From Armatimonadota bacterium (GTDB lineage Bacteria; Armatimonadota; Chthonomonadetes; Chthonomonadales; CAJBBX01): a stretch of 62,547 nt of DNA. Shown piece after piece: positions 1-62,547 of the stretch; positions within the stretch are counted from its first letter, which is position 1, and the number at the start of each line of letters is the position of its first letter. The notes under the pieces are model-generated. The model was not told where the DNA came from. It searched no databases and saw only the letters and a list, made by a program, of their open reading frames with translations. Made by a program: the position numbers and the translations under genes. The DNA is taken from positions 1 to 62,547 of the forward strand of contig JAPLCQ010000078.1 in assembly GCA_026392115.1 (NCBI GenBank). Direction: 5' to 3'.

Positions 1-807
1 CTCCCCGGGTTCTTCGCGGCCTACCGATACGACGACGCTGTCCGGCTGGCCGGCCGCCAGGGCCAACAGCGAGTCGTAGCCGCGCCGGGCCGCTCGGAGG
101 CCGTAGTACGGCAGGACCACGGCGCCGGACCGTGCCTCGATGAACCGCGCCAACTCCCGCGCCGCGTCGTCCAGGGCGGGGTCCGCGGCATCAGTCGCCG
201 AGAGCCGTTCGCGGTACGGGTCGGGCACGTAGCCGTACCGCCGGCCCTCCGGACGGCGCACGAAGTCCTCGCTGATCGCGAGGCCCGCATCCAGCCCGAG
301 GTCATCCCAGATCAGGCCGCCGTAGTAGTGCGCCTCGTCGATCATGTGCCGCGCACGCTTCACGGCAAGCCTGACTCGCTCCGGCAACGGGAGGGCCCGA
401 GTGTCCGGTGAGTAGACGTACCGGTTGGCGAGGAAGAGGGCTGCGCGCTTCGGACGGTCCGACGGCGAGGCGCGTCCCAGACCGGCGAGGCAGAGCCGGG
501 CATCGTCACCGGTGGGCAGCACGGTGAGCGCCGGGCGCAGGTCGGCCTCGAGGCGGAGGAGCGGCTCGACCCAGGACCCGCGGAGGCGGAACGTGCTGGA
601 GCAGTCGCCGAGATCGTGGACCCGCACGCCGCCGCCGCGCAAGGCCGCGCAGATGACGGATGAGGCCGCCGGCGGCTCTCCCGGCGTCGGCTCTCCCAGG
701 GCCATGGTCACATCAAGGCCCCGCCGCCGGAGGAAGTCCGCGTAGATGGCGGCATGGACCTGCCGATGGCCCGAGGAGTTCGGGCAAAAAACGAGTGCGA
801 CGGCCAC
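1..807 (-). CDS. Glycosyltransferase-like protein, N-terminal part (cut by window edge)
   Basis: The frame stays open for 269 codons from a GTG at 807 to the first base of the window, so the C-terminus is missing. An AGGAGGA ribosome-binding site lies just upstream of the GTG with a 3-4 base spacer and decides the start. The N-terminus (AVALVFCPNSSGHRQVH) looks like the first strand and loop of a GT-B fold glycosyltransferase, and the following residues describe an alpha/beta protein without membrane segments. It lies 26 bases downstream of another glycosyltransferase on the same strand, in an operon with a Wzt-type ATPase. The natural inference is a role in assembling a surface glycan. I recognise no specific family, and the donor-binding half is outside the window. 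Confidence 0.6.
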   Translation of the reverse strand, partial: MAVALVFCPNSSGHRQVHAAIYADFLRRRGLDVTMALGEPTPGEPPAASSVICAALRGGGVRVHDLGDCSSTFRLRGSWVEPLLRLEADLRPALTVLPTGDDARLCLAGLGRASPSDRPKRAALFLANRYVYSPDTRALPLPERVRLAVKRARHMIDEAHYYGGLIWDDLGLDAGLAISEDFVRRPEGRRYGYVPDPYRERLSATDAADPALDDAARELARFIEARSGAVVLPYYGLRAARRGYDSLLALAAGQPDSVVVSVGREEPGE

Positions 808-833
808 CGATCCTCCTCACCGCCGTCAGGCTG

Positions 834-1961
834 TCAGGCGGCAGACACGATCGACGCGAACTGCTCAATCCTCTTCTCGAGGGTGTGGCTGCGGAGCGTG
901 CGGCGCTGGCCGGCCGCGGCGACGGCGGCGCGCTCGTCCTTATGCTCCAGGTAGTAGCCGACCTGGTCGACGCAGTCCTCGATGGAGCAATAGGGGACCA
1001 CCTCGCTCTTCATATCGAACCAGTCGCTCAGGTTCGGCTTATAGTCCGTCACCAGCAGGCTGCCGACGCCGGTGATCTCGAAGAGCCGCATGTTGTTGGC
1101 GATCTGCCCGGCGAATGCGGCGTGGATGTTGAGGCCGATGCTGCTGTCGCGCATCACCTGGAACATGTCCTCTCCCCACCGTTCGCACTGGTACGCCTTG
1201 CGCACGGCCGGGTCGCCGTCTGCCTCGGATGCGAGGCGGGTGGGCCCGAAGATCGAAACCGGGTGGCGGCGGCACAGGGCCGAGAGCCACTTCATGCGGT
1301 CCGGCCAGATGGCGCCGACGCTTCCGACGAATGTCACAGGGATCGTGGGGCGCCGGATGGAGATATCGTCCAGGACGCGCGCGTCGAAGGCATGGGGCAG
1401 CACCTCGACGCGCTTGGCTCCCAGCTCCCTGAAGCCGGCCGCGAGGCCCGCGTGGCCGGAGAAGAGGATGTCGTACGGGCTCACGTCGAAGCTCTCGGGA
1501 ATACGCGCCCCATGGAGACCGACGGTGAGGCCCGCGTACCTGCGCATGGAGGCCACCAGTGACGACGGTACCGCGACGAGCGCTTGGTTCATCAGCACGT
1601 CGGGCCGGAACGCCCGAACCTGCGCCAGCACGATGTCATGACGCCACCGGGGCGTAGGCGAGCCGGCGATCCAGGGAACGATGCCTCCGCGCATGACGAG
1701 ATGGCGCGCTCCCGCCCGGCAGAAGCGCATGCCCTGCTCACGGGCCCAGGCGCGTTGCATGTTCTCGCAGTTCGCGATGACGACGCCGACCTCGTGGCCC
1801 ATCTGCCGCAGGTAGTGCGCGTATCCACCTACGATGCCGAAGTGGCTCTTCTCCCGCGCGGCGATCTGATCGGCGTATGGGGATGCGGCGAGTTCAGGAG
1901 TTCGATGGTAGAAGGCCGCCTGAAAGTCCGGGTAGTCGGTTGTGATCAACAGGATGCGCAT
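834..1961 (-). CDS. Glycosyltransferase with CgeB-like C-terminal domain
   Basis: A 375-residue cytoplasmic protein starting MRILLITTDYPDFQ, typical of GT-B glycosyltransferases. The C-terminal half carries the pattern of the CgeB/YkvP-like glycosyl transferase domain: a VTFVGSVG strand near residue 215, a segment around SIGLNIHAAF, then MRLFEITGVGSLLVTDYKPNL, where the Glu of FEI and the Gly-rich turn usually bind the nucleotide sugar. The start ATG lies 15 bases after the stop of the Wzt-type ATPase and the next glycosyltransferase follows after 26 bases, so it is the third gene of a four-gene operon. It probably adds a sugar to a surface polysaccharide before or during export. Donor and acceptor cannot be read from the sequence. 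Confidence 0.8.
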   Translation of the reverse strand: MRILLITTDYPDFQAAFYHRTPELAASPYADQIAAREKSHFGIVGGYAHYLRQMGHEVGVVIANCENMQRAWAREQGMRFCRAGARHLVMRGGIVPWIAGSPTPRWRHDIVLAQVRAFRPDVLMNQALVAVPSSLVASMRRYAGLTVGLHGARIPESFDVSPYDILFSGHAGLAAGFRELGAKRVEVLPHAFDARVLDDISIRRPTIPVTFVGSVGAIWPDRMKWLSALCRRHPVSIFGPTRLASEADGDPAVRKAYQCERWGEDMFQVMRDSSIGLNIHAAFAGQIANNMRLFEITGVGSLLVTDYKPNLSDWFDMKSEVVPYCSIEDCVDQVGYYLEHKDERAAVAAAGQRRTLRSHTLEKRIEQFASIVSAA

Positions 1962-1976
1962 GCCGTTCGCGGGTCC

Positions 1977-3278
1977 TCACGTATCGACGTCGGCGCGGCA
2001 CGGGTCACCGTTGATCCGCCACGTGCAGGGGAACAGCGCCTCGCCGGGCACACCCTCCGCGGGCGCGCCGACGCCGTAGAAGTCGCCCTCCGTGACCTGC
2101 ACGGTAAAGGCCTCCTGAATCCAGTCCTGCATCACGCTGGAGGCATAGACGGCCGTGTTCAGCACGTAGGCGCCTGGAGCGAAAGGCAACCTCTCCAGAA
2201 TACACGATACATGTCCCGAACCGCTCAATGGGCCGAGGTCGTCGCCGACCAGCACATTGCTCAGCATGGTGACGAATGGGCCGCCCGCCGCGCGGATCGG
2301 GAACCCCACGCCGATGTGCTCCAGTGTGATGCCGGGTCGCACACGGTAGTCCAGACGGAACTCGGTCCAAGCGCCGCAGGTCAGGCGGTCGACGCGCCGG
2401 CCGTCACGGTCGTAGCATCCGAAGCCCTCCACGCGGATGTCGCCCTGTCCCTTCCGGTCCGTACGCGCGCCGGGGTCCACGGCGCTGAGCTCTTGCAGGT
2501 GCCGCAGGTAGCTGTCGATGGCCTGCGAGGTTGGCCCCGGCCCGAAGTCCAGGCGCCCCGATGTCAGCACGATGGCTCGGGTGCAGAGGCTCTGGACCGA
2601 CGCCATGTTGTGGCTGACGAAAAGGACCGTGCGCCCCTCTCGGGCGATGCTGCTCATGCGCCGCAGGCACTTGCGCTGGAACTGGGCGTCGCCTACGGCC
2701 AGGACCTCGTCCACCACGAGTATTTCCGGCTCCAGATGCGCCGCCACGGCGAAGGCCAGCCGCACGTACATGCCGCTGGAGTAGCGCTTCACGGGGGTGT
2801 CGATGTACTCGGCGACCTCGGCGAACTCCACGATATCGTCGAACTTGCGGGCAACCTCAGCCTGGGTCATGCCCAGGATGGCGCCGTTCAGGTAGACGTT
2901 CTCGCGGCCGGTCAGCTCCGGATGGAACCCCGTGCCCACCTCCAGCAGGCTGGCAATGCGACCGCGCACCCGTATCTCGCCCCGCGTGGGGGCGGTCACC
3001 TGGGATAGCAGCTTCAGGATGGTGCTCTTGCCCGCGCCGTTTCGGCCGATGACGCCCAGCACATCGCCTTCATCGACATTGAACGAAACATCGCGGAGGG
3101 CCCAGACGGTCTGGCCCACCTGGTTGCCGTGGTCGGCCTGTCCCAGCTTCAGCATGGGATCGGGCAGACCGCGGAAACGCGCCCACGCGCGGCTCAGGTC
3201 GTCCTGGATCGTGCCGCGACCGATAACGCCCAGGCGGTAGGCCTTGGCGACGCCCTCCACCTCGATCACGCGCGCCAT
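1977..3278 (-). CDS. ABC transporter ATP-binding protein, O-antigen/polysaccharide export (Wzt type)
   Basis: A 433-residue ATPase of the KpsT/Wzt family that would energise export of a lipid-linked polysaccharide across the inner membrane. Visible motifs are Walker A GRNGAGKS (residues 78-85), the family-typical GFHPELTGREN stretch (about 118-127), the signature YSSGM (about 166-170) and Walker B ILVVDEVL (186-193). Residues beyond about 250 form an extra beta-rich C-terminal domain like the Wzt carbohydrate-binding domain that recognises the modified end of the finished glycan. I place the start at ATG 3278, two bases after the upstream stop; an in-frame extension upstream would overlap the methyltransferase. 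The partner permease (Wzm) is not in the window. The upstream methyltransferase could make the chain-terminating modification, as in known Wzt-dependent systems; that link is inference. Confidence 0.9.
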   Translation of the reverse strand: MARVIEVEGVAKAYRLGVIGRGTIQDDLSRAWARFRGLPDPMLKLGQADHGNQVGQTVWALRDVSFNVDEGDVLGVIGRNGAGKSTILKLLSQVTAPTRGEIRVRGRIASLLEVGTGFHPELTGRENVYLNGAILGMTQAEVARKFDDIVEFAEVAEYIDTPVKRYSSGMYVRLAFAVAAHLEPEILVVDEVLAVGDAQFQRKCLRRMSSIAREGRTVLFVSHNMASVQSLCTRAIVLTSGRLDFGPGPTSQAIDSYLRHLQELSAVDPGARTDRKGQGDIRVEGFGCYDRDGRRVDRLTCGAWTEFRLDYRVRPGITLEHIGVGFPIRAAGGPFVTMLSNVLVGDDLGPLSGSGHVSCILERLPFAPGAYVLNTAVYASSVMQDWIQEAFTVQVTEGDFYGVGAPAEGVPGEALFPCTWRINGDPCRADVDT

Positions 3279-3280
3279 GC

Positions 3281-4222
3281 CTACGCGGCCTCGTCTTGCG
3301 CGGCGGGAGCCGAAATAACCACCACGTGGTGGTCGCGGGTCCACCAGCCGTCGGGCTGAACGGGGCGGGTCCAGCCCAGCGAGAATGGGGGGATGTGGCG
3401 CAAGACGTTCGCGGGTCCACCTGTTCGTTTGGCCGCCTGCGCTACCTCATAGACCGCCGTCCGCGACGCCATGCCGGTCAGTCGCCCCGGCGTCGCGCGC
3501 TTTCGGCGGAAACGGCGCCGGTGGACGATCCGGGAACCCAGCCGGGCGCAGGCCCACTCCCACCAGTCGCCGCCGCAGAAGCTCACGTGCTCGGGCGAGT
3601 AGTACCAGTAGTCGCACGGGTTCCAGCGCCAGAGCCACGACGAGGGATCGCCCGTGGTCATCACGCATACGCCGCCCGGCTCCAGCAGTTGAACAGACTC
3701 GCGCACGAACGCCAGCGGGTTCTGGACATGCTCCACTACATCGATGCTCACGACGCAGCCGAAGCGCTTACCCGTCGCGCGCGCCTCGTCCGGGGTCGCG
3801 CCGAGCATCTCGATGCCTGATGCCGCCGCCGCCTGTGAGGCTTCCGCTGAGAGCTCCAGCCCGTGACGGCGATAGCCGGCGGGGAGCGACCGCATGAAGT
3901 CACCCCTGAAACAGCCCACTTCGAGCAGATCGCAGGGCGGAACCAGGCGCGTGATCGTCTCGCGGGCGATATCCCAGTCCGGACGGTCCATGCCCTCGCC
4001 CCACCACTGCTCGGCCGGGAGGGCGGCGTAGAGCCGGGTAAGGTCATCGGGGCTTGGGTAGGGATACCGGTAGAGGAGCCGGCAGTCCGGGCACCGGTAG
4101 AGCTTGCCCGGATCGGCCAGCCGGATGACGGCGTGCATCTCGCGGATGGGGCCCAGATCCCGGCTGCCTGCGCCCCCGCAACAGGGGCAGAGGTGGTCGG
4201 CTTGGCCCGGGCACACAGTCAT
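3281..4222 (-). CDS. Class I SAM-dependent methyltransferase with N-terminal zinc-ribbon-like segment
   Basis: A 313-residue protein. Residues about 11-36 carry two Cys pairs (CPCCGG and CPDC) that look like a zinc ribbon. They are followed by a Methyltransf_23-like Rossmann domain with SAM motif I LLEVGCFRGDF and the later VVSIDVVEHV strand, and a post-motif LLEPGGVCVMTTGDP typical of small-molecule or glycan methyltransferases. An AGGAGAG site 9 bases before ATG 4222 supports the start. It is the first gene of the minus-strand glycan operon, and the Wzt-like ATPase begins 2 bases after its stop. A methyltransferase beside a Wzt with a C-terminal carbohydrate-binding domain suggests capping of the growing polysaccharide, but sequence alone does not exclude methylation of an internal sugar. 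Confidence 0.8.
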   Translation of the reverse strand: MTVCPGQADHLCPCCGGAGSRDLGPIREMHAVIRLADPGKLYRCPDCRLLYRYPYPSPDDLTRLYAALPAEQWWGEGMDRPDWDIARETITRLVPPCDLLEVGCFRGDFMRSLPAGYRRHGLELSAEASQAAAASGIEMLGATPDEARATGKRFGCVVSIDVVEHVQNPLAFVRESVQLLEPGGVCVMTTGDPSSWLWRWNPCDYWYYSPEHVSFCGGDWWEWACARLGSRIVHRRRFRRKRATPGRLTGMASRTAVYEVAQAAKRTGGPANVLRHIPPFSLGWTRPVQPDGWWTRDHHVVVISAPAAQDEAA

Positions 4223-4355
4223 AGAACGAGCGCTCTCCTGTCTCTCTGGACTTCAAAGGATACCCCGCGCCGTCCGGCTTTGGCCGCAGCGGCTCGGCGG
4301 GGTAGTATGCCCATGCCAACGGCCCAGACGAGGCCGGAGCCACGAGGAGGCGCTC

Positions 4356-6872
4356 ATGTCGGAGTCCGAACCCACGCTCTACTACATTCCTCATACCCAC
4401 TGGGAAGGCGCCGTGTTCCAGACCCGCGATGCGTACCTCGACATGGGTCTGGCGAACATCACCCGTGCGCTGGCCCTGCTCCGCGCACGGTCGGACGCCC
4501 GGTTCGTGCTGGACCAGGTCTGCTACGTCAAGCCCTACCTGGAGCGCCACCCGCACGAGGCGGCCGATTTCCGCCGGTTTGTTGATGAGGGACGGCTGGC
4601 CATCGTGGGCGGCACCGATGTGATGCTGGACGTGAACATGCCAGGGGGCGAGTCGTTCGTGCGCCAGGCGCTCTACGGCAAGCGCTGGTTCCGCGAGGCC
4701 CTGGGCGTCGACGTGAAGGTGAGCTGGCAGCTCGACACGTTCGGCCACCACGCCCAGATGCCCCAGCTCCTGCGGCAGGCGGGTTTCGACTCGTTCTGGT
4801 TCTTCAGGGGCGTCCCGAGCCGGCAGACGCCGAGCGAGTTCGTCTGGGAGGGCCTCGACGGTACGCGCATCCCCGCCTACTGGCTCCAGCACAGCTACGC
4901 GGTCGCCTACGGCTCGCCGCACACGCTGCCCGAGTTCACCGCATTCATGCGCGGCCGTTACGACAGCCTGGGCGGCAACACGCCCCACGCCGCGCGCGTG
5001 GCTCCCTCCGGCGCCGACGTCTGCGAACCCGAAGAGCATGTGCCGGGACTGGCCGCGCGGATGAACGCGGACCCCGACGCCGGCCTGAAGGTGGTCGTGT
5101 CCGTTCCCGCGGACTACGAGGCGGAGGTGGCGCTGCGCGGCGAACCGCCCACGCTCAAGTGCGAGCTGAACCCCGTGTTCCAGGGCATCTACAGCAGCCG
5201 CATCGAGCTGAAGCAGCGCACCCGCGAACTCGAGGAGATGCTCACGGGCGCCGAGAAGCTGGGGGTCATGCTCCAGGCCGCCGGCAGGCCCACCGATGAC
5301 CGTCGGCTCTGGCAGGGCTGGGAGCCCATGCTCTTCAACCAGGCCCACGACATCATGTCCGGCGTGCTCACGGACCGTGTCTACGAAGACACCCTCGGCG
5401 GCTACGACCATTCGCGCCGCATCGCCTCGGCCGAGGGCGAGGACCGGCTCCGGGCCTACGTCGGCGCCGTCGACACGCGCGGCTCGGGCATTCCCATCTT
5501 CGTAACGAACCTGCTGGGCTTCGCCCGGACCGATGTGGCCCGAGCCACCGTGGGCCTGACCGCGCCCGGAGTGCGCGGCCTGCGCCTGACGGGTCCCGAC
5601 GGCCGCGAGACGCCGGTGCAGATCGAGCAGGCCGCGGGCAGGCCCGACGGCACGCTGGTCGAGGCCGGCATCGCCTTCCTGGCCGCCGACGTGCCCGCGC
5701 TGGGCCATGCCGTCTACCGCCTGGAGACGCTCGGCACGGCCGTACCCGGCGCCAGGCCCGAGCCGACACCCGAGCCGGCCAGCTGCATCGAGACCGACCT
5801 CCTTCGCGTCGAAGTGGACGCCGCGGGCGCGATCACGAGCCTGCTCAACAAGGCCGACGGCGTGCAGGCCCTATCCGCTCCGGGCAATGTGGTGGCCCGG
5901 CAGGAGGATCGCGGCGACTTCTGGGAGCCCTACAAGCCGCTGGACGGCGGCAGCCGCATCGCCATGACCGATCGCCACCCGGCGCCCGCGGTCGGCGAGG
6001 CCGAGTTCAGCACCGACGAGGCGGCCGAGGGCGTCACCGTGCTGCGAGGGCCGGTCTACTCCGAGGTCTCCGTGGCCCACGGCTTCGGCAAGGGCAGTTT
6101 CGCCACCAGGGTCCGCGTCTACGAGGGATTGCCGCGGGTGGAGGTCCGCACCAGCCTCCTGAACAACGACCACTCGGTGCGGTACCGGGCCCTCTTCCCC
6201 ACGGGCATGACCGAGGCCGCCAACCTGCATGAGATTCCTTTCGGCGCCATCGAGCGGCCCGAGGGCATCGAGTTCCCGGCGCAGAACTGGTTCAGCGCCG
6301 GCCAGGGCGGCCGGGGCTTGGCGATCCTCAACCGGGGGCTGCCCGGCGCGAACACGGCCGACGGGGTGATGATGGTCTCGCTCTTCCGCAGCGCCTGCAT
6401 CGTGGCGTACGGATACGGGGGCGGCTACGGGCCGGGCATGTCGTCCGACTCCGGATACATGATGGGCAAGGAGCTCACATTCGACTACGCCCTCGTCCCG
6501 CATGGCGGCGACGCCTTCGCCGCGCAGATCCCGCAGCAGGGGCAGGCGCTGAACTCGCCGCTGCGTGCCGCGCCTGCCGCCTCCGGCGAGGGCGCGTTGC
6601 CGCCGGTCTGGGGCCTCCTGGCCGTCGATGCGCCCAACGTGCTGGTCTCGACCGTGCGCAACAGCGAGAACGGCGGCGCCGTGGTGCGGTTCTACGAGGC
6701 GGCCGGGCAGGCGGCTCCGGACGTGCGCGTTCGGTTCGCGGCGCCGGTCGCTTCGGTGGAGGAGGTGAACCTGCTGGAGGAGGAGGCCCGGCCGCTGGCC
6801 CTCGACGGCGATACGGTCAGCGTGGGGCTCTCCGCCTTCCAGATCCGCACCCTGCGGTTCCGCCTAGCGTAG
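4356..6872 (+). CDS. Glycoside hydrolase family 38 alpha-mannosidase
   Basis: An 838-residue enzyme without a signal peptide, expected to hydrolyse alpha-mannosides by a retaining, zinc-dependent mechanism. The start is ATG 4356, preceded by GAGGAGG at 4344-4350. GH38 landmarks are HTHWEG at 13-18, QLDTFGHH with the nucleophile Asp at 127, and FNQAHD with the zinc-ligand His at 331; beta-sandwich domains fill the C-terminal half. The usual HxHWD zinc motif reads HxHWE here, so Glu17 takes the place of the ligand Asp. I believe some bacterial GH38 members share this, but it is worth checking. The gene is divergent from the surface-glycan operon and overlaps the end of the convergent downstream gene by 9 bases. 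It probably degrades oligosaccharides imported into the cytoplasm. Confidence 0.92.
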   Translation: MSESEPTLYYIPHTHWEGAVFQTRDAYLDMGLANITRALALLRARSDARFVLDQVCYVKPYLERHPHEAADFRRFVDEGRLAIVGGTDVMLDVNMPGGESFVRQALYGKRWFREALGVDVKVSWQLDTFGHHAQMPQLLRQAGFDSFWFFRGVPSRQTPSEFVWEGLDGTRIPAYWLQHSYAVAYGSPHTLPEFTAFMRGRYDSLGGNTPHAARVAPSGADVCEPEEHVPGLAARMNADPDAGLKVVVSVPADYEAEVALRGEPPTLKCELNPVFQGIYSSRIELKQRTRELEEMLTGAEKLGVMLQAAGRPTDDRRLWQGWEPMLFNQAHDIMSGVLTDRVYEDTLGGYDHSRRIASAEGEDRLRAYVGAVDTRGSGIPIFVTNLLGFARTDVARATVGLTAPGVRGLRLTGPDGRETPVQIEQAAGRPDGTLVEAGIAFLAADVPALGHAVYRLETLGTAVPGARPEPTPEPASCIETDLLRVEVDAAGAITSLLNKADGVQALSAPGNVVARQEDRGDFWEPYKPLDGGSRIAMTDRHPAPAVGEAEFSTDEAAEGVTVLRGPVYSEVSVAHGFGKGSFATRVRVYEGLPRVEVRTSLLNNDHSVRYRALFPTGMTEAANLHEIPFGAIERPEGIEFPAQNWFSAGQGGRGLAILNRGLPGANTADGVMMVSLFRSACIVAYGYGGGYGPGMSSDSGYMMGKELTFDYALVPHGGDAFAAQIPQQGQALNSPLRAAPAASGEGALPPVWGLLAVDAPNVLVSTVRNSENGGAVVRFYEAAGQAAPDVRVRFAAPVASVEEVNLLEEEARPLALDGDTVSVGLSAFQIRTLRFRLA

Positions 6873-7973
6873 CGGCCCGTCCTCTCGCGACGCCCGCTCC
6901 AGAGCCCGGACGCGGGCGTCGCCCTCGCCCAGCGTGGGGCAGATCCAGCCGCCCTCATCGTGCTCGTTCCATGCGTAGACGATGAGGGCGTCGGCCTCGC
7001 AGGCGGCCGGATGGTCGCGGACCCATGCCGCGGCCTCGCGGACATGCGCGGCCAGTTGCGCGGGGGTGGGCGCCTCGAAGTAGCGCTCCATGCCTTCGCC
7101 GGGCTTCTGCCAGGGCTCCCATGGATGGGGCCGCTCGATGCGCGGGCGGCGGTCCCATCCCGTCACCGCGGTAGGCACCACTCTGGCCCCGAGGCCCGCC
7201 GCGGCCTCCCAGTACTCCCGCGCCGCGCGGGTCAGGTCGCTGTAGGGGCTTCGGTTGCCGCCGTTGCCGGGCACGACGTATGCGCTGACCGCCTGTGCGC
7301 CCAGGGCGTCGGCCAGCTGCTTCCCGCGGGCGGGCGAGAAGTCCATGATCACCAGATAGGGGTCGCCGGCGCCTGCGGCCACGGAGTCGGCGCGGAACTG
7401 GTCGAAGAGCCTCCTCCCCTGCGCCAGACCGCCCCAAGACGCGATGTAGGCTTCGTCGACGAAGCCCAGGAAGAAGAGCGGCCGCCCGCCCGCCACACGC
7501 ACGTAGTTGGGTCTGCGCATGAGGTCCACGAAGCGCTTCATTCTGCCCGGGAAGGCTTCGGCGTTGCCTGTGCGTCCCGCCTCGAGCAGCATGGCGAAGC
7601 GAACGTCGGCGGAGCGAGGGCTTGCCAGATAGAGCTTCAGGGCGTCGGCCAGCGGGTCGGATTCGTCATAGGCGACGAAGGCCCAGTAGTCGATGGCGGC
7701 GCGGCGCGCGTAGGCGATCTCGCGGTCCATGATCGCCTGCGTCAGCGGGCCGATGGTGATGCGCCGCTTGTCGATCGCCTTGCTGAAGAAGGGCGCGCGG
7801 TGGCGGTACCGAAGCGGGCTCAGGCACTCGGTGACGACCTTGCAGACCTGGCCGCGCTCGGTGCCGTACCAGCCATCCCATCGTATCGCGCCGATCAGAG
7901 GCCGGCCGGTCGCGCTCTGCGTCACGGCGCCGGACAGGGCCAGGGCCGCCGCAATGGTTGCGAGTGTGCTCAT
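6864..7973 (-). CDS. Secreted GH99/WbsX-like (beta/alpha)-barrel protein
   Basis: A 369-residue protein with an N-terminal hydrophobic stretch (MSTLATIAAALALSGAVTQS) like a signal peptide. Mature residues begin IGAIRWDGWYG, and a segment near residues 75-105 (IMDREIAYARRAAIDYWAF) resembles the 'move along as an alpha-helical barrel' pattern of GH99-like/WbsX proteins, in which the enzyme is told apart by aromatic residues and a later YAWNEHDEGG segment (present near residue 335). ATG 7973 is chosen because the signal peptide starts there; the Shine-Dalgarno (GAGG) is weak. Its last 9 bases overlap the mannosidase stop on the other strand. It may act on alpha-mannose or similar glycans outside the cytoplasm. 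The family assignment rests on pattern memory only, and the catalytic acids are not clear to me. Confidence 0.55.
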   Translation of the reverse strand: MSTLATIAAALALSGAVTQSATGRPLIGAIRWDGWYGTERGQVCKVVTECLSPLRYRHRAPFFSKAIDKRRITIGPLTQAIMDREIAYARRAAIDYWAFVAYDESDPLADALKLYLASPRSADVRFAMLLEAGRTGNAEAFPGRMKRFVDLMRRPNYVRVAGGRPLFFLGFVDEAYIASWGGLAQGRRLFDQFRADSVAAGAGDPYLVIMDFSPARGKQLADALGAQAVSAYVVPGNGGNRSPYSDLTRAAREYWEAAAGLGARVVPTAVTGWDRRPRIERPHPWEPWQKPGEGMERYFEAPTPAQLAAHVREAAAWVRDHPAACEADALIVYAWNEHDEGGWICPTLGEGDARVRALERASREDGPLR

Positions 7974-8065
7974 GGCCTCAGGTTCGCCGCGCGGCACGCC
8001 GACTCCTTGGCCACAGGGCGCGGCGGGGACATGAGACTCGCGCCGCGCCCCTGAAGCCGGGGAGG

Positions 8066-9577
<1,512 letters not shown>

Positions 9578-10930
9578 CTAGACCTGCCAGCCCGGGCGAT
9601 ACGTGCGGCGGATGTACTTGTTGACCGAGGGCTCGTTGGTGCACTTCATCTTCGCCACGTCCCAGGTCAGGGTCTTGCCGACGCCCGCGCACTGAGCCAG
9701 GTAGCCCAGCAGTGCGAACTCGGTAAGCGGACCCGAGGCGCCGGGGAAGTTGGAGGCCGGGGTCCCGCCGTTCTTGATGCAGTAGAAGAGGTCGTCGATG
9801 GGGCCGCTGCCGTGGGCGCGGGGAAGCGTCTTGGCGGGAGCCGGGTAGTCGGCGTGGCGCTCCAGCGGGAGCAGGCGGGCCTGGCCGGCGGTGCCAGTGG
9901 TCCAGAGCAGGCCCTTGTCACCCTTGAACAGGGTGCACTCGCCGAAGTTGATCTCGCACTCCTTCTCCGTCTGCTTCATGATGTCGGGCTTCAGGCCGGA
10001 GTGGTCGTAGACGTGGATCTTGACGGCGGGCATGCCGGCGCGGGCGGGCACTTCGTAGACGACGATGTTGTCCTGCGGGAACATCTCCTCGCTGCCGCCG
10101 TTGGTGCCGAGGCAGGTCACGGTGAACTGCTTGGCTTCGGCGATCTTCAGAGCGAAGAAGAGGCAGTCGAGGTTATGGCATGCCATGTCGCCGATGGTGC
10201 CTGTGCCGAAGTCGCGCCATGAGCGCCAGCTGAACGGGTGCAGTCCGTCGTGGTACTCGCGCATGGGGGCGGGGCCGATCCACTCGTCCCAGTGGACGCC
10301 GGCCGGCACCGGCTTGCTTTCGGGGCGCGCGCCGGTGCCGCCGAAGTTGCGGCCGAGGATGGTGTGGGTCTCGGTGACGCCGCCCACGGCGCCGTCCCAG
10401 ACATACTCGCAGGCGCGACGCAGTCCTTCGCCGCAGTGGCCCTGGTTGCCCATCTGGGTCATCACCTTCTTGGAAGCGGCGGCCTTGGCCAGGGCGCGGA
10501 CCTCGTAGATGTTGTGGGCCAGGGGCTTCTGGCAGAAGACGTGCTTGCCCATCTTGATGGCGCGGATCGACGCGGGGCCGTGGATATGGTCCGGCGTGGC
10601 GACCAGGACGACGTCGATGTCCTTCTTGCACTGGTCCAGCATCTTGCGGAAGTCGTTGAACGTTTTGGGCGCCGGATCGCTGGGATTGCGCTCGGTGACC
10701 TTCTTCAGGGCGCCGGCGAGGGTTCCATCGTCGATGTCGCAGAGGGCCACGACGCGCTCGCCGCACGCGGCGTCGACGCTGTAGCCGCCCATGCCGCCCA
10801 CGCCGATGACGGCGACACCCAGCTTGGCATTGGGATCCGGCGATGCCAGGACGGCCGGCGCGGCCAGGGTGGCGCCCGCGACCAGGGCCGTAGACTGCAC
10901 GAACTCGCGACGTGATAGGCTGTCAGCCAC
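9578..10930 (-). CDS. Gfo/Idh/MocA family oxidoreductase, Tat-exported
   Basis: A 450-residue NAD(P)-dependent sugar oxidoreductase. The start is the GTG at 10930, because AAAGGAG stands 7 bases upstream and because this start places a textbook twin-arginine signal (SRREFV, residues 6-11, then a hydrophobic stretch ending AAPAVLA) at the N-terminus; in-frame ATGs further upstream bury the motif. The Rossmann fold GVGGMGG is at about 43-49 and the catalytic-lysine motif reads CQKPLAHN (about 133-140), the family's E/C-KP variant. HWDEWIGPAP and FSWR segments match secreted bacterial members. The substrate is unknown; the Tat signal implies folding with bound cofactor in the cytoplasm. It is divergent from the GH30-like gene across a 188-base gap. 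Confidence 0.9.
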   Translation of the reverse strand: MADSLSRREFVQSTALVAGATLAAPAVLASPDPNAKLGVAVIGVGGMGGYSVDAACGERVVALCDIDDGTLAGALKKVTERNPSDPAPKTFNDFRKMLDQCKKDIDVVLVATPDHIHGPASIRAIKMGKHVFCQKPLAHNIYEVRALAKAAASKKVMTQMGNQGHCGEGLRRACEYVWDGAVGGVTETHTILGRNFGGTGARPESKPVPAGVHWDEWIGPAPMREYHDGLHPFSWRSWRDFGTGTIGDMACHNLDCLFFALKIAEAKQFTVTCLGTNGGSEEMFPQDNIVVYEVPARAGMPAVKIHVYDHSGLKPDIMKQTEKECEINFGECTLFKGDKGLLWTTGTAGQARLLPLERHADYPAPAKTLPRAHGSGPIDDLFYCIKNGGTPASNFPGASGPLTEFALLGYLAQCAGVGKTLTWDVAKMKCTNEPSVNKYIRRTYRPGWQV

Positions 10931-11118
10931 GGTATGGCTCCTTTGTGCGCGCCGCACGGCCCAGGCCAGACGGCCAAGCGCCGGGCGCGTTGGTTGCTGA
11001 TACATAGTATTCCGCACGACGGGCCCGATGGCCTGCCGTGGCGCTCGCGGATTCGGCGATTCTATGCCCTGCCGACGAAGTACACTCATGGGCACCGATC
11101 CGCCCAAGGGGGTGTCCC

Positions 11119-12957
11119 ATGCCCGTGCGCGTCTACCTGCCGCTTCTGGCGGCGTTCCTGCCCGTTGCCGCGGCCGGCGGGCAGTCGGCCCTGCCCTCCG
11201 GCGGATGGCCCCTGCTCGCGCCGGACGCCCTCTTCGCCCAACCCGTGGGCGGTCTGGAGCGGACCGGTTCCGCGGCGTCGACGGTCGATGTGGCGGGAGC
11301 GCCCTTCCGCAAGGCGCTCCGGGTCACTCTGGCTCGCGGCGCATCCGAAAGCAACGCCACCCAGCTCTGCGTGCCTATCGCGGCGCCCGCCAGGCGGGGC
11401 GATGTGGCGATCCTAACGCTCTATCTGCGAGGCCGCACGGAAGCGGGCAAACCCGCGAAGGTGGAGGCTCTGTTCGAGCGGAGCCGGTCGCCCTGGACCA
11501 AGAGCCTCACCCGGGGGGCTTCCGCGGCGCGGCAGGCGGGCCGGTGGCGGCGGATCGTGGCGCCGTTCCAGGTCGCCGAGGACATTGACGCCGGGGATGC
11601 CATGGTCTCCATTCGTCTGGCGCTCGGCGCGCAGACCGTGGAGTTGGCAGACCTCCAGGTGACCAACTACGGCAAGACGCGCACGCTTGAAGAGGTCACC
11701 GCGATGGCCATGGCGGCGAACCCGCTGGGCGACGCGCCCATCCGGGTGCTGCGCTCCGACCGGCGGCAGGTGATGGTGGGCCTGGGAGGCAACTTCTGCC
11801 AGCCGCGCTACGGTCGGGTGGACGCCATGGACGCCGTGGGCGAACGCAATCTACAGGCCCTGCAGGTGGCGCACGCGCGGGTGGGCCTGCCGCTGAACCA
11901 CTGGGCGCCCGAGCGTGGCCGTGAGGCGCATAGCGGCCCGGCGCTTGCCGCGCTGGAGCAACTGCAGCGCCTGAGCAAGCTCAAGGTTCCCATCGTCGTC
12001 TCGATCTGGGAGGGCCCGCAGTGGCTGCTGGGCGGCTCCCGGGAGCAGAGCGGTCGCGTGCTGCCGCGCGAGAAGTACACCGACTGCATCGAGGCCATAG
12101 CCTCGTTCCTGGTTGCCGCGCGCGACCGGTTCGGCGTCACGGTGGACTATCTCTCCTTCAACGAGCCGGATTACGGGGTCAACTTCAAGTTCGCGCCCGC
12201 CGAGATGGCGGAGTTCATCCGCCTTGCGGGCAAGCTCTTCTCGGCGCTGGAGCTGAAGACGCGCTTCGTGGTGGCCGACACCGCCAACGGCGCGGCCTTC
12301 CCCGCCTACGCCGGCGCGCTCCTGGCCGATAAGGGCATCGCACCCTACCTCGGGCCATTGGCCTTCCACTGCTGGGACGCCCTGAGCGCGCCGGATGAGA
12401 CCTACGCCGCCATCGGCGAAGTGGGCAGGCGATCGGGCAAGCCGGTCTGGTGCCTGGAGGCAGGCCACGATTCGGCCCTCTGGGAGAAGCCGAACCCCTG
12501 GATCTCCTGGGACAACGGCCTCCTCACCGCCCTGGCCTACGCCAAGACCGTGGCCCTGACCCGCGCCGCCGTCATGGACTACTGGACCTATCAGGACAAC
12601 TACCCGCTGGCGTCGAGCGACGGCAAGCAGGCCTACCCCGTCTTCCATGTGATCCGCCAGATGCAGGACGTGCTGGGCGCCGGGCGCACCATCGTCGGCG
12701 CCGATGCCGAAGCCGACGACCTTCGCGTCGCCGCTTCGGTGGGCAAGGGGGGCGATGTGGCGCTGCTGGTCGTGAACCCCATCGGCCCCGGGCGCGCCCT
12801 CCTGACCGGCCTGCCCGCCGGCGCGTCGGCGCGCGTCACGGTCAGCGACAGCCACCTCCAGCGCAGTCTGCAACCGGGCGTGCTCCGGACGAGCGCGCAG
12901 GGCGCGCTCGTCGTCGCCCTGCCCGGCCGTAGCGTGGTCACCGTTGAGGTGAAGTAA
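11119..12957 (+). CDS. Secreted GH30-like glycoside hydrolase with N-terminal carbohydrate-binding-like domain
   Basis: A 612-residue protein with a signal peptide (residues 1 to about 22, PLLAAFLPVAAAGG). The ATG at 11119 follows AAGGGGGTG by 6 bases. Residues about 25-190 form a beta-rich region resembling CBM4/9-type modules (FRKALRVTLARG, ELADLQVTNYG). From about 215 a clan-A type barrel starts with GLGGNFCQPRYG. The acid/base Glu sits in FNEPDYG (E349) and a likely nucleophile in WCLEAGHDS (E447), the spacing and motif order of GH30/GH39-like retaining glycosidases. A small C-terminal beta domain ends in VVTVEVK. Substrate is not evident; xylan, glucan and glycosphingolipid-like linkages are all possible. 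It is divergent from the Tat oxidoreductase, which may act on the released sugar. Confidence 0.75.
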   Translation: MPVRVYLPLLAAFLPVAAAGGQSALPSGGWPLLAPDALFAQPVGGLERTGSAASTVDVAGAPFRKALRVTLARGASESNATQLCVPIAAPARRGDVAILTLYLRGRTEAGKPAKVEALFERSRSPWTKSLTRGASAARQAGRWRRIVAPFQVAEDIDAGDAMVSIRLALGAQTVELADLQVTNYGKTRTLEEVTAMAMAANPLGDAPIRVLRSDRRQVMVGLGGNFCQPRYGRVDAMDAVGERNLQALQVAHARVGLPLNHWAPERGREAHSGPALAALEQLQRLSKLKVPIVVSIWEGPQWLLGGSREQSGRVLPREKYTDCIEAIASFLVAARDRFGVTVDYLSFNEPDYGVNFKFAPAEMAEFIRLAGKLFSALELKTRFVVADTANGAAFPAYAGALLADKGIAPYLGPLAFHCWDALSAPDETYAAIGEVGRRSGKPVWCLEAGHDSALWEKPNPWISWDNGLLTALAYAKTVALTRAAVMDYWTYQDNYPLASSDGKQAYPVFHVIRQMQDVLGAGRTIVGADAEADDLRVAASVGKGGDVALLVVNPIGPGRALLTGLPAGASARVTVSDSHLQRSLQPGVLRTSAQGALVVALPGRSVVTVEVK

Positions 12958-13090
12958 GCAAGAGACCGGCGGTCGTACAGGGAAGTGCGGGTCGCACGGC
13001 GAACCTAGGCGTTGCGGCGGCGCGCCACCGGTCCCGGTCCGGAGCCGTCTGACTGCTTGCGGGCGCTCAAGCCCCTTTGGAGGTCCCATT

Positions 13091-16000
13091 TTGTCACTGC
13101 CCCTTCGTTCCGTGTTCGTCGCGGTCGCGGCTGTCCTGGCGCTTGTCGGGTCGTCGACGGTTACCGCCCAGTTGTCGGCGCCGACTTCCAGGGCGGCGGT
13201 GGGCGCTCGCATGCCCGCCCTGAGCCCCGACGGCAAGCGGCTGGCCTTCGTCTACCGAGGCGATATCTGGATCGCCGACTCCTCCGGCGGCCGCGCCGCG
13301 CCCCTGACGCGCAACGTGGAGATGGAGGGCTACCCCATGTTCTCGCCGGACGGGAGCTGGGTGGCTTTCGCGAGCCTTCGCGGCGGGAACTGGGATATGT
13401 ACGCCGTGCCCGCGGCAGGCGGCGAGGTGAAGCGCCTCACATGGAACTCCGGGGACGACATCGCCTACGGCTGGAGCCCCGACGGCAAGAACCTGATCTT
13501 CTCCGGCCGCCGCGACGCCAACGACGGCATGATGTTCACGCTGGACGTCAACACGCTTCGCCTCCGGAAGCTGGCCCAGGATTACCGGTCCATGGCCTAC
13601 CCCAGCTACTCGCCGGACGGCAAGACCGTCGTCATGGGCTATCGGGGCCTCTTCCACTGGTCGCGACCCCGCTACAACGGCTCCGGCGCGCACCAGATCG
13701 CCCTGCTTGACCCGGCCACGGGCAAGCGGACCGAACTGACCAACGACGGAAAGCAGCACCTCTGGCCCAAGTTCCTGCCCGACGGCAAGACGATCGCCAC
13801 CGTGACCTACGGCGATCCCACACCCAACGCATGGAAGCTGGACCAGAAGCCCGAGAAGTTCGTCGACTCGCCCGAGCGCACCCCCAACCTCTGGTTCTTC
13901 GACCTGAACGGGCACGGCAGGCAGGTCACCCGCTTCACCGGCGGCGCCGTGCGCTGGCCCGCCGTGGCGGCCAAGTCCGGCGACATCGCGTTCGAGTACG
14001 GCTCCGACCTCTACCTCCTCAAGGCCGGCCAGAAGGAGCCCGCGAAGCTGACGCTCATCGCCTCCGACGATGAGGCCCAGAGCACCTTCCGCCACGAGGT
14101 CCTCACCGGCGGCGCCGCCGAGGCCGAGCCCTCGCCCGACGGCAAGACCTTTGCCTTCGGCGTGCGCGGCGAGATTTGGACCGTGCCCGTCGAGCGCGCC
14201 AAGGGCGTCGCGGGACGGTCGCAGGACCAGGCCAAGCGCATCACCAACTGGGTCGGCTCCGATTTCGACTTCCTCTTCAGCCCCGACTCCAAGAAGCTCT
14301 TCTACCGCTCCGACCGCGACTACGTGACCCGCCTCTACGAGGTCGACCTGGCAACGCAGACCGCCAAGTCGCTCTGGACGCGCTCCGAGGACGTGGGCCA
14401 ACTCCGGCTGTCGCCGGACGGCAAGGAGATCGCCTTCTGGACAAGTGGTACGCCTTCACCGTCTCCGAGATGCAGGGCGGCACCAACGTGTGGATCGTGC
14501 CCAGCGCGGGCGGCGAACCCAGGAACGTCACCCGCCTCAACGCCGGACACGGCAATGTGGCCTGGACGCCCGACGGCAAGTACCTGCTCTTCACCAGCGA
14601 CCGCGACGGCGCGGGCCTCTACATGCTTCCGCTGACCAAAGAGGACTTCAAGCTCGGCGAGGTCGACTTCAAGTTCGAGAAGCCCAAGGAGGCCGTCAAG
14701 GTCGAGATCGACTTCGACGGCATCACCCGCCGCATCCGCAAGCTCACGGGTCTCACCCCCTCCGGCGACCTGACCGTGACGCCGGACGGCATGATCGTCT
14801 ATGTCACCGATGGCGACATCTGCCAGTGCCCCTACGACGGCAAGGATGCCAAGAAGATCACCGCCGGCGGCGGCATCAGCTCCTTCCGCCTGCTGAAGGA
14901 CGGCAAGAAGGGCTTCTTCATCAAGAACGGCGAGCTTTGGACCATCCGGCTAGAGGGGCCGAACCCGCAGGAGAAGATCGGTTTCTCCGCAGACTTCGAC
15001 CGCGACGTCCGGTCCGAGCGGCAGGCGGCATTCACGCAATTCTGGTCGACCTACAACCAGAAGTTCTACGACGGCAACTTCCACGGCCGCGACTGGGAGA
15101 CCGTGCGCAAGCGCTACGAGCCCATGCTGGACGGCGTGGAGACCCGCAACGAGTTCTCCAACCTGCTTCAGATGATGGTGGGAGAGCTCGAGGCGTCGCA
15201 CTCCGAGGTGGGACCGGCGCCTGGCGGCAACCCGAGCGCCTCGACCCCGTCGCTGGGCTTCACGTTCGACTACACGTATGACGGACCCGGCATCCGCGTG
15301 GACAAGGTCCCGGTCGGCGCCCCGGGCTCATTCGCACGCACCCAGATCAAGCCCGGCGAGTTCATCGTGGCCATCAACGGCCAGGATGTGAACTGCGACG
15401 AGAACCTCTACAAGGTCATCAACGACAAGGTGGGCCGTGAGCTGGAGTTCACCGTCAATACCAAGCCCGGCCGCGAGGGCTCCCGCACGGTGAAGTACGT
15501 CGCGCTGAGCGGCGGCGAGTGGGGCGACATCCACTACCGAAACCGCATTGAGCGGCTTCGCGAATACACCGAGAAGCAGACAGGCGGCAAGGTGGGCTAC
15601 GTCCACATCGCCGGCATGGGCGGCGGGAACCAGGTCACCTTCGAACGCGAGTTCTACGAGTTCAGCATCGGCAAAGAGGCGATGGTCATCGACGTTCGCT
15701 TCAACGGCGGCGGCAACATCTCCGACACGCTGTTGAGCTGGCTCTCGCAGAAGCCGCACGCCCTCTACAAGCCCCGTGACGGCCTGACCGAACCCGCGCC
15801 GGGCCGGGGCTGGACGAAGCCCGTCATCGTCATGATGAACGAGCACAGCTTTTCCAACGCCGAGATGTTCCCCTGCGCCATGCGGACCGCCGGCCTCGCA
15901 AAGCTGGTCGGCATGCCGACTCCGGGGTACGTGATCTGGACCTGGGAGTTGGGCCTGGTGGACGGCAGCCGCGCCCGAATGCCGGGCTCCGGCGTCTACC

Positions 16001-16128
16001 GGCTGGACGGCACGCCGCTGGAGAACATGGGCGAGAAGCCCGACTACCAGGTTGAGATGACCGCCGAGGACTGGCTCGCCGAGCGCGATCCTCAACTCGA
16101 CAAGGCCATCGAGCTTCTGAAGAAGTAG
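13091..16128 (+). pseudogene. Tricorn-type S41 protease, interrupted by a one-base frameshift
   Basis: Two overlapping frames together encode one tricorn-like protease of about 1012 residues. Frame 1 (13091-14440) has a signal peptide and WD40/TolB-like propeller repeats (SPDGK, PDGSW, PDGKT). Frame 2 continues with more propeller blades (WTPDGKYLLFTSDRDG), then a PDZ-like domain and the S41 catalytic core: VIDVRFNGGGN near 15690 and the Ser in NEHSFSNAEMF near 15850. The break lies at 14438-14443, where TGGAC stands in place of a presumed TGGGAC (IAFW-DKWYAF); one missing G joins the frames exactly. I see no slippery heptamer there, so programmed shifting is unlikely. It is either a recent mutation or a sequencing or assembly slip. 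If intact, it would be an extracytoplasmic peptidase completing protein breakdown. Confidence 0.85.
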
Positions 16129-16157
16129 GCGGTGCAACCGGGAACAGGCAGGGCCGT

Positions 16158-18131
16158 ATGAGCGCCAGTCCCGAGACCGGGCGCTCCGAGGCGGGGATCA
16201 AACCCGTCGCCTCGGAGCGCTATCGGCCCTGGACGTTGCTGCTCGGAGCCCTGCTTATCCCGCCGAACAGTCTCTGGATCGCACGAGCCGAGGCGCTGGA
16301 CTACTCCGGTTTCCCCACGTGCATGTCGCTCTTCTACAACGTTATCTTCTCGCTGATGGCGCTGCTGGCCTTCAACGCCGCGCTGCGCCGCTGGTTGCCC
16401 CGCATCGCCCTGCGCCGCCAGGAGATGCTGGTGGTCTACGCCATGGTGGCCACCGGCAGCAGCCTCGCCGGCCACGACTCCCTGCAGATGGTCGTACCGT
16501 CCATCCCGCATGTGGCCTACTTCGCCAACGCGGGCAACAACTGGAGCAGCCAGATCGCCCCGCTCCTGCCGTCGTGGCTCACGATGACGGAGCTGAATGA
16601 CAACATCAAGGCCTACGAGCAGGGATACTCGAGCCTCTACCAGTGGGACCACATCCAGCCCTGGCTTGCGCCCATGGGTTACTGGAGCATCTTCCTCCTC
16701 TCCACGCTGGGCTCCACGCTGCTCATCGGGTTGCTGCTGCGCAGGCAGTGGACCGACAACGAGCGGCTCACCTACCCCGTGGTGCAGATTCCGCTGATGA
16801 TCACCGAGGGCGGCGGGTCCAATCCGATCTTCCGAAGCAAGCTGATGTGGGGCGGCTTCGCGCTGTCGGCGGGCATCGACCTGCTGAACGGCCTGCAGCA
16901 GTTCTTCCCGTCGCTGCCGTCCATCAACGTGAAGGTGCAGGACCTGAGCCCCATGCTGGCGCCCTATCCCCCCTGGAACGCCGTCGGCTGGACGCCCATG
17001 TCGTTCTATCCCTTCGCCATCGGCCTCAGCTTCTTCATGCCCACCAGCCTGGCCTTCTCGTGCTGGTTCTTCTACTTCGCCCGCAAGGCGCAGCAGATCT
17101 ACTGCGCCTCCATCGGCGTCATGGACCCGGACCCCTGGTATCCCTACCTTCGCGAGCAGTCCTTCGGCGGATGGATCGCGCTGGCTCTCACGTCGCTCTG
17201 GTTCGGAAGGGGCTACCTGGCCGGGGTGCTGAAGGAGGCGGTGAGCTTCCGCGGCAAGGGCGACGGCGGCGTCTCCTACTCCTTCGCCTTCTTCGCGCTG
17301 CTGGGATGCATGGCGGGAATGTCGGTCTTCCTGATGCAGGCGGGGCTCTCTCCGGTCCTCTCGGTGACCTATGTGCTGCTCTACCTGGCCTTCTGCACCG
17401 CGGCCGCGCGCGTGCGCGCCGAGACGGGGCCGCCCGCGCACGAGATCGGCTGGGTGGGCCCCAGCGGGATGCTGGTGGCGGCGCTGGGCACCACGGCAAT
17501 CGGTCCCAAGGGGCTGGCGGTCTTCTCGCTGCTCTACTTCCAGAACCGCATGCACCGCGGGTTGCTGATGCCCCAGCAGGTCGAGTGCCTGAAGGCCGGG
17601 GCGCAGAGCGGGTTGCGGACACGCGCCATGTTCATCGCGCTGGCGTTGGCCGGTGTGGTGGGGGTGATCGCGGCCTTCTGGGCCATGCTGCACCTTTCCT
17701 ATGGGCGCGTCTACGCCACGGCGGTCCACCCCGCCGCGCCGGGCTCCGGGTTCTCGGCGGACACCTACGGACGGCTGCAGCAGTGGATCACCACGCCCGT
17801 GCTGCCCAACCAGTCCTCCGTCTTCGCCATGGCGATCGGCGCGCTCATCGCCGTCGCGCTGGGCCGCATGAGCGTGGCGTTCCACGGCTTCCCGTTCCAC
17901 CCGGCGGGCTATGCGCTGGGCATGTCGTTCGGGCTTGACTACATCTGGATGCCCATCTTGATCAGCTGGGCGATCAAGTCGCTGCTGCTTCGGTGGCGGG
18001 GGCTGGCCGGGTACCGCGCCGCCATCCCGTTCTTCGTGGGGCTCGTGCTGGGGGAGTTCGCCGTTGGGGGCATGTGGAGCTTCCTGCGCGGCATCCTGGG
18101 CGTGAAGACCTACACATTTTACATCTGGTGA
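16158..18131 (+). CDS. Multispanning membrane protein, DUF6785/DUF6784-like
   Basis: A 657-residue integral membrane protein with at least ten hydrophobic segments (for example LLLGALLIPPN, FLLSTLGSTLLIGLLL, FAMAIGALIAVALG) and a long periplasmic or cytoplasmic insertion between them. The overall pattern (PPNSLWIARAE near the N-terminus, DNERLTYPVVQIP in the middle, FHPAGYALGMSFG near the end) is what I associate with the DUF6785 membrane family and its DUF6784 C-terminal partner, common in Armatimonadota and Planctomycetota. Function is unknown; oligopeptide-transporter-like folding has been suggested for related proteins but not shown here. It sits 29 bases after the tricorn frame and 4 bases before the secreted metallopeptidase start, so the genes are probably co-transcribed. 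A link to peptide export or uptake is inference. Confidence 0.7.
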   Translation: MSASPETGRSEAGIKPVASERYRPWTLLLGALLIPPNSLWIARAEALDYSGFPTCMSLFYNVIFSLMALLAFNAALRRWLPRIALRRQEMLVVYAMVATGSSLAGHDSLQMVVPSIPHVAYFANAGNNWSSQIAPLLPSWLTMTELNDNIKAYEQGYSSLYQWDHIQPWLAPMGYWSIFLLSTLGSTLLIGLLLRRQWTDNERLTYPVVQIPLMITEGGGSNPIFRSKLMWGGFALSAGIDLLNGLQQFFPSLPSINVKVQDLSPMLAPYPPWNAVGWTPMSFYPFAIGLSFFMPTSLAFSCWFFYFARKAQQIYCASIGVMDPDPWYPYLREQSFGGWIALALTSLWFGRGYLAGVLKEAVSFRGKGDGGVSYSFAFFALLGCMAGMSVFLMQAGLSPVLSVTYVLLYLAFCTAAARVRAETGPPAHEIGWVGPSGMLVAALGTTAIGPKGLAVFSLLYFQNRMHRGLLMPQQVECLKAGAQSGLRTRAMFIALALAGVVGVIAAFWAMLHLSYGRVYATAVHPAAPGSGFSADTYGRLQQWITTPVLPNQSSVFAMAIGALIAVALGRMSVAFHGFPFHPAGYALGMSFGLDYIWMPILISWAIKSLLLRWRGLAGYRAAIPFFVGLVLGEFAVGGMWSFLRGILGVKTYTFYIW

Positions 18132-18135
18132 AACA

Positions 18136-20784
18136 ATGACCCCACTCCGTTCGCTGCTCCTGGGCGCCGCCGCCCTCTGCGCCCTGGCGCCCGCCCGACT
18201 CCGCGCCGATGAGTACACCAAGCAGGGCGCGTTCTGGGGCGACTGCCCACCGAATGCCACGCCCATGGTGGCCGACGTGGACGGCGACGGCAAGGACGAC
18301 CTGCTGATCTACTACCCCGGCGACGGCGGCTTCATCGACGCGCGCCTTCAGACGGCCGTGGGCAAGCCCGCGTGGCAGGCGCGGCTCCGAAGCGGCGTGG
18401 GGATCGACGCTGTCGCCGCCGGCGTGGTCGCGCTCCCGGCCCCGGCGCGCTTCGCCGTGCTGGTGGTCGGCGCCAACGGCGTGGTGACGGCCCTGCCCGG
18501 CCAGTCCGCCGCCTCGCTGGGCGCTCCCGTGGAGGTCTGCGACATTCCGCGTGAGATGCTGCCCGGCGCGCCCGCCACGGCGACTGCCGCCGACTACGAT
18601 GGCGACGGCCTGCAGGATGTGCTGCTCCGCGGCGCCCGGCGCACCGTGCTCCTTCGGCGCACCTCCGCGCCCGGCGATCCCCTCCACTACGCTGCCGTCT
18701 CCGGCAAGGCTCCGCGCGCCCCGGCCGTCAAGGGCGTCGTCGTGCTCACGGGCGACATGGACGGGGATGGGAAACCAGACGAGGTTCGCGTCAACCGCAC
18801 CACGGAGCGGTTTTCCGGCGCCGATGTGCGCGTTCACTACAACCTCAACGGCCGCAAGCCCGAGTCCGTGGCCTACGGCGATGAGGATGCCGACGGCCTG
18901 CTCAACGGCTGGGAAGACGGCCGCATCCAGCCCGGCGGCGTGGACCTGAAGGCGCTTGGCTGTACGGTCCTACGCGCCGACGTGGTGGTGGAGGTCCAGC
19001 CGCAGTTCGGCCAGCCGTTGGCGCCCTTGCAGGCCGAGTGGCCTCGGGTTCAGGAGGTCTACGCCAAGCTCAAGTGCGCCAACCCGGACGGCAGCACGGG
19101 GATGTCGATTCACGCCATCTGGCTGCCCGGCGCACCGGAGGCCGACCGCAACCGTCCGTGGTGGGAGATGGGCGACCGGTACCACGCGGCGTCGCACCGC
19201 GGCGTCACGCACTACATGGTGATCTACGCCGGTGGCGGCGGCCAGTCCAGCGAGATGTCGGACCGGGGGAGTTCCGGTAGCGCGGCGTTTGTGGCCGTCT
19301 TCGTGCATGAGTTCGGGCACCAGTTGGGCCTGGACCACACCGGACACTGGCCCTCAAGCTGGTGCCCCACGTACCCGAGCCTCATGAGCTACTCCTACAG
19401 CTACCAGCTCAACGGCAACCCGGGCGCCATCCGGTACTCCGACGGCGAGCTGGTGTCGCTGGTGCTCCGCGAGACGCAACTCGATGAGCGCCTGCCCTTC
19501 CCGCCGGACAAGGTCGCCTTCATCAGCGGGCCGCCCTACCACTACCGCATCAAGCCCGGTCCCGACGGCAAGAGCACGTTGGTGGACTGGAACTGGAACG
19601 GCATCTTCGGCGAGCGGCGCGTGGCGGCCGATATCGACTACGGCTACTCCACCACGGCGGGCCTGCGCCACACCATCGGCAAGACCTACTGCGCGCCGGC
19701 CCCCGCCTCCGTGGGCGGACGGCTGCTCCTCTTCGGCGGCCGCCTGGCGCCCGGCGCGGCCAGGCCCGAGTCGTCGGCCGCGGCGGTCCGGCACACCCTG
19801 GCGCCCGACCAGCCCGGCAGGCTCTACGTGCGTCTCTGGCAGGGCTCCGACCCGGTCAAGGAGGGCCCCAAGTGGGGCGACGAGATCGAGGTCGCCCCGG
19901 CAGGCGTGGTGGGCGACCCCAGCGCGGCAACCCTGGGCAACTCGGCATGGGTGGCCTATCCGCTGGCCCAGGGCATCGAGATACGGCCCACCGCCATGCG
20001 GGACGGCAAGCCCGTTGTCGGCCCGGCCCAGCGCGTGCCGGACAGCGCCGGCGCACAGGTGACGGTGACGGCCTTCGGCAAGCAGCTCGCCATCCTGCTC
20101 TGGCGAGGCCCCGGCAAGAACCTGGCGATGCGGCTGGCGCGTCCCGACCGCGGCGGCCTGGCCTTCGGGCCCGAGGAGGATTTGGGTTTCGCAAGCGAGG
20201 CGCCGCCGGGCGCCGCGCAGGGCGGCTCCGCCAAGGGGCGCCCCACGCTCTGGGTGGGCCTCTTGCAGAACGTGCCCGGCGGCCACCCGCTCCGCTTCCA
20301 GGTGCGCCGCCTGGCGCGAGAACCGGGCCGCTGGACGGAGACCCACCGCGAATGGGTGAGCGGCGACAAGGGCGGCGAGCGCGGAAGCAGCCGAGTGGTC
20401 CTGCTGCACCAGCCCGCCAAGGGTCTGGAGCCGGACGGGCAGCTCATCTTCATGGCCGCCGGGCTCTTCCAGCCGGGGGCGCCCTGGGCGTGCCACTTCG
20501 TCTGCACGCGCATCGCCGACAAGGGCATCAATGGGGGATGGCTGACGCGGCGGTACTACGACGAGTGGACCTGCAGCCGATCCGCGCCGGGCGCCTGCTT
20601 CTTCGGCGGCGATATCGCCTTCGCCGCCCGTTGGTTCGGGAATGTGCATGGCGATGAGAACGACAACCTGTTCGTGGCATTCCGCGGCTCGGGGCTGGAG
20701 CTTGAGCCCATGGGCGACTTCGACGACGTGACCTTCATGCGGCAGCGGGGCCTGCAGGGCTCCATGCCCTTCACCTCCCGGTAG
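18136..20784 (+). CDS. Secreted zinc metallopeptidase-like protein with FG-GAP/VCBS-like repeats
   Basis: An 882-residue protein with a signal peptide (MTPLRSLLLGAAALCALAPA). Residues about 46-60, 153-165 and 213-222 carry calcium-binding FG-GAP-type loops (DVDGDGKDD, DYDGDGLQD, DMDGDGKPD), followed by an EDADGLLNGWEDG loop like a thrombospondin type 3 turn. The central domain contains the metzincin-type motif HEFGHQLGLDH, beginning at H391, and a downstream LMSY that could be the Met-turn. The C-terminal 400 residues are beta-rich without a recognised family. It starts 4 bases after the DUF6785-like stop. The expected role is extracellular proteolysis, with the beta-propeller loops as a Ca-dependent scaffold. 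The exact peptidase family (M6, M43 or other) cannot be fixed from the sequence. Confidence 0.7.
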   Translation: MTPLRSLLLGAAALCALAPARLRADEYTKQGAFWGDCPPNATPMVADVDGDGKDDLLIYYPGDGGFIDARLQTAVGKPAWQARLRSGVGIDAVAAGVVALPAPARFAVLVVGANGVVTALPGQSAASLGAPVEVCDIPREMLPGAPATATAADYDGDGLQDVLLRGARRTVLLRRTSAPGDPLHYAAVSGKAPRAPAVKGVVVLTGDMDGDGKPDEVRVNRTTERFSGADVRVHYNLNGRKPESVAYGDEDADGLLNGWEDGRIQPGGVDLKALGCTVLRADVVVEVQPQFGQPLAPLQAEWPRVQEVYAKLKCANPDGSTGMSIHAIWLPGAPEADRNRPWWEMGDRYHAASHRGVTHYMVIYAGGGGQSSEMSDRGSSGSAAFVAVFVHEFGHQLGLDHTGHWPSSWCPTYPSLMSYSYSYQLNGNPGAIRYSDGELVSLVLRETQLDERLPFPPDKVAFISGPPYHYRIKPGPDGKSTLVDWNWNGIFGERRVAADIDYGYSTTAGLRHTIGKTYCAPAPASVGGRLLLFGGRLAPGAARPESSAAAVRHTLAPDQPGRLYVRLWQGSDPVKEGPKWGDEIEVAPAGVVGDPSAATLGNSAWVAYPLAQGIEIRPTAMRDGKPVVGPAQRVPDSAGAQVTVTAFGKQLAILLWRGPGKNLAMRLARPDRGGLAFGPEEDLGFASEAPPGAAQGGSAKGRPTLWVGLLQNVPGGHPLRFQVRRLAREPGRWTETHREWVSGDKGGERGSSRVVLLHQPAKGLEPDGQLIFMAAGLFQPGAPWACHFVCTRIADKGINGGWLTRRYYDEWTCSRSAPGACFFGGDIAFAARWFGNVHGDENDNLFVAFRGSGLELEPMGDFDDVTFMRQRGLQGSMPFTSR

Positions 20785-20804
20785 ACGCGAAAGAGAGGAC
20801 GCCC

Positions 20805-21857
20805 ATGAGCGCCATGCCCATACGCGACCCACGCCCCGTTCGACAGGTCATTGACGAGGAGGGGGTCGCCGCCGCCATCGGCCTCAAGCACGTCGTGGGT
20901 GTCCTCTACACCTACCGGTGCACGCTGGCCTGCGCCCACTGCTGCTTCAACTGCTGCCCGGACCGCCCCGACCGCCACACGGCGCACGACGACGCCCTGG
21001 AGCACCTCCGCCAGATGCACGCCATCGACCGCGTGGTCCACATCGCCGGCGGCGAGGCCATGATGCATTGGGAGGCGCTCCGGCGCCTCTGCCGCGAGGC
21101 GGGCGAGCAGGGCGTGGCGCCCCACTTCATCGAGACCAATGCCACCTTCGCCTCGTCGCCGGGTCTGGCCAAGGAGCGGCTGGCAGAACTGCGCGACTGC
21201 GGCGTGGAGGGGCTGCTCATCAGCTCCGACCCCTACCACCAGGCGATGTGCCCGCCCGCCCACTTCGGCCATTGCCTGGAGTCCGCGCGCGAGGTCTTCG
21301 GCGAGCGCAACGTCATCGCGGGCGTGCCGTCGAAGGCCGCGGCGGACGAGAACGCCGCCATCGCGCGCGACCCCGCGCGACTGGCCGACTTCACGCGGCG
21401 CAACCCGCCGCTCCTCTCGGGCCGGGCGGGCGACGACCTCTACGGCATGTTCCCGGAGAAGCCGTTGGACCAACTCGTCGATGCCATGTGGCACGGTGGC
21501 GCGGGAGTGGCGCACTGCGCACAGGAGTTCCACCCGGAGACCGTCTGGGAGGTGCATATCGACCTCCACGGCAACATCCTCACCTGCTGCGGCATCATCC
21601 TGGGCCATACTCGGGAGATCAGCCTGCCGGACCTGATGGCGCGGGGCTTCCTGGGGCGCAGCGTCATTGTGGACGCGGTCTACCACACCGGCCCCATCGG
21701 CCTCCTGGGCCTTGCCGAGCGCCACGGCTACACGCCCCGCGGCGGCTACCCGCAGAAGTGCGGGCTCTGCTGGCAGGTGCGTCGATTCCTGCGTCCGCTC
21801 TACCCGGATGCCATCGGCCCGGCGGAAATCTACGAGGAGCCGAGGGTCAGGCCGTAG
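20805..21857 (+). CDS. Radical SAM enzyme with C-terminal Cys-rich region
   Basis: A 350-residue radical SAM protein. The [4Fe-4S] binding motif CX3CX2C appears as CTLACAHC near residue 44, immediately followed by further cysteines (CCFNCC). A GGEAM strand near residue 84 is the SAM-binding GGE motif. The C-terminus has CCGIILGH and KCGLCWQ, which could hold an auxiliary cluster as in SPASM/Twitch proteins. It follows the metallopeptidase by 20 bases in the same direction (SD AGAGAGGA) and its last 11 bases overlap the convergent ABC exporter. The partners suggest maturation or modification of a secreted product. I found no clear precursor peptide, so a RiPP role is only a guess. Confidence 0.8.
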   Translation: MSAMPIRDPRPVRQVIDEEGVAAAIGLKHVVGVLYTYRCTLACAHCCFNCCPDRPDRHTAHDDALEHLRQMHAIDRVVHIAGGEAMMHWEALRRLCREAGEQGVAPHFIETNATFASSPGLAKERLAELRDCGVEGLLISSDPYHQAMCPPAHFGHCLESAREVFGERNVIAGVPSKAAADENAAIARDPARLADFTRRNPPLLSGRAGDDLYGMFPEKPLDQLVDAMWHGGAGVAHCAQEFHPETVWEVHIDLHGNILTCCGIILGHTREISLPDLMARGFLGRSVIVDAVYHTGPIGLLGLAERHGYTPRGGYPQKCGLCWQVRRFLRPLYPDAIGPAEIYEEPRVRP

Positions 21858-23733
21858 CCGTCGCGGCTTGGGGCGTGTTGGCGTCGCGCTCTTCGTCTAC
21901 GGCCTCGCCGGCGTTGCCGGTGGTGAGCGCCCAGTACTCCCCGCGCAGGGCCATGAGCTCCGCGTGGTTGCCCCGCTCGCAGATGCGGCCCGCGCGGATA
22001 TAGAGGATTTGGTCGGCCTTGCGGATCGTGCTGAGCCGATGCGCGATGACGAAGCTGGTGCGCCCCTCCATCAGCCGCGCCATGGCCTGCTGGATGTGCT
22101 GCTCGGTGCGCGTATCCACGCTGCTGGTGGCCTCGTCGAGGATCAGCAACCGCGGGTCCGCCAGGATCGCCCGGGCGATGCTGATGAGCTGCCGCTGCCC
22201 CTGACTCAGGTTGGAGCCGCGCTCCGAGAGGTGCGTCTCGTAGCCGTGGGGCAGGCGCTCGATGAACCCGTGGGCGTTGGCCGCCTCGGCGGCGCGGACT
22301 ACATCGTCGTCGGTGGCGTCCAGGCGGCCGTAGCGGATGTTCTCACGCACGTCGCCGGCGAAGAGGTAGGGGTCCTGCAGCACCAGGGCCACCTGCCGCC
22401 GCAGCTCTGCCTTGGGTAGCTCGCGGATATCCCGACCGTCGATCAGGATGCGGCCCGTGTCCACGTCGTAGAAGCGGGTGAGCAGGTTGATGACGGTGGT
22501 CTTGCCCGCCCCGGTGGGGCCGATCAGGGCCACGGTCTCGCCCGGCTCGGCATGGAGGCTCACGTCCTTGAGTACGGGCGCGTCGGGCTCGTAGCCGAAG
22601 CAGACGTTGTCCAGTGTCACTTCGCCGCGCAGGGCCAACGGCTCGGAGCCGGGGGCGGCGTCCTCCTCGGGCTGCTCGTCCATCACCTCGAAGACGCGCT
22701 CGGCGGCGGCCAGGGCGCCCTGGATGCCGCCGTAGAGGTTGCCGATCTCCGCCAGCGGGCGGCCGAAGTAGCGGGCATAGGAGATGAAGCCGGCGATGGC
22801 GCCCACGGTGGCCGCGCCGCGCAGGGCCAGCAGGCCGCCAAGCCCGGCCACGACGGCCATGCAGATGTTGTTGGCGCCGTTCATGAAGGGCCCCATGTAC
22901 CCGGCGTACATCTGCGCGCCGATGGCCGCCTTGCGAAGCTCGGCGTTCCTGGCGTCGAACTCCTCCAGCGCGATCGACTGCCGGCGGTAGGCGATGACCG
23001 CCTTCTGGCCGCCCAGGGTCTCCTCGATGATCCCGTTGAGCGCGCCGAGGCTTCCTTGCTGCGCCCGCATGGCCTTGCCGATGCGGCTTCCGAGCCAGCG
23101 GCTGGTCACCAGCGTGCAGCCGACGACGGTGAGCATGGTGGCCAGGGCCAGCGGCGCGTTGATGCTCAGCATCATGGCCGCGGCGCCCACCATGCCCAGC
23201 ACCCCGGCCACGAGCCCGGTGACGCTGTCGGACATGACGCGGCTGATGGCTTCCACGTCGTTGGTCAGGCGGCTCATCAAGTCGCCGTGCGACTTCGTGT
23301 CGAAGTACCGAACCGGAAGGCGTTGCATGGCGGCGAAGAGGTCGCTCCGCACGGCCTGGAAGGTGCGCTGCGCCACGCCGGCCATGATGAGGCCCTGCAC
23401 CCACGTGAGCGCCGAGCCCGACACATAGGCCGCCAGCATCATCAGCATGGTCCGCGACAGGGCGGTCAGGTCGCGCGGGATGATGCACCGGTCGATGGCG
23501 CGGGTCATCAGGAACGGACCCAGCAGGCCCAGGAAGGTGGTTGCAATGGCCAGAAGCGACGCGATGACGAGCGGCGCCTGCTGTCCGCGGACATATCCCC
23601 AGAGGCGCAGCACGGCTCCGCGGGCGTCCTTGGCGCGGCCGCCGGGACCCGTTCCATGGCCCGGACCGTGGCGGCCGAAGATGGGCGGGGCCGCTTCGGG
23701 CCTCTGCGCCGCGGGTCGACTAGGCGGAGGCAT
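21847..23733 (-). CDS. Heterodimeric ABC exporter, consensus-site subunit
   Basis: A 628-residue half-transporter: N-terminal tail, six transmembrane helices in residues about 55-330, then a nucleotide-binding domain. It has Walker A GPTGAGKT, signature LSQGQ and a canonical Walker B LLILDEATSSVD with the catalytic Glu, then the H-loop AHRLST. The family member with an extended N-terminus and LSQGQ signature matches the TM288-type subunit of heterodimeric exporters. The gene overlaps the upstream subunit gene by 14 bases, so the two are coupled. Its stop overlaps the radical SAM gene on the other strand. Substrate is unknown; related exporters carry drugs, lipids or peptides. Confidence 0.88.
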   Translation of the reverse strand: MPPPSRPAAQRPEAAPPIFGRHGPGHGTGPGGRAKDARGAVLRLWGYVRGQQAPLVIASLLAIATTFLGLLGPFLMTRAIDRCIIPRDLTALSRTMLMMLAAYVSGSALTWVQGLIMAGVAQRTFQAVRSDLFAAMQRLPVRYFDTKSHGDLMSRLTNDVEAISRVMSDSVTGLVAGVLGMVGAAAMMLSINAPLALATMLTVVGCTLVTSRWLGSRIGKAMRAQQGSLGALNGIIEETLGGQKAVIAYRRQSIALEEFDARNAELRKAAIGAQMYAGYMGPFMNGANNICMAVVAGLGGLLALRGAATVGAIAGFISYARYFGRPLAEIGNLYGGIQGALAAAERVFEVMDEQPEEDAAPGSEPLALRGEVTLDNVCFGYEPDAPVLKDVSLHAEPGETVALIGPTGAGKTTVINLLTRFYDVDTGRILIDGRDIRELPKAELRRQVALVLQDPYLFAGDVRENIRYGRLDATDDDVVRAAEAANAHGFIERLPHGYETHLSERGSNLSQGQRQLISIARAILADPRLLILDEATSSVDTRTEQHIQQAMARLMEGRTSFVIAHRLSTIRKADQILYIRAGRICERGNHAELMALRGEYWALTTGNAGEAVDEERDANTPQAATATA

Positions 23734-25471
23734 CGGCGTGTACCCCCGGCTCCATCTGCGACTCGAAGATCTCGCGGTAGATCGAGCTCGTCCGCAGCAA
23801 CTCCGCGTGAGATCCCTGGGCCACGAGCCGCCCCTCGTCCAGCACGATCACGCGGTCGGCGCCCATGGCGGAGCTGACGCGCTGGGCCACGATGAGCCGC
23901 GACTGCCCCCCGGCGGTTGCGGCCAGGTTCTGGCGAATGCGGCCCTCGGTGCGCACGTCCACGGCGCTGGTGCTGTCGTCCATGATGAGCAGCGCCGGTC
24001 GCACCAGCAGCGCCCGGGCTATGGCGATGCGCTGTTTCTGGCCGCCGGAGAGGTTCACGCCGCGTTGGCCGACCACCGTATCGTAGCCTTCGGCTAGGCC
24101 GCGGATGAAGCCGTCGGCCTCGGCCGCGCGGGCGGCTTCCTCCACCTCTGCGTCGGTGGCGTCGGGACGGCCATAGCGGATGTTGTCGCGCACGGTGCCG
24201 CTGAAGAGGATCGTCTCTTGCAGCGCCACCACTACCGCGCGGCGCAGGAGGTCGGGGTCGATCCGCCGCACGTCCACGCCGTCCAGCGTCACGCGCCCGG
24301 CCGTCACGTCGTAGAACCGCGGAGCCAGGCCCACTAGAGAGGACTTGCCGGAGCCCGTAGCGCCCAGCACGGCCACTGTCTCGCCGGGATCCACGACGAA
24401 GCTCAGGTCGGAGAGGGCGGGCCGGTTCTCCTCGCCGTCGTAGGCGAAGCTTACGTTCTCGAAGGCCAGCCGTCCGCGCAGGGCCTCGGGCGCCTCGGGC
24501 GCCTCCGGCGGGGTCACGCGGGGCACGCTGTCGAACACCTCGTTCAGCCGCTTGGCGCTGGCCTCGGACCGACTGAGCATCATGATCAGCATACTCACGA
24601 TCATGAGTGACATGAGCGTCTGAACCATGTAGTTCACGAAGGCGACGATGCGGCCGACCTCCAGCCCGTGGTGTACCGACCAGTAACCGCCGAGCCATAG
24701 CACGGAGACGACGCCCAGGTTCAGGAAGAGCATCATCAGCGGCATGGTGGCGGCGCCGATCCGGGCCACTGTGATGTTGGTGATCACGAGGTCCTCGTTC
24801 GCGCGGCCGAACCGCTGGCCCTCGTGGTCAGCCCGGGCGAAGGCCTTCACCACTCGCACGCCGGCCAGGTTCTCCTGCAGCACGGTGTTCAGCGCATCCA
24901 GCCGCGCCTGCACCAGGCCGTAGAGCGGGTAACTCTTGCGAATAATGAGCGCCAGCGTCACGGCCACCAGCGGGGTCAACGGCAGGAAAAGCGTCGCGAG
25001 CTTTGGGCTGGTGACGACGGCCATGGTGAGGCTCCCTACCAGCAGCAACGGAACGCGCACCATGAAGCGGAGCATGGCCATCACCAGGTTCTGAACCTGG
25101 GTCACGTCGTTGGTGAGGCGGGTGATGAGCGCGCCGGTCTCCAGCGTGTCGAGGTTGGCGAAGGAGAGCGTCTGCACCTTGGCGAACAGCGCCCGGCGCA
25201 GGTCGGCGGCGTATCCCTCGGAGACCCAGACCGCGAATACTGTGCATAGCACGCCGCCCAAGATGCCCATCAGAGCCACGCCCAGCATGGCCAGCCCCGT
25301 GTGGACGACGAGCGCCTGGTCATGCCGGCCGATGCCCTGGTCGATGATGCTCTGGATGAGCCGCGGCTGGAGCACGTCCATGGCGACTTCCAGCACCATG
25401 CAGAGCGGCGCCAGGATGGCCCACGTGCGGTAGGGTCGCAGGAAGGTGTTAAGTCTTCGGAATGCTCTCAT
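23720..25471 (-). CDS. Heterodimeric ABC exporter, degenerate-site subunit
   Basis: A 583-residue half-transporter with six transmembrane segments (residues about 15-300) and a nucleotide-binding domain. Walker A reads GATGSGKS and the signature LSGGQ. Walker B reads LLIMDDSTSAVD, with Asp where the catalytic Glu should be. This is the hallmark of the TM287-type subunit, whose ATP site does not hydrolyse efficiently, and pairs with the following subunit, which has a normal Glu and an LSQGQ signature. The start at ATG 25471 opens with MRAFRRLNTFLRPYR, a usual elbow-helix sequence. It is the first gene of a two-gene operon, divergent from the flavin reductase-like gene. Confidence 0.88.
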   Translation of the reverse strand: MRAFRRLNTFLRPYRTWAILAPLCMVLEVAMDVLQPRLIQSIIDQGIGRHDQALVVHTGLAMLGVALMGILGGVLCTVFAVWVSEGYAADLRRALFAKVQTLSFANLDTLETGALITRLTNDVTQVQNLVMAMLRFMVRVPLLLVGSLTMAVVTSPKLATLFLPLTPLVAVTLALIIRKSYPLYGLVQARLDALNTVLQENLAGVRVVKAFARADHEGQRFGRANEDLVITNITVARIGAATMPLMMLFLNLGVVSVLWLGGYWSVHHGLEVGRIVAFVNYMVQTLMSLMIVSMLIMMLSRSEASAKRLNEVFDSVPRVTPPEAPEAPEALRGRLAFENVSFAYDGEENRPALSDLSFVVDPGETVAVLGATGSGKSSLVGLAPRFYDVTAGRVTLDGVDVRRIDPDLLRRAVVVALQETILFSGTVRDNIRYGRPDATDAEVEEAARAAEADGFIRGLAEGYDTVVGQRGVNLSGGQKQRIAIARALLVRPALLIMDDSTSAVDVRTEGRIRQNLAATAGGQSRLIVAQRVSSAMGADRVIVLDEGRLVAQGSHAELLRTSSIYREIFESQMEPGVHADASA

Positions 25472-25610
25472 AGATGAAGGCGCGGCTCAGCCCTGTCCGG
25501 CGAGGCGCGGGCGCACCCTAAGTATGGCCCCAACGCGCCCCAACGCACCCTATCAACCGGCGGCGCGACCGACTCAGTAAGGTGTAATCCCGGCAAGGAG
25601 ACCCACGCGC

Positions 25611-26114
25611 ATGACCCGCCTACAGCCCCGCCAGCTCGTCGAGAACCCCTTCAGCCTGCTGGCCGACGACTGGATGCTGGTGACGGCGGGCTCCCCATCC
25701 GACCACAACACCATGACGGCCAGCTGGGGCGGAGTGGGCCACATGTGGGGCAAGGACGTCTGCTGGTGTGTGGTCCGGCCCACCCGCTGTACGTTCGACT
25801 ACATGGAGCGGAGCCGGTTCCACACGCTGTGCTTCCTCAATGAGGACCACCGCGGCGCCCTGAACTTCTGCGGAACGCGCTCCGGCCGCGACACCCCCTC
25901 GAAGTCGGCGGCCGCCGGCCTCACGGCCATGGAAGGCCCCGAGCCCGGCAGCACCATCTTCCGCGAAGCGCGCATGTCCATCGTGTGCCGCAAGATCTAC
26001 ACGCAGGATTTGGACCCGGCCCGCTTCCTCGACCCCACGCTCCAGACCTTCTACCCGCATCAGGACTACCATCGGATGTACATGGGCGAGATCGTCGCCA
26101 TCCTGCAGCAATAG
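25611..26114 (+). CDS. Flavin reductase-like FMN-binding split-barrel protein
   Basis: A 167-residue cytoplasmic protein of the flavin reductase family. The pattern NPFSLLADDWMLVTAG... NTMTASWGGVGHMWGKDVCWCVVRP matches the substrate loop and the FMN phosphate-contacting strand, and RFHTLCFLNEDHRGALNFCG is the typical second half of the barrel. It would bind FMN and reduce it, or act as an electron shuttle, with NAD(P)H. Its partner oxygenase is not nearby. AAGGAG upstream of ATG 25611 is about 11 bases away, somewhat long. The gene is alone between the divergent ABC exporter and the vapBC-like locus. Confidence 0.8.
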   Translation: MTRLQPRQLVENPFSLLADDWMLVTAGSPSDHNTMTASWGGVGHMWGKDVCWCVVRPTRCTFDYMERSRFHTLCFLNEDHRGALNFCGTRSGRDTPSKSAAAGLTAMEGPEPGSTIFREARMSIVCRKIYTQDLDPARFLDPTLQTFYPHQDYHRMYMGEIVAILQQ

Positions 26115-26165
26115 GGGAGTGCCGGCGCGGCGCGAGGCTCGAAACCGCGCTCCCAGGCGTTCCGA

Positions 26166-26194
26166 GTGACCTGAGCGCACGGGCGCTGTATAAT
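26166..26194 (+). promoter_or_regulatory. Promoter of the first vapB-like gene (GTGACC - 17 - TATAAT)
   Basis: A perfect TATAAT (26189-26194) lies 17 bases after GTGACC (26166-26171) and 31 bases before the ATG at 26226, with AGGAGG at 26213-26218. This is one of the clearest sigma-70-type promoters in the window. Confidence 0.6.
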
Positions 26195-26225
26195 CTGGTG
26201 CAGGAGTGATCGAGGAGGCAAGCGT

Positions 26226-26504
26226 ATGGCTGTTACGATCGATGTCCCGCCCCAGGTTGAAGCCAATCTGCGCCGCGCCGCCGCTGAGGCGGGGGAGAGC
26301 CTTGCGGGCTATCTCCAACAGATCGCCGAGCGCGAGGCGAACGCGAAGCCGGTGGCGGTCCCTTCGCTGGCACAGATGCTGGCAGGCCGCATCGGCATCA
26401 TCGACAGCGCCGCGAACACCGACGGCAAGCCTTCCAGGCTGTCCGAGGACAAGTCGGCTTTCAGCAGCTACCTTGAGCGCCGGCATCGGGAGGGGTCCTT
26501 GTGA
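26226..26504 (+). CDS. VapB-like antitoxin
   Basis: A 92-residue protein with a short basic-to-acidic profile: MAVTIDVPPQVEANLRRAAAEAGESLAGYL resembles the beta-strand and first helices of an RHH-type antitoxin, followed by an acidic/flexible tail that would wrap the toxin. Its TGA overlaps the GTG of the next frame (GTGA), the usual arrangement of antitoxin and toxin. It is preceded by a good promoter and SD. The toxin beside it is truncated, so this is an orphan antitoxin. Its likely ability to bind DNA and repress its own promoter may persist. Confidence 0.65.
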   Translation: MAVTIDVPPQVEANLRRAAAEAGESLAGYLQQIAEREANAKPVAVPSLAQMLAGRIGIIDSAANTDGKPSRLSEDKSAFSSYLERRHREGSL

Positions 26505-26617
26505 CCCTATGTGACACGGGTCCGCTTGTTGCACTGCTCGACCGGAACGACATCAGGCACGCCCGAACGCGGGCGGGAGAGGCGTTCGAGCCCGTACCCG
26601 CTGCCGTGTCATCCTGA
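26501..26617 (+). pseudogene. Truncated PIN-domain toxin (VapC remnant)
   Basis: The frame begins at GTG 26501 inside the antitoxin stop. Its first 38 codons, before a TGA at 26615, read like the start of a PIN ribonuclease: VTLCDTGPLVALLDRND, with the first catalytic Asp in DTGPLVALL. PIN toxins run about 130 residues, so three-quarters is missing, including the other acidic catalytic residues. I see no continuing PIN similarity in the 189 bases before the next gene. It is a decayed toxin. Confidence 0.75.
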
Positions 26618-26806
26618 CATCCGTTCGCCCCATGCCCTCGGGCAGGAGAGTGGCGACGGAGCCCGGTCGAAGGCGCGGGTCGCCGCCTCATCCCCTGCAG
26701 AGCATCCAGCAACGCACGCAACACGACCGTCGTCTCAACCGACCCGCAGAGCCCCCCGTGCGGGTCGATCGCAACACCGGCTTGCCCGCGCCGCGCCGCT
26801 TTCGCC

Positions 26807-29800
26807 CTACGGCACCACGCTCAAGAGCGCCCAGGCGCCGCTGGCCTGGTAGGTGGCGTCACCGCCGAACGTCGCCGTCATGCCGTAGTCGCCCGGCGCC
26901 ATGGAGGGCGGCGCGGTGTAGAGCAGCGAGGCCCGGCCGCCGGCGTCGGTCGCCTCGCTCCCCAGTGCGGTGCCGTTGAGTTTGTAGCCGACGGTCTTGC
27001 CGGGCAGCCAGACGTAGTCCGGTAGACGCCGCAGATAGGAGCGTAGATAGGCCGCGCCGCCCTGCTTGATGGAGCGTGACGGGAACCAGAGATAGGCCGG
27101 CGCCCGGCTCACCTGGAGCGCGCCCTGCCCGGACGAAGCCAGATAGCCGCCGTTGCCCGCCCACCGCGCCTCCAGGTCGTGCCGCCCGACGGCAAGCGAG
27201 CCCGCGACCGTGTACTCCAGCATCGCGCGGCCCTGGTAGTTGGTGGTCGCCGCACCCACTTCGCTGCCGTCGACGTGGAAGGTTACGACCTTGTACTCCA
27301 CCGGCAGCTCGTCGTCGCGGCGCAGATAGGCCTTCAGCAGCACGCTGTCGGCGAGCTCGCAGGCGCGATCGGGTACCGTCAGGGTGGTGCCTACGACCGG
27401 CGCCGTTACCAGCAGCGCCGTGGCGACGCTGGGCTCGTATTGCGGCGCACCGGCGAACGCGGCCTCGATGGGCTGCGGCCCGCTCGCCTCGCTGACGATC
27501 CACTCCAGAACAGCCATGCCGTCCGCGCCCGCAGTCGCCGAGCCCACCCGCGTTCCGGCTACGGCGAACGTGACCGTACGCCCCGCGAGCCAGGCGTTGT
27601 CGGTGAGCCGCTTGAGCCATGCCTTGAGGAGTACCGGCTCCGAGATGACGGCGTAGCGGTCGACCGTGTACGCGAACGTCGGCGCCGGCGTGACGGTGAG
27701 AGTGGCGGCGCCCTCCGCCTGCGTGTAGTCGGCGTCCCCCGGGAATCGCGCACGCACCGGCAGGGCTCCCATACCGATGGTGTCCGTCACCGTGAACGGC
27801 AGGGCCGCAACGCCCTGCTCGTCGGTGACCATGGAGCCGACCGCGGTGGATGCCACCGTGAACGCCAGCTTGCGCCCGGCCACGGGCCACCCCGCCGCCG
27901 TGGTGGCGAACCGGGCCTCCAGCGCTGTCGATGAGCCGGGCCGTCCCGCGGCATCCCTCAGCGTAAGCGTCGACGGCATGGGGTCGGTTGGGCGCAGCTT
28001 GGCGGCGTAGAGCTCGTATCCGCCGCGGCCGACCGGTTGCGGGGCGCCGGGGCTGGTTATGACATCGGTGGATGCGGTGCACCCCGCCACGTAGATGGCG
28101 CCGACCCCGTCAACGTCCACCACGAAGCCCCATTCGTCGTTCGATCCGCCCAGGTACGTGCCATTCTGAAGGGCGTCCCCCCGCGGCGTCAGGACCGCCA
28201 GGAACCCGTCGTAGTGGCCGCCGGGCGTTCGAACCGCGCCTCCGGGAGCAGGGAAATCCGGCGAGAGCGTATAGCCCACCACAAAGGCCTTGCCGTCGGA
28301 ACCCACCGCGATGCCGGTCGCCTGTTCCGTGTCGGACCCGCCCAGATAGGTCCCGTAGACGGTGCTTCCGTGTGCGTCGTACTTCTGGACGAAGGCGTCG
28401 AAGACCCCGCCCTGGAACGTGGTGTAGGCGCCGTCGCCGATGCCGAACGTCTGGTTCACCGCGTATCCGGCAAGATAGACGGCCCCGGCCGCATCGATGG
28501 CGACCGCCTTGCCGTAGGCCGCGTCACGCCCTCCGAGGGAGCGCTGCACCAGCACGGTCGAGCCCGCCGGATCGAGCTTGACCGCATAGGCGTACATGCG
28601 GCTGCTGAGCGTGTCCCATTCGTGCGCCGTGCCGGCCACCGCGGCACTGCCGCCCGCGTCCACGCAGATCGCGGAAAGCCACTGTTCCGTGTACTTGGTC
28701 AGGTAGGTGGAGTAGGCGAGGGCGGAGCCCTGCGGGTTCAGCTTGCAGGCGTAGGTTTCGCCGCCGCCGACCGCCCATGACGTGCGGTAGGAGCCCGCGA
28801 CGGTCGGGAAGTCACGCGAGTAGGTGTTGCCCGCGGTGTAGGCGCAGCCCTCCGCATCGACCGCGACGCCGACCGCGTCGTCATCGCCTCCGCCGCCAAT
28901 ATAGGTGCCGTAGAGCACCGCGTCGCCGCTCGCGCTGAGCTTCCCGACGAAGGCGTCGTCGGCGCTGGTGGAGTTGCCCCGGTTCAGCTGCGTATAGGCG
29001 CCGCCGGGCGTCGGCAGGTTGGGCGAATCGGTGGTCGCCGTGAAGTAGACGCTGCCGTCCTGGCCGAGAGCCACTCCTGCGGCAGTGTCCGTTCCGCTTC
29101 CGCCGAAGTAGGTGCCGTAGACCTGTGCCGTGCCGGCGGCATTCAAGCGCGCTATGAAGAGATCGCAGGTTCCGCCCGGCTGCGTCGTCGCGTAGCCGCC
29201 CGGTGTCGGGAAGTCCGGCGACCACGTGGTCCCGACGATGACCGCCGAACCCGAGGCGTCGGCCCGGATGCCCTTGGGCTCATCAGTGGTTCTACCGCCC
29301 AGGTAGGTGGCGTACTCGGTGATCAGCACCGGGTCCACGACCAGCGGCCGCGCGGCGTCATAGTGCGCAACCCGTATGCCGACCTCGTCCGGTCGGAGGG
29401 TGTATCCGCAGGCCACCTGAACCCGCTTACCGCCGATCTGCTGGTAGGCGTAGGGGCGCTTGATGCGGATGTCGCCGGCCTCGGTGTTGGCGATGAGGTC
29501 GCCGTTGGATGCCGGCGCCAGTTTGCGTGCGCCGCTGAAGGCGAGGCGTATGCGGCCGGGATCGGATCCGGGCTTCACCACGAAGTCGTACTCCAAGCCT
29601 CCGGCCGCCCCGCCGCCGTAGTAGACCAGGTCGATGCCGGGGTAGACACCGGCCATCTTCACGCGGGCGAAGGTGGGCACGCGGGTGCGCCACTGCTTTG
29701 GATCGTTGCCGATGAAGTAGTTCACCACGCCCGGTTGCCGTTGCAGTCCCATGGCCGAGGCGGCGCCGGCCGAACCGGCCAGCTTCATGCGCAGCACGGC

Positions 29801-30115
29801 GGGGCGGCTTGGAGCGGGCGGCTCGGACATACCGGGCGTGGGCGGACCCAAGCGCGGTGCAGCCTTCCCGGACGCCCGCGGAGCCCTGACCGAGAGCGAG
29901 AGCACGGCTTCGCGGTCGGTGAGGAAGAGCGTTCCGCCGCCTGTGCGGGCAAGGAAGCGTACGCGATGGTCGTAGCGGCCGGTGTTCTGCTCGAACGTGA
30001 TCGGTATGCGGCCGTACCCGGCGACGGGCCCCACAGGCGCGGGCCGGACTTGCCCCGGCGCGGCGGGCCCGGCGGCAACGCAGAGGACGGCACAGGTGAT
30101 GAACCGGTGGAACAT
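26807..30115 (-). CDS. Large secreted protein: SBBP propeller repeats and four Ig-like repeats
   Basis: A 1102-residue protein with a signal peptide (MFHRFITCAVLCVAAGPAAPG). GGGAGGGG precedes the ATG at 30115. Residues about 30-270 form the N-terminal domain that accompanies SBBP repeats (FEQNTGRYDHRVRF, YPGIDLVYYG). Residues about 270-735 carry repeated SBBP-like units (YGTYLGG, TDSPNLPTPGG, DFPTVAGSY, AVDAEGCAYTAG), each a beta-propeller blade. Residues about 740-1102 comprise four Ig-like repeats of 90-100 residues with recurrent phrasing (GRTVTFAVAGT.VGS, AGADG.A.LE, FGGDATY). It is probably an extracellular or cell-surface protein with adhesive or structural function. No enzyme motif is visible. 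Confidence 0.85.
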   Translation of the reverse strand: MFHRFITCAVLCVAAGPAAPGQVRPAPVGPVAGYGRIPITFEQNTGRYDHRVRFLARTGGGTLFLTDREAVLSLSVRAPRASGKAAPRLGPPTPGMSEPPAPSRPAVLRMKLAGSAGAASAMGLQRQPGVVNYFIGNDPKQWRTRVPTFARVKMAGVYPGIDLVYYGGGAAGGLEYDFVVKPGSDPGRIRLAFSGARKLAPASNGDLIANTEAGDIRIKRPYAYQQIGGKRVQVACGYTLRPDEVGIRVAHYDAARPLVVDPVLITEYATYLGGRTTDEPKGIRADASGSAVIVGTTWSPDFPTPGGYATTQPGGTCDLFIARLNAAGTAQVYGTYFGGSGTDTAAGVALGQDGSVYFTATTDSPNLPTPGGAYTQLNRGNSTSADDAFVGKLSASGDAVLYGTYIGGGGDDDAVGVAVDAEGCAYTAGNTYSRDFPTVAGSYRTSWAVGGGETYACKLNPQGSALAYSTYLTKYTEQWLSAICVDAGGSAAVAGTAHEWDTLSSRMYAYAVKLDPAGSTVLVQRSLGGRDAAYGKAVAIDAAGAVYLAGYAVNQTFGIGDGAYTTFQGGVFDAFVQKYDAHGSTVYGTYLGGSDTEQATGIAVGSDGKAFVVGYTLSPDFPAPGGAVRTPGGHYDGFLAVLTPRGDALQNGTYLGGSNDEWGFVVDVDGVGAIYVAGCTASTDVITSPGAPQPVGRGGYELYAAKLRPTDPMPSTLTLRDAAGRPGSSTALEARFATTAAGWPVAGRKLAFTVASTAVGSMVTDEQGVAALPFTVTDTIGMGALPVRARFPGDADYTQAEGAATLTVTPAPTFAYTVDRYAVISEPVLLKAWLKRLTDNAWLAGRTVTFAVAGTRVGSATAGADGMAVLEWIVSEASGPQPIEAAFAGAPQYEPSVATALLVTAPVVGTTLTVPDRACELADSVLLKAYLRRDDELPVEYKVVTFHVDGSEVGAATTNYQGRAMLEYTVAGSLAVGRHDLEARWAGNGGYLASSGQGALQVSRAPAYLWFPSRSIKQGGAAYLRSYLRRLPDYVWLPGKTVGYKLNGTALGSEATDAGGRASLLYTAPPSMAPGDYGMTATFGGDATYQASGAWALLSVVP

Positions 30116-30190
30116 GGTAGACCCCTCCCGAAGCGACGCGGTATGAGCGGCCATTTGCGGTGGCTCGAAAGGCCGTCATGGCGCTCTTCG

Positions 30191-30236
30191 GGTCTACTCC
30201 CGCACCAGGCCGCAAACCGGAAAGGTGGGGCGGCGG
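30191..30236 (+). repeat. Direct repeat, left copy, flanking the restriction-modification pair
   Basis: A 46-base sequence matching 32481-32526 at 38 of 46 positions, including identical blocks of 16 (GGTCTACTCCCGCACC) and 13 bases (CAAACCGGAAAGG). It lies between the endonuclease stop and the start region of the SBBP gene, in the same orientation as the other copy. Confidence 0.8.
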
Positions 30237-30285
30237 TTTCAAGGGGTCTCCGCAAAGAGGGCAGGGGGTTGTCGTGGGGTGGCGA

Positions 30286-31161
30286 CTACAGGGCGAGGTC
30301 CAGCGGCAGGTCGCTGATATCGCGAAGGCGACGTCCCTCAACCATCGTTTGCATCAGCTCCTGGGCGGACTCATCGCCACGCTCGCGAACCGCCGCCTCA
30401 AGCTCGTAGAGGGCGGTGTGATAGGTGCAATCCACATCGCCCGTGCCGAATGCAATCGAACCGATGCGGGACGGGAGCGGCTCGAACGTCACGACCACGA
30501 TGTGCGGCACGCGTCCCTTACGGGCCCTGATGAGGTTCAACGCCTCGGTGCGGCTGTTCTGGGCCCGATCGCTGCGCATGGTCCACTTGCACGAGATGCT
30601 GGCGTGCATCACCGGTTGCGCCACCGCGTGCGGCTGGGCGCGAAGGTCGGTGTGGGTAGCGATATCGGGCGTCAGCAGAGGGTTCTCGGCGTCGGACGTC
30701 TCTATCTCACTGTCGTGGAGCTGATGCCGGTATACCACCACGTCGGGCGCCACGGTGTAGTCGGCGCCCCAGTTCGCCCGCATGCTTGTGTGTTGGAGTA
30801 AGTGCTCCTCCACATCGCCAAGGTGCGAGTACTGCAGATAACGCGAGGTCTTCGCGCGGCCTTGCGCACAGGTCCACTGCCAGGCGCCCGGCCGCAGGTG
30901 GTCAAGCAAGGCGAACGATGCCTTCAGGTACCGGAGTGTGAGCGCCGCGAAGTTGGCTCCCTTCGTTTGGGCGGATGCCGTCGCGGTCCCGACCGCCGCG
31001 CCCATTCGATTCGCCACCGATTCGGCCAGGGCTCTGGAGAGCGGACTCGACTTGTCCGCATTTGACCAGTGCCCGTACTCGGCATCGCGGGTGAGCAGCG
31101 AGCGACAGATCGCGTCGTGGTACTCGCGCCGCAGAGCGGCCAGCGCCGCTTGGTCGGACAT
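30286..31161 (-). CDS. NgoMIV-type restriction endonuclease
   Basis: A 291-residue type II endonuclease, close to the length of NgoMIV. The block SCKWTMRSDRAQNSR...EALNLIRARKGR...PHIVVVTFEPLPSR...GTGD matches my memory of the NgoMIV family. The catalytic set would be D140 (in APD), K192 (SCK) and E206; the K-X13-E spacing is the family's. The start is ATG 31161, sharing one base with the methyltransferase stop (TGATG). NgoMIV cuts GCCGGC, so this enzyme is predicted to recognise that or a related sequence; the inference rests on family membership. It sits in a cassette with its cognate methyltransferase, bracketed by direct repeats. Confidence 0.88.
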   Translation of the reverse strand: MSDQAALAALRREYHDAICRSLLTRDAEYGHWSNADKSSPLSRALAESVANRMGAAVGTATASAQTKGANFAALTLRYLKASFALLDHLRPGAWQWTCAQGRAKTSRYLQYSHLGDVEEHLLQHTSMRANWGADYTVAPDVVVYRHQLHDSEIETSDAENPLLTPDIATHTDLRAQPHAVAQPVMHASISCKWTMRSDRAQNSRTEALNLIRARKGRVPHIVVVTFEPLPSRIGSIAFGTGDVDCTYHTALYELEAAVRERGDESAQELMQTMVEGRRLRDISDLPLDLAL

Positions 31162-32423
31162 CACGCGCTCTCCTCTGCTTGATCCGAGACATAATGCTGC
31201 TTCGCTTCTGATAGTCGAAGGTATCGGCCATGTTTCGTGTATGCACCGGCAATGAGCGCCGCCACGCATTCGGCAACGGCGGCAGCGAGCAGCGGGGGCA
31301 CGGCGTTGCCAATCTGGCGAGCGATCTCGATCTTGCTGCCGACAAACGCGAACCCATCCGGGAACGACTGGAGTCGGGCGGCTTCACGGTGAGTGATGGG
31401 CCGATGCTGCTCCGGATGCAGATACCGGCCCTTCTCCGGCTTATAGAATTCCGTTCGAATGGTCACCGATGGGCGATCCCACCAGAGCCTGCCAAACAGG
31501 TCCGTGCCCCCGCTTTCCTTGCGGACCCAGCATCCCGGCGTCAGTTCCGGGGCGCGGGCCAGCAGGTCGACGCGGTTCATACCCTCATCCGGTATGGCGC
31601 GGTACCGAGCCATGCTGACCGCCGTGGGCGTTCGTCCAAAATGCAGGTCATACGGAGGTGGCACGCCGCGAGGCTCCGTGCCCTCGGGCGGGTCGAGATC
31701 GCTGATCGCGTCCCTTACGCAGCGCCAGCGGGGCCACGTCGGGCACTCGGATTCCTCAAAGAGCGAGCCCTGCGCCGCCTTTGGTGCGTTGCCGCGCCGC
31801 AGTTCGACGGGAACAATGTGCGTGGGAGCAGGCGGGAAAACTGAACGCGGGTCCGCAAACGCGCAGCCGATGATGAAGGCCCTGGTACGGGTCTGCGGGA
31901 CGCCATAGTCCGCGGCACACAGCTTCGCAGACGCCAACTGGAAACCCAGACCGCGCGCGACGTCCTGGATTTCGCAGAACTCCGTCGAGCCGAGCAACTG
32001 GGGCACATTCTCCATCACGAACAGCGAGGCCTCGACCCGCGCCACGACATCGAGAAAGGGCCGCCAGAGCTGCTTGCGAGGGTCTCCGGCACGGTTCTTG
32101 TTGAGGAGGCTGAAGCCCTGGCACGGTGGGCCGCCGATCACAAGGTCGGCCGCCGGAAGTGCGAAACCGGGATCGGACAGGATGTCGCAGATGTCACCGT
32201 GAACGCAATGCTGCCCGAAGTTGGCGTTATAGGTGCGTGTGGCGGCGGCCTCGAAGTCGTTCGCCCAAACCGGCCGGAAGTCCATGCTCGGGCACCGGGC
32301 GAAGCCCTCGGTCAGCCCGCCGGCGCCGCAGAAGAGGTCGATGACCCGAACACGTTTGCGCAACTGGTTGGTCGATGCGTTCTCAGGGTTCACAGGTGTA
32401 TTGTAGTCGGTCCTCGCGGCCAT
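31161..32423 (-). CDS. DNA (cytosine-5) methyltransferase of the R-M pair
   Basis: A 420-residue C5-methyltransferase with every key motif: I DLFCGAGGLTEGF (29-41), IV GGPPCQGFS with the catalytic Cys at 101, VI ENV, VIII QTRTRAFIIG, IX REAARLQSFPD and X QIGNAVPPLLA. A variable target-recognition region lies between VIII and IX. It precedes the endonuclease with a 1-base overlap, which allows methylation to be produced before cutting. Recognition is probably GCCGGC, as for the NgoMIV-type endonuclease. The window itself contains GCCGGC sites (for example 49-54), so modification would be needed for self-protection. Confidence 0.93.
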   Translation of the reverse strand: MAARTDYNTPVNPENASTNQLRKRVRVIDLFCGAGGLTEGFARCPSMDFRPVWANDFEAAATRTYNANFGQHCVHGDICDILSDPGFALPAADLVIGGPPCQGFSLLNKNRAGDPRKQLWRPFLDVVARVEASLFVMENVPQLLGSTEFCEIQDVARGLGFQLASAKLCAADYGVPQTRTRAFIIGCAFADPRSVFPPAPTHIVPVELRRGNAPKAAQGSLFEESECPTWPRWRCVRDAISDLDPPEGTEPRGVPPPYDLHFGRTPTAVSMARYRAIPDEGMNRVDLLARAPELTPGCWVRKESGGTDLFGRLWWDRPSVTIRTEFYKPEKGRYLHPEQHRPITHREAARLQSFPDGFAFVGSKIEIARQIGNAVPPLLAAAVAECVAALIAGAYTKHGRYLRLSEAKQHYVSDQAEESA

Positions 32424-32480
32424 TGTCTACGCGCCCTCCGGTGCGCCTGACTGACGGGCATCGTGCGCCTCTGCTTTGGA

Positions 32481-32526
32481 GGTCTACTCCCGCACCGCCC
32501 GCCAAACCGGAAAGGCGTGGCTGCGG
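32481..32526 (+). repeat. Direct repeat, right copy, flanking the restriction-modification pair
   Basis: Partner of 30191-30236. It lies 57 bases upstream of the methyltransferase start and 28 bases downstream of the C39-like gene's stop. The two copies enclose the R-M genes with no other open frame. Confidence 0.8.
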
Positions 32527-32553
32527 AATCTGCGGCGGTTGGCCGCGCCGGCG

Positions 32554-33531
32554 TCAGGCCATCAGCGGCAGGGCCCGCTCCTCCAGTTCGGCGATCTGCT
32601 CAATGGCCCGGCAGTAGGGCTCGAGTTCGTGCTTGCTGCTGAAGAGGTCGGCGGCCGAGAAGTCCTGCGGGATCATGTGGCCCATCTCGTCGACAGTGGC
32701 GGCGATGCGGGTGTAGAGGTCCGCCAGGTCGTTGCGGCCGGCCATGCGGAGGTACTCGGCGGCGTAGCGGCGGTCGAGGTACTGCTTGAAGTTGCACATG
32801 ACGTTGAGGTAGGGCTCGGAGTTGTCGTCCCACGCGTAGGTCCGCAGGGCTTGGGCGAAGGCCCGGTGGGCTGCGAGGCCGTTGTGCTGGCCGGGGACGA
32901 GGCAGGGCTCGCCGATCAGCCGCGCGGCGAGCCGGAGGGTCTCGGCGAGGACCGTGGCGTCGTCCGGCCGCTCCGCCTTGCCCTCGATGATCAGGACGCG
33001 GCCCTGGCTTCCGCCTGCGAAGAAGCCGCCGTGCCAGCCGCTCTTGCGGAAGGCGCCGGTGATATCGTCGGGTTCGGAGTGGTCGTCACCGACATCGGAG
33101 AAGGGGCTGAAGCCCAGCAGCACGTTGCCGTCGTCGTCGTACCCCGCGATGACGCAGGCGTCGGCGCAGTTGATGACACCGTCCAGCGTGATCACCGGGA
33201 CGCCCCTATCGATGCTATCGACGATGCGCCGGCGATCCAGCTCGAAGTCGCCGCGGATGTGGTGCGCGACGCGGTAGCCGAACATGCGGAACGTGTGCTC
33301 CACGATGGGCGGCGTGTGGACGACGTGGTAGTTGCCGTGGTTCCAGGGTTGCGACGAGGGCATGGAGAACGAGGCGCGGAAGGCGCAGCCCGACACGGCG
33401 CAGAGCAACGGGTAGTCGATCTCCTCGCCCAGGGCGCCCAGCGCCGACATGACGGACTGCACGAACTCGTTCTGGCGGCTCGGGTTCTCCCAGGTGACCG
33501 GGCGCAGGCCCATGATGACGTTGCGTAGCAT
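32554..33531 (-). CDS. BtrH/C39-like fold protein of unknown role
   Basis: A 325-residue protein. Visible phrasing is HHIRGDFELDRRRIVDSIDRGVPVIT then DACVIAGYDDDGNVLLGFSPF, which recalls the BtrH N-terminal/C39-like papain fold, where the last His or Asp of the triad falls in the HAVVIVGYDD-type segment. Here that position reads DACVIAGY without His, so the protease triad may be incomplete; a Cys-rich segment LLCAVSGCAF (residues about 41-50) could supply a nucleophile. The start at ATG 33531 follows GGAGGGA by about 9 bases. Function is unknown. Acyltransferase, peptidase or inactive homologue are possible. Confidence 0.5.
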   Translation of the reverse strand: MLRNVIMGLRPVTWENPSRQNEFVQSVMSALGALGEEIDYPLLCAVSGCAFRASFSMPSSQPWNHGNYHVVHTPPIVEHTFRMFGYRVAHHIRGDFELDRRRIVDSIDRGVPVITLDGVINCADACVIAGYDDDGNVLLGFSPFSDVGDDHSEPDDITGAFRKSGWHGGFFAGGSQGRVLIIEGKAERPDDATVLAETLRLAARLIGEPCLVPGQHNGLAAHRAFAQALRTYAWDDNSEPYLNVMCNFKQYLDRRYAAEYLRMAGRNDLADLYTRIAATVDEMGHMIPQDFSAADLFSSKHELEPYCRAIEQIAELEERALPLMA

Positions 33532-33615
33532 AGGAGTTCCCTCCGGAGGCGGCCGTTCGGCCCGGCTCTGCATTCGCGGCGTGGCGCGAGGCCTCCTGTC
33601 GGTCGCCGAGGCGGG

Positions 33616-34048
33616 CTACCCAAACAACTCCGTCTGTAGCCCGGCGAAACGCGCAAAGCCATGATCGAACGTGACCAGTGTGAAGTCGCCCGCAACCGCC
33701 AGGGCGGCGAGGTAGACGTCGGTGTCGGCGCAGGCGCCGGCCGGTAACGCGGCGCACAGGGCGCGCCACCGGCCTGTCAGGCCCGGCGGCTCCGGGACGC
33801 GGACGAGGCGCTCATCGGTCAGCGCCTCGTCCCAACCACGCCAGAAATCGGTGGGGGGTGAGCACGTTGTCACCCATCACGGCGCGCCGCGTCAAGAGCC
33901 GGAGGGCGCCCATCTCTACCAAGCGGCAGACGCCCACGGAGCCGGGGACCTCCCAGTGCGCCAGCCAGGCCAGTGCCGCACGGGAGTGGGCATGCACGGA
34001 CGTGAGAAGGGCGATCAGCACGTTGACATCAATCAGGTAGCGGCTCAC
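33616..34048 (-). pseudogene. VapC-like PIN toxin, broken by a homopolymer frameshift
   Basis: Two frames together make one PIN protein of about 140 residues. Frame A starts at GTG 34048 with the first catalytic Asp (LIDVNVLIALL) and an internal acidic residue (RLVEMGALRLL) and runs off-frame near the tract. Frame B continues in NVLTPTDFWRGWDE... and carries DTDVYLAALA with another catalytic Asp and FDHGF. The junction is the six-C run on this strand (plus-strand G6 at 33853-33858); five C residues would restore an unbroken reading. The start overlaps the antitoxin stop by four bases (GTGA). It may be a real loss of toxin or a sequencing slip. Confidence 0.8.
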
Positions 34049-34305
34049 GCGATGAGGGCGCCCAGCCTGCGGTCTTCGTCCAGCTCATCCGCACGGACGT
34101 CCTCGGCGGTCAGCGGCCGTGCGTCGACTGAGGGGTGGAAGATGGGGAACCGCATCTGGCGCACCGGAGGCGCCGGCGCGTCGGCTTCGGCCAGGTCGCG
34201 GGCGACCGCGCGTGCGACGAGGGTGCGCAACGTCATACCTCGCCGCACCGCGGCGATCTTGGCGCTCTTGACGAGGTCATCGGGGAGGTCCAGTGTGGTG
34301 CGCAT
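34045..34305 (-). CDS. VapB-like ribbon-helix-helix antitoxin
   Basis: An 86-residue antitoxin: MRTTLDLPDDLVKSAKIAAVRRGMTLRTLVARAV is a typical RHH strand-helix-helix, and the acidic tail (TAEDVRADELDEDRR) would bind the toxin. It overlaps the toxin start by 4 bases. The ATG at 34305 lacks any Shine-Dalgarno, and a TAATAT box lies 6 bases upstream, so the transcript may be leaderless. The adjoining toxin is frameshifted. Confidence 0.85.
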   Translation of the reverse strand: MRTTLDLPDDLVKSAKIAAVRRGMTLRTLVARAVARDLAEADAPAPPVRQMRFPIFHPSVDARPLTAEDVRADELDEDRRLGALIA

Positions 34306-34311
34306 GCACGC

Positions 34312-34317
34312 ATATTA
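34312..34317 (-). promoter_or_regulatory. Candidate -10 box (TAATAT) of the second vapB-like gene
   Basis: TAATAT ends 6 bases from the ATG, which would place transcription initiation at or close to the first codon. No convincing -35 hexamer was found. Confidence 0.35.
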
Positions 34318-34396
34318 GCATGTACCCGCCGACACTGCGCCGATGGCCGGCGCCCCGGTGCCGGTCACAGGCGGTCGTGGAGCGGGTACAACGAAC

Positions 34397-35035
34397 ATGG
34401 GCCGCTTCGGCGGCCTCAGCCTTGCAGCGATAGGAGCCTCAGCAGCCTTGAGTGACCGCCTGGACGTGAAGATCCACCCCTCCGCCTATGTGGACGAGCC
34501 CTGCGAGATCGGCGCGGGCACACAAATCTGGCACTTCTCACACGTGATGAAGGGCTGCGCCATCGGCCCCGACTGCCGCATCGGCCAGAACGTGGTGATC
34601 TCCCCCGGCGTGCGCATCGGCCGGAATGTGAAGATCCAGAACAACGTCTCGGTCTACACGGGCGTCACGCTGGAGGACGACGTCTTCTGCGGACCCAGCA
34701 TGGTCTTCACCAACGTGTTGACGCCGCGGGCGGCCTTCCCTCGGAACACCGACGCGGACTATCATCCCACGCTGGTGAAGCGCGGTGCCTCCATCGGGGC
34801 CAACGCCACCATTGTTTGCGGGATCACCATCGGAGAGCACGCGCTCATCGGCGCCGGCTCCGTGGTTACCCGCGACGTGCCGGCGTACGCCATCCTTGTT
34901 GGCAACCCGGCCCGTCCGCGCGGATGGGCCTGCGAGTGCGGCGTCCGGCTCTCCTTCGAGGACGGGCGCGCCGCCTGCACCGGGTGCGGCAGGCGGTATA
35001 CGATCACTCAGAACACCGTGGAGCGAGAGCCATGA
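34397..35035 (+). CDS. WbpD/WlbB-type UDP-sugar N-acetyltransferase with zinc-ribbon tail
   Basis: A 212-residue left-handed beta-helix acyltransferase. Hexapeptide turns ([49 protein letters not shown]) and [17 protein letters not shown] with catalytic His typify WbpD/WlbB, which acetylates the 3-amino group of UDP-2-acetamido-3-amino-2,3-dideoxy-glucuronate. The C-terminal [12 protein letters not shown]...CTGCGRRY looks like a four-Cys zinc ribbon, not part of the core enzyme. I place the start at ATG 34397; a TTG at 34448 is an alternative. The aminotransferase overlaps by 4 bases (ATGA), consistent with successive steps. Confidence 0.85.
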
Positions 35036-36138
35036 TCCCTCTGGTAGACCTCAAGCTGCAGTACCAGTTGCACAAGACTGAGATCGACGCCGCCATGCAG
35101 GCGAGCGCCGCCGCGGCGGCCTACATCCTCGGCCCCAATGTGAAGGCCCTGGAGGCGGACCTGGCGGCCTACTGCCAGTGTTCGCACGGCGTGGGAGTGG
35201 CCAACTGCACCGACGCGCTGCATCTGTCGCTCCGGGCGCTGGGCATCGGACCCGGCGACGAGGTGATCACCACACCCTTCACCTTCGTCGCCACCACCGA
35301 GGCGATCGGCATCCTGGGCGCCACGCCGGTCTTCGTCGACATCGTTCCGGAGACCTTCAACCTGGACCCGGCCCGCCTCGAGGCCGCCGTGACGCCGCGG
35401 ACGCGGGTTATCCTGCCCGTCCACCTCTACGGCCAGCCCTGCGACATGGAGCCGGTCCTCGACATCGCTCAACGGCACGGGCTCAGGGTAGTGGAGGACT
35501 GCGCTCAGGCCATCGGCGCCACGTACCGGGGCCGTAAGGTGGGCTCGATGGGCGACCTGGGCTGCCTTAGCTTCTTCCCCAGCAAGAACCTCGGCTGCTT
35601 CGGCGACGGCGGCATGGTGGTGAGCAACGACCCCGAGGCGGCCGCCCATGTGGAGATGCTGCGGCGCCACGGCGGCAAGGTGAAGTACCACCATTCGGAG
35701 ATCGGCCTGAACAGCCGGCTGGACGATCTGCAGGCGGCCATCCTCCGCGTGAAGTTCCGCTACCTCGAGGAGTGGCACGACGCCCGGCGGCGCCATGCCG
35801 CCCGCTACACGGAGCTGCTGCAGGGAGCGCCCGGCATCGTGCTTCCGACGGAGATTGCGGACGTGCGCGCGGTCTACCACCAGTACACCGTGAGGGTAAA
35901 GGATCGAAAAACCGTCCAGGCGCGCTTGGCCGAAGCGGGGGTAAGCTCCTTCGTCTACTACCCCGTGCCGCTCCACCTGCAGGAGGTCCACGCGGCGTTG
36001 GGCCACAGCCGCGGCGATTTCCCCCACGCCGAGGCAGCCGCCGACGAGGCCCTGAGCCTGCCCATGTTCCCCGAACTCACGGAAGAGCAGCAGGACCGCG
36101 TCGTGGAGGCGCTGCGCGCGGCGGCGGGGTGGGGGTGA
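35032..36138 (+). CDS. WbpE/WlbC-type DegT/DnrJ/EryC1 aminotransferase
   Basis: A 368-residue PLP enzyme of the DegT/DnrJ/EryC1 family. Seen: [31 protein letters not shown], the PLP-lysine in [14 protein letters not shown], and [17 protein letters not shown] near the end. Together with the preceding WbpD-like acetyltransferase, it likely makes the 3-amino group of UDP-GlcNAc(3N)A. The upstream dehydrogenase and oxidase functions (WbpA/WbpB) are not in the window. The start overlaps the preceding stop by 4 bases. Product identity as UDP-GlcNAc(3NAc)A or a related sugar is inference from the pair. Confidence 0.87.
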
Positions 36139-36142
36139 AGCC

Positions 36143-38755
36143 ATGGACCGACGACGTCAAGCCAACTGCCTTGCGGTTGCGTTGTTGTTAGCCGCAACCG
36201 CGGCAGGGGCCGGCGACCTTCGGCGGGACTTCGCCGACCCGCCGCCGCAATGGCAATCCCGCCCCTTGTGGTTCTGGAACGGGAAGCTCGACGCGGACAA
36301 GACGCGCACGATGGTGGCGGCATGCAAGGCGGCCGGCTACTACGGTATGGGGATCCTTCCCTGTAACGGTATGGGGGTCGACTTCATGAGCCCGGCCTTC
36401 CTGCGGCAATACAGGGTCGCCGTGGACGAGGCCGCCCGGCTGGGCATGAGGATGTGCCTCTACGACGAGTTCTGGTTCCCCAGCGGATCGGCGGGCGGCC
36501 TGCTGGCCAAGCGGCGCCCCGAGGCCCTGAGCAAGCGCCTCGACATGCTCGCAACCGATGTCACCGGGCCTCGCGAGTTCACCCAGGTCGTGCCGGAGGG
36601 AACCCTCATGGGCGCGGTGGCCATGGAGGCGGCGACCAAGCGGCGCCTCGACATCACGGCCGCGGTCAGCGGCGGCAGGCTGCGCTGGAACGTCCCCGGC
36701 GGCGACTGGAAGGTCATGGTCTTCACCTGCGTACGCGACGGTCGCGACGGACTGGTGGACTACCTTGAGCCGAAGGCGGTGGACGCCTTCATCAAGCTGA
36801 CCCATCAGGCGTACCACGACGCCATGCCGGAGCGCTTCGGCTCGACCATCGACGGAGCGTTCTACGACGAGCCGGCCTTCTACCATGTCGCCGGCGGGCG
36901 GGCGTGGACCGATCGCTTCAACGACGCCTTCCGCGCCCGGCACGGGACCCATCCCATCACGCTCTACCCGGCGCTCTGGTTCGATATTGGCCCCGACACC
37001 TCCGCGGCGCGCAATGCCCTCTTCGGCATGCGCGCCGAGCTGTATGCCAACGGGTTCGTGAAGACCCTCAATGACTGGTGCGCGGCCCATCGCATGGGGC
37101 TGACCGGGCACGCGGACCAGGAGGAGCTGGTCAACCCGGTGATCGGCTCCGTGGGCGATCTGATGAAGTCCTTCAAGCACCAGAGCATGCCCGGCATCGA
37201 CCAGGTCTTTGCCTACGGCCGCGCATCCAGGGCGTACAAGGTGGTCAGCTCTGCGGCGAGCAACTACGACCGGCCTCAGGTGATGACCGAGTGCTACGGC
37301 GCCATGGACCTGCCGCTGCCCAACCTCTACAAGGAGGCCATGGACCAGTTCGCAAAGGGCATCAACACCATGGTGCCGCACGCGGTCTGGTACGACCCGG
37401 ACGCCATCGTCTTCAAGCCGGACCTGTCGCCCGGCGCGCCGAAGTACGGCCCGGAGCTACCCGCGTACAATCACTACATCGGTCGCCTCCAGCGGATGCT
37501 GCAGGGCGGACGCCATGTGGCCGATATCGGCGTGCTCTATCCCATCGCGACGCTGCAGGCGGGCTCCTGGTTCGGCCCGGGCAATCCGTACGAGGGTTGC
37601 GTCGACATCCCCGAGGCCGACTACATGGAGGTGGGCGAGGCCCTCTCCCTGGGCGTGCGGCGCGACTTCACCTTCGTCCACCCGGAGGTCCTCCAGGATC
37701 GGTGCGCGGTCGAGGGCGCCACGATCATCATGAACAACAAGGTGAACCACGAGCGCTGGCGCGCGTTCATCATCCCCGGCTCGCGCTGCATCAGCGTCGC
37801 CGCCCTCCGGCGCATCAAGCGGTTCTATGACCAGGGCGGCGCGGTCATCGCCACCACGCGCCTGCCGGACCACGCTTCCGAGTCGGGTGGCGATGCCGAG
37901 GTCCGCCGGTTGGTCCGGTCGATCTTCGGCGCCGATGCGGCGCTCCGGCCCGATGCGCCGCGCGTCACCGCATCGTCGTCCTGGGCAGGCGGAGGTTACG
38001 ACCCGCCCGGCGCCATGGATGGCAGCCCGCTGACGCGCTGGAACGCCGCAGACGGGAGCAAGGCTGCCCAGTGGATCGAAGCGGACCTGGGGCGTGAGCG
38101 GATCGTCGGCGGGGTCGTGGTGCGCGAGGCCTTCGGTCGGGTGCGCGGCTACCGCGTCCAGGCATGGAACGGCAAGGAGTGGGTGGATCAGGCCAAGGGC
38201 GAGAGGCTGGGCGAGCGAGCGGAGGTCACCTTCACGCCGGTCTCAACCAACCGGGTCCGGCTGCTCATGGAGGCGGTCGAAAGCGACAGCGCCTCCATCG
38301 CCGAATGGACGATCCTGGGAGCCGATGGGCGCGACCTCTTCGAGCGTGAGGCTTCGGCCTGCCACCGGAACGCCAGGGGCGGTAGGGCCTGGTTCCTTCC
38401 CGCGCCGAGCGTGGCGGCGCTCAAGGCCGTCCTCGCCGAGGCCCTGCCCGACGGCGATGTGGAGATCAATCACGACCAGCCGACGCGCAACGGCAACCTC
38501 TCGTACATCCACGAGTGGAAGGACGACCGATCGCTCTACTTCCTCGCCAACTCGTCCGACGACCCCGTCGATACCTGGGTGACTCTGCGCGGGAAGGTCG
38601 AACCCGAGGTCTGGGACCCGCACACCGGGAAAGCCAGCGCCGCCGAGGTGCGACACGCGACCGGCAAGCAAGGACCCGTGACCCGCGTGCATGTCAACCT
38701 ACAGCCGGTCCGCTCCCTCTTCCTGGTGGCCCCAGACGCCCCCAATCCCCATTAG
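36143..38755 (+). CDS. Secreted GH106-like (alpha-L-rhamnosidase-type) protein with F5/8 C-like module
   Basis: An 870-residue protein with a signal peptide (LAVALLLAATAAGAG). The beginning after cleavage (PPQWQSRPLWFWNGKLDADKTRTMVAACKAAGYYGMGILP) and MCLYDEFWFPSGSAGG are the pattern of the GH106-type alpha-L-rhamnosidase-like barrel, with FYDEPAFYH and TECYGAMDLP as likely acidic residues. Residues about 620-740 form an F5/8 type C/CBM32-like insertion (ASSSWAGGGYDPPGAMDGS...TRWNA). It starts 4 bases after the WbpE-like stop, so it shares the transcript. Its fusion to a nucleotide-sugar operon is unusual and may reflect surface-glycan remodelling. Substrate remains unknown. Confidence 0.7.
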   Translation: MDRRRQANCLAVALLLAATAAGAGDLRRDFADPPPQWQSRPLWFWNGKLDADKTRTMVAACKAAGYYGMGILPCNGMGVDFMSPAFLRQYRVAVDEAARLGMRMCLYDEFWFPSGSAGGLLAKRRPEALSKRLDMLATDVTGPREFTQVVPEGTLMGAVAMEAATKRRLDITAAVSGGRLRWNVPGGDWKVMVFTCVRDGRDGLVDYLEPKAVDAFIKLTHQAYHDAMPERFGSTIDGAFYDEPAFYHVAGGRAWTDRFNDAFRARHGTHPITLYPALWFDIGPDTSAARNALFGMRAELYANGFVKTLNDWCAAHRMGLTGHADQEELVNPVIGSVGDLMKSFKHQSMPGIDQVFAYGRASRAYKVVSSAASNYDRPQVMTECYGAMDLPLPNLYKEAMDQFAKGINTMVPHAVWYDPDAIVFKPDLSPGAPKYGPELPAYNHYIGRLQRMLQGGRHVADIGVLYPIATLQAGSWFGPGNPYEGCVDIPEADYMEVGEALSLGVRRDFTFVHPEVLQDRCAVEGATIIMNNKVNHERWRAFIIPGSRCISVAALRRIKRFYDQGGAVIATTRLPDHASESGGDAEVRRLVRSIFGADAALRPDAPRVTASSSWAGGGYDPPGAMDGSPLTRWNAADGSKAAQWIEADLGRERIVGGVVVREAFGRVRGYRVQAWNGKEWVDQAKGERLGERAEVTFTPVSTNRVRLLMEAVESDSASIAEWTILGADGRDLFEREASACHRNARGGRAWFLPAPSVAALKAVLAEALPDGDVEINHDQPTRNGNLSYIHEWKDDRSLYFLANSSDDPVDTWVTLRGKVEPEVWDPHTGKASAAEVRHATGKQGPVTRVHVNLQPVRSLFLVAPDAPNPH

Positions 38756-38762
38756 TCCTGTC

Positions 38763-38797
38763 ACTTTAGACTTTCGACTTTCGACTTTGGACTCTCA
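38763..38797. repeat. Tandem heptamer repeat (ACTTTCG-type, five copies)
   Basis: Five consecutive 7-base units, ACTTTAG, ACTTTCG, ACTTTCG, ACTTTGG and ACTCTCA, lie between the converging GH106-like and cydC genes. The last overlaps the cydC stop by about 3 bases. The base composition is much richer in T than its surroundings. Confidence 0.8.
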
Positions 38798-40510
38798 ACC
38801 CGCCAACGCCTGGGCCTCCCACAGCCGCCGGTAGGGGCCGGGCGCGGCAAGCAGGTCTGCGTGGCGGCCTCGCTGTGCGACGCGGCCATCGGCCAGCACC
38901 AGGATTTCGTCGGCGTCGGCCACGGCCGCGGGCCTGTGGGAGATCACCAGCAGCGCCCCGTCGGCGCAGTGCGCGCGCACGGAGCGGAGCATCTCGGCCT
39001 CGGTGATGGGGTCCAGGTCCGCCCCCGCCTCGTCGAGGATGGTCAGCTCGGCCCTGCGGGCCAGCGCCCGGGCGACTGCGATGCGCCTCCGCTGACCTCC
39101 GCTGAGGCTGGACCCGCGCTCGCCCACGAGGGTCTCGTAGCCCTGCGGCAGCGACCGCACGAAGCCGTCGGCCTGCGCGGCCCGGGCGGCGTCATGCACC
39201 TCGGCGGGTCCGGCGCCGGAACCCAGAGCGATGTTGGCTGCCACCGTGGCGTCGAAGAGGTGGGCGTCCTGCGAGACGAGGGCGATCCGCGCGCGCCATG
39301 CATCGCCGTCGACCGCCGACTGCGGCCGCCCATGCGCCGTGATGCGTCCGCCCTCGACCGGCAGCAGGCCGCAGAGCGCCCAGGCCAGCGTGGACTTGCC
39401 TGACCCGCTGGAGCCCACGAGCGCGATCATGGCGCCGGGCCGGAGCGTCAGGCTAACTCCGTCTAGCGCGGGCGGGGCATCGGGCGCGTAGCGGAGCGTG
39501 AGATCCTCCACCGCGATCGGCAGGAAGGGCTCCGGCGCGGCATCGCCTCCTTCGGGTACGACGGGCGACCGGCGGTCGGCAAGCTCCTCCACGCGGTCGG
39601 CCGCGGCGCGGCTCACCTCGGTCTGCTGCCACGCCGCCGGCAGGCCCAGGGCCGTCTCGAAGCCCGCCAGAGCTCCCAGGGCGCCAACGGCGACCATCAC
39701 ATGAGGTAGACGCCCGGCCGACGCCTCGACGGCGCAGAGCCAGAGAATCCCACCGGTCGCGCCCCAGGCCAGCGCCTGCGCCGCCCACGCGCCGGCGGCC
39801 TGCGCCAGCGACGTGCGCCACTGGGCCGCGGCCATGGCGTCCGTCGCCTGATCCACTCGGCCGAGCGCATCCCGGCGGCGGCCCATGGCGGTGAGCTCGG
39901 GGAGGCCCTGCACGCAGTCCAGGGCGGCTTCAGCAAGGCCGGCGCGGGCCGAGAGCGCGTCGCGGCTGGGGCGGCGCGTGAACCCGCGCGTAGCCGCCGG
40001 AATCAGCCATCCCGCGCAGAGCATGCCCCCGAGGCAGATCCAGCCGCCCGCGGGGGCGAGCGATCCGACCCAGAGCGGCACGGCGACCGCCATGACCGCC
40101 GCGGCGAGGGTTGGCGCGGCGGCCCGTGCCACGAAGCCCTGCAGCGCCTCCACGTCGGAGACCGCGCGGGCCAGCCAGTCGGCGCGCTTCTCGGTGACCC
40201 AGAGGCCGGGCACATGCGGCGCGGCCGCCCTCAGCAGTCCCACGCGCACATCGGCCAGCACCTGGAACGTGGCGTCGTGTACCACGAGCCGCTCGAGGTA
40301 CCGCAGCACGCCGCGCAGGATGCCGAAGAGGCGCACGCCCACCACCGGTATGGCGATGGCCTCCATGGTCGGCCGCTGCCCCGCGCGCGAGATGATGAAC
40401 GCCGAGCAGGCCAGCAGCGCCACCGACGATCCCACCGTGGCGGCCCCCAGCATCGCACCGAACGCCAGGGAGCGGCGGATCGGGACGAGCATGCGCAGGA
40501 GGCGGCTCAT
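38795..40510 (-). CDS. cydC: Thiol reductant ABC exporter subunit CydC
   Basis: A 571-residue half-transporter. Six transmembrane segments cover residues about 15-300; the nucleotide-binding domain has Walker A GSSGSGKST, signature LSGGQ and Walker B LTILDEAGADLD. The N-terminal features (CSAFIISRAGQRPTMEAI, VVGVRLFGILRGVLRYLERL) are characteristic of CydC. With CydD it exports glutathione or cysteine and supports haem insertion into cytochrome bd. It overlaps cydD by 4 bases (ATGA) as the last gene of the cyd operon. Confidence 0.93.
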   Translation of the reverse strand: MSRLLRMLVPIRRSLAFGAMLGAATVGSSVALLACSAFIISRAGQRPTMEAIAIPVVGVRLFGILRGVLRYLERLVVHDATFQVLADVRVGLLRAAAPHVPGLWVTEKRADWLARAVSDVEALQGFVARAAAPTLAAAVMAVAVPLWVGSLAPAGGWICLGGMLCAGWLIPAATRGFTRRPSRDALSARAGLAEAALDCVQGLPELTAMGRRRDALGRVDQATDAMAAAQWRTSLAQAAGAWAAQALAWGATGGILWLCAVEASAGRLPHVMVAVGALGALAGFETALGLPAAWQQTEVSRAAADRVEELADRRSPVVPEGGDAAPEPFLPIAVEDLTLRYAPDAPPALDGVSLTLRPGAMIALVGSSGSGKSTLAWALCGLLPVEGGRITAHGRPQSAVDGDAWRARIALVSQDAHLFDATVAANIALGSGAGPAEVHDAARAAQADGFVRSLPQGYETLVGERGSSLSGGQRRRIAVARALARRAELTILDEAGADLDPITEAEMLRSVRAHCADGALLVISHRPAAVADADEILVLADGRVAQRGRHADLLAAPGPYRRLWEAQALAG

Positions 40511-42216
40511 GCCTCGACCCCCTGGGCGGCGTGGACGAGGTCGGCGAAGGCGCCGGCCACCGACGCCAGGTCGTCGTACCGGCCCTGCTGGGCCACGACG
40601 CCCTCCTCCAGCACCACCACCAGGTCGGCCGCGCGGCAGGTCTGCAGGCGGTGCGCGATCACCAGCACGAGCCGCGATGCGGCCATGCGCTGCACGGCGG
40701 CCGAGACCGCCTCCTCGGTGAGGGGGTCGAGGTTGGAGGTGGGCTCATCCAGGATCACCAGCGGCGCAGGCTGCAGGAGCGTACGGGCAAGGGCGATGCG
40801 CTGCGCCTGTCCCGCGCTGAGGCGTCCGCCGCGGTCGCCCAGCATGGTGTCGAGCCCACGCGGCAGCTCGCGCACGAAGCTCTCCGCCGCCGCCGCTCGA
40901 AGGGCATCCCAAAGGCGCTCCTCGGACGCCTGGGGATCGGCGGCGCGGAGGTTCTGGGCCACGGTGGCGTGGAAGAGATAGGGTTGCTGCGAGAGCCAGG
41001 CCGCCTCGCCGGGCCTCGGACGCCAGACCGCGCCGCCGCGCGCGAGGGAGCCCGCCGCGGGCTCGATCCAGCCCAGCAGCAGGCGAGCCAGCGTGCTCTT
41101 TCCGGCGCCGGAGCGCCCCACGACCGCCACGAGCCCGCGCTCGGGCAGCTCTGCGGTGACGCCTCGCAGGGCGTGTGTCTCCGCGCCCGGATAGCGATAG
41201 CCGACGCAGTCCAGCGAGAGGCGCCCCGGCCCGGCATCGGCTTCGCCGACCGGGTGATCGCCCGGTTCGGGTCCATCCAGAAGGCCGTAGACGCGAGACG
41301 CCGCCGCGTTGGCCGAGACCACCGTGTGGAACCGCGCGCCCAATGCCCTGAGAGGCGCGTGGAACTCCGGTGCGAGCATGAGGACCGTCAGCGCCGGGGC
41401 GAACTCCATGCGGCCGTAGAGGAGCCGGATGCCCACCTGCACGGCCACCAGCGCCGTGCTCAGGGTGCCGATCATCTCCAGCGCGAAGGCGGAGAGGAAT
41501 GCGATGCGTACCACGTCCATGGTGGCGTCGCGGAAACGCTCGGTGGCGGCGCGTGTCTCATCCAGCCGCCTGCCGACCTGGCCGTAGGCGCGCAGCGTGG
41601 CCAACCCCTCCAGCGAGTCGAGCAGGTGCGCCCCCAGGACCGCCAGCGCGCCCCACTGCCGTTGCGAGCGCTCCTGGGCGAGCTTGCCGATGAGCGCCAT
41701 GAAGACCGGGGCCAGCGGACCGGTGACGAAGAGGATGGCTCCCGAGATCGGGTCGCGCCACGTGACGGCCAGGAGGATGATGAGCGGCGCGAGCAGGGCC
41801 ACTCCCGCCTGGGGAACGAACTGCGAGAAGGCGGGTTCCAGCGAGTCGACGCCCTCGGTGAGCGTGGTGGTGAGTTCCGCCGAGCGCTCCCGACCCACCG
41901 CGGCGGGCCCCATGGCCACGATGCGCCGGGCCAGACGCCCGCGCAGCAACTCGCGGAGGCGCAAGCCCGCGCCGGCGGACAGGGCGTCCGCGGCGAAGCC
42001 CGACGCGGCTCGGACGGCGGCGGCCAGGCCGAACGCCGTGAGCCAGGGGAGCGCCTGGCCGGCTGGTTGGCCGCGCAGGAGGACGGCGTCCACGAAGCCC
42101 GCCGCGCCGGCCCACTGCACACAGGCGGCGGCGGCTCCGAGGCCCCCGAGCAGAACGGCTGCCGCAAGCCGCCCCCGTTCCGGCAGGGCGTCATGCAGCA
42201 GCCGCTTGTCGATCAT
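40507..42216 (-). CDS. cydD: Thiol reductant ABC exporter subunit CydD
   Basis: A 569-residue half-transporter that pairs with CydC. Transmembrane segments occupy residues about 15-300. The nucleotide-binding domain has Walker A GRSGAGKST, signature LSAGQ and Walker B LVILDEPTSNLD, with AHRLQT as H-loop. It begins 18 bases after cydB and overlaps cydC by 4 bases. Length and order fit the standard cydABDC arrangement. Confidence 0.93.
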   Translation of the reverse strand: MIDKRLLHDALPERGRLAAAVLLGGLGAAAACVQWAGAAGFVDAVLLRGQPAGQALPWLTAFGLAAAVRAASGFAADALSAGAGLRLRELLRGRLARRIVAMGPAAVGRERSAELTTTLTEGVDSLEPAFSQFVPQAGVALLAPLIILLAVTWRDPISGAILFVTGPLAPVFMALIGKLAQERSQRQWGALAVLGAHLLDSLEGLATLRAYGQVGRRLDETRAATERFRDATMDVVRIAFLSAFALEMIGTLSTALVAVQVGIRLLYGRMEFAPALTVLMLAPEFHAPLRALGARFHTVVSANAAASRVYGLLDGPEPGDHPVGEADAGPGRLSLDCVGYRYPGAETHALRGVTAELPERGLVAVVGRSGAGKSTLARLLLGWIEPAAGSLARGGAVWRPRPGEAAWLSQQPYLFHATVAQNLRAADPQASEERLWDALRAAAAESFVRELPRGLDTMLGDRGGRLSAGQAQRIALARTLLQPAPLVILDEPTSNLDPLTEEAVSAAVQRMAASRLVLVIAHRLQTCRAADLVVVLEEGVVAQQGRYDDLASVAGAFADLVHAAQGVEA

Positions 42217-42234
42217 GCCGGGCCTTGCGCTTGG

Positions 42235-43251
42235 CTAGGCCGGCTTCTCGGACGCGGGTGTAACGACCCTCTGGCGGAAGACCCAGTAGGTCCAGATCTG
42301 GTACGCCAGCACCACGGGCACGAACATGAGCGCCACCACCGACATGATCGTGAGCGTGTAGTGCGATGACGAAGCGTTGGTGATGGTGAGGTTCCAGTCG
42401 GGGTTGGAGCTGGAGATCATCACCCTAGGGAAGAGGCCGGCGAAGATCGACACCACGGAGCAGGCGATGGTGACGCCCGTCATGGCGAAGGCGACGCCGT
42501 CGCGCTTTTGCCCGCTCAGCAGGCCCGCCGCCAGCAAGGTTATGCCGCCCACCGCCGCCACGATCATCGAGATGGAGGCGTTTCGTGCGAATAGGTCGGT
42601 GGCCTTGAAGCTCATGGCGAAGGTCCCTGCCAGCAGGAGCATGGCGACCGGTCCCAGCTTCTTGGTGAGGTCCCGCGCACGGCCGGCGATCTCGTGGTCG
42701 CCCTTGAGGATCAGGAAGCGCGCGCCGTGGAGCGTGAAGAGCGCCAGGCCGGCCAGGCCGCAGACGAGCGCGTAGGGGTTCAGCAGGTTGAAGAAGCCGC
42801 CTGTGTAGTTCATGCTTCCATCGATGGGCACGCCCTTCACGATGTTGCCGAACGCGACGCCCCAGAGCAGCGCGGGCACGAAGCTCCCGATGAAGATGCA
42901 GACGTCCCACAGGTTCCGCCATGCCGGCCGCGGGTCCTTGCTCCGGAACTCGAAGCCGACGCCGCGAAGGATCAGGCCCACCAGCATCAGCGCGAGGGCC
43001 AGGTAGAAGCCGCTGAAGAGCGTGGCGTACCAGCCCGGAAACGCGGCGAACATGGCCCCGCCGGCGGTGACCATCCAAGTCTCATTGGCATCCCAGAAGG
43101 GCCCAATGGTGTTGATGATGCCCCGGCGCTCTACATCGTTCTTGCCCAGCACGGGCAAGAGGATGCCGACGCCGTAGTCGAACCCCTCCAGGAAGAAGAA
43201 GCCGATGAAGAGCACCGCGATCAGCACGAACCAGAGCGTGTTGAGGTCCAT
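42235..43251 (-). CDS. cydB: Cytochrome bd ubiquinol oxidase subunit II
   Basis: A 338-residue membrane protein. MDLNTLWFVLIAVLFIGFFFLEGFDYGVG, the GPFWDANETWM motif and eight or so later hydrophobic segments are hallmarks of CydB. It stabilises the haem-containing CydA in the quinol oxidase. It starts 18 bases after cydA and precedes cydD by 18 bases. Confidence 0.95.
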   Translation of the reverse strand: MDLNTLWFVLIAVLFIGFFFLEGFDYGVGILLPVLGKNDVERRGIINTIGPFWDANETWMVTAGGAMFAAFPGWYATLFSGFYLALALMLVGLILRGVGFEFRSKDPRPAWRNLWDVCIFIGSFVPALLWGVAFGNIVKGVPIDGSMNYTGGFFNLLNPYALVCGLAGLALFTLHGARFLILKGDHEIAGRARDLTKKLGPVAMLLLAGTFAMSFKATDLFARNASISMIVAAVGGITLLAAGLLSGQKRDGVAFAMTGVTIACSVVSIFAGLFPRVMISSSNPDWNLTITNASSSHYTLTIMSVVALMFVPVVLAYQIWTYWVFRQRVVTPASEKPA

Positions 43252-43269
43252 GGTTCTCTCCTATCCTTC

Positions 43270-44634
43270 CTAGTAGATGCTCATCGGCTGGGTCGGCGCG
43301 TCGGGCGCCGGACCGGCCTTGGCGTACTTGCGAAGCAGGTAGATGTCGGCGCCCATCAGCACCCCGTAGATGACCACGAAGAGCACGAGGGTGATGGCCA
43401 GCATACCCGGGGTGACGTTGGGGGAGACCGCGTCGCTGGTCTTCATGAGACCGTTCACTATCCACGGTTGCCTGCCGATCTCCGTCATGATCCATCCGGC
43501 GGAGTTTGCGATGTAGGGCAGAGCGATGGCCGGGGCCAGGACCCGCAGCAGCAGGGGCGTGCAGTGGAGGCGGCCCGTCTGCACCAGCAGGGCGCTGAGC
43601 AGGGCGAGCAGCAGCATGAGTCCGCCCGCGCCGACCATGATGCGGAAGGACCAGTAGGTCAATGCCACGGGAGGCACGTAGTTGCCGGGACCGTACTTGG
43701 CCTCGGCTTCGGTCTGGAGCTGGTTGACGCCCTTTACCTCGCCGTCCAGCCGGTTGTACGCCAGCAGGCTCAGGGCGCGCGGAATGCGGATAGAGACGAT
43801 GTCGCGGCGCTTCGCCTCGTCGGCGATGGTGAAGAGCGAGAATGACGCCGGGTTCTCGGTGTTCCACAGGGCCTCGGCGGCGGCGATCTTCATGGGCTGG
43901 CTGCGGATCATGTGCTGGGCCTGGATGTGGCCCACGCCGCCCACGCCGAGGCTGCCCACAACGGCGTAGATGGCCGCCATGGAGGCCGACTTGCGGAAGA
44001 AGTCGGCGTGCGTACCCCGCAGCAGGTGCCAGGCGCAGATACCGAGCACGAAGAAGCCGGCGGTGGCGACGCCCGCCATCATGACGTGCGGGAACTGGAC
44101 CCAGACGTTCGGGTTGGCCAGCAGCGCCCCGAAGTCCACCATCTCGGCGCGACCGTTGCGGAGCGTGTAGCCCATGGGCTGCTGCATGAACGAGTTGGCG
44201 ATGAGAATCCAGAGCGCCGACAGGTTCGTGCCGATGGCGGCCAGCCAGATCGACGCCAGGTGGGCCTTCTTCGGCAACGTGTCCCAGCCGAAGATCCAGA
44301 CGCCCAGGAACGTGGCCTCCAGGAAGAACGCCAGCAGGGCCTCGATGGCCAGGGGCGCGCCGAAGATATCGCCCACGAACCGCGAGTACTGGGACCAGTT
44401 CATGCCGAACTGGAACTCCATCACGATCCCCGTGACGACGCCCATGGCGAAGTTGATGAGGAAGAGCTTGCCCCAGAACTTCGTCATGCGCTTGTACTGG
44501 TCGTCGCCGGTCCGGACATACATGGTCTGCATGATCGCGACCAGGACCGACAGGCCCAGCGTGAGCGGCACGAAGAAGTAGTGGTACACCGACGTGGCGG
44601 CGAACTGCCACCTTGCGAGTGCTACGGCGTCCAT
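43270..44634 (-). CDS. cydA: Cytochrome bd ubiquinol oxidase subunit I
   Basis: A 454-residue membrane protein that carries the haems of the bd oxidase and reduces O2 to water. The first haem-ligand His is H18 (TSVYHYFFVPLTLG); a second His sits in FPHVMMAG and a Met in AGWIMTEIGRQPW. The quinol-binding (Q) loop around KGVNQLQTEAEAKYG is of the short type. I use ATG 44634 because MDAVALARWQFA matches the family start. The gene overlaps the end of the preceding rrf2 gene by 13 bases, so expression is coupled to the regulator. Confidence 0.95.
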   Translation of the reverse strand: MDAVALARWQFAATSVYHYFFVPLTLGLSVLVAIMQTMYVRTGDDQYKRMTKFWGKLFLINFAMGVVTGIVMEFQFGMNWSQYSRFVGDIFGAPLAIEALLAFFLEATFLGVWIFGWDTLPKKAHLASIWLAAIGTNLSALWILIANSFMQQPMGYTLRNGRAEMVDFGALLANPNVWVQFPHVMMAGVATAGFFVLGICAWHLLRGTHADFFRKSASMAAIYAVVGSLGVGGVGHIQAQHMIRSQPMKIAAAEALWNTENPASFSLFTIADEAKRRDIVSIRIPRALSLLAYNRLDGEVKGVNQLQTEAEAKYGPGNYVPPVALTYWSFRIMVGAGGLMLLLALLSALLVQTGRLHCTPLLLRVLAPAIALPYIANSAGWIMTEIGRQPWIVNGLMKTSDAVSPNVTPGMLAITLVLFVVIYGVLMGADIYLLRKYAKAGPAPDAPTQPMSIY

Positions 44635-45104
44635 GTGGTTGATGTCCCCATTTGGATGAGTTCGGCCGGCGGTTCCTTGCCGGAGCAAGTGAGCGGGCCG
44701 GTGGCGCTGGCGGCCAGCGCGTCGAAACGTATGGAGAGAAGACGGCTGCGCAATTCGTCCCGCACTTCGAGCCAGACCGGATGCACCGAGCAGAAGGTGT
44801 CTCTAGGACACTCCCCCGGTCGGCGGGTACACCGGTTCAGCTCCAGCGGCCCGTCCATTGCCTCAACGACTTCCAGCAGGCTGATGTCGGAGGCCGGCCT
44901 GGCCAGCATGATGCCTCCCCCGCTCCCGCGCCTCGTGTCGGCGATGCCGCAGGCGGCCAGCCGAGCCAGGATACGCGTCACGACCCCATGGGGAACGCCG
45001 TGGCGGTCGGCCACGTCCTCCCCTCGGACCCTCTCCTCGGTCGCCGTGATCGCCATGTCCAGCACGATGCGTACGGCGTAGTCTGCCATTCGGGTGATCT
45101 TCAC
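44622..45104 (-). CDS. Rrf2-family regulator with Fe-S-type Cys cluster
   Basis: A 160-residue winged-helix regulator starting at GTG 45104, with AAGGA upstream at 6 bases; an ATG at 45110 would have the SD directly against it. MKITRMADYAVRIVL and the wing around TRRGSGGGI are Rrf2-typical. Three cysteines in CX6CX5C (C92, C99 and C105 from the GTG) are placed as in NsrR/IscR-like proteins that bind an Fe-S cluster and sense NO, iron or redox state. It is the first gene of the cyd operon and overlaps cydA. Autoregulation and control of cyd is the obvious inference. Confidence 0.85.
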   Translation of the reverse strand: MKITRMADYAVRIVLDMAITATEERVRGEDVADRHGVPHGVVTRILARLAACGIADTRRGSGGGIMLARPASDISLLEVVEAMDGPLELNRCTRRPGECPRDTFCSVHPVWLEVRDELRSRLLSIRFDALAASATGPLTCSGKEPPAELIQMGTSTTWTP

Positions 45105-45121
45105 GCCCATTCCTTACAAAG

Positions 45122-45139
45122 ATGGTACCCTATGGTAGC
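45122..45139 (-). promoter_or_regulatory. Candidate rrf2-cyd promoter and operator region
   Basis: On the minus strand, TACCAT (45122-45127) is a plausible -10, followed by a short leader to the GTG start. It overlaps an imperfect repeat, GGTACC-CTAT-GGTAGC (45124-45139). The same 9-mer GTACCCTAT occurs at the metY -10 region (9463-9471). Confidence 0.35.
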
Positions 45140-45183
45140 TTTGACCCGGCCACCCCTCGGCCCGGTTGTCCGCAACAGGCGCC

Positions 45184-46119
45184 TCAATCCGCCTCCGTCC
45201 ACCCCATTGTCTCCATCGTCAGCTTGGCGGCCCGCTTGGCGCCGGGCCTCCCGATGGCCGCCAGCCGCTCCACGGCGTCGCGGGCTTCGGGCACGCCGCA
45301 CCGCGCCAGGGCCAGCACCACCGTCTCCTGCAGCTCGCCCCGGAACCGGTCAACGCATTCGGCGATGGCCAGCGCCGCCTCTACGCGCCTCGTCCGCGCC
45401 AGCGTCATGGCGGCGAAGGCGGCCATGGGCAACTCCTCGGCGCTCAGGTAGGGGATCAGCGCCTCATGGGCCCGCTCATCCTCCAGTTGGATCAGGGCCT
45501 GCATGCACTCGGTGATCACCTCCGGGACCTCGCCGGCGGGGTTGCGCAGCTTGATGGCCAGCAGCGTGGCGCCTGCCGCATCGGCCAGGCGCGCCAGCGC
45601 ACGGGCGGCGCCCACGCGGGCGGCGGCGGTCTCCATCGGGAGCGCCGTCAGGTCGAAGAGTAGCAATCCGATATCGCGCAGGGCGTCGGGGTGCCGGATC
45701 TCGGCGAGGACCTGGGCGCAGGCGGCCCGGAGCGGCGGGGCCGTATCCACGGGCATGCCGCCGATGTACTCGACCTGGACGCACGCAACCCCGGCCCGCA
45801 TGGCGTCAGCCGCGAAGGCGTAGGCGTGGCGACCCAGCGCGATGGCCAGATGGGTTCGGACCGTGCAGCCCGGGTCGCGCTTGGCGCCCGCGGCCATGGC
45901 GTACTCGAAGGCGTCCAGCAGGTCGTGGCAAAGCTCCCAGGGCGCCTGGTCCTCCAGCGCGGCGGCGGCCAGGCCGGCCACGTAGCTCGAGCGGTCTCGC
46001 AGGACCGCCGGCAGGCGCTTCAGGTCGTCGCTCGAGCCCGACGCGCCGAGACGCTGAACCGCCCGGATGCGGTCCTCGGTCTTGGGTGAACTGAGCAGTC
46101 GGGATACCTCATCGTCCAC
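45184..46119 (-). CDS. HEAT-repeat-like protein
   Basis: A 311-residue all-helical protein built from HEAT-like repeats (RAVQRLGASGSSDDLKRLPAVL, AAARALARLADAAGATLLAI, LALARCGVPEARDAVERL). The GTG at 46119 is preceded by AAGGCAAGG. No enzyme motif or signal peptide is visible; it is probably a scaffold for protein-protein contact. It lies between the rrf2-cyd operon and the divergent amidohydrolase. Confidence 0.7.
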   Translation of the reverse strand: MDDEVSRLLSSPKTEDRIRAVQRLGASGSSDDLKRLPAVLRDRSSYVAGLAAAALEDQAPWELCHDLLDAFEYAMAAGAKRDPGCTVRTHLAIALGRHAYAFAADAMRAGVACVQVEYIGGMPVDTAPPLRAACAQVLAEIRHPDALRDIGLLLFDLTALPMETAAARVGAARALARLADAAGATLLAIKLRNPAGEVPEVITECMQALIQLEDERAHEALIPYLSAEELPMAAFAAMTLARTRRVEAALAIAECVDRFRGELQETVVLALARCGVPEARDAVERLAAIGRPGAKRAAKLTMETMGWTEAD

Positions 46120-46234
46120 GGCGCACCTTGCCTTGGCGCTGTGCGTCCCGGGTCGCGGCCACGGGCGCACCCCGCCGTAGGTAGACTACCCGTTGAGCGC
46201 GCCCATCCGGGCGGCGCCGAGCGGGAGGGCGCAC

Positions 46235-47191
46235 TTGCCGGTACTCATCGACGGCCACAACCACGTCGGCGTGGAGCTGCAGGCCTACCTGCGCGGCCAC
46301 TATCCCTACGCGCAGTCGCTTGCCGGTATGGTCGCCGCGGGTCGGGCGCTGGGCGTGACGCACTGGGTGGTCTTCCCCATGGTCACCCACTTCGGCATGA
46401 ACCTGGCCGCGCTCCGGCGGGGCGCCGTGGAGCCCGACCCGCGGCTGGAGTCCGCGCCCTACGCCTTCGAGAACAGCCGCCTGCTGGAGGAGCTCCACCT
46501 GCTCTGCCCGCACCTGCTGGGCCGTGTGTTCGCCTTCGCCATGGTGGATCCCCTCCGCGCCACGCTGGAACAGGCCGATGAACTGCGCCGCCTGCGCGAG
46601 CGGCGCCCGATCTACGGCCTGAAGATGCAGGCCTCCATGCTTCAGGCGCCGGCCCTATCCCTTCTGGCTGCGGGGCGCGTGCTGCTGGACCTGGCCGAGG
46701 AGTGGGACGTGCCCTTCGTGGCGCACACCGCCGTCTACCCCGGCGATCCCTGGTCGCAGCCCGAGGACCTGCTACGCGTGGCGGAGGCCGTTCCCCGCGT
46801 GCGCTTCTGCCTGGGTCACGCCTGCCGCTTTGACAAGCCGTCGTTGGACCGCATCGCCCAGAGTCCCAACGTCTGGTTCGACTGCTCGGCCCATGTGATC
46901 CAGTGCCGGCTTGCGGCCCAGGGCTCGCCCCACGCGGCGCCGCCGGCCCGACGGTTCGAGGCCGACTACACGAGGCCCGAGCAGGTTCTGCGCAGCCTGG
47001 CGGAGGCCTACCCCGGCAAGCTCGTCTGGGGCTCGGACTCGCCCTATTACACGTATGTCGATGCCGACCTCGCGCTCTGGTCGGACTACGCCGCCGAGGT
47101 CGCCTGCCTCCATGCGCTGGCCGAGCCGCTTCGGACGGCGGTGGGCCGGCGCAACGCGTTGGACTGCTTCCGCCTGCCCGTGGAGGAGTGA
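46235..47191 (+). CDS. Amidohydrolase-family (TIM-barrel) metalloenzyme
   Basis: A 318-residue protein of the amidohydrolase-2 type. I use the TTG at 46235, preceded at 5 bases by GGGAGGG (46223-46229); the TTG at 46193 lacks an SD. Metal-binding motifs appear as DGHNHV (H8 and H10), AHTAVYPGDP, LGHACRF and the Asp of WGSDSPYY. It could be a decarboxylase or hydrolase acting on a small carboxylated substrate. The start of a four-gene plus-strand run suggests a pathway with the NagB-like, URO-D-like and aminotransferase genes. Confidence 0.75.
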   Translation: MPVLIDGHNHVGVELQAYLRGHYPYAQSLAGMVAAGRALGVTHWVVFPMVTHFGMNLAALRRGAVEPDPRLESAPYAFENSRLLEELHLLCPHLLGRVFAFAMVDPLRATLEQADELRRLRERRPIYGLKMQASMLQAPALSLLAAGRVLLDLAEEWDVPFVAHTAVYPGDPWSQPEDLLRVAEAVPRVRFCLGHACRFDKPSLDRIAQSPNVWFDCSAHVIQCRLAAQGSPHAAPPARRFEADYTRPEQVLRSLAEAYPGKLVWGSDSPYYTYVDADLALWSDYAAEVACLHALAEPLRTAVGRRNALDCFRLPVEE

Positions 47192-47240
47192 GCGCACGGA
47201 CGGCGAAGTCTACAGGGCGCCCCCGCGCCAGGAGGACGAG

Positions 47241-48188
47241 ATGGCCACCTATACCACGCCCGATTTCGCCTACAGCCCGTCGCCGCACGTCCCGTTCCGC
47301 GACGCCGAGGTGCTGGCCCGCATGCGCGACATCGGCCCGGAGCAGTTCCGCAGCCACCCGAACCCGAACCTCACCGTCCGCGTGGTGAAGGAGTTCGACG
47401 TCTGGTTCACCTTCATGATGGACATCTACTTCCGCATCAAGGAGGCGTCCGAGGCCGGGCGCCGGATCGTCATGATCCTCCCCCAGCCCTGGCCGCTCTA
47501 CGCCAAGGTGGCCGAGATGATCAATCGGAGCCGCATCGACTGCAGGAGGCTCCACACCTTCAACATGGACGAGTATGCTGACGAGCACGGCAACGTCGCG
47601 CCTGAGACCTGGCCGTGGGGCTTCACCTACGCGTTGAAGAAGTACTTCTATTCCCAGATCGACCCGGCGCTTCGGCCGCCGGAGAGCCAGATGGTCGGTC
47701 TCACCAACGAGAACCTGGCCGATTACGGCAAGCGCATCACCGACCTGGGCGGCGCCGACATCGTCTACATGGGTCCCGGATGGACGGGCCACGTCGCCTT
47801 CGTGGAGCCCGACGCCCCGGAGACGCCGCAGGATCTGGACGAGTTCCTGCGGATGGGTCCGCGCGTCGTGACGCTGAGCCCCTTCACGCTGGCCCAGAAC
47901 TCGCTCCACGGATCGTTCGGCGCGGCAGGCGACCTGTCCGCCGTGCCGCCCCGGGCGGCCACCATCGGCCCGGCGCAGGTGCTGGAGGCCAAGCACCGAA
48001 TGGGCACCTACTGCATCGGCGTCCACGGCACCACCACGTCGTGGCAGAAGCTCATCGCCCGGCTGGCGCTCTTCGGTCCGGTGACGCCGCGCGTGCCGGA
48101 TTCGATCATCCAGTTGAAGCCGTCGGAGGCCCTTGTGGCGGAGTCTATCGCCTCGCCGATCACCGTGGATTGGGACAAGGGGTACTGA
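47241..48188 (+). CDS. NagB-like glucosamine-6-phosphate deaminase/isomerase family protein
   Basis: A 315-residue protein with the NagB-family features: FNMDEYADEHG corresponding to TFNMDEYVGL of NagB, and MGPGWTGHVAFVEPDAPE corresponding to GIGPDGHIAFNEP, with the catalytic His region. AGGAGG at 47230-47235 gives the start at ATG 47241. NagB converts glucosamine-6-phosphate to fructose-6-phosphate and ammonia; the divergence here suggests a different or broader substrate. It follows the amidohydrolase by 49 bases. Confidence 0.85.
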   Translation: MATYTTPDFAYSPSPHVPFRDAEVLARMRDIGPEQFRSHPNPNLTVRVVKEFDVWFTFMMDIYFRIKEASEAGRRIVMILPQPWPLYAKVAEMINRSRIDCRRLHTFNMDEYADEHGNVAPETWPWGFTYALKKYFYSQIDPALRPPESQMVGLTNENLADYGKRITDLGGADIVYMGPGWTGHVAFVEPDAPETPQDLDEFLRMGPRVVTLSPFTLAQNSLHGSFGAAGDLSAVPPRAATIGPAQVLEAKHRMGTYCIGVHGTTTSWQKLIARLALFGPVTPRVPDSIIQLKPSEALVAESIASPITVDWDKGY

Positions 48189-48278
48189 CGCCACGATTAC
48201 AGCGTCCGCGCCCTTGGCCCGGGCCGCCCGTCTGGTGCATCATAGGGGCCACACATCGCCGATTGGGGGATCGCCGCC

Positions 48279-49412
48279 ATGACCGACCTCGAGCGTTTCG
48301 TCGCCTGCATGACCTACCAGCCTGCCGACCGCCGGCCGAACCACGAACTGGGGGTCTGGCCGCAGACCATCATGCGATGGCGTGACGAGGCGCCCGAGGC
48401 GATCAAGGACTTCTGCTGGAACTGGTTCGTGGCCGAACCGGGCCTGGCCCTCGACCGACGCGAGTACGTGAGCCTCAACTACTCCTTCATCCCGCCCTTC
48501 GAGCACGTCATGCTGGAGGAGACCAAGGATTACGAGATCTTCCGCGACGGCCTGGGCATCACCCACAAGGCGCTGAAGGAGGGCACCGTGGGCGGCGGTC
48601 GCATGTCCATGGACCAGTACCTGGCACACCCGCTCCGCACGCCCGAGGACTGGCCCGACATCAAGCGGCGCCTGCGGCCATCGCCCCAGCGCGTCCCGGC
48701 GGACCTGCCCGCCCAGGCCGAGCGGTGGCGCAGCCGCGACTACCCGCTCATCCTCGGCCACAACTGCCAGGCCACGGGCTTCTACTGGCGCGCCCGCGAG
48801 TGGATGGGAACCGAGGAGCTCTCCACGGCGTGGTACGACTACCCGGCGCTCTGCCACGAGATGATGGAGTTCTTCGCCGACCTGATCATCGAGACCAGCA
48901 GGCCCGCGCTGGCCGCCACCAACGTGGAGTACTTCTGCCTGAACGAAGACCTCTCCATGAAGTCCGGCCCGCTGCTGAGCCCGGCCACCTTCCGCAAGTT
49001 CATCCTTCCGCACCTGAAGCGGCTCGTGACGTTCATGAAGTCCAACGGCGTGCGCTGGTTCGCCCTGGACACCGACGGCGACCCGACGCCCTTGATCCCG
49101 CTCTTCATGGAGGCCGGCGTCGATATCCTCTGGCCCATCGAGCGCGCCTCCGAAGTGAGCCCCATGGTCTGGCGCAAGCGGTTCGGCAAGGAGCTGCGCC
49201 TCTGGGGCGGGGTGGACAAGCGCGTGGTGGCCCGCGGACCCGCAGAGACTCGCGCGCACCTGCTGGAGATGGCTCCGCTCATCGAGGAGGGCGGCTTCAT
49301 CCCCTCCATCGACCACACCGTGCCGCCGGACATCTCCTGGGACAACTTCCGCCACTACATGGACGCCAAGCGCGACCTGCTGGCCGGCGACTTCGGCAAG
49401 CTGGCCGGCTGA
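48279..49412 (+). CDS. URO-D-like (uroporphyrinogen decarboxylase superfamily) protein
   Basis: A 377-residue protein of the URO-D/MtaA-like superfamily: ERFVACMTYQPADRRPNHELGVWPQT at the N-terminus, FGHNCQATGFYWRARE-like core, WFALDTDGDPTPLIPLF and GIDHTVPPDIS near the C-terminus. Orphan members in this kind of carbohydrate-rich genome act on unknown substrates, sometimes transferring methyl groups, and are not the haem-pathway enzyme. It lies 90 bases after the NagB-like gene and 17 bases before the aminotransferase. Confidence 0.8.
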   Translation: MTDLERFVACMTYQPADRRPNHELGVWPQTIMRWRDEAPEAIKDFCWNWFVAEPGLALDRREYVSLNYSFIPPFEHVMLEETKDYEIFRDGLGITHKALKEGTVGGGRMSMDQYLAHPLRTPEDWPDIKRRLRPSPQRVPADLPAQAERWRSRDYPLILGHNCQATGFYWRAREWMGTEELSTAWYDYPALCHEMMEFFADLIIETSRPALAATNVEYFCLNEDLSMKSGPLLSPATFRKFILPHLKRLVTFMKSNGVRWFALDTDGDPTPLIPLFMEAGVDILWPIERASEVSPMVWRKRFGKELRLWGGVDKRVVARGPAETRAHLLEMAPLIEEGGFIPSIDHTVPPDISWDNFRHYMDAKRDLLAGDFGKLAG

Positions 49413-49429
49413 ACGCGGACCCTCGCCCG

Positions 49430-50863
49430 ATGACCCACGACCTGCCGGGGACTCCGTGTTGCGCCAGGGCCGCCGAGTGCCCGGAGTACGCCGCCACGCG
49501 CTCGCTGGACGACCTGCGAGCCGCAGACTACTCGCGCCTGGATCGCCTGGGCCACGTCTACCTCGACTACACCGGCGGCGGCCTCTACGCCGAGTCGCAG
49601 GTCCGCGCGCACGCCGAACTGCTGCTCGGCAGCGTCTTCGGCAACCCGCACTCCATCAACCCCAGCTCCCTGGCCATGACGCGCCTGGTCGAGGAGGCGA
49701 GGCAGGCGGTGCTGGATCACTTCCGCGCGCCCGGCGACGAGTACGTGGTCATCTTCACGCAGAATGCCAGCGGGGCCCTGAAGCTGGTGGGGGAGTCCTA
49801 CCCGTTCGGGCCGGGCGCCCGGTACCTGCTGACCTTCGACAACCACAACTCGGTGAACGGCATCCGGGAGTTCGCCCGGGCCAAGGGCGCCGGCGTGGCC
49901 TACGCGCCGGTCTTGCCGCCGGAGCTGCGCCTCGATGAAGCTCGGTTGGAGGAGCGCCTGCGGGAGCTGCAACCCGGCCGGCGTGGCCTCTTCGCCTACC
50001 CGGCGCAGTCCAACTTCTCCGGCGTGCGGCACTCGCTGGAGTGGGTGGGCCGCGCACAGGCGAAGGGCTGGGACGTGCTGCTGGACGCCGCGGCGTTCGT
50101 GCCGACGAACCGGCTGGACATCGGGGCGCTGGGGCCCGACTTCGTCACGCTCTCGTTCTACAAGATGCTGGGCTACCCCACCGGCGTCGGCGCCCTCATC
50201 GCTCGGAAGCGGGCACTGGCGAGGCTGCATCGGCCGTGGTTCGCCGGCGGGACCATCACCGTGGCCTCGGTGCAGCCCGACCGGCACTACCTGCAGGAGG
50301 GCGCCGAGGCGTTTGAGGACGGCACGCTGAACTATCTCTCCCTGCCGGCGGTCACCATCGGCCTGCGCCACCTCTCCGCCGTGGGGATCGACACCATCCA
50401 TGCGCGCGTGCGGTGCCTGACGGCCTGGCTGCTCACCGAGCTGGAGGGGCTGCACCACGCCGGCGGCCTGCCGCTGGTGCGCCTCTACGGCCCATGGGAC
50501 ACGCGCGACAGGGGCGGGTCGATCACGCTCAACCTCTTCGACCGCGATGGGCGTTTCGTGGACCACCGGGTCGTCGAGCATCTGGCCACGGAGGAGGGCA
50601 TCTCGCTCCGGGCCGGCTGCTTCTGCAACCCGGGCGGCGGGGAACTGGCCCTCGGCATCTCATCGGGCGAGTTGACCTCCTGCTTCATCAAGAACCGCCA
50701 GCGCATGACGCACGACGACTTCCGCCGATGCATCGACGACAAGAGCACCGGCGCCGTGCGCGTCTCCGTGGGCCTCGCCAGCAACTTCGCCGACGTGCAC
50801 CGCTTCGTGCAGTTCGCCCGCCGGTTCCTCGACCGGGCCGTGGCCGACCTGGCGACCCCGTAG
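49430..50863 (+). CDS. Class V aminotransferase, Moco-sulfurase-like
   Basis: A 477-residue PLP enzyme. The Schiff-base lysine is K245 in SFYKMLGYPTG, preceded by DAAAFVP of the PLP-binding strand. A GCFCNPGGGE motif near residue 400 resembles the Cys segment of Moco-sulfurase-like cysteine desulfurases. The ATG at 49430 follows the URO-D-like stop by 17 bases. It could desulfurate cysteine for an unknown acceptor, or act as an aminotransferase on a product of the neighbouring genes. Confidence 0.8.
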   Translation: MTHDLPGTPCCARAAECPEYAATRSLDDLRAADYSRLDRLGHVYLDYTGGGLYAESQVRAHAELLLGSVFGNPHSINPSSLAMTRLVEEARQAVLDHFRAPGDEYVVIFTQNASGALKLVGESYPFGPGARYLLTFDNHNSVNGIREFARAKGAGVAYAPVLPPELRLDEARLEERLRELQPGRRGLFAYPAQSNFSGVRHSLEWVGRAQAKGWDVLLDAAAFVPTNRLDIGALGPDFVTLSFYKMLGYPTGVGALIARKRALARLHRPWFAGGTITVASVQPDRHYLQEGAEAFEDGTLNYLSLPAVTIGLRHLSAVGIDTIHARVRCLTAWLLTELEGLHHAGGLPLVRLYGPWDTRDRGGSITLNLFDRDGRFVDHRVVEHLATEEGISLRAGCFCNPGGGELALGISSGELTSCFIKNRQRMTHDDFRRCIDDKSTGAVRVSVGLASNFADVHRFVQFARRFLDRAVADLATP

Positions 50864-50867
50864 GCGA

Positions 50868-50907
50868 AGGGCCGCCTCCCTGCCCGCGAAGGCATCGAGG
50901 CGGCCCT
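50868..50907. terminator. Bidirectional hairpin between converging genes
   Basis: Perfect 11-base arms AGGGCCGCCTC (50868-50878) and GAGGCGGCCCT (50897-50907) separated by 18 bases lie between the converging aminotransferase and GH20-like genes. Confidence 0.65.
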
Positions 50908-50935
50908 GTTGCCGCGAAGGCGCAAGCCCGACCGG

Positions 50936-51877
50936 CTACCCGGCGGCTTCCCACTTCCCGCGGGCCTCTGCCACCTGGGCGATGGCAGCCATGTGCGTCT
51001 GGCGCTCGGCCTCCAACGTGGGCATCCACGGTGCGTGGAGGAAGCCCTGCAGGTAGTCCGGCGCGATCCGGCCCTTGCAGTACTCCACGGTGCGCTCGAA
51101 GTTCACGTCGTTGCCCCAGTTGCTGCCGGTGGGCATCTGATCGTAACCCTTCGCCTGCAGGTCGTCGTAGAGCTTCAGCTCCGGCACGTCGGCGTCGAAC
51201 CGGTCGCCGTAGTACCAGTTGCTCTGGACGGCCGTGCGGGGCATCTTGGCAAAGAAGACCTCGGGCTTCGTCCATGCGTAGTCGGACCAGACCCAGGGCC
51301 GCGTGCCGGTGGCGCCGACGGCGTGGAGCATGACCTCCAGGTCGCGCCACCAGAGCTCGTGCTGCCGGACCACGGCGTACTGGTACTCGGCCTGGTGCGC
51401 GAAGGTCTCCTCGTCCATGCCCAGGTGGAAGGCCACCGGGCAGGAGAAGAGGGTCGAGACCTCGGCGATCAGGTCGCGCACCACGGTGTAGTAGGTATCG
51501 GTGGAGACCATGCGCCCGTAGGGACCCAACCAGGCGTCGTGCGCGGTGGAGAAGTTGAGCTTCGGGACCGGCTCGAGGCCGATGGAGCGGAGCCGGGAGA
51601 GTTCGTCGCGGAGCTTGGTGACCGACCACGCGCCCTCCACGCCGATCTCCGGGTGGCTCTGGTACTCCACGCCGTCGCCGAGGTCCAGCACCACCATGTT
51701 GATGCCGGCGTCCACCATGGCGGCCGTCAGGTCGCGCCAGAGCCGGTCATCGAACCGCAGGTAGGGCTTGTAGCTGATGTACTGGGCCGCCTTTCCCCAC
51801 CGGTCCGTGGGGCGGTCGCACCACATATTGAAGCTGAGATGTGCCAGGTATGCCCACTGCAGACACCCGTTCGGCAT
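50936..51877 (-). CDS. GH20-like TIM-barrel glycosidase
   Basis: A 313-residue protein. The catalytic-pair motif FHLGMDEE at D155-E156 resembles the GH20 hexosaminidase HLGGDE. The barrel strands (INMVVLDLGDGV, LEPVPKLNFSTAHDAWL, RPWVWSDYAW) fit the family. There is no N-terminal signal peptide, so it may be cytoplasmic. AAGGAGAG 6-7 bases upstream supports the start at ATG 51877. Beta-N-acetylhexosaminidase or a related activity is inferred from the D-E pair. Confidence 0.6.
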   Translation of the reverse strand: MPNGCLQWAYLAHLSFNMWCDRPTDRWGKAAQYISYKPYLRFDDRLWRDLTAAMVDAGINMVVLDLGDGVEYQSHPEIGVEGAWSVTKLRDELSRLRSIGLEPVPKLNFSTAHDAWLGPYGRMVSTDTYYTVVRDLIAEVSTLFSCPVAFHLGMDEETFAHQAEYQYAVVRQHELWWRDLEVMLHAVGATGTRPWVWSDYAWTKPEVFFAKMPRTAVQSNWYYGDRFDADVPELKLYDDLQAKGYDQMPTGSNWGNDVNFERTVEYCKGRIAPDYLQGFLHAPWMPTLEAERQTHMAAIAQVAEARGKWEAAG

Positions 51878-51923
51878 GGTCGCTCTCCTTGGCGCCCGGG
51901 CCGGTCGTCACCCGGCGGCGCCG

Positions 51924-52907
51924 TTACTCCAGCACGAGATGGTTGATCAGACTGTCGATGGCGCCCAGGTCCGCGTCGCTGAGCGTGAAGGCCAGGGCTC
52001 CCGCGTTCTCGCGCGCCTGCGCCGCGTCGCGGGCGCCCACCAGGGCCGCCGTGACGCCGGGTTGCCGAACCGTCCAGTTGATGACGAGCTGCGCGAGCGT
52101 GGCCTTGTGCTCGGCCGCGAGGGGGCGCATCTCGTCCAGCATCCGGTTGACCCGGCGGATGTTCTCCGGTTGGAAAAAACGGTCTCCCGCGCGGCTGTCG
52201 CCCTCAGCGAACGTGTGCTCCGGGCTGAACTTGCCCGTCAGGAGGCCGCGCTGCATGGGGCTGTAGACGATGACGCCCACGTTGTTCGTACGGCAATACG
52301 GCAGAATGTCGGCCTCGATTCCCCGGAACACCATGCTGTAGGGCGGCTGCAGCGAAGCCACGGGGAAGACCTTCCGGCAGGCGTCGATCTCCTCGGCGGT
52401 GAAGTTGCTGACGCCGCCGGCTAGGATCTTGCCGGCCTTGTGCAGCTCAACCAGCGCCTCTATGGTCTCCTCCACGGGCGTGGTATGGTCGCGCCAGTGG
52501 CACTGGTAGAGGTCGATGCGGTCGGTGTTGAGGCACTTGAGGCTTCGCTCGCACTCCTCGATGATCCGTTCCTTGCGGGCGTTGCGGTAGACGTCGGCGC
52601 CGCCGTCCTCGTTCAGGTGGAAGAAGTACTCGCCCTCGGCGATGTCGCCCCGGAGGCCGAACTTGGTGAAGATCTGCACCTCGTCGCGCCTGCCCGCCAC
52701 GGCCCGCCCCACCAGCTCCTCGGACTTGCCGAAGCCGTACACAGGCGCCGTATCGATGGATGTGATGCCCAGGTCGATGGACGCGCGGATCGCCTCGATG
52801 GCCTTGCGCTCATCGGTTCCGCCCCACATGGCCCCGCCGATGGCCCAGGCGCCGAACGTGATCACCGATGCTCGAACCGGGCTGGACCCCAACTGCCTTG
52901 TCTGCAT
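51924..52907 (-). CDS. Aldo/keto reductase
   Basis: A 327-residue AKR-type oxidoreductase with the full catalytic tetrad: D52 and Y57 (SIDTAPVYGFG), K82 (FTKFGLRGD) and H137 (LYQCHWRDH). AAGGGAG at 7 bases decides ATG 52907; an earlier in-frame ATG is less well placed. It lies upstream of the GH20-like gene with a gap of 46 bases and could process a released sugar. NADPH use is typical, not shown. Confidence 0.9.
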   Translation of the reverse strand: MQTRQLGSSPVRASVITFGAWAIGGAMWGGTDERKAIEAIRASIDLGITSIDTAPVYGFGKSEELVGRAVAGRRDEVQIFTKFGLRGDIAEGEYFFHLNEDGGADVYRNARKERIIEECERSLKCLNTDRIDLYQCHWRDHTTPVEETIEALVELHKAGKILAGGVSNFTAEEIDACRKVFPVASLQPPYSMVFRGIEADILPYCRTNNVGVIVYSPMQRGLLTGKFSPEHTFAEGDSRAGDRFFQPENIRRVNRMLDEMRPLAAEHKATLAQLVINWTVRQPGVTAALVGARDAAQARENAGALAFTLSDADLGAIDSLINHLVLE

Positions 52908-53150
52908 GCTGTAACTCCCTTGGTGTTGCATCACCGATGGAGGATACCCCTGCCCGCGCGCGTTGCCGCGCGGCTCGGCAGCCTGCCGCCTGGGGCATGG
53001 CGAAAAAGCGCGTGAGGAACCGGGCGGTCGTGGCCGCGACCGCGCCGCAAGCGGTCCATAATGTATGGAGTATGGCGCAGACCCGGATGTGATCGCCATC
53101 GACGGACCCCGGCGCATTACCCGGATAGTCTCACCGTGGCCCAGAACCCA

Positions 53151-54221
53151 ATGTCCAGGACCGGAACCCGCCCAATGAGCCCATTGCACGCGGCCGCGCA
53201 GACGGTTCTACATCTCAGCCCGCAGTTGGCACGGGCTGTCTCGACCCGACTGAACGTCGGCGGCGCCGCCGCTCCTCGCAGGGCGGCCGATGACGACAAC
53301 GCCCACCACCTCGCCTATCTGGCCGAGGCCATACGCACGGGCGATGACGCGCTCTTCGTCAACTATGCGCAGTGGCTCAAGGTGCGCTACGCCACCAAGC
53401 CGCAGGCCGGCCAGTCCGTGGAGTCGGTCCTGCAGGCGCTGCGGCACGCCATCATGGAGTGCGCGCCCGGAGCGACGGCCGGCGCCGCCGTTCCCATCCT
53501 CGACACGGCCCTGGCGGCGCTCCCCGGTTCGCCGGACACGGCGCCGAGCTACCTCGATCCTGACGCGCCCTACGCCGCAACGGCCCGCCGGTACCTGGAC
53601 AGGCTCCTTGCCGCCGACCGCAAGCAGGCGGCCGACCTGGTGCTGCAGTCCGCTGGCGACGGGGCGCCGATCCGCGACATCTATGTCCATGTCTTCCAGC
53701 CCTGCCTCCGCGAAGTGGGCCGCCTGTGGCAGATGAACAGAATCTCCGTGGCGCAGGAGCACTACTGCACCGCCGCCACCCAGCTTGTCATGGCCCAGCT
53801 CTGCCCGTACGTCTTCTCAGGGGTCACGTCCGATCGCCGAATGGTGGCCACGTGCGTAGGAGGCGAGCTCCACGAACTGGGCATTCGGATGGTGACGGAC
53901 CTCATGGAGATGGCCGGCTGGGACACCTACTACCTCGGCGCCAACATGACCACGGACGGCATCCTGGCGGCCATCGAGGAGTACGACGCGCACCTGCTGG
54001 CCCTCTCGGCCACGATGGTCTATCACGTGCATCTGGTGGAGGAGACCATCGCGGCGGTGCGCGCTTCGGAACGGACCCGCGCGGTCAGCGTGATGGTGGG
54101 CGGGTTCCCATTTCTCGTCTCGCCCGATCTCTGGCGAACCGTGGGGGGCGACGGTTTCGCGCCGGACCCGGATACCGCGATCGCCGTCGCCGACCGCCTC
54201 GTCCCAGGAGGGAGTACATGA
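53151..54221 (+). CDS. CarH-like cobalamin-binding sensor protein
   Basis: A 356-residue soluble protein. Residues about 140-220 are the helical cap of a B12-binding sensor, with the CarH-type motif W-X9-EH (W193, E203-H204). Residues about 230-350 are the cobalamin-binding Rossmann domain, with ELHELG (cobalt-ligand His at H241) in place of DxHxxG. There is no recognisable MerR-type DNA-binding domain at the N-terminus. Light- or oxidant-dependent cobalamin chemistry would drive a conformational change. The stop overlaps the kinase start by 4 bases (ATGA). The start is ATG 53151, with 53175 as an alternative. Confidence 0.85.
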   Translation: MSRTGTRPMSPLHAAAQTVLHLSPQLARAVSTRLNVGGAAAPRRAADDDNAHHLAYLAEAIRTGDDALFVNYAQWLKVRYATKPQAGQSVESVLQALRHAIMECAPGATAGAAVPILDTALAALPGSPDTAPSYLDPDAPYAATARRYLDRLLAADRKQAADLVLQSAGDGAPIRDIYVHVFQPCLREVGRLWQMNRISVAQEHYCTAATQLVMAQLCPYVFSGVTSDRRMVATCVGGELHELGIRMVTDLMEMAGWDTYYLGANMTTDGILAAIEEYDAHLLALSATMVYHVHLVEETIAAVRASERTRAVSVMVGGFPFLVSPDLWRTVGGDGFAPDPDTAIAVADRLVPGGST

Positions 54222-55300
54222 GCGCCGGTATCGTCGGAACCGCAGGCGTGGTGGTTCTATGCACTGCGGAAGGCATGGTCCAGGAGGTGCTTCACGATTC
54301 CATCGGATTGGCGCCGCAGGTAGGGCGGCCCTTCACTCAGATCGCGGAACCGGAGAGCCTCGCCAAGCTTGAGGCGTTCCAACAAGCGCTGGTTGAACAG
54401 GGCGCCGTGCTGGGTTGGGAGATCAACGTCGCCATCGACGGTGTCACCGTATGCCTCGGCCTCAACGGCGCCGTAACCTCGACCGGCATCTTGCTGATGG
54501 GTTCCGCCGTACCGCTGGGCCTCTACGACGAGGTGACGCGGCTGAACAACATGCTGGCCAACCTGCAGCGGAAGATGGCGAAACAGAACGTCGCGATGGA
54601 TCGCCTGAACGCGCTGAAGGATCAGTTCGTGGGCATGGCCGCCCATGCCCTGCAGACGCCCAACGGCGCCATTTCCGTGCTCGCCGAGGCGCTCCTGGAG
54701 GAGTTGGATCCGACGCTGTCCGAAGTGCACCGGGAGTACCTGGAGACCATCCGGTCGTCAGCCGAGTACGTGCGCGTCCTTGCGGGTATCTACCTGGACG
54801 CCGCGGCCATCGGCGCCGGCGCCATGCGCTTCACCTTCGCGCCGACCGACCTCGCCGACCTGGTGAGCCGGAGCGTCAAGCTGCATCGCACCGTCTCTGC
54901 GCGGCTCCACGACAGCGCGGCGCTGACGATCGAGGGCTCCGGCCCGCCACTGCTGCTGGATAAGGGCAAGATCGAGGAGGCGCTGCACAATCTGCTGGAC
55001 AACGCCGACAAGCACTCGCCTGCCGGGGCCCTCGTTGAGATCGACCTGGCCTTCGGCGAGGAATCGGTGCGGCTGAGGGTGACCGATCACGGCCAGGGCA
55101 TGTCGCCGGAGGAGCGAGCCGGCTTGTTCCAACCCTACCAGGTTACCGGCGCGTCCAAGGACAAGACGGGCGTGGGTCTGGGCCTGAGCATCGTGCGCAG
55201 GATCGTCGAGGGGCATGGCGGCAACGTGCGGCTCGAGGAGACCCCGGGCGGCGGAGCAACGTTCGTGGTGACGCTGCCTCTCCGCGTCGCGCCCGTCTAG
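54218..55300 (+). CDS. Histidine kinase coupled to the cobalamin-binding protein
   Basis: A 360-residue soluble kinase. An N-terminal PAS-like segment (residues about 5-100) is followed by a dimerisation helix with H143 in AAHALQTPNG and a HATPase_c domain with N (NLLDNADKHSP), G1 (DHGQGM) and G2 (GVGLGLSIV) boxes. The residue after the phospho-accepting His is Ala instead of the usual Glu/Asp. It overlaps the cobalamin-binding gene by 4 bases. No response regulator is encoded in the pair; the downstream hybrid kinases carry receivers and could be partners. Confidence 0.85.
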   Translation: MSAGIVGTAGVVVLCTAEGMVQEVLHDSIGLAPQVGRPFTQIAEPESLAKLEAFQQALVEQGAVLGWEINVAIDGVTVCLGLNGAVTSTGILLMGSAVPLGLYDEVTRLNNMLANLQRKMAKQNVAMDRLNALKDQFVGMAAHALQTPNGAISVLAEALLEELDPTLSEVHREYLETIRSSAEYVRVLAGIYLDAAAIGAGAMRFTFAPTDLADLVSRSVKLHRTVSARLHDSAALTIEGSGPPLLLDKGKIEEALHNLLDNADKHSPAGALVEIDLAFGEESVRLRVTDHGQGMSPEERAGLFQPYQVTGASKDKTGVGLGLSIVRRIVEGHGGNVRLEETPGGGATFVVTLPLRVAPV

Positions 55301-58077
55301 CCCGCGGGCGCGTTCCTCTCCGGGCCGCTGAGCGACCGGCGGACCGCTTTGAGCAGGTCGTCCCGAGTGAAGGGCTTGCCCAGGAACTCGGCCCCCGCCG
55401 CCAGGACGCCCCGCTCCATCACGACGTCGTCCGTGTAGCCCGACATGAAGATGCGCCGCAGGCCCGGACGCTGCTCGGAGAGGCTCTGAGCCAGCTCGTC
55501 GCCGGTCTGGCCGGGCATCATGATGTCCGTGATCAGCAGGTCGATCGTGCCGGCGAACTCCGATGCCAGTTTGACCGCCTCCTCGGGTGTCGGCGCCGGC
55601 AGCACCGTGTACCCCGCGGCGGTCAGGAAGCGCCGGACGGTCGCCAGAATCGACCGCTCGTCCTCGCAGACCAGGATGGTGCCGCTCTGTTGCGGCGTCC
55701 CTCCGACGGGCTCGGCGATGGAAATCTGGTCCTTCGGCGCAGGTTCGACCCCGGCCACGCGGGGCAGCATCACGCGGAACACGGAGCCCGCGCCGGGCTG
55801 GGATTCAATGTCGACGTAGCCGCGCGCCTGCTTCACGATGCCGTAGACGGTGGCCAGGCCCAGTCCGGTGCCATGGCCTATGCCCTTTGTCGTGAAGAAG
55901 GGCTCGAAGAGGCGTTGCACCGTCGCTTGATCCATGCCGCACCCGTCGTCTCGGCAGGCGAGGACGGCATAGGCCCCGGCGGACATTCGCCCGTCGTGGC
56001 GGGCCTCGGCCTCGGTTACCTCGATCGCGCAGGTCGACAGCACGATGTGGCCTGAGCCCGAGACCGCGTCCCTGGCGTTGACGACGAGGTTCATGACGAC
56101 CTGGTCGAACTGCGCCGGGTCGATCAGCACGGTGGCCGGCTGGTCGGACGGCGACCAGGTCAGCTCGATCGTCGGGCCGATCAGCCGCCGGAGCATCGCG
56201 AGCGTCTTGCCGACGATGTCGTTCAGGTCCGTGTGCCGAGGCGCGGTGACCTGCTTCCGCGAGAAGGCCAGCAGCTGGCGGGTGAGCGACGTGGCCCGGC
56301 CCGCGTCCTGCGCCAGGGCGTCGAGGTACTCCCTGGCGCCGTGGTCGGCGGCCACATGGTCGCGGGCCAGGTCGATGGCGTGAACCATGCCGGTGAGCAG
56401 GTTGTTGAAGTCGTGGGCCACGCCGCCGGCCAGACGCCCCATGGCGTCCATCTTCTGCGCGTGGAGCAGTTGCGTCTCCATCTGCGCCCGCTGCTCCTCG
56501 GCCCGCTTGCGCTCGACGATCTCCTCCTGCGCCTGCCGATAGAGCTCGGCGTTGCTGAACGCCACGGCCGCGGGAGCCGCCAGGGCCTGGAGCAGTCCCA
56601 GGTGCTCGGCCGTGTAGGCGTTCTCCTCCAGGGTGATCACCTGGATGACGCCGCGCACGCTTCCATCGATCGTCATCGGCACCAGCATCGCCGACCGCGG
56701 AACGCCCTCCTCGTCGAACCGCTGATCATCCGACTGGGCGATCCGCCCGCTGTCGTCCAGATAGCAGGACGGGGGGGGTCGCTTCAGACGGGCGCGGTAG
56801 TCGTTGCTCAGGATGGGCTCGCCGCTTCGGATCACGTCGCCCTGTATGCTGCTCCCCTCGGCGCCCAGGGGCAACGACGGCAGTGTCGCCGGGTCATGCT
56901 CATGGTCGCCGATGATCGCGAGGAGGCACCGAATGACCCGATCTTCCTGCGAGTAGGAGGAGACGGTGACACCGTCGCACGGCATCAGGTCGTGGACCCA
57001 GTTTCGCAGGCATCGAAGCACCTCGCCGACATCCAAGGCCCGGCTCAACTGCTGGCTCGCCTGGCTCAGAGCCATGAGGCGGCTCTGGCTTCGGCGCAGG
57101 GCCTCGCGGTCCTTGTCTTGCTGAACGCGCGACCGCAGCGCCCTGATGCCGTAAGCGACGTCCTTGGCCAGCCCGGCCAGCATCTCGCCTTCGCCGGGCT
57201 CCAGCGGCACGCTCCCTTCGGCATCGATCATGATCGCGCCGATGACTTCGCCGTCGACCTCGAGCGGCAGGGCGACGGCGGAGTCGCATTGGCGCCTGAG
57301 TTCGGTCGCCGTCCCGCCGCCCGGGGTCCGGGGCATCTCCCAGGAGTAGATCGGCTCGCGTGCGTTGAGCGCCGCCGCCGCCGGGCCGCACCGATCCACC
57401 GTGAAGCTCGGATCATCCAGGCAGCAGAAAGCGCAGCCGAAGTGGGCCACGGGCAGCAAGGGCCGCTCGGGCCCGCCATCGACGAGCCCCGCGCGAACGC
57501 CCCGGTAGTCGCCGCGTTCAGCGAGCAGGCGGCAGACGTCGGTCAGCAGGGCCCCCTCGTCCGTGGCGCGAACCACGGCCCGCCTGCACTCGCCGATGGT
57601 GGTCAGGTACCGGTTGGCCCGCAGCGCCGCGCGCTCGGACAAGACGCGGCGGCCCACGTCGCGGATGGCGACAATGGCGCCGGGGCCGCCCTCAACGGCA
57701 AAGGGAGCGGCGGACACGTCCACGGGCGTCTCGGCGCCGTTTTCGTGCAGCAGGGTCTGGGTCACCGGCGCGACCGGGTGCAGCAGGCCGACGACCGCGT
57801 CCAGGTGCCGCGCCACGGCATCGCGCTCGGTCGGAACGACCAGACTGGCCAGCGGCCTGCCCAGGAGCGCTTCCGGGCTGTGCACGCCCACGAGCCGGGC
57901 GAGCGGGAGGTTGGCAGTGACGATTCGACCGGCGGAGATCAGGCACGAGGGGTCCGGCGACTGGAGACAGGCTGCGCCGACCGAGTCGGTCGCCTGCCCC
58001 GAGGCCTCGTAGCCTTGCGCCGCGGCGAAGCGACCTGCGTCGATTCCGGCCGGGCCATGGTCTCTGGGTTCTCGCAT
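55297..58077 (-). CDS. Hybrid sensor histidine kinase (PAS-GAF-GAF-HK-receiver)
   Basis: A 926-residue cytoplasmic sensor with no transmembrane segment. PAS is at about 35-145, the first GAF at about 165-310, the second at about 335-520, then a coiled coil, H-box [11 protein letters not shown] with H555, HATPase_c ([25 protein letters not shown]) and a C-terminal receiver with phospho-acceptor D851 ([10 protein letters not shown]). The first GAF has a cysteine cluster (C215, C218, C219 and C230) that might bind a metal, haem or Fe-S cluster. The gene converges with the kinase at 54218-55300, overlapping by 4 bases. It is preceded by its own GGGTATAAAG promoter motif. Confidence 0.9.
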
Positions 58078-58169
58078 CAGAATCTTCCCTGTCGCTCGGA
58101 GACTGCGCGGCCCCCGCGGTCGATGCCCGTGCGGTGCGGGCGCCGGTCAAAGCTGCCCAAAACAGTCAA

Positions 58170-58179
58170 CTTTATACCC
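58170..58179 (-). promoter_or_regulatory. Candidate promoter -10 motif GGGTATAAAG of the first hybrid kinase
   Basis: The 10-mer GGGTATAAAG lies about 92 bases upstream of the kinase start; an identical copy stands ahead of the paralogous kinase at 60755-60764. No convincing -35 is visible. Confidence 0.45.
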
Positions 58180-58196
58180 GATGGGCGCCCGACGCG

Positions 58197-58217
58197 GCTC
58201 CGGCCATCCGCCGGAGC
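58197..58217 (-). terminator. Hairpin terminator after the second hybrid kinase
   Basis: A perfect 8-base stem GCTCCGGC/GCCGGAGC with a 5-base loop (CATCC) lies 19 bases past the kinase stop and upstream of the next promoter motif. There is no T run. Confidence 0.55.
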
Positions 58218-58236
58218 ATATGGCCGGGGTGATCGG

Positions 58237-60690
58237 CTAACGGTCCAGCACCTCGCGGACCTTGGTCAGCAGGTCATCCCGCGAGAACGGCTTGCCGAGG
58301 AAGTCGTCGCCGACCCCCGCGGCGCCCAGCTCCCGGATGATGTCGGATGTGTACCCCGACATGAAGAGGCAGCGCAATCCCGGACGCGCCTCCACGAGGC
58401 TCTTCGCCAGCTCGGGGCCCGTGGCGCCGGGCATCATCACGTCCGTGGCCAGCAAGTCGATGGTCCCGGAGAACCCGGATGCCAGCGTGACCGCCTCATC
58501 GGGCGAGGACGCGGCCAGCACGGTGTAACCGGCCGCGGCCAGAAACCTGCGTACGGTCGCCAGGATGCTTCGCTCGTCGTCGCAGACGAGAACGGTCTCG
58601 CCCCGCCCCGACTGCCGAGTCCCCGGCGCCGCGGCGCGCTCGGGAGCCGCCGGCTCGGCGTCCGCTCCCGCCAGGCGCGGCAGTATGATGCGGAACACGG
58701 AACCGGAGCCGACCTCGCTCTCCACATTGATGAAGCCGTCGGCCTGTTTCACGATGCCGTAGACCGTCGCCAGGCCGAGGCCCGTGCCCCGGCCCAGGGC
58801 CTTGGTCGTGTAGAACGGCTCGAACATGCGGTCGTACGTCTGGTCGTCGATGCCGCAGCCATCGTCGCGGCACTCGAGCACAGCGTAGTCGCCTGCCGGG
58901 ACGCGGGCGCCATGGAACTCCCCGGTCCCGTCATAGCTCGCGCGGTAGACCGAGAGGGCGATGGTTCCGGACCCGGACAGGGCGTCGCTCGCGTTGACCA
59001 CAAGGTTCATGACCACCTGATCAAGCTGCGTCGGGTCAACGAGTACGACCGCCGGCTCGCCGCACGGCGTCCATGTCAGGGCGACGGCCGGTCCGATCAT
59101 CCGCCGGACCATCTCCAGCGTCTTGCCCACCGCGTCGCTGATGTCGATGCGTCGGCGGCTGACGACCTGCTTGCGGGAGAACGCCAGCAGTTGGCGCGTG
59201 AGCGCCGTCGCACGTTCGGCGTCATGGGCCAGGGCCTCGAGGTGGTCCCTGCCGCCATGGCCCGGCGGCACGTGGTCGCGCGTCAGCTCGATGGAGTGCA
59301 CCATGCCTGTCAGTAGGTTGTTGAAGTCATGGGCCACCCCGCCGGCGACGAGGCCCATGGCATTGAGCCGCTCCGTCGATTGGATGTGCGCCTCCATCTG
59401 CGCCCGCTGCTCCTGGGCCCGCTTGCGCTCGACGATCTCCTCCTGCGCCCGCCGGTAGAGCTCCGCGTTGCTGAAGGCCACGGCCGCGGGCGCCGCCAGC
59501 GCCTGCAGGAGTTCGAGATGCTCGTCGCTGTACGCATCCTCCACATCCGTGACGATCTGAATGACGCCTCGCACGACGCCGTCCAGGATCATCGGCGCCA
59601 TCAGGGCGGAACGGGGCGATTCGTCGTCATCGACGTACGGCTCGGTGTTCGTATCGACGCGGCCGGTCTCATCGAGATAGCAGGCTGCCGAGCTCTCCCG
59701 CAGCCGCGCGCGGTAGTCGTTCACCACGATGGGCCGCCCGCTCAGGATCACGGAGCTCTGGAGGCCCTTGCCCGTGGCGCTGACCGGCATCGGCGGCATT
59801 TCGGCCGGATCGAACGCATGGTCGCCCATGACGGCGAAGACGCACCGAATCAGCTGATCATCGGGCGAGTATGAGGAGACGATCATGCCGCTGCAGGGCA
59901 TCAGGTTCCGCACCCAGCCGTGGAGGCACCGAAGCACCTCGTCGACGTCCAGCGCGCGGCTCAGTTGCCGGCCGGCCTGGCTCAGCGCGATCAGGCGGCT
60001 CCGGCTCCGGTGCAGGTCTTCGCGGTCCCTGTCTTGGGTCGCCCGGGCGCGCAGCGTCTGGATGCCGTACGAGACGTCCTCGGCCAGGCCGGCCAGCGCC
60101 TCGGCTTCGCCGGGTTCCAGTGGAAGGCCGCCCTCGACATCGATGACGACGGCGCCCATCGCATCGCCCGCAAGGGTGAGCGGCACGGCGACGACGGAGT
60201 CGCAGCCGCATTGCGCGCCGGCGCCCGCGGCTTCGTCCGCCAACTCCCAGGAGAGGACCGGAACCCGCGCCTCCAGCGCCCGCGCGGCCGGCGGGCAATG
60301 CGGCATCGGCGCGCCGTGGTCGTCCAGGCACCGGGGAGCGCGGCCCGCCCGCGTCGCGAGGCTCAAACGACCATCGGTCGAGTCGCCAGGGAAGCTTGCG
60401 TGCGCGTTGCGGTATCCGCCATGCTCCACCAGGATGCGGCAGACGTCGGTCAGAAGCGAGAGTTCGTCGGGCGCCCGCACCACGGCGCGCCTGCACTCGC
60501 TGATGGCGGCCAGGAAGCGCCTGGCCCGAAGCGGGGAGCGCCCCGAACGGACGCGGCGCGCCGACTCGCCCGAGGCATGGGAAACGTGACCGGTAGCCGG
60601 AGCCGGATGGGTCGGTTGCGGGCCCTCCGCGGCGGCCCCATCGGGGTCCAGGTTGGCGAGTTCCGGCTTCTTGCTTTGTCCTCGGCACAT
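58237..60690 (-). CDS. Hybrid sensor histidine kinase (GAF-GAF-HK-receiver), paralogue
   Basis: An 817-residue paralogue of the neighbouring kinase without the N-terminal PAS. Two GAF domains (about 65-210 and 235-410), a coiled coil, H454 in [11 protein letters not shown], the HATPase_c domain and a receiver (LLATDVMMPG). Only parts of the Cys cluster are conserved (C121 and C132, plus C161/C163). The tandem arrangement with separate promoters and terminators suggests gene duplication followed by sensor divergence. Confidence 0.9.
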   Translation of the reverse strand: MCRGQSKKPELANLDPDGAAAEGPQPTHPAPATGHVSHASGESARRVRSGRSPLRARRFLAAISECRRAVVRAPDELSLLTDVCRILVEHGGYRNAHASFPGDSTDGRLSLATRAGRAPRCLDDHGAPMPHCPPAARALEARVPVLSWELADEAAGAGAQCGCDSVVAVPLTLAGDAMGAVVIDVEGGLPLEPGEAEALAGLAEDVSYGIQTLRARATQDRDREDLHRSRSRLIALSQAGRQLSRALDVDEVLRCLHGWVRNLMPCSGMIVSSYSPDDQLIRCVFAVMGDHAFDPAEMPPMPVSATGKGLQSSVILSGRPIVVNDYRARLRESSAACYLDETGRVDTNTEPYVDDDESPRSALMAPMILDGVVRGVIQIVTDVEDAYSDEHLELLQALAAPAAVAFSNAELYRRAQEEIVERKRAQEQRAQMEAHIQSTERLNAMGLVAGGVAHDFNNLLTGMVHSIELTRDHVPPGHGGRDHLEALAHDAERATALTRQLLAFSRKQVVSRRRIDISDAVGKTLEMVRRMIGPAVALTWTPCGEPAVVLVDPTQLDQVVMNLVVNASDALSGSGTIALSVYRASYDGTGEFHGARVPAGDYAVLECRDDGCGIDDQTYDRMFEPFYTTKALGRGTGLGLATVYGIVKQADGFINVESEVGSGSVFRIILPRLAGADAEPAAPERAAAPGTRQSGRGETVLVCDDERSILATVRRFLAAAGYTVLAASSPDEAVTLASGFSGTIDLLATDVMMPGATGPELAKSLVEARPGLRCLFMSGYTSDIIRELGAAGVGDDFLGKPFSRDDLLTKVREVLDR

Positions 60691-60754
60691 CGTGCGCCCG
60701 GCTGCTGCGGGCCGGGGCTCGGCCGCCGTCCGGGAACGCCGAGGTACCGGTCGC

Positions 60755-60764
60755 CTTTATACCC
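60755..60764 (-). promoter_or_regulatory. Candidate promoter -10 motif GGGTATAAAG of the second hybrid kinase
   Basis: This is the second occurrence of GGGTATAAAG, about 65 bases upstream of the start codon. Its sharing with the paralogue suggests common regulation. Confidence 0.45.
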
Positions 60765-60853
60765 CAACGCGCCCGGGGCGATACGGGCCGGGAGCGTTGG
60801 ACATCTCCTCTCCGGTAGACTATGTGGGCCCCATCGGCCATGCAGGAGCAGAC

Positions 60854-61915
60854 ATGAAGACCTACAACATCGCTGTGATACCGGGAGACGGAACCGGCCC
60901 GGAGGTTGTGCGCGAGGGCATCAAGGTGCTCGACGCGGCGGCTGCCAAGTTCGGCCTGGCGCTGAGCTACACGCCCTTCGATTTCGGCGGCGAGCGGTAT
61001 CTGCGCACCGGGGAGACGCTGCCCGAGAGCGCCATCGACGAGCTTCGCGGCTTTGACGCCATCTATCTCGGCGCCATCGGCCACCCCGACGTGAAGCCGG
61101 GCATCCTGGAGAAGGGCATCCTCCTCAAGGCCCGCTTCGCGCTGGACCAGTACATCAACCTCCGGCCCGTGCGGCTCTACCCCAACGTCGAGACGCCGCT
61201 GAAGGACAAGGGCCCCGAGCAGATCGACTTCGTCATCGTACGCGAGAACACCGGCGGCATCTACACGGGCATCGGCGGCGCCACGCTGGTGGGAACGCCC
61301 AACGAGATCGCCACCCAGGTGATGGTCTACTCGCGCCCCGTGGTCGAGCGCTGCGTGCGCTACGCCTACGACCTCACCCGCAAGCGCGCCCGCAAGAACA
61401 CCCTGACGCTGGTACACAAGTGCAACGTGCTGACCGACGTGGGCGACCTCTGGGTGCGGACCCACAAGGAGGTCGGCGACGCCGACTACCCGGACATCAA
61501 GCAGGACTACAACCATGTGGACGCCTGCACGATGTGGATGGTCAAGAGCCCCGAGTTCTACGATGTCATCGTCACCGAGAACCTCTTCGGCGACATCATC
61601 ACGGACCTCGGCGCCATGATCCAGGGCGGCATGGGCATCGCGGCGGGCGGCAACATCAACCCCGAGGGCGTCTCCATGTTCGAGCCCATCGGCGGCAGCG
61701 CACCCAAGTACACGGGCATGGACATCATCAACCCGCTGGCGGCCATCTGCGCCGGCGGCATGATGCTCGGCGTCCTGGGCGAAGAGGGGGCCGCGCAGGC
61801 GGTGGACCAGGCGGTCTACGCCGCGCTGGCTTCCGGCGGCATCAAGTCCATGTCGGCCGGCCGCATGGGCCTCAGCACCACCGAGGTGGGCGACCTGGTG
61901 GCCGGGCTGCTGTAG
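60854..61915 (+). CDS. leuB: Isopropylmalate dehydrogenase-like decarboxylating dehydrogenase
   Basis: A 353-residue member of the isocitrate/isopropylmalate dehydrogenase family. VIPGDGTGPEVV is the N-terminal nucleotide motif, and GILEKGILLKARFALDQYINLRPVRLYP resembles the substrate loop of actinobacterial-type LeuB. The metal/substrate residues appear in NLFGDIITDLGA. GGAG precedes the ATG by 5 bases. It is divergent from the second hybrid kinase. Tartrate or homoisocitrate dehydrogenase are alternatives; leuA and leuCD are not in the window. Confidence 0.82.
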   Translation: MKTYNIAVIPGDGTGPEVVREGIKVLDAAAAKFGLALSYTPFDFGGERYLRTGETLPESAIDELRGFDAIYLGAIGHPDVKPGILEKGILLKARFALDQYINLRPVRLYPNVETPLKDKGPEQIDFVIVRENTGGIYTGIGGATLVGTPNEIATQVMVYSRPVVERCVRYAYDLTRKRARKNTLTLVHKCNVLTDVGDLWVRTHKEVGDADYPDIKQDYNHVDACTMWMVKSPEFYDVIVTENLFGDIITDLGAMIQGGMGIAAGGNINPEGVSMFEPIGGSAPKYTGMDIINPLAAICAGGMMLGVLGEEGAAQAVDQAVYAALASGGIKSMSAGRMGLSTTEVGDLVAGLL

Positions 61916-61940
61916 GCTTCGGCGAGGACGCGGTTCCAAG

Positions 61941-61979
61941 GCATCGGCCCCGGGGTGGCGATTACCCCGGGGCCGATGC
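61941..61979. terminator. Perfect 16-base hairpin between convergent genes
   Basis: Arms GCATCGGCCCCGGGGT (61941-61956) and its complement (61964-61979) with a 7-base loop are placed 25 bases after the leuB-like stop and 32 bases before the convergent partial gene. There is no T tract. Confidence 0.8.
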
Positions 61980-62011
61980 ATATGCAATACGGCTGATGCG
62001 CCGACCGGCCC

Positions 62012-62547
62012 TTACCAGCCGGGCGACACGGCCGTCCCGCCGACTACCGAGTCGGCGCCATCCGCTGACGCCGTCCCGCTGAACGCCAGCCGCGATCCGC
62101 CCGCCCGCACCGGCGTCAGCGTGCAGCGGAGCGACCTTGGTCCGCGATCCAGGAACGGACCCCAGCGGACCGTGCGCGTGGCGGCGTTCCAGACCCCTCC
62201 GTCGCTGATCGCGCCGGCCTGCCACCGGCCCGGTATGCGCTCCTCCACCGCCCAGGCCGAGGCGCCGGCCGGCGGCGCGGCGCTGACGGTGAGCCGCGTC
62301 GACGAGCCGACGATGGTGAAGCTCCGCGCCGCCCACGGCTGCGGCTGAACCCAGCCGCCCGCCGCGGCGAAGCCGACCACGCCGTGCTTGGCGGAGCCGG
62401 CGACCCAGCAGAGCGGCGCCGGCAGGGCGGCGTCGTAGTGGTAAACCTCTCCCCTGGCGCAGAGCGAACCGGCGTTGGTGACGTAGCTGATCGGGATCGG
62501 GTTGGGCTCGGTCGGCCACGTCGATCCGTGCTGCCAGGCGGCGCCGT
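62012..62547 (-). CDS. Secreted repeat-type protein, C-terminal end (cut by window edge)
   Basis: The frame is open from 62547 to a stop at 62012 (178 codons). The N-terminus and any signal peptide are outside the window. The sequence TVSAAPPAGASAWAVEERIPGRW, VWNAATRTVRWGPFLDRG and FSGTASADGADSVVGG resembles a C-terminal beta domain found in large secreted proteins of Planctomycetota and Verrucomicrobiota. Upstream of it, STWPTEPNPIPISYVTN and LCARGEVYHYDAALPAPLCWV form a further extracellular-looking segment. Function is unknown. Confidence 0.6.
   Translation of the reverse strand, partial: GAAWQHGSTWPTEPNPIPISYVTNAGSLCARGEVYHYDAALPAPLCWVAGSAKHGVVGFAAAGGWVQPQPWAARSFTIVGSSTRLTVSAAPPAGASAWAVEERIPGRWQAGAISDGGVWNAATRTVRWGPFLDRGPRSLRCTLTPVRAGGSRLAFSGTASADGADSVVGGTAVSPGW

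Follow-up and report, generated by a model that had tools for sequence, protein, structure and literature searches.

A candidate split photocobilin-type receptor: a globin-B12 sensor gene overlapping a histidine kinase gene in an Armatimonadota bacterium

Two overlapping genes of an Armatimonadota bacterium most likely encode a two-protein AdoCbl photo- or redox switch, in which a cobalamin-binding sensor would control a phosphatase-biased histidine kinase in trans. The complete proposal, a split photocobilin-type receptor whose sensor acts in trans on such a kinase, is given a probability of about one half. Sequence evidence establishes the domains and motifs, the conserved pairing of the two genes and a fused homologue.

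The sensor gene lies at positions 53175–54221 of the window (the whole stretch of DNA analysed, 62,547 nucleotides), on the forward strand like all features of the pair described below, and encodes 348 aa. An alternative start at 53151 would give 356 aa, but the start at 53175 is the likely one, since in the orthologues of L004 and L005 a Met lies at this position or close to it, with little similarity further upstream. Pfam recognised a B12-binding_2 four-helix cap (PF02607, 3.9e-15; 53583–53801) followed by a B12-binding Rossmann domain (PF02310, 4.5e-19; 53838–54152). The W-X9-EH and ExHxxG motifs announced by the sequence-only reading are both found in this frame, as W185-X9-E195H196 and E231xH233xxG236 (numbering from the M at 53175), and so are both halves of the cobalamin-binding module. 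The cap carries GRLW (182–185) and EH (195–196), and the Rossmann domain the predicted Co ligand His233 (GELHELG). The sensor thus has the B12-binding module with W-X9-EH and Co-ligand His of CarH/LitR, as well as the W/EH/ExH B12 domain of photocobilins. Three of the four motifs of the SignatureFinder light-responsive cobalamin domain are present: GxxW (GRLW), EH and GxxH (GELH). The missing one is GxxxP, which belongs to the published light signature and is replaced by GANMT in the window and by GANMN or GANMT in the orthologues; its Pro is kept in 15 of the 16 other sensors tabulated. The second His of the CarH type (H132, bis-His light state) is also absent from the sensor, Q186 being found after W185, so that a bis-His light state would not be expected. 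The gene is under purifying selection, with a dN/dS of 0.12–0.16 across three species. An Rfam scan of the window at the gathering threshold reported neither a cobalamin riboswitch nor any other RNA family, and no relative was found in a scan of viral contigs. The organism's own genome holds two further B12-domain homologues, at 25–26% identity (G000:C36:29600-30211 and G000:C159:21681-22337).

Pfam reports no HTH family in the sensor, in agreement with the earlier claim. A hidden HTH in the N-terminus was considered and none was found, the domain there being positively identified as a globin. This domain is a five-helix globin of the photoglobin/phycobiliprotein type (aa 3–118; 53181–53528). 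The AF2 model of the sensor, made from five sequences with a mean pLDDT of 85.9, places its helices at residues 3–26, 32–55, 58–74, 82–96 and 99–118. Profile A6, built from the N-termini of 16 relatives (the G092 sensor was left out because its N-terminus did not align), matched allophycocyanin at 4.8e-7 and the SasPcob globin at 5.6e-7, and the remaining matches listed were mostly phycobiliproteins. PF00502 was matched individually by five of the 16 N-termini, and not by that of the window. On the basis of these helices, profile matches and PF00502 hits, the N-terminal 120 residues are identified, from sequence and model, as a photoglobin-type globin, so that the sensor combines within one protein the phycobiliprotein-like globin and the B12 domain of photocobilins.

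The partner gene encodes a histidine kinase of 360 aa (54218–55300). Its start codon overlaps the sensor stop at 54221 in the sequence ATGA, as had been noticed before. This overlap and the synteny are kept in three species of the genus (the own one, L004 and L005), the order in L004 and L005 being an upstream aldo/keto reductase, the sensor, the kinase and a downstream hybrid kinase. Homologous pairs of sensor and partner were found in other Armatimonadota, in Azospirillum and in Chloroflexota. The product of the gene after the sensor varies. G033, G092, G249 and two Azospirillum plasmids have a HisKA kinase at this place, and G358 has a HisKA_2 kinase; in G812 it is a hybrid kinase, whereas L007 and G624 encode a GGDEF protein (diguanylate cyclase) and both G636 and G366 a small coil protein. 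In L006 a natural fusion of 955 aa joins globin, B12, coil, HisKA, HATPase and two REC domains. In genomes of the L007 phylum, B12 proteins of more remote relationship have GGDEF proteins after them or, on their flanks, adaptor-only and PAS-coil-STAS-like proteins (STAS was assigned by eye). Homologous sensors without such an adjoining partner occur in G214, Skermanella and G705. The functional coupling of sensor and kinase that had been proposed is strongly supported by the conserved overlap, by the homologous pairs in several phyla and by the one natural fusion. Since close relatives of the pair are found in distant bacteria, the two proteins probably work together.

Some of these loci show features of their own. 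An apparent frameshift divides the partner kinase of A. thermophilum (L036, 6926–8127), whose annotation shows two genes. The small proteins directly after the sensor in L075 (4794–5123) and L076 (4898–5269, both oriented) have the same kind of coil and a Cys-containing LEGLLPICxxCKxxRDDxGYW segment, and that of L076 has no Pfam match. In L082 (G672; 4777–5190, oriented), the globin may be encoded separately, as a small protein beside a globin-less B12 gene. The record of L006 is entitled Klebsiella pneumoniae MAG, a title that is doubtful for the fusion-bearing sequence. The operon has no gene for a response regulator. On the minus strand of the window (55297–58077 and 58237–60690), two GAF-HisKA-HATPase-REC hybrid kinases are encoded in tandem; the first is tail-to-tail with the partner kinase, their ORFs overlapping by 4 bases, and is syntenic in L004 and L005. 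It is conceivable that the receiver domains of the two hybrid kinases are phosphorylation partners of the kinase.

The partners share an adaptor. A coil with the consensus ELTRLNNELxxxQRELAKxNxEL is common to them, and in several it comes after a domain with a PAS-like order of strands and helices, which these have in common as well. In the window, the PAS-like domain spans aa ~10–98 (54245–54511), as judged from homology to partner N-termini elsewhere and from a low-confidence AF2 model in which the pattern is beta-beta-alpha-beta-beta-beta. The kinase model, made from three near-identical sequences, is poor (mean pLDDT 44) and was used only for this N-terminal pattern. Two relatives matched PAS_4, the best at 8e-5. 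The conserved coiled-coil segment YDEVTRLNNMLANLQRKMAKQNVAMDRLNALK follows (aa 103–134; 54524–54619) and is of the kind shared with the kinase and diguanylate cyclase partners. With thresholds of 1e-6 and 1e-8, on which the count depends, an adaptor profile was detected in nine of 691 genomes, five of 291 in Armatimonadota and four of 400 in the phylum of L007 (Dehalococcoidia). Every adaptor locus detected in these 691 genomes adjoins a B12 gene, and none was detected away from one; some of these are self-hits, because the profile was partly built from detected loci, and related genomes are not independent in the count, which covers at least three lineages of Armatimonadota.

The catalytic part of the kinase consists of HisKA (9e-8; 54617–54811) and HATPase_c (7e-27; 54962–55285). 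The phospho-His and the ATP-binding motifs are present, the N, G1 and G2 motifs being intact by Pfam and motif reading. The H-box reads H143-A144-L-Q-T147 (codons 54644–54658). The acidic residue that follows the phospho-His, needed for HisKA kinase activity, is absent, with A144 in three of three orthologues, and the Thr or Asn required at His+4 for phosphatase activity is kept as T147. Among the other HisKA H-boxes read in the own genome, E or D follows the phospho-His in 27 of 28. In CrdS, HK853, HK4262 and HK1190, exchange of this acid for Ala removed the kinase activity and left the phosphatase activity in place (PMC3510030). The kinase gene is under purifying selection (dN/dS 0.15–0.22, three species), and its coil and HisKA are the most constrained part (0.04–0.125), which argues that Ala144 is not a sign of decay. 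The kinase of this lineage therefore appears, from its H-box, to be devoid of the residue needed for autophosphorylation, and we infer a phosphatase-biased or sensor-dependent enzyme. Phosphorylation as the output, the last claim of the sequence-only reading, is thus doubtful, given Ala144 in the three orthologues, the mutants cited above and the acid kept elsewhere in the genome.

What the sensor perceives can be read in other ways. A dual-chromophore photocobilin, binding biliverdin as well as AdoCbl, would agree with the presence of the globin, whose D41 and W67 are in register with Asp270 and Trp296 of SasPcob, the biliverdin contacts (the residue offset is inferred from chain numbering). 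The Cys of CxxD is lost from the sensor globin (ADDD), Ala or Val being found there, and is kept in G033, Azospirillum, G624 and others; SasPcob is also devoid of it, which speaks for the dual-chromophore reading. However, the first globin helices diverge from those of relatives, and no heme oxygenase (PF01126) was found in the own genome (98.6% complete) or in six other Armatimonadota genomes tested, which makes a bilin in the sensor unlikely. A second chromophore is thus quite improbable, and a B12-only sensor would be expected in this organism. Sensing of the cobalamin form or redox state (AdoCbl versus hydroxo- or no cobalamin, oxygen) instead of light, with the same contact to the kinase, deserves more weight, while still being the less probable alternative. 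It would fit with the loss of the GxxxP Pro, which in CtMerR touches the adenosyl group across the dimer, with the loss of the globin Cys and the lack of a detected heme oxygenase, and with Q186 in place of the CarH-type second His. The organism can, moreover, make AdoCbl, as its genome contains a PduO-type adenosyltransferase. Against this, the sensor retains the Trp, EH and GxxH of the light signature; SasPcob, which is photoactive, likewise has a Gln at the 132 position; and no metabolic B12 gene was recognised adjoining the sensor.

The output, too, can be read otherwise. Were the kinase an active autokinase despite Ala144, the output would be ordinary phosphorylation. Its intact ATP-binding motifs and the strong purifying selection on HisKA point that way, as does another HisKA protein of the own genome without acid after the phospho-His, L124 (HKF). 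Yet the four enzymes mutated to Ala lost kinase activity, and the kinases of related pairs keep D or E, except that of G249 (His+1 is Asp in G033, G092 and Azospirillum, and H in G249), so that an active autokinase is rated unlikely. By far the least probable reading is that the two genes are neighbours of unrelated function which overlap by chance. Some homologous sensors do stand alone; however, the pairing is kept over several phyla with different output domains, the L006 protein is a fusion, and the adaptor was detected only beside B12 genes.

In the reading that we prefer, a photo- or redox switch acting in trans on a phosphatase-biased kinase, a globin probably free of bilin in this organism would be followed by a CarH-like domain holding AdoCbl base-off, with His233 as the lower ligand and Trp185, Glu195 and His196 around the adenosyl group. 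Light, the presumed trigger, or another removal of the adenosyl group would change the conformation of the sensor or its dimer interface. The sensor probably docks on the PAS-like domain and the coil just before HisKA of the kinase. Under this control an unlinked response regulator would more likely lose its phosphoryl group than receive one, since the kinase has lost in this genus the acid beside the phospho-His; the sign of the output and its target are both presumed here. A wider reading, which we hold more tentatively than the proposal itself, is that of a widespread modular system with a lineage-specific phosphatase: a stand-alone globin-B12 photosensor, joined by a dedicated PAS-like/coiled-coil adaptor to interchangeable outputs (histidine kinases, diguanylate cyclases and HisKA_2 kinases), the kinase described here being a B12- and light-controlled phosphatase. 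Light-sensitive control of kinases or diguanylate cyclases by two proteins would make a useful optogenetic part.

Compared with known systems, the sensor is, by sequence and fold, closer to photocobilins with the globin in front than it is to CarH, and its N-terminal globin takes the place of the HTH. Among solved structures, the photocobilins 8j2x/8j2w resemble it most in sequence (7e-21); CtMerR (8jbs) and the photocobilin 8j2y come next, in this order, and CarH far lower, at about 1e-6. For the fold of the B12 part (residues 131–346), Z is 24.5 with photocobilins versus about 19 with CarH; when the sensor is compared as a whole, the B12 domain fills the match and little is learned about the globin, whose identity rests on profile searches. 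Of the description CarH-like without HTH, the CarH-type B12 domain and the missing HTH were retained, while the protein as a whole proved to be a globin-B12 protein closest to photocobilins. CarH/LitR and the sensor share the B12-binding fold, W-X9-EH and the Co-ligand His; the sensor has a globin in place of the MerR HTH, and Q186 in place of the second His. Membership in CarH was rejected, as both the MerR-type HTH and this His are missing.

AerR and the SCHIC domain of AppA have the same fold as the sensor, with a lower Z (about 20) and a sequence identity of 13–18%. These co-regulators work through protein contact. Their own target is a transcription factor, unlike that proposed for the sensor described here. 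The partner kinase has the HisKA and HATPase_c architecture of PnpS, HrmK and other HisKA kinases, and differs from them by Ala instead of Glu or Asp after the phospho-His and by a PAS-like/coil adaptor tied to B12 genes.

The photocobilins SasPcob and AbDPcob, the best fold match, have the same B12 domain (W/EH/HxxG) with a phycobiliprotein-like globin, and control an enzyme, either in cis or in trans (PMC10979010). Here the globin precedes the B12 domain, an order already recorded for other photocobilins, GxxxP is lost, and the partner is a histidine kinase encoded by an overlapping gene. Stand-alone photocobilins are known, with either order of the two domains, and light altered (activated) a diguanylate cyclase in trans; the role of the stand-alone ones was called unclear, and in vitro action on an enzyme by contact possible (PMC10979010). 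The literature searched showed no pair of a B12 sensor and a separate kinase, the photoglobin paper PMC8717448, which possibly covers such neighbourhoods, being outside its scope. What the present pair adds to the known photocobilins is an adaptor and a kinase partner that is fixed genetically, and with a partner so assigned and a candidate docking module the mechanism in trans becomes directly testable.
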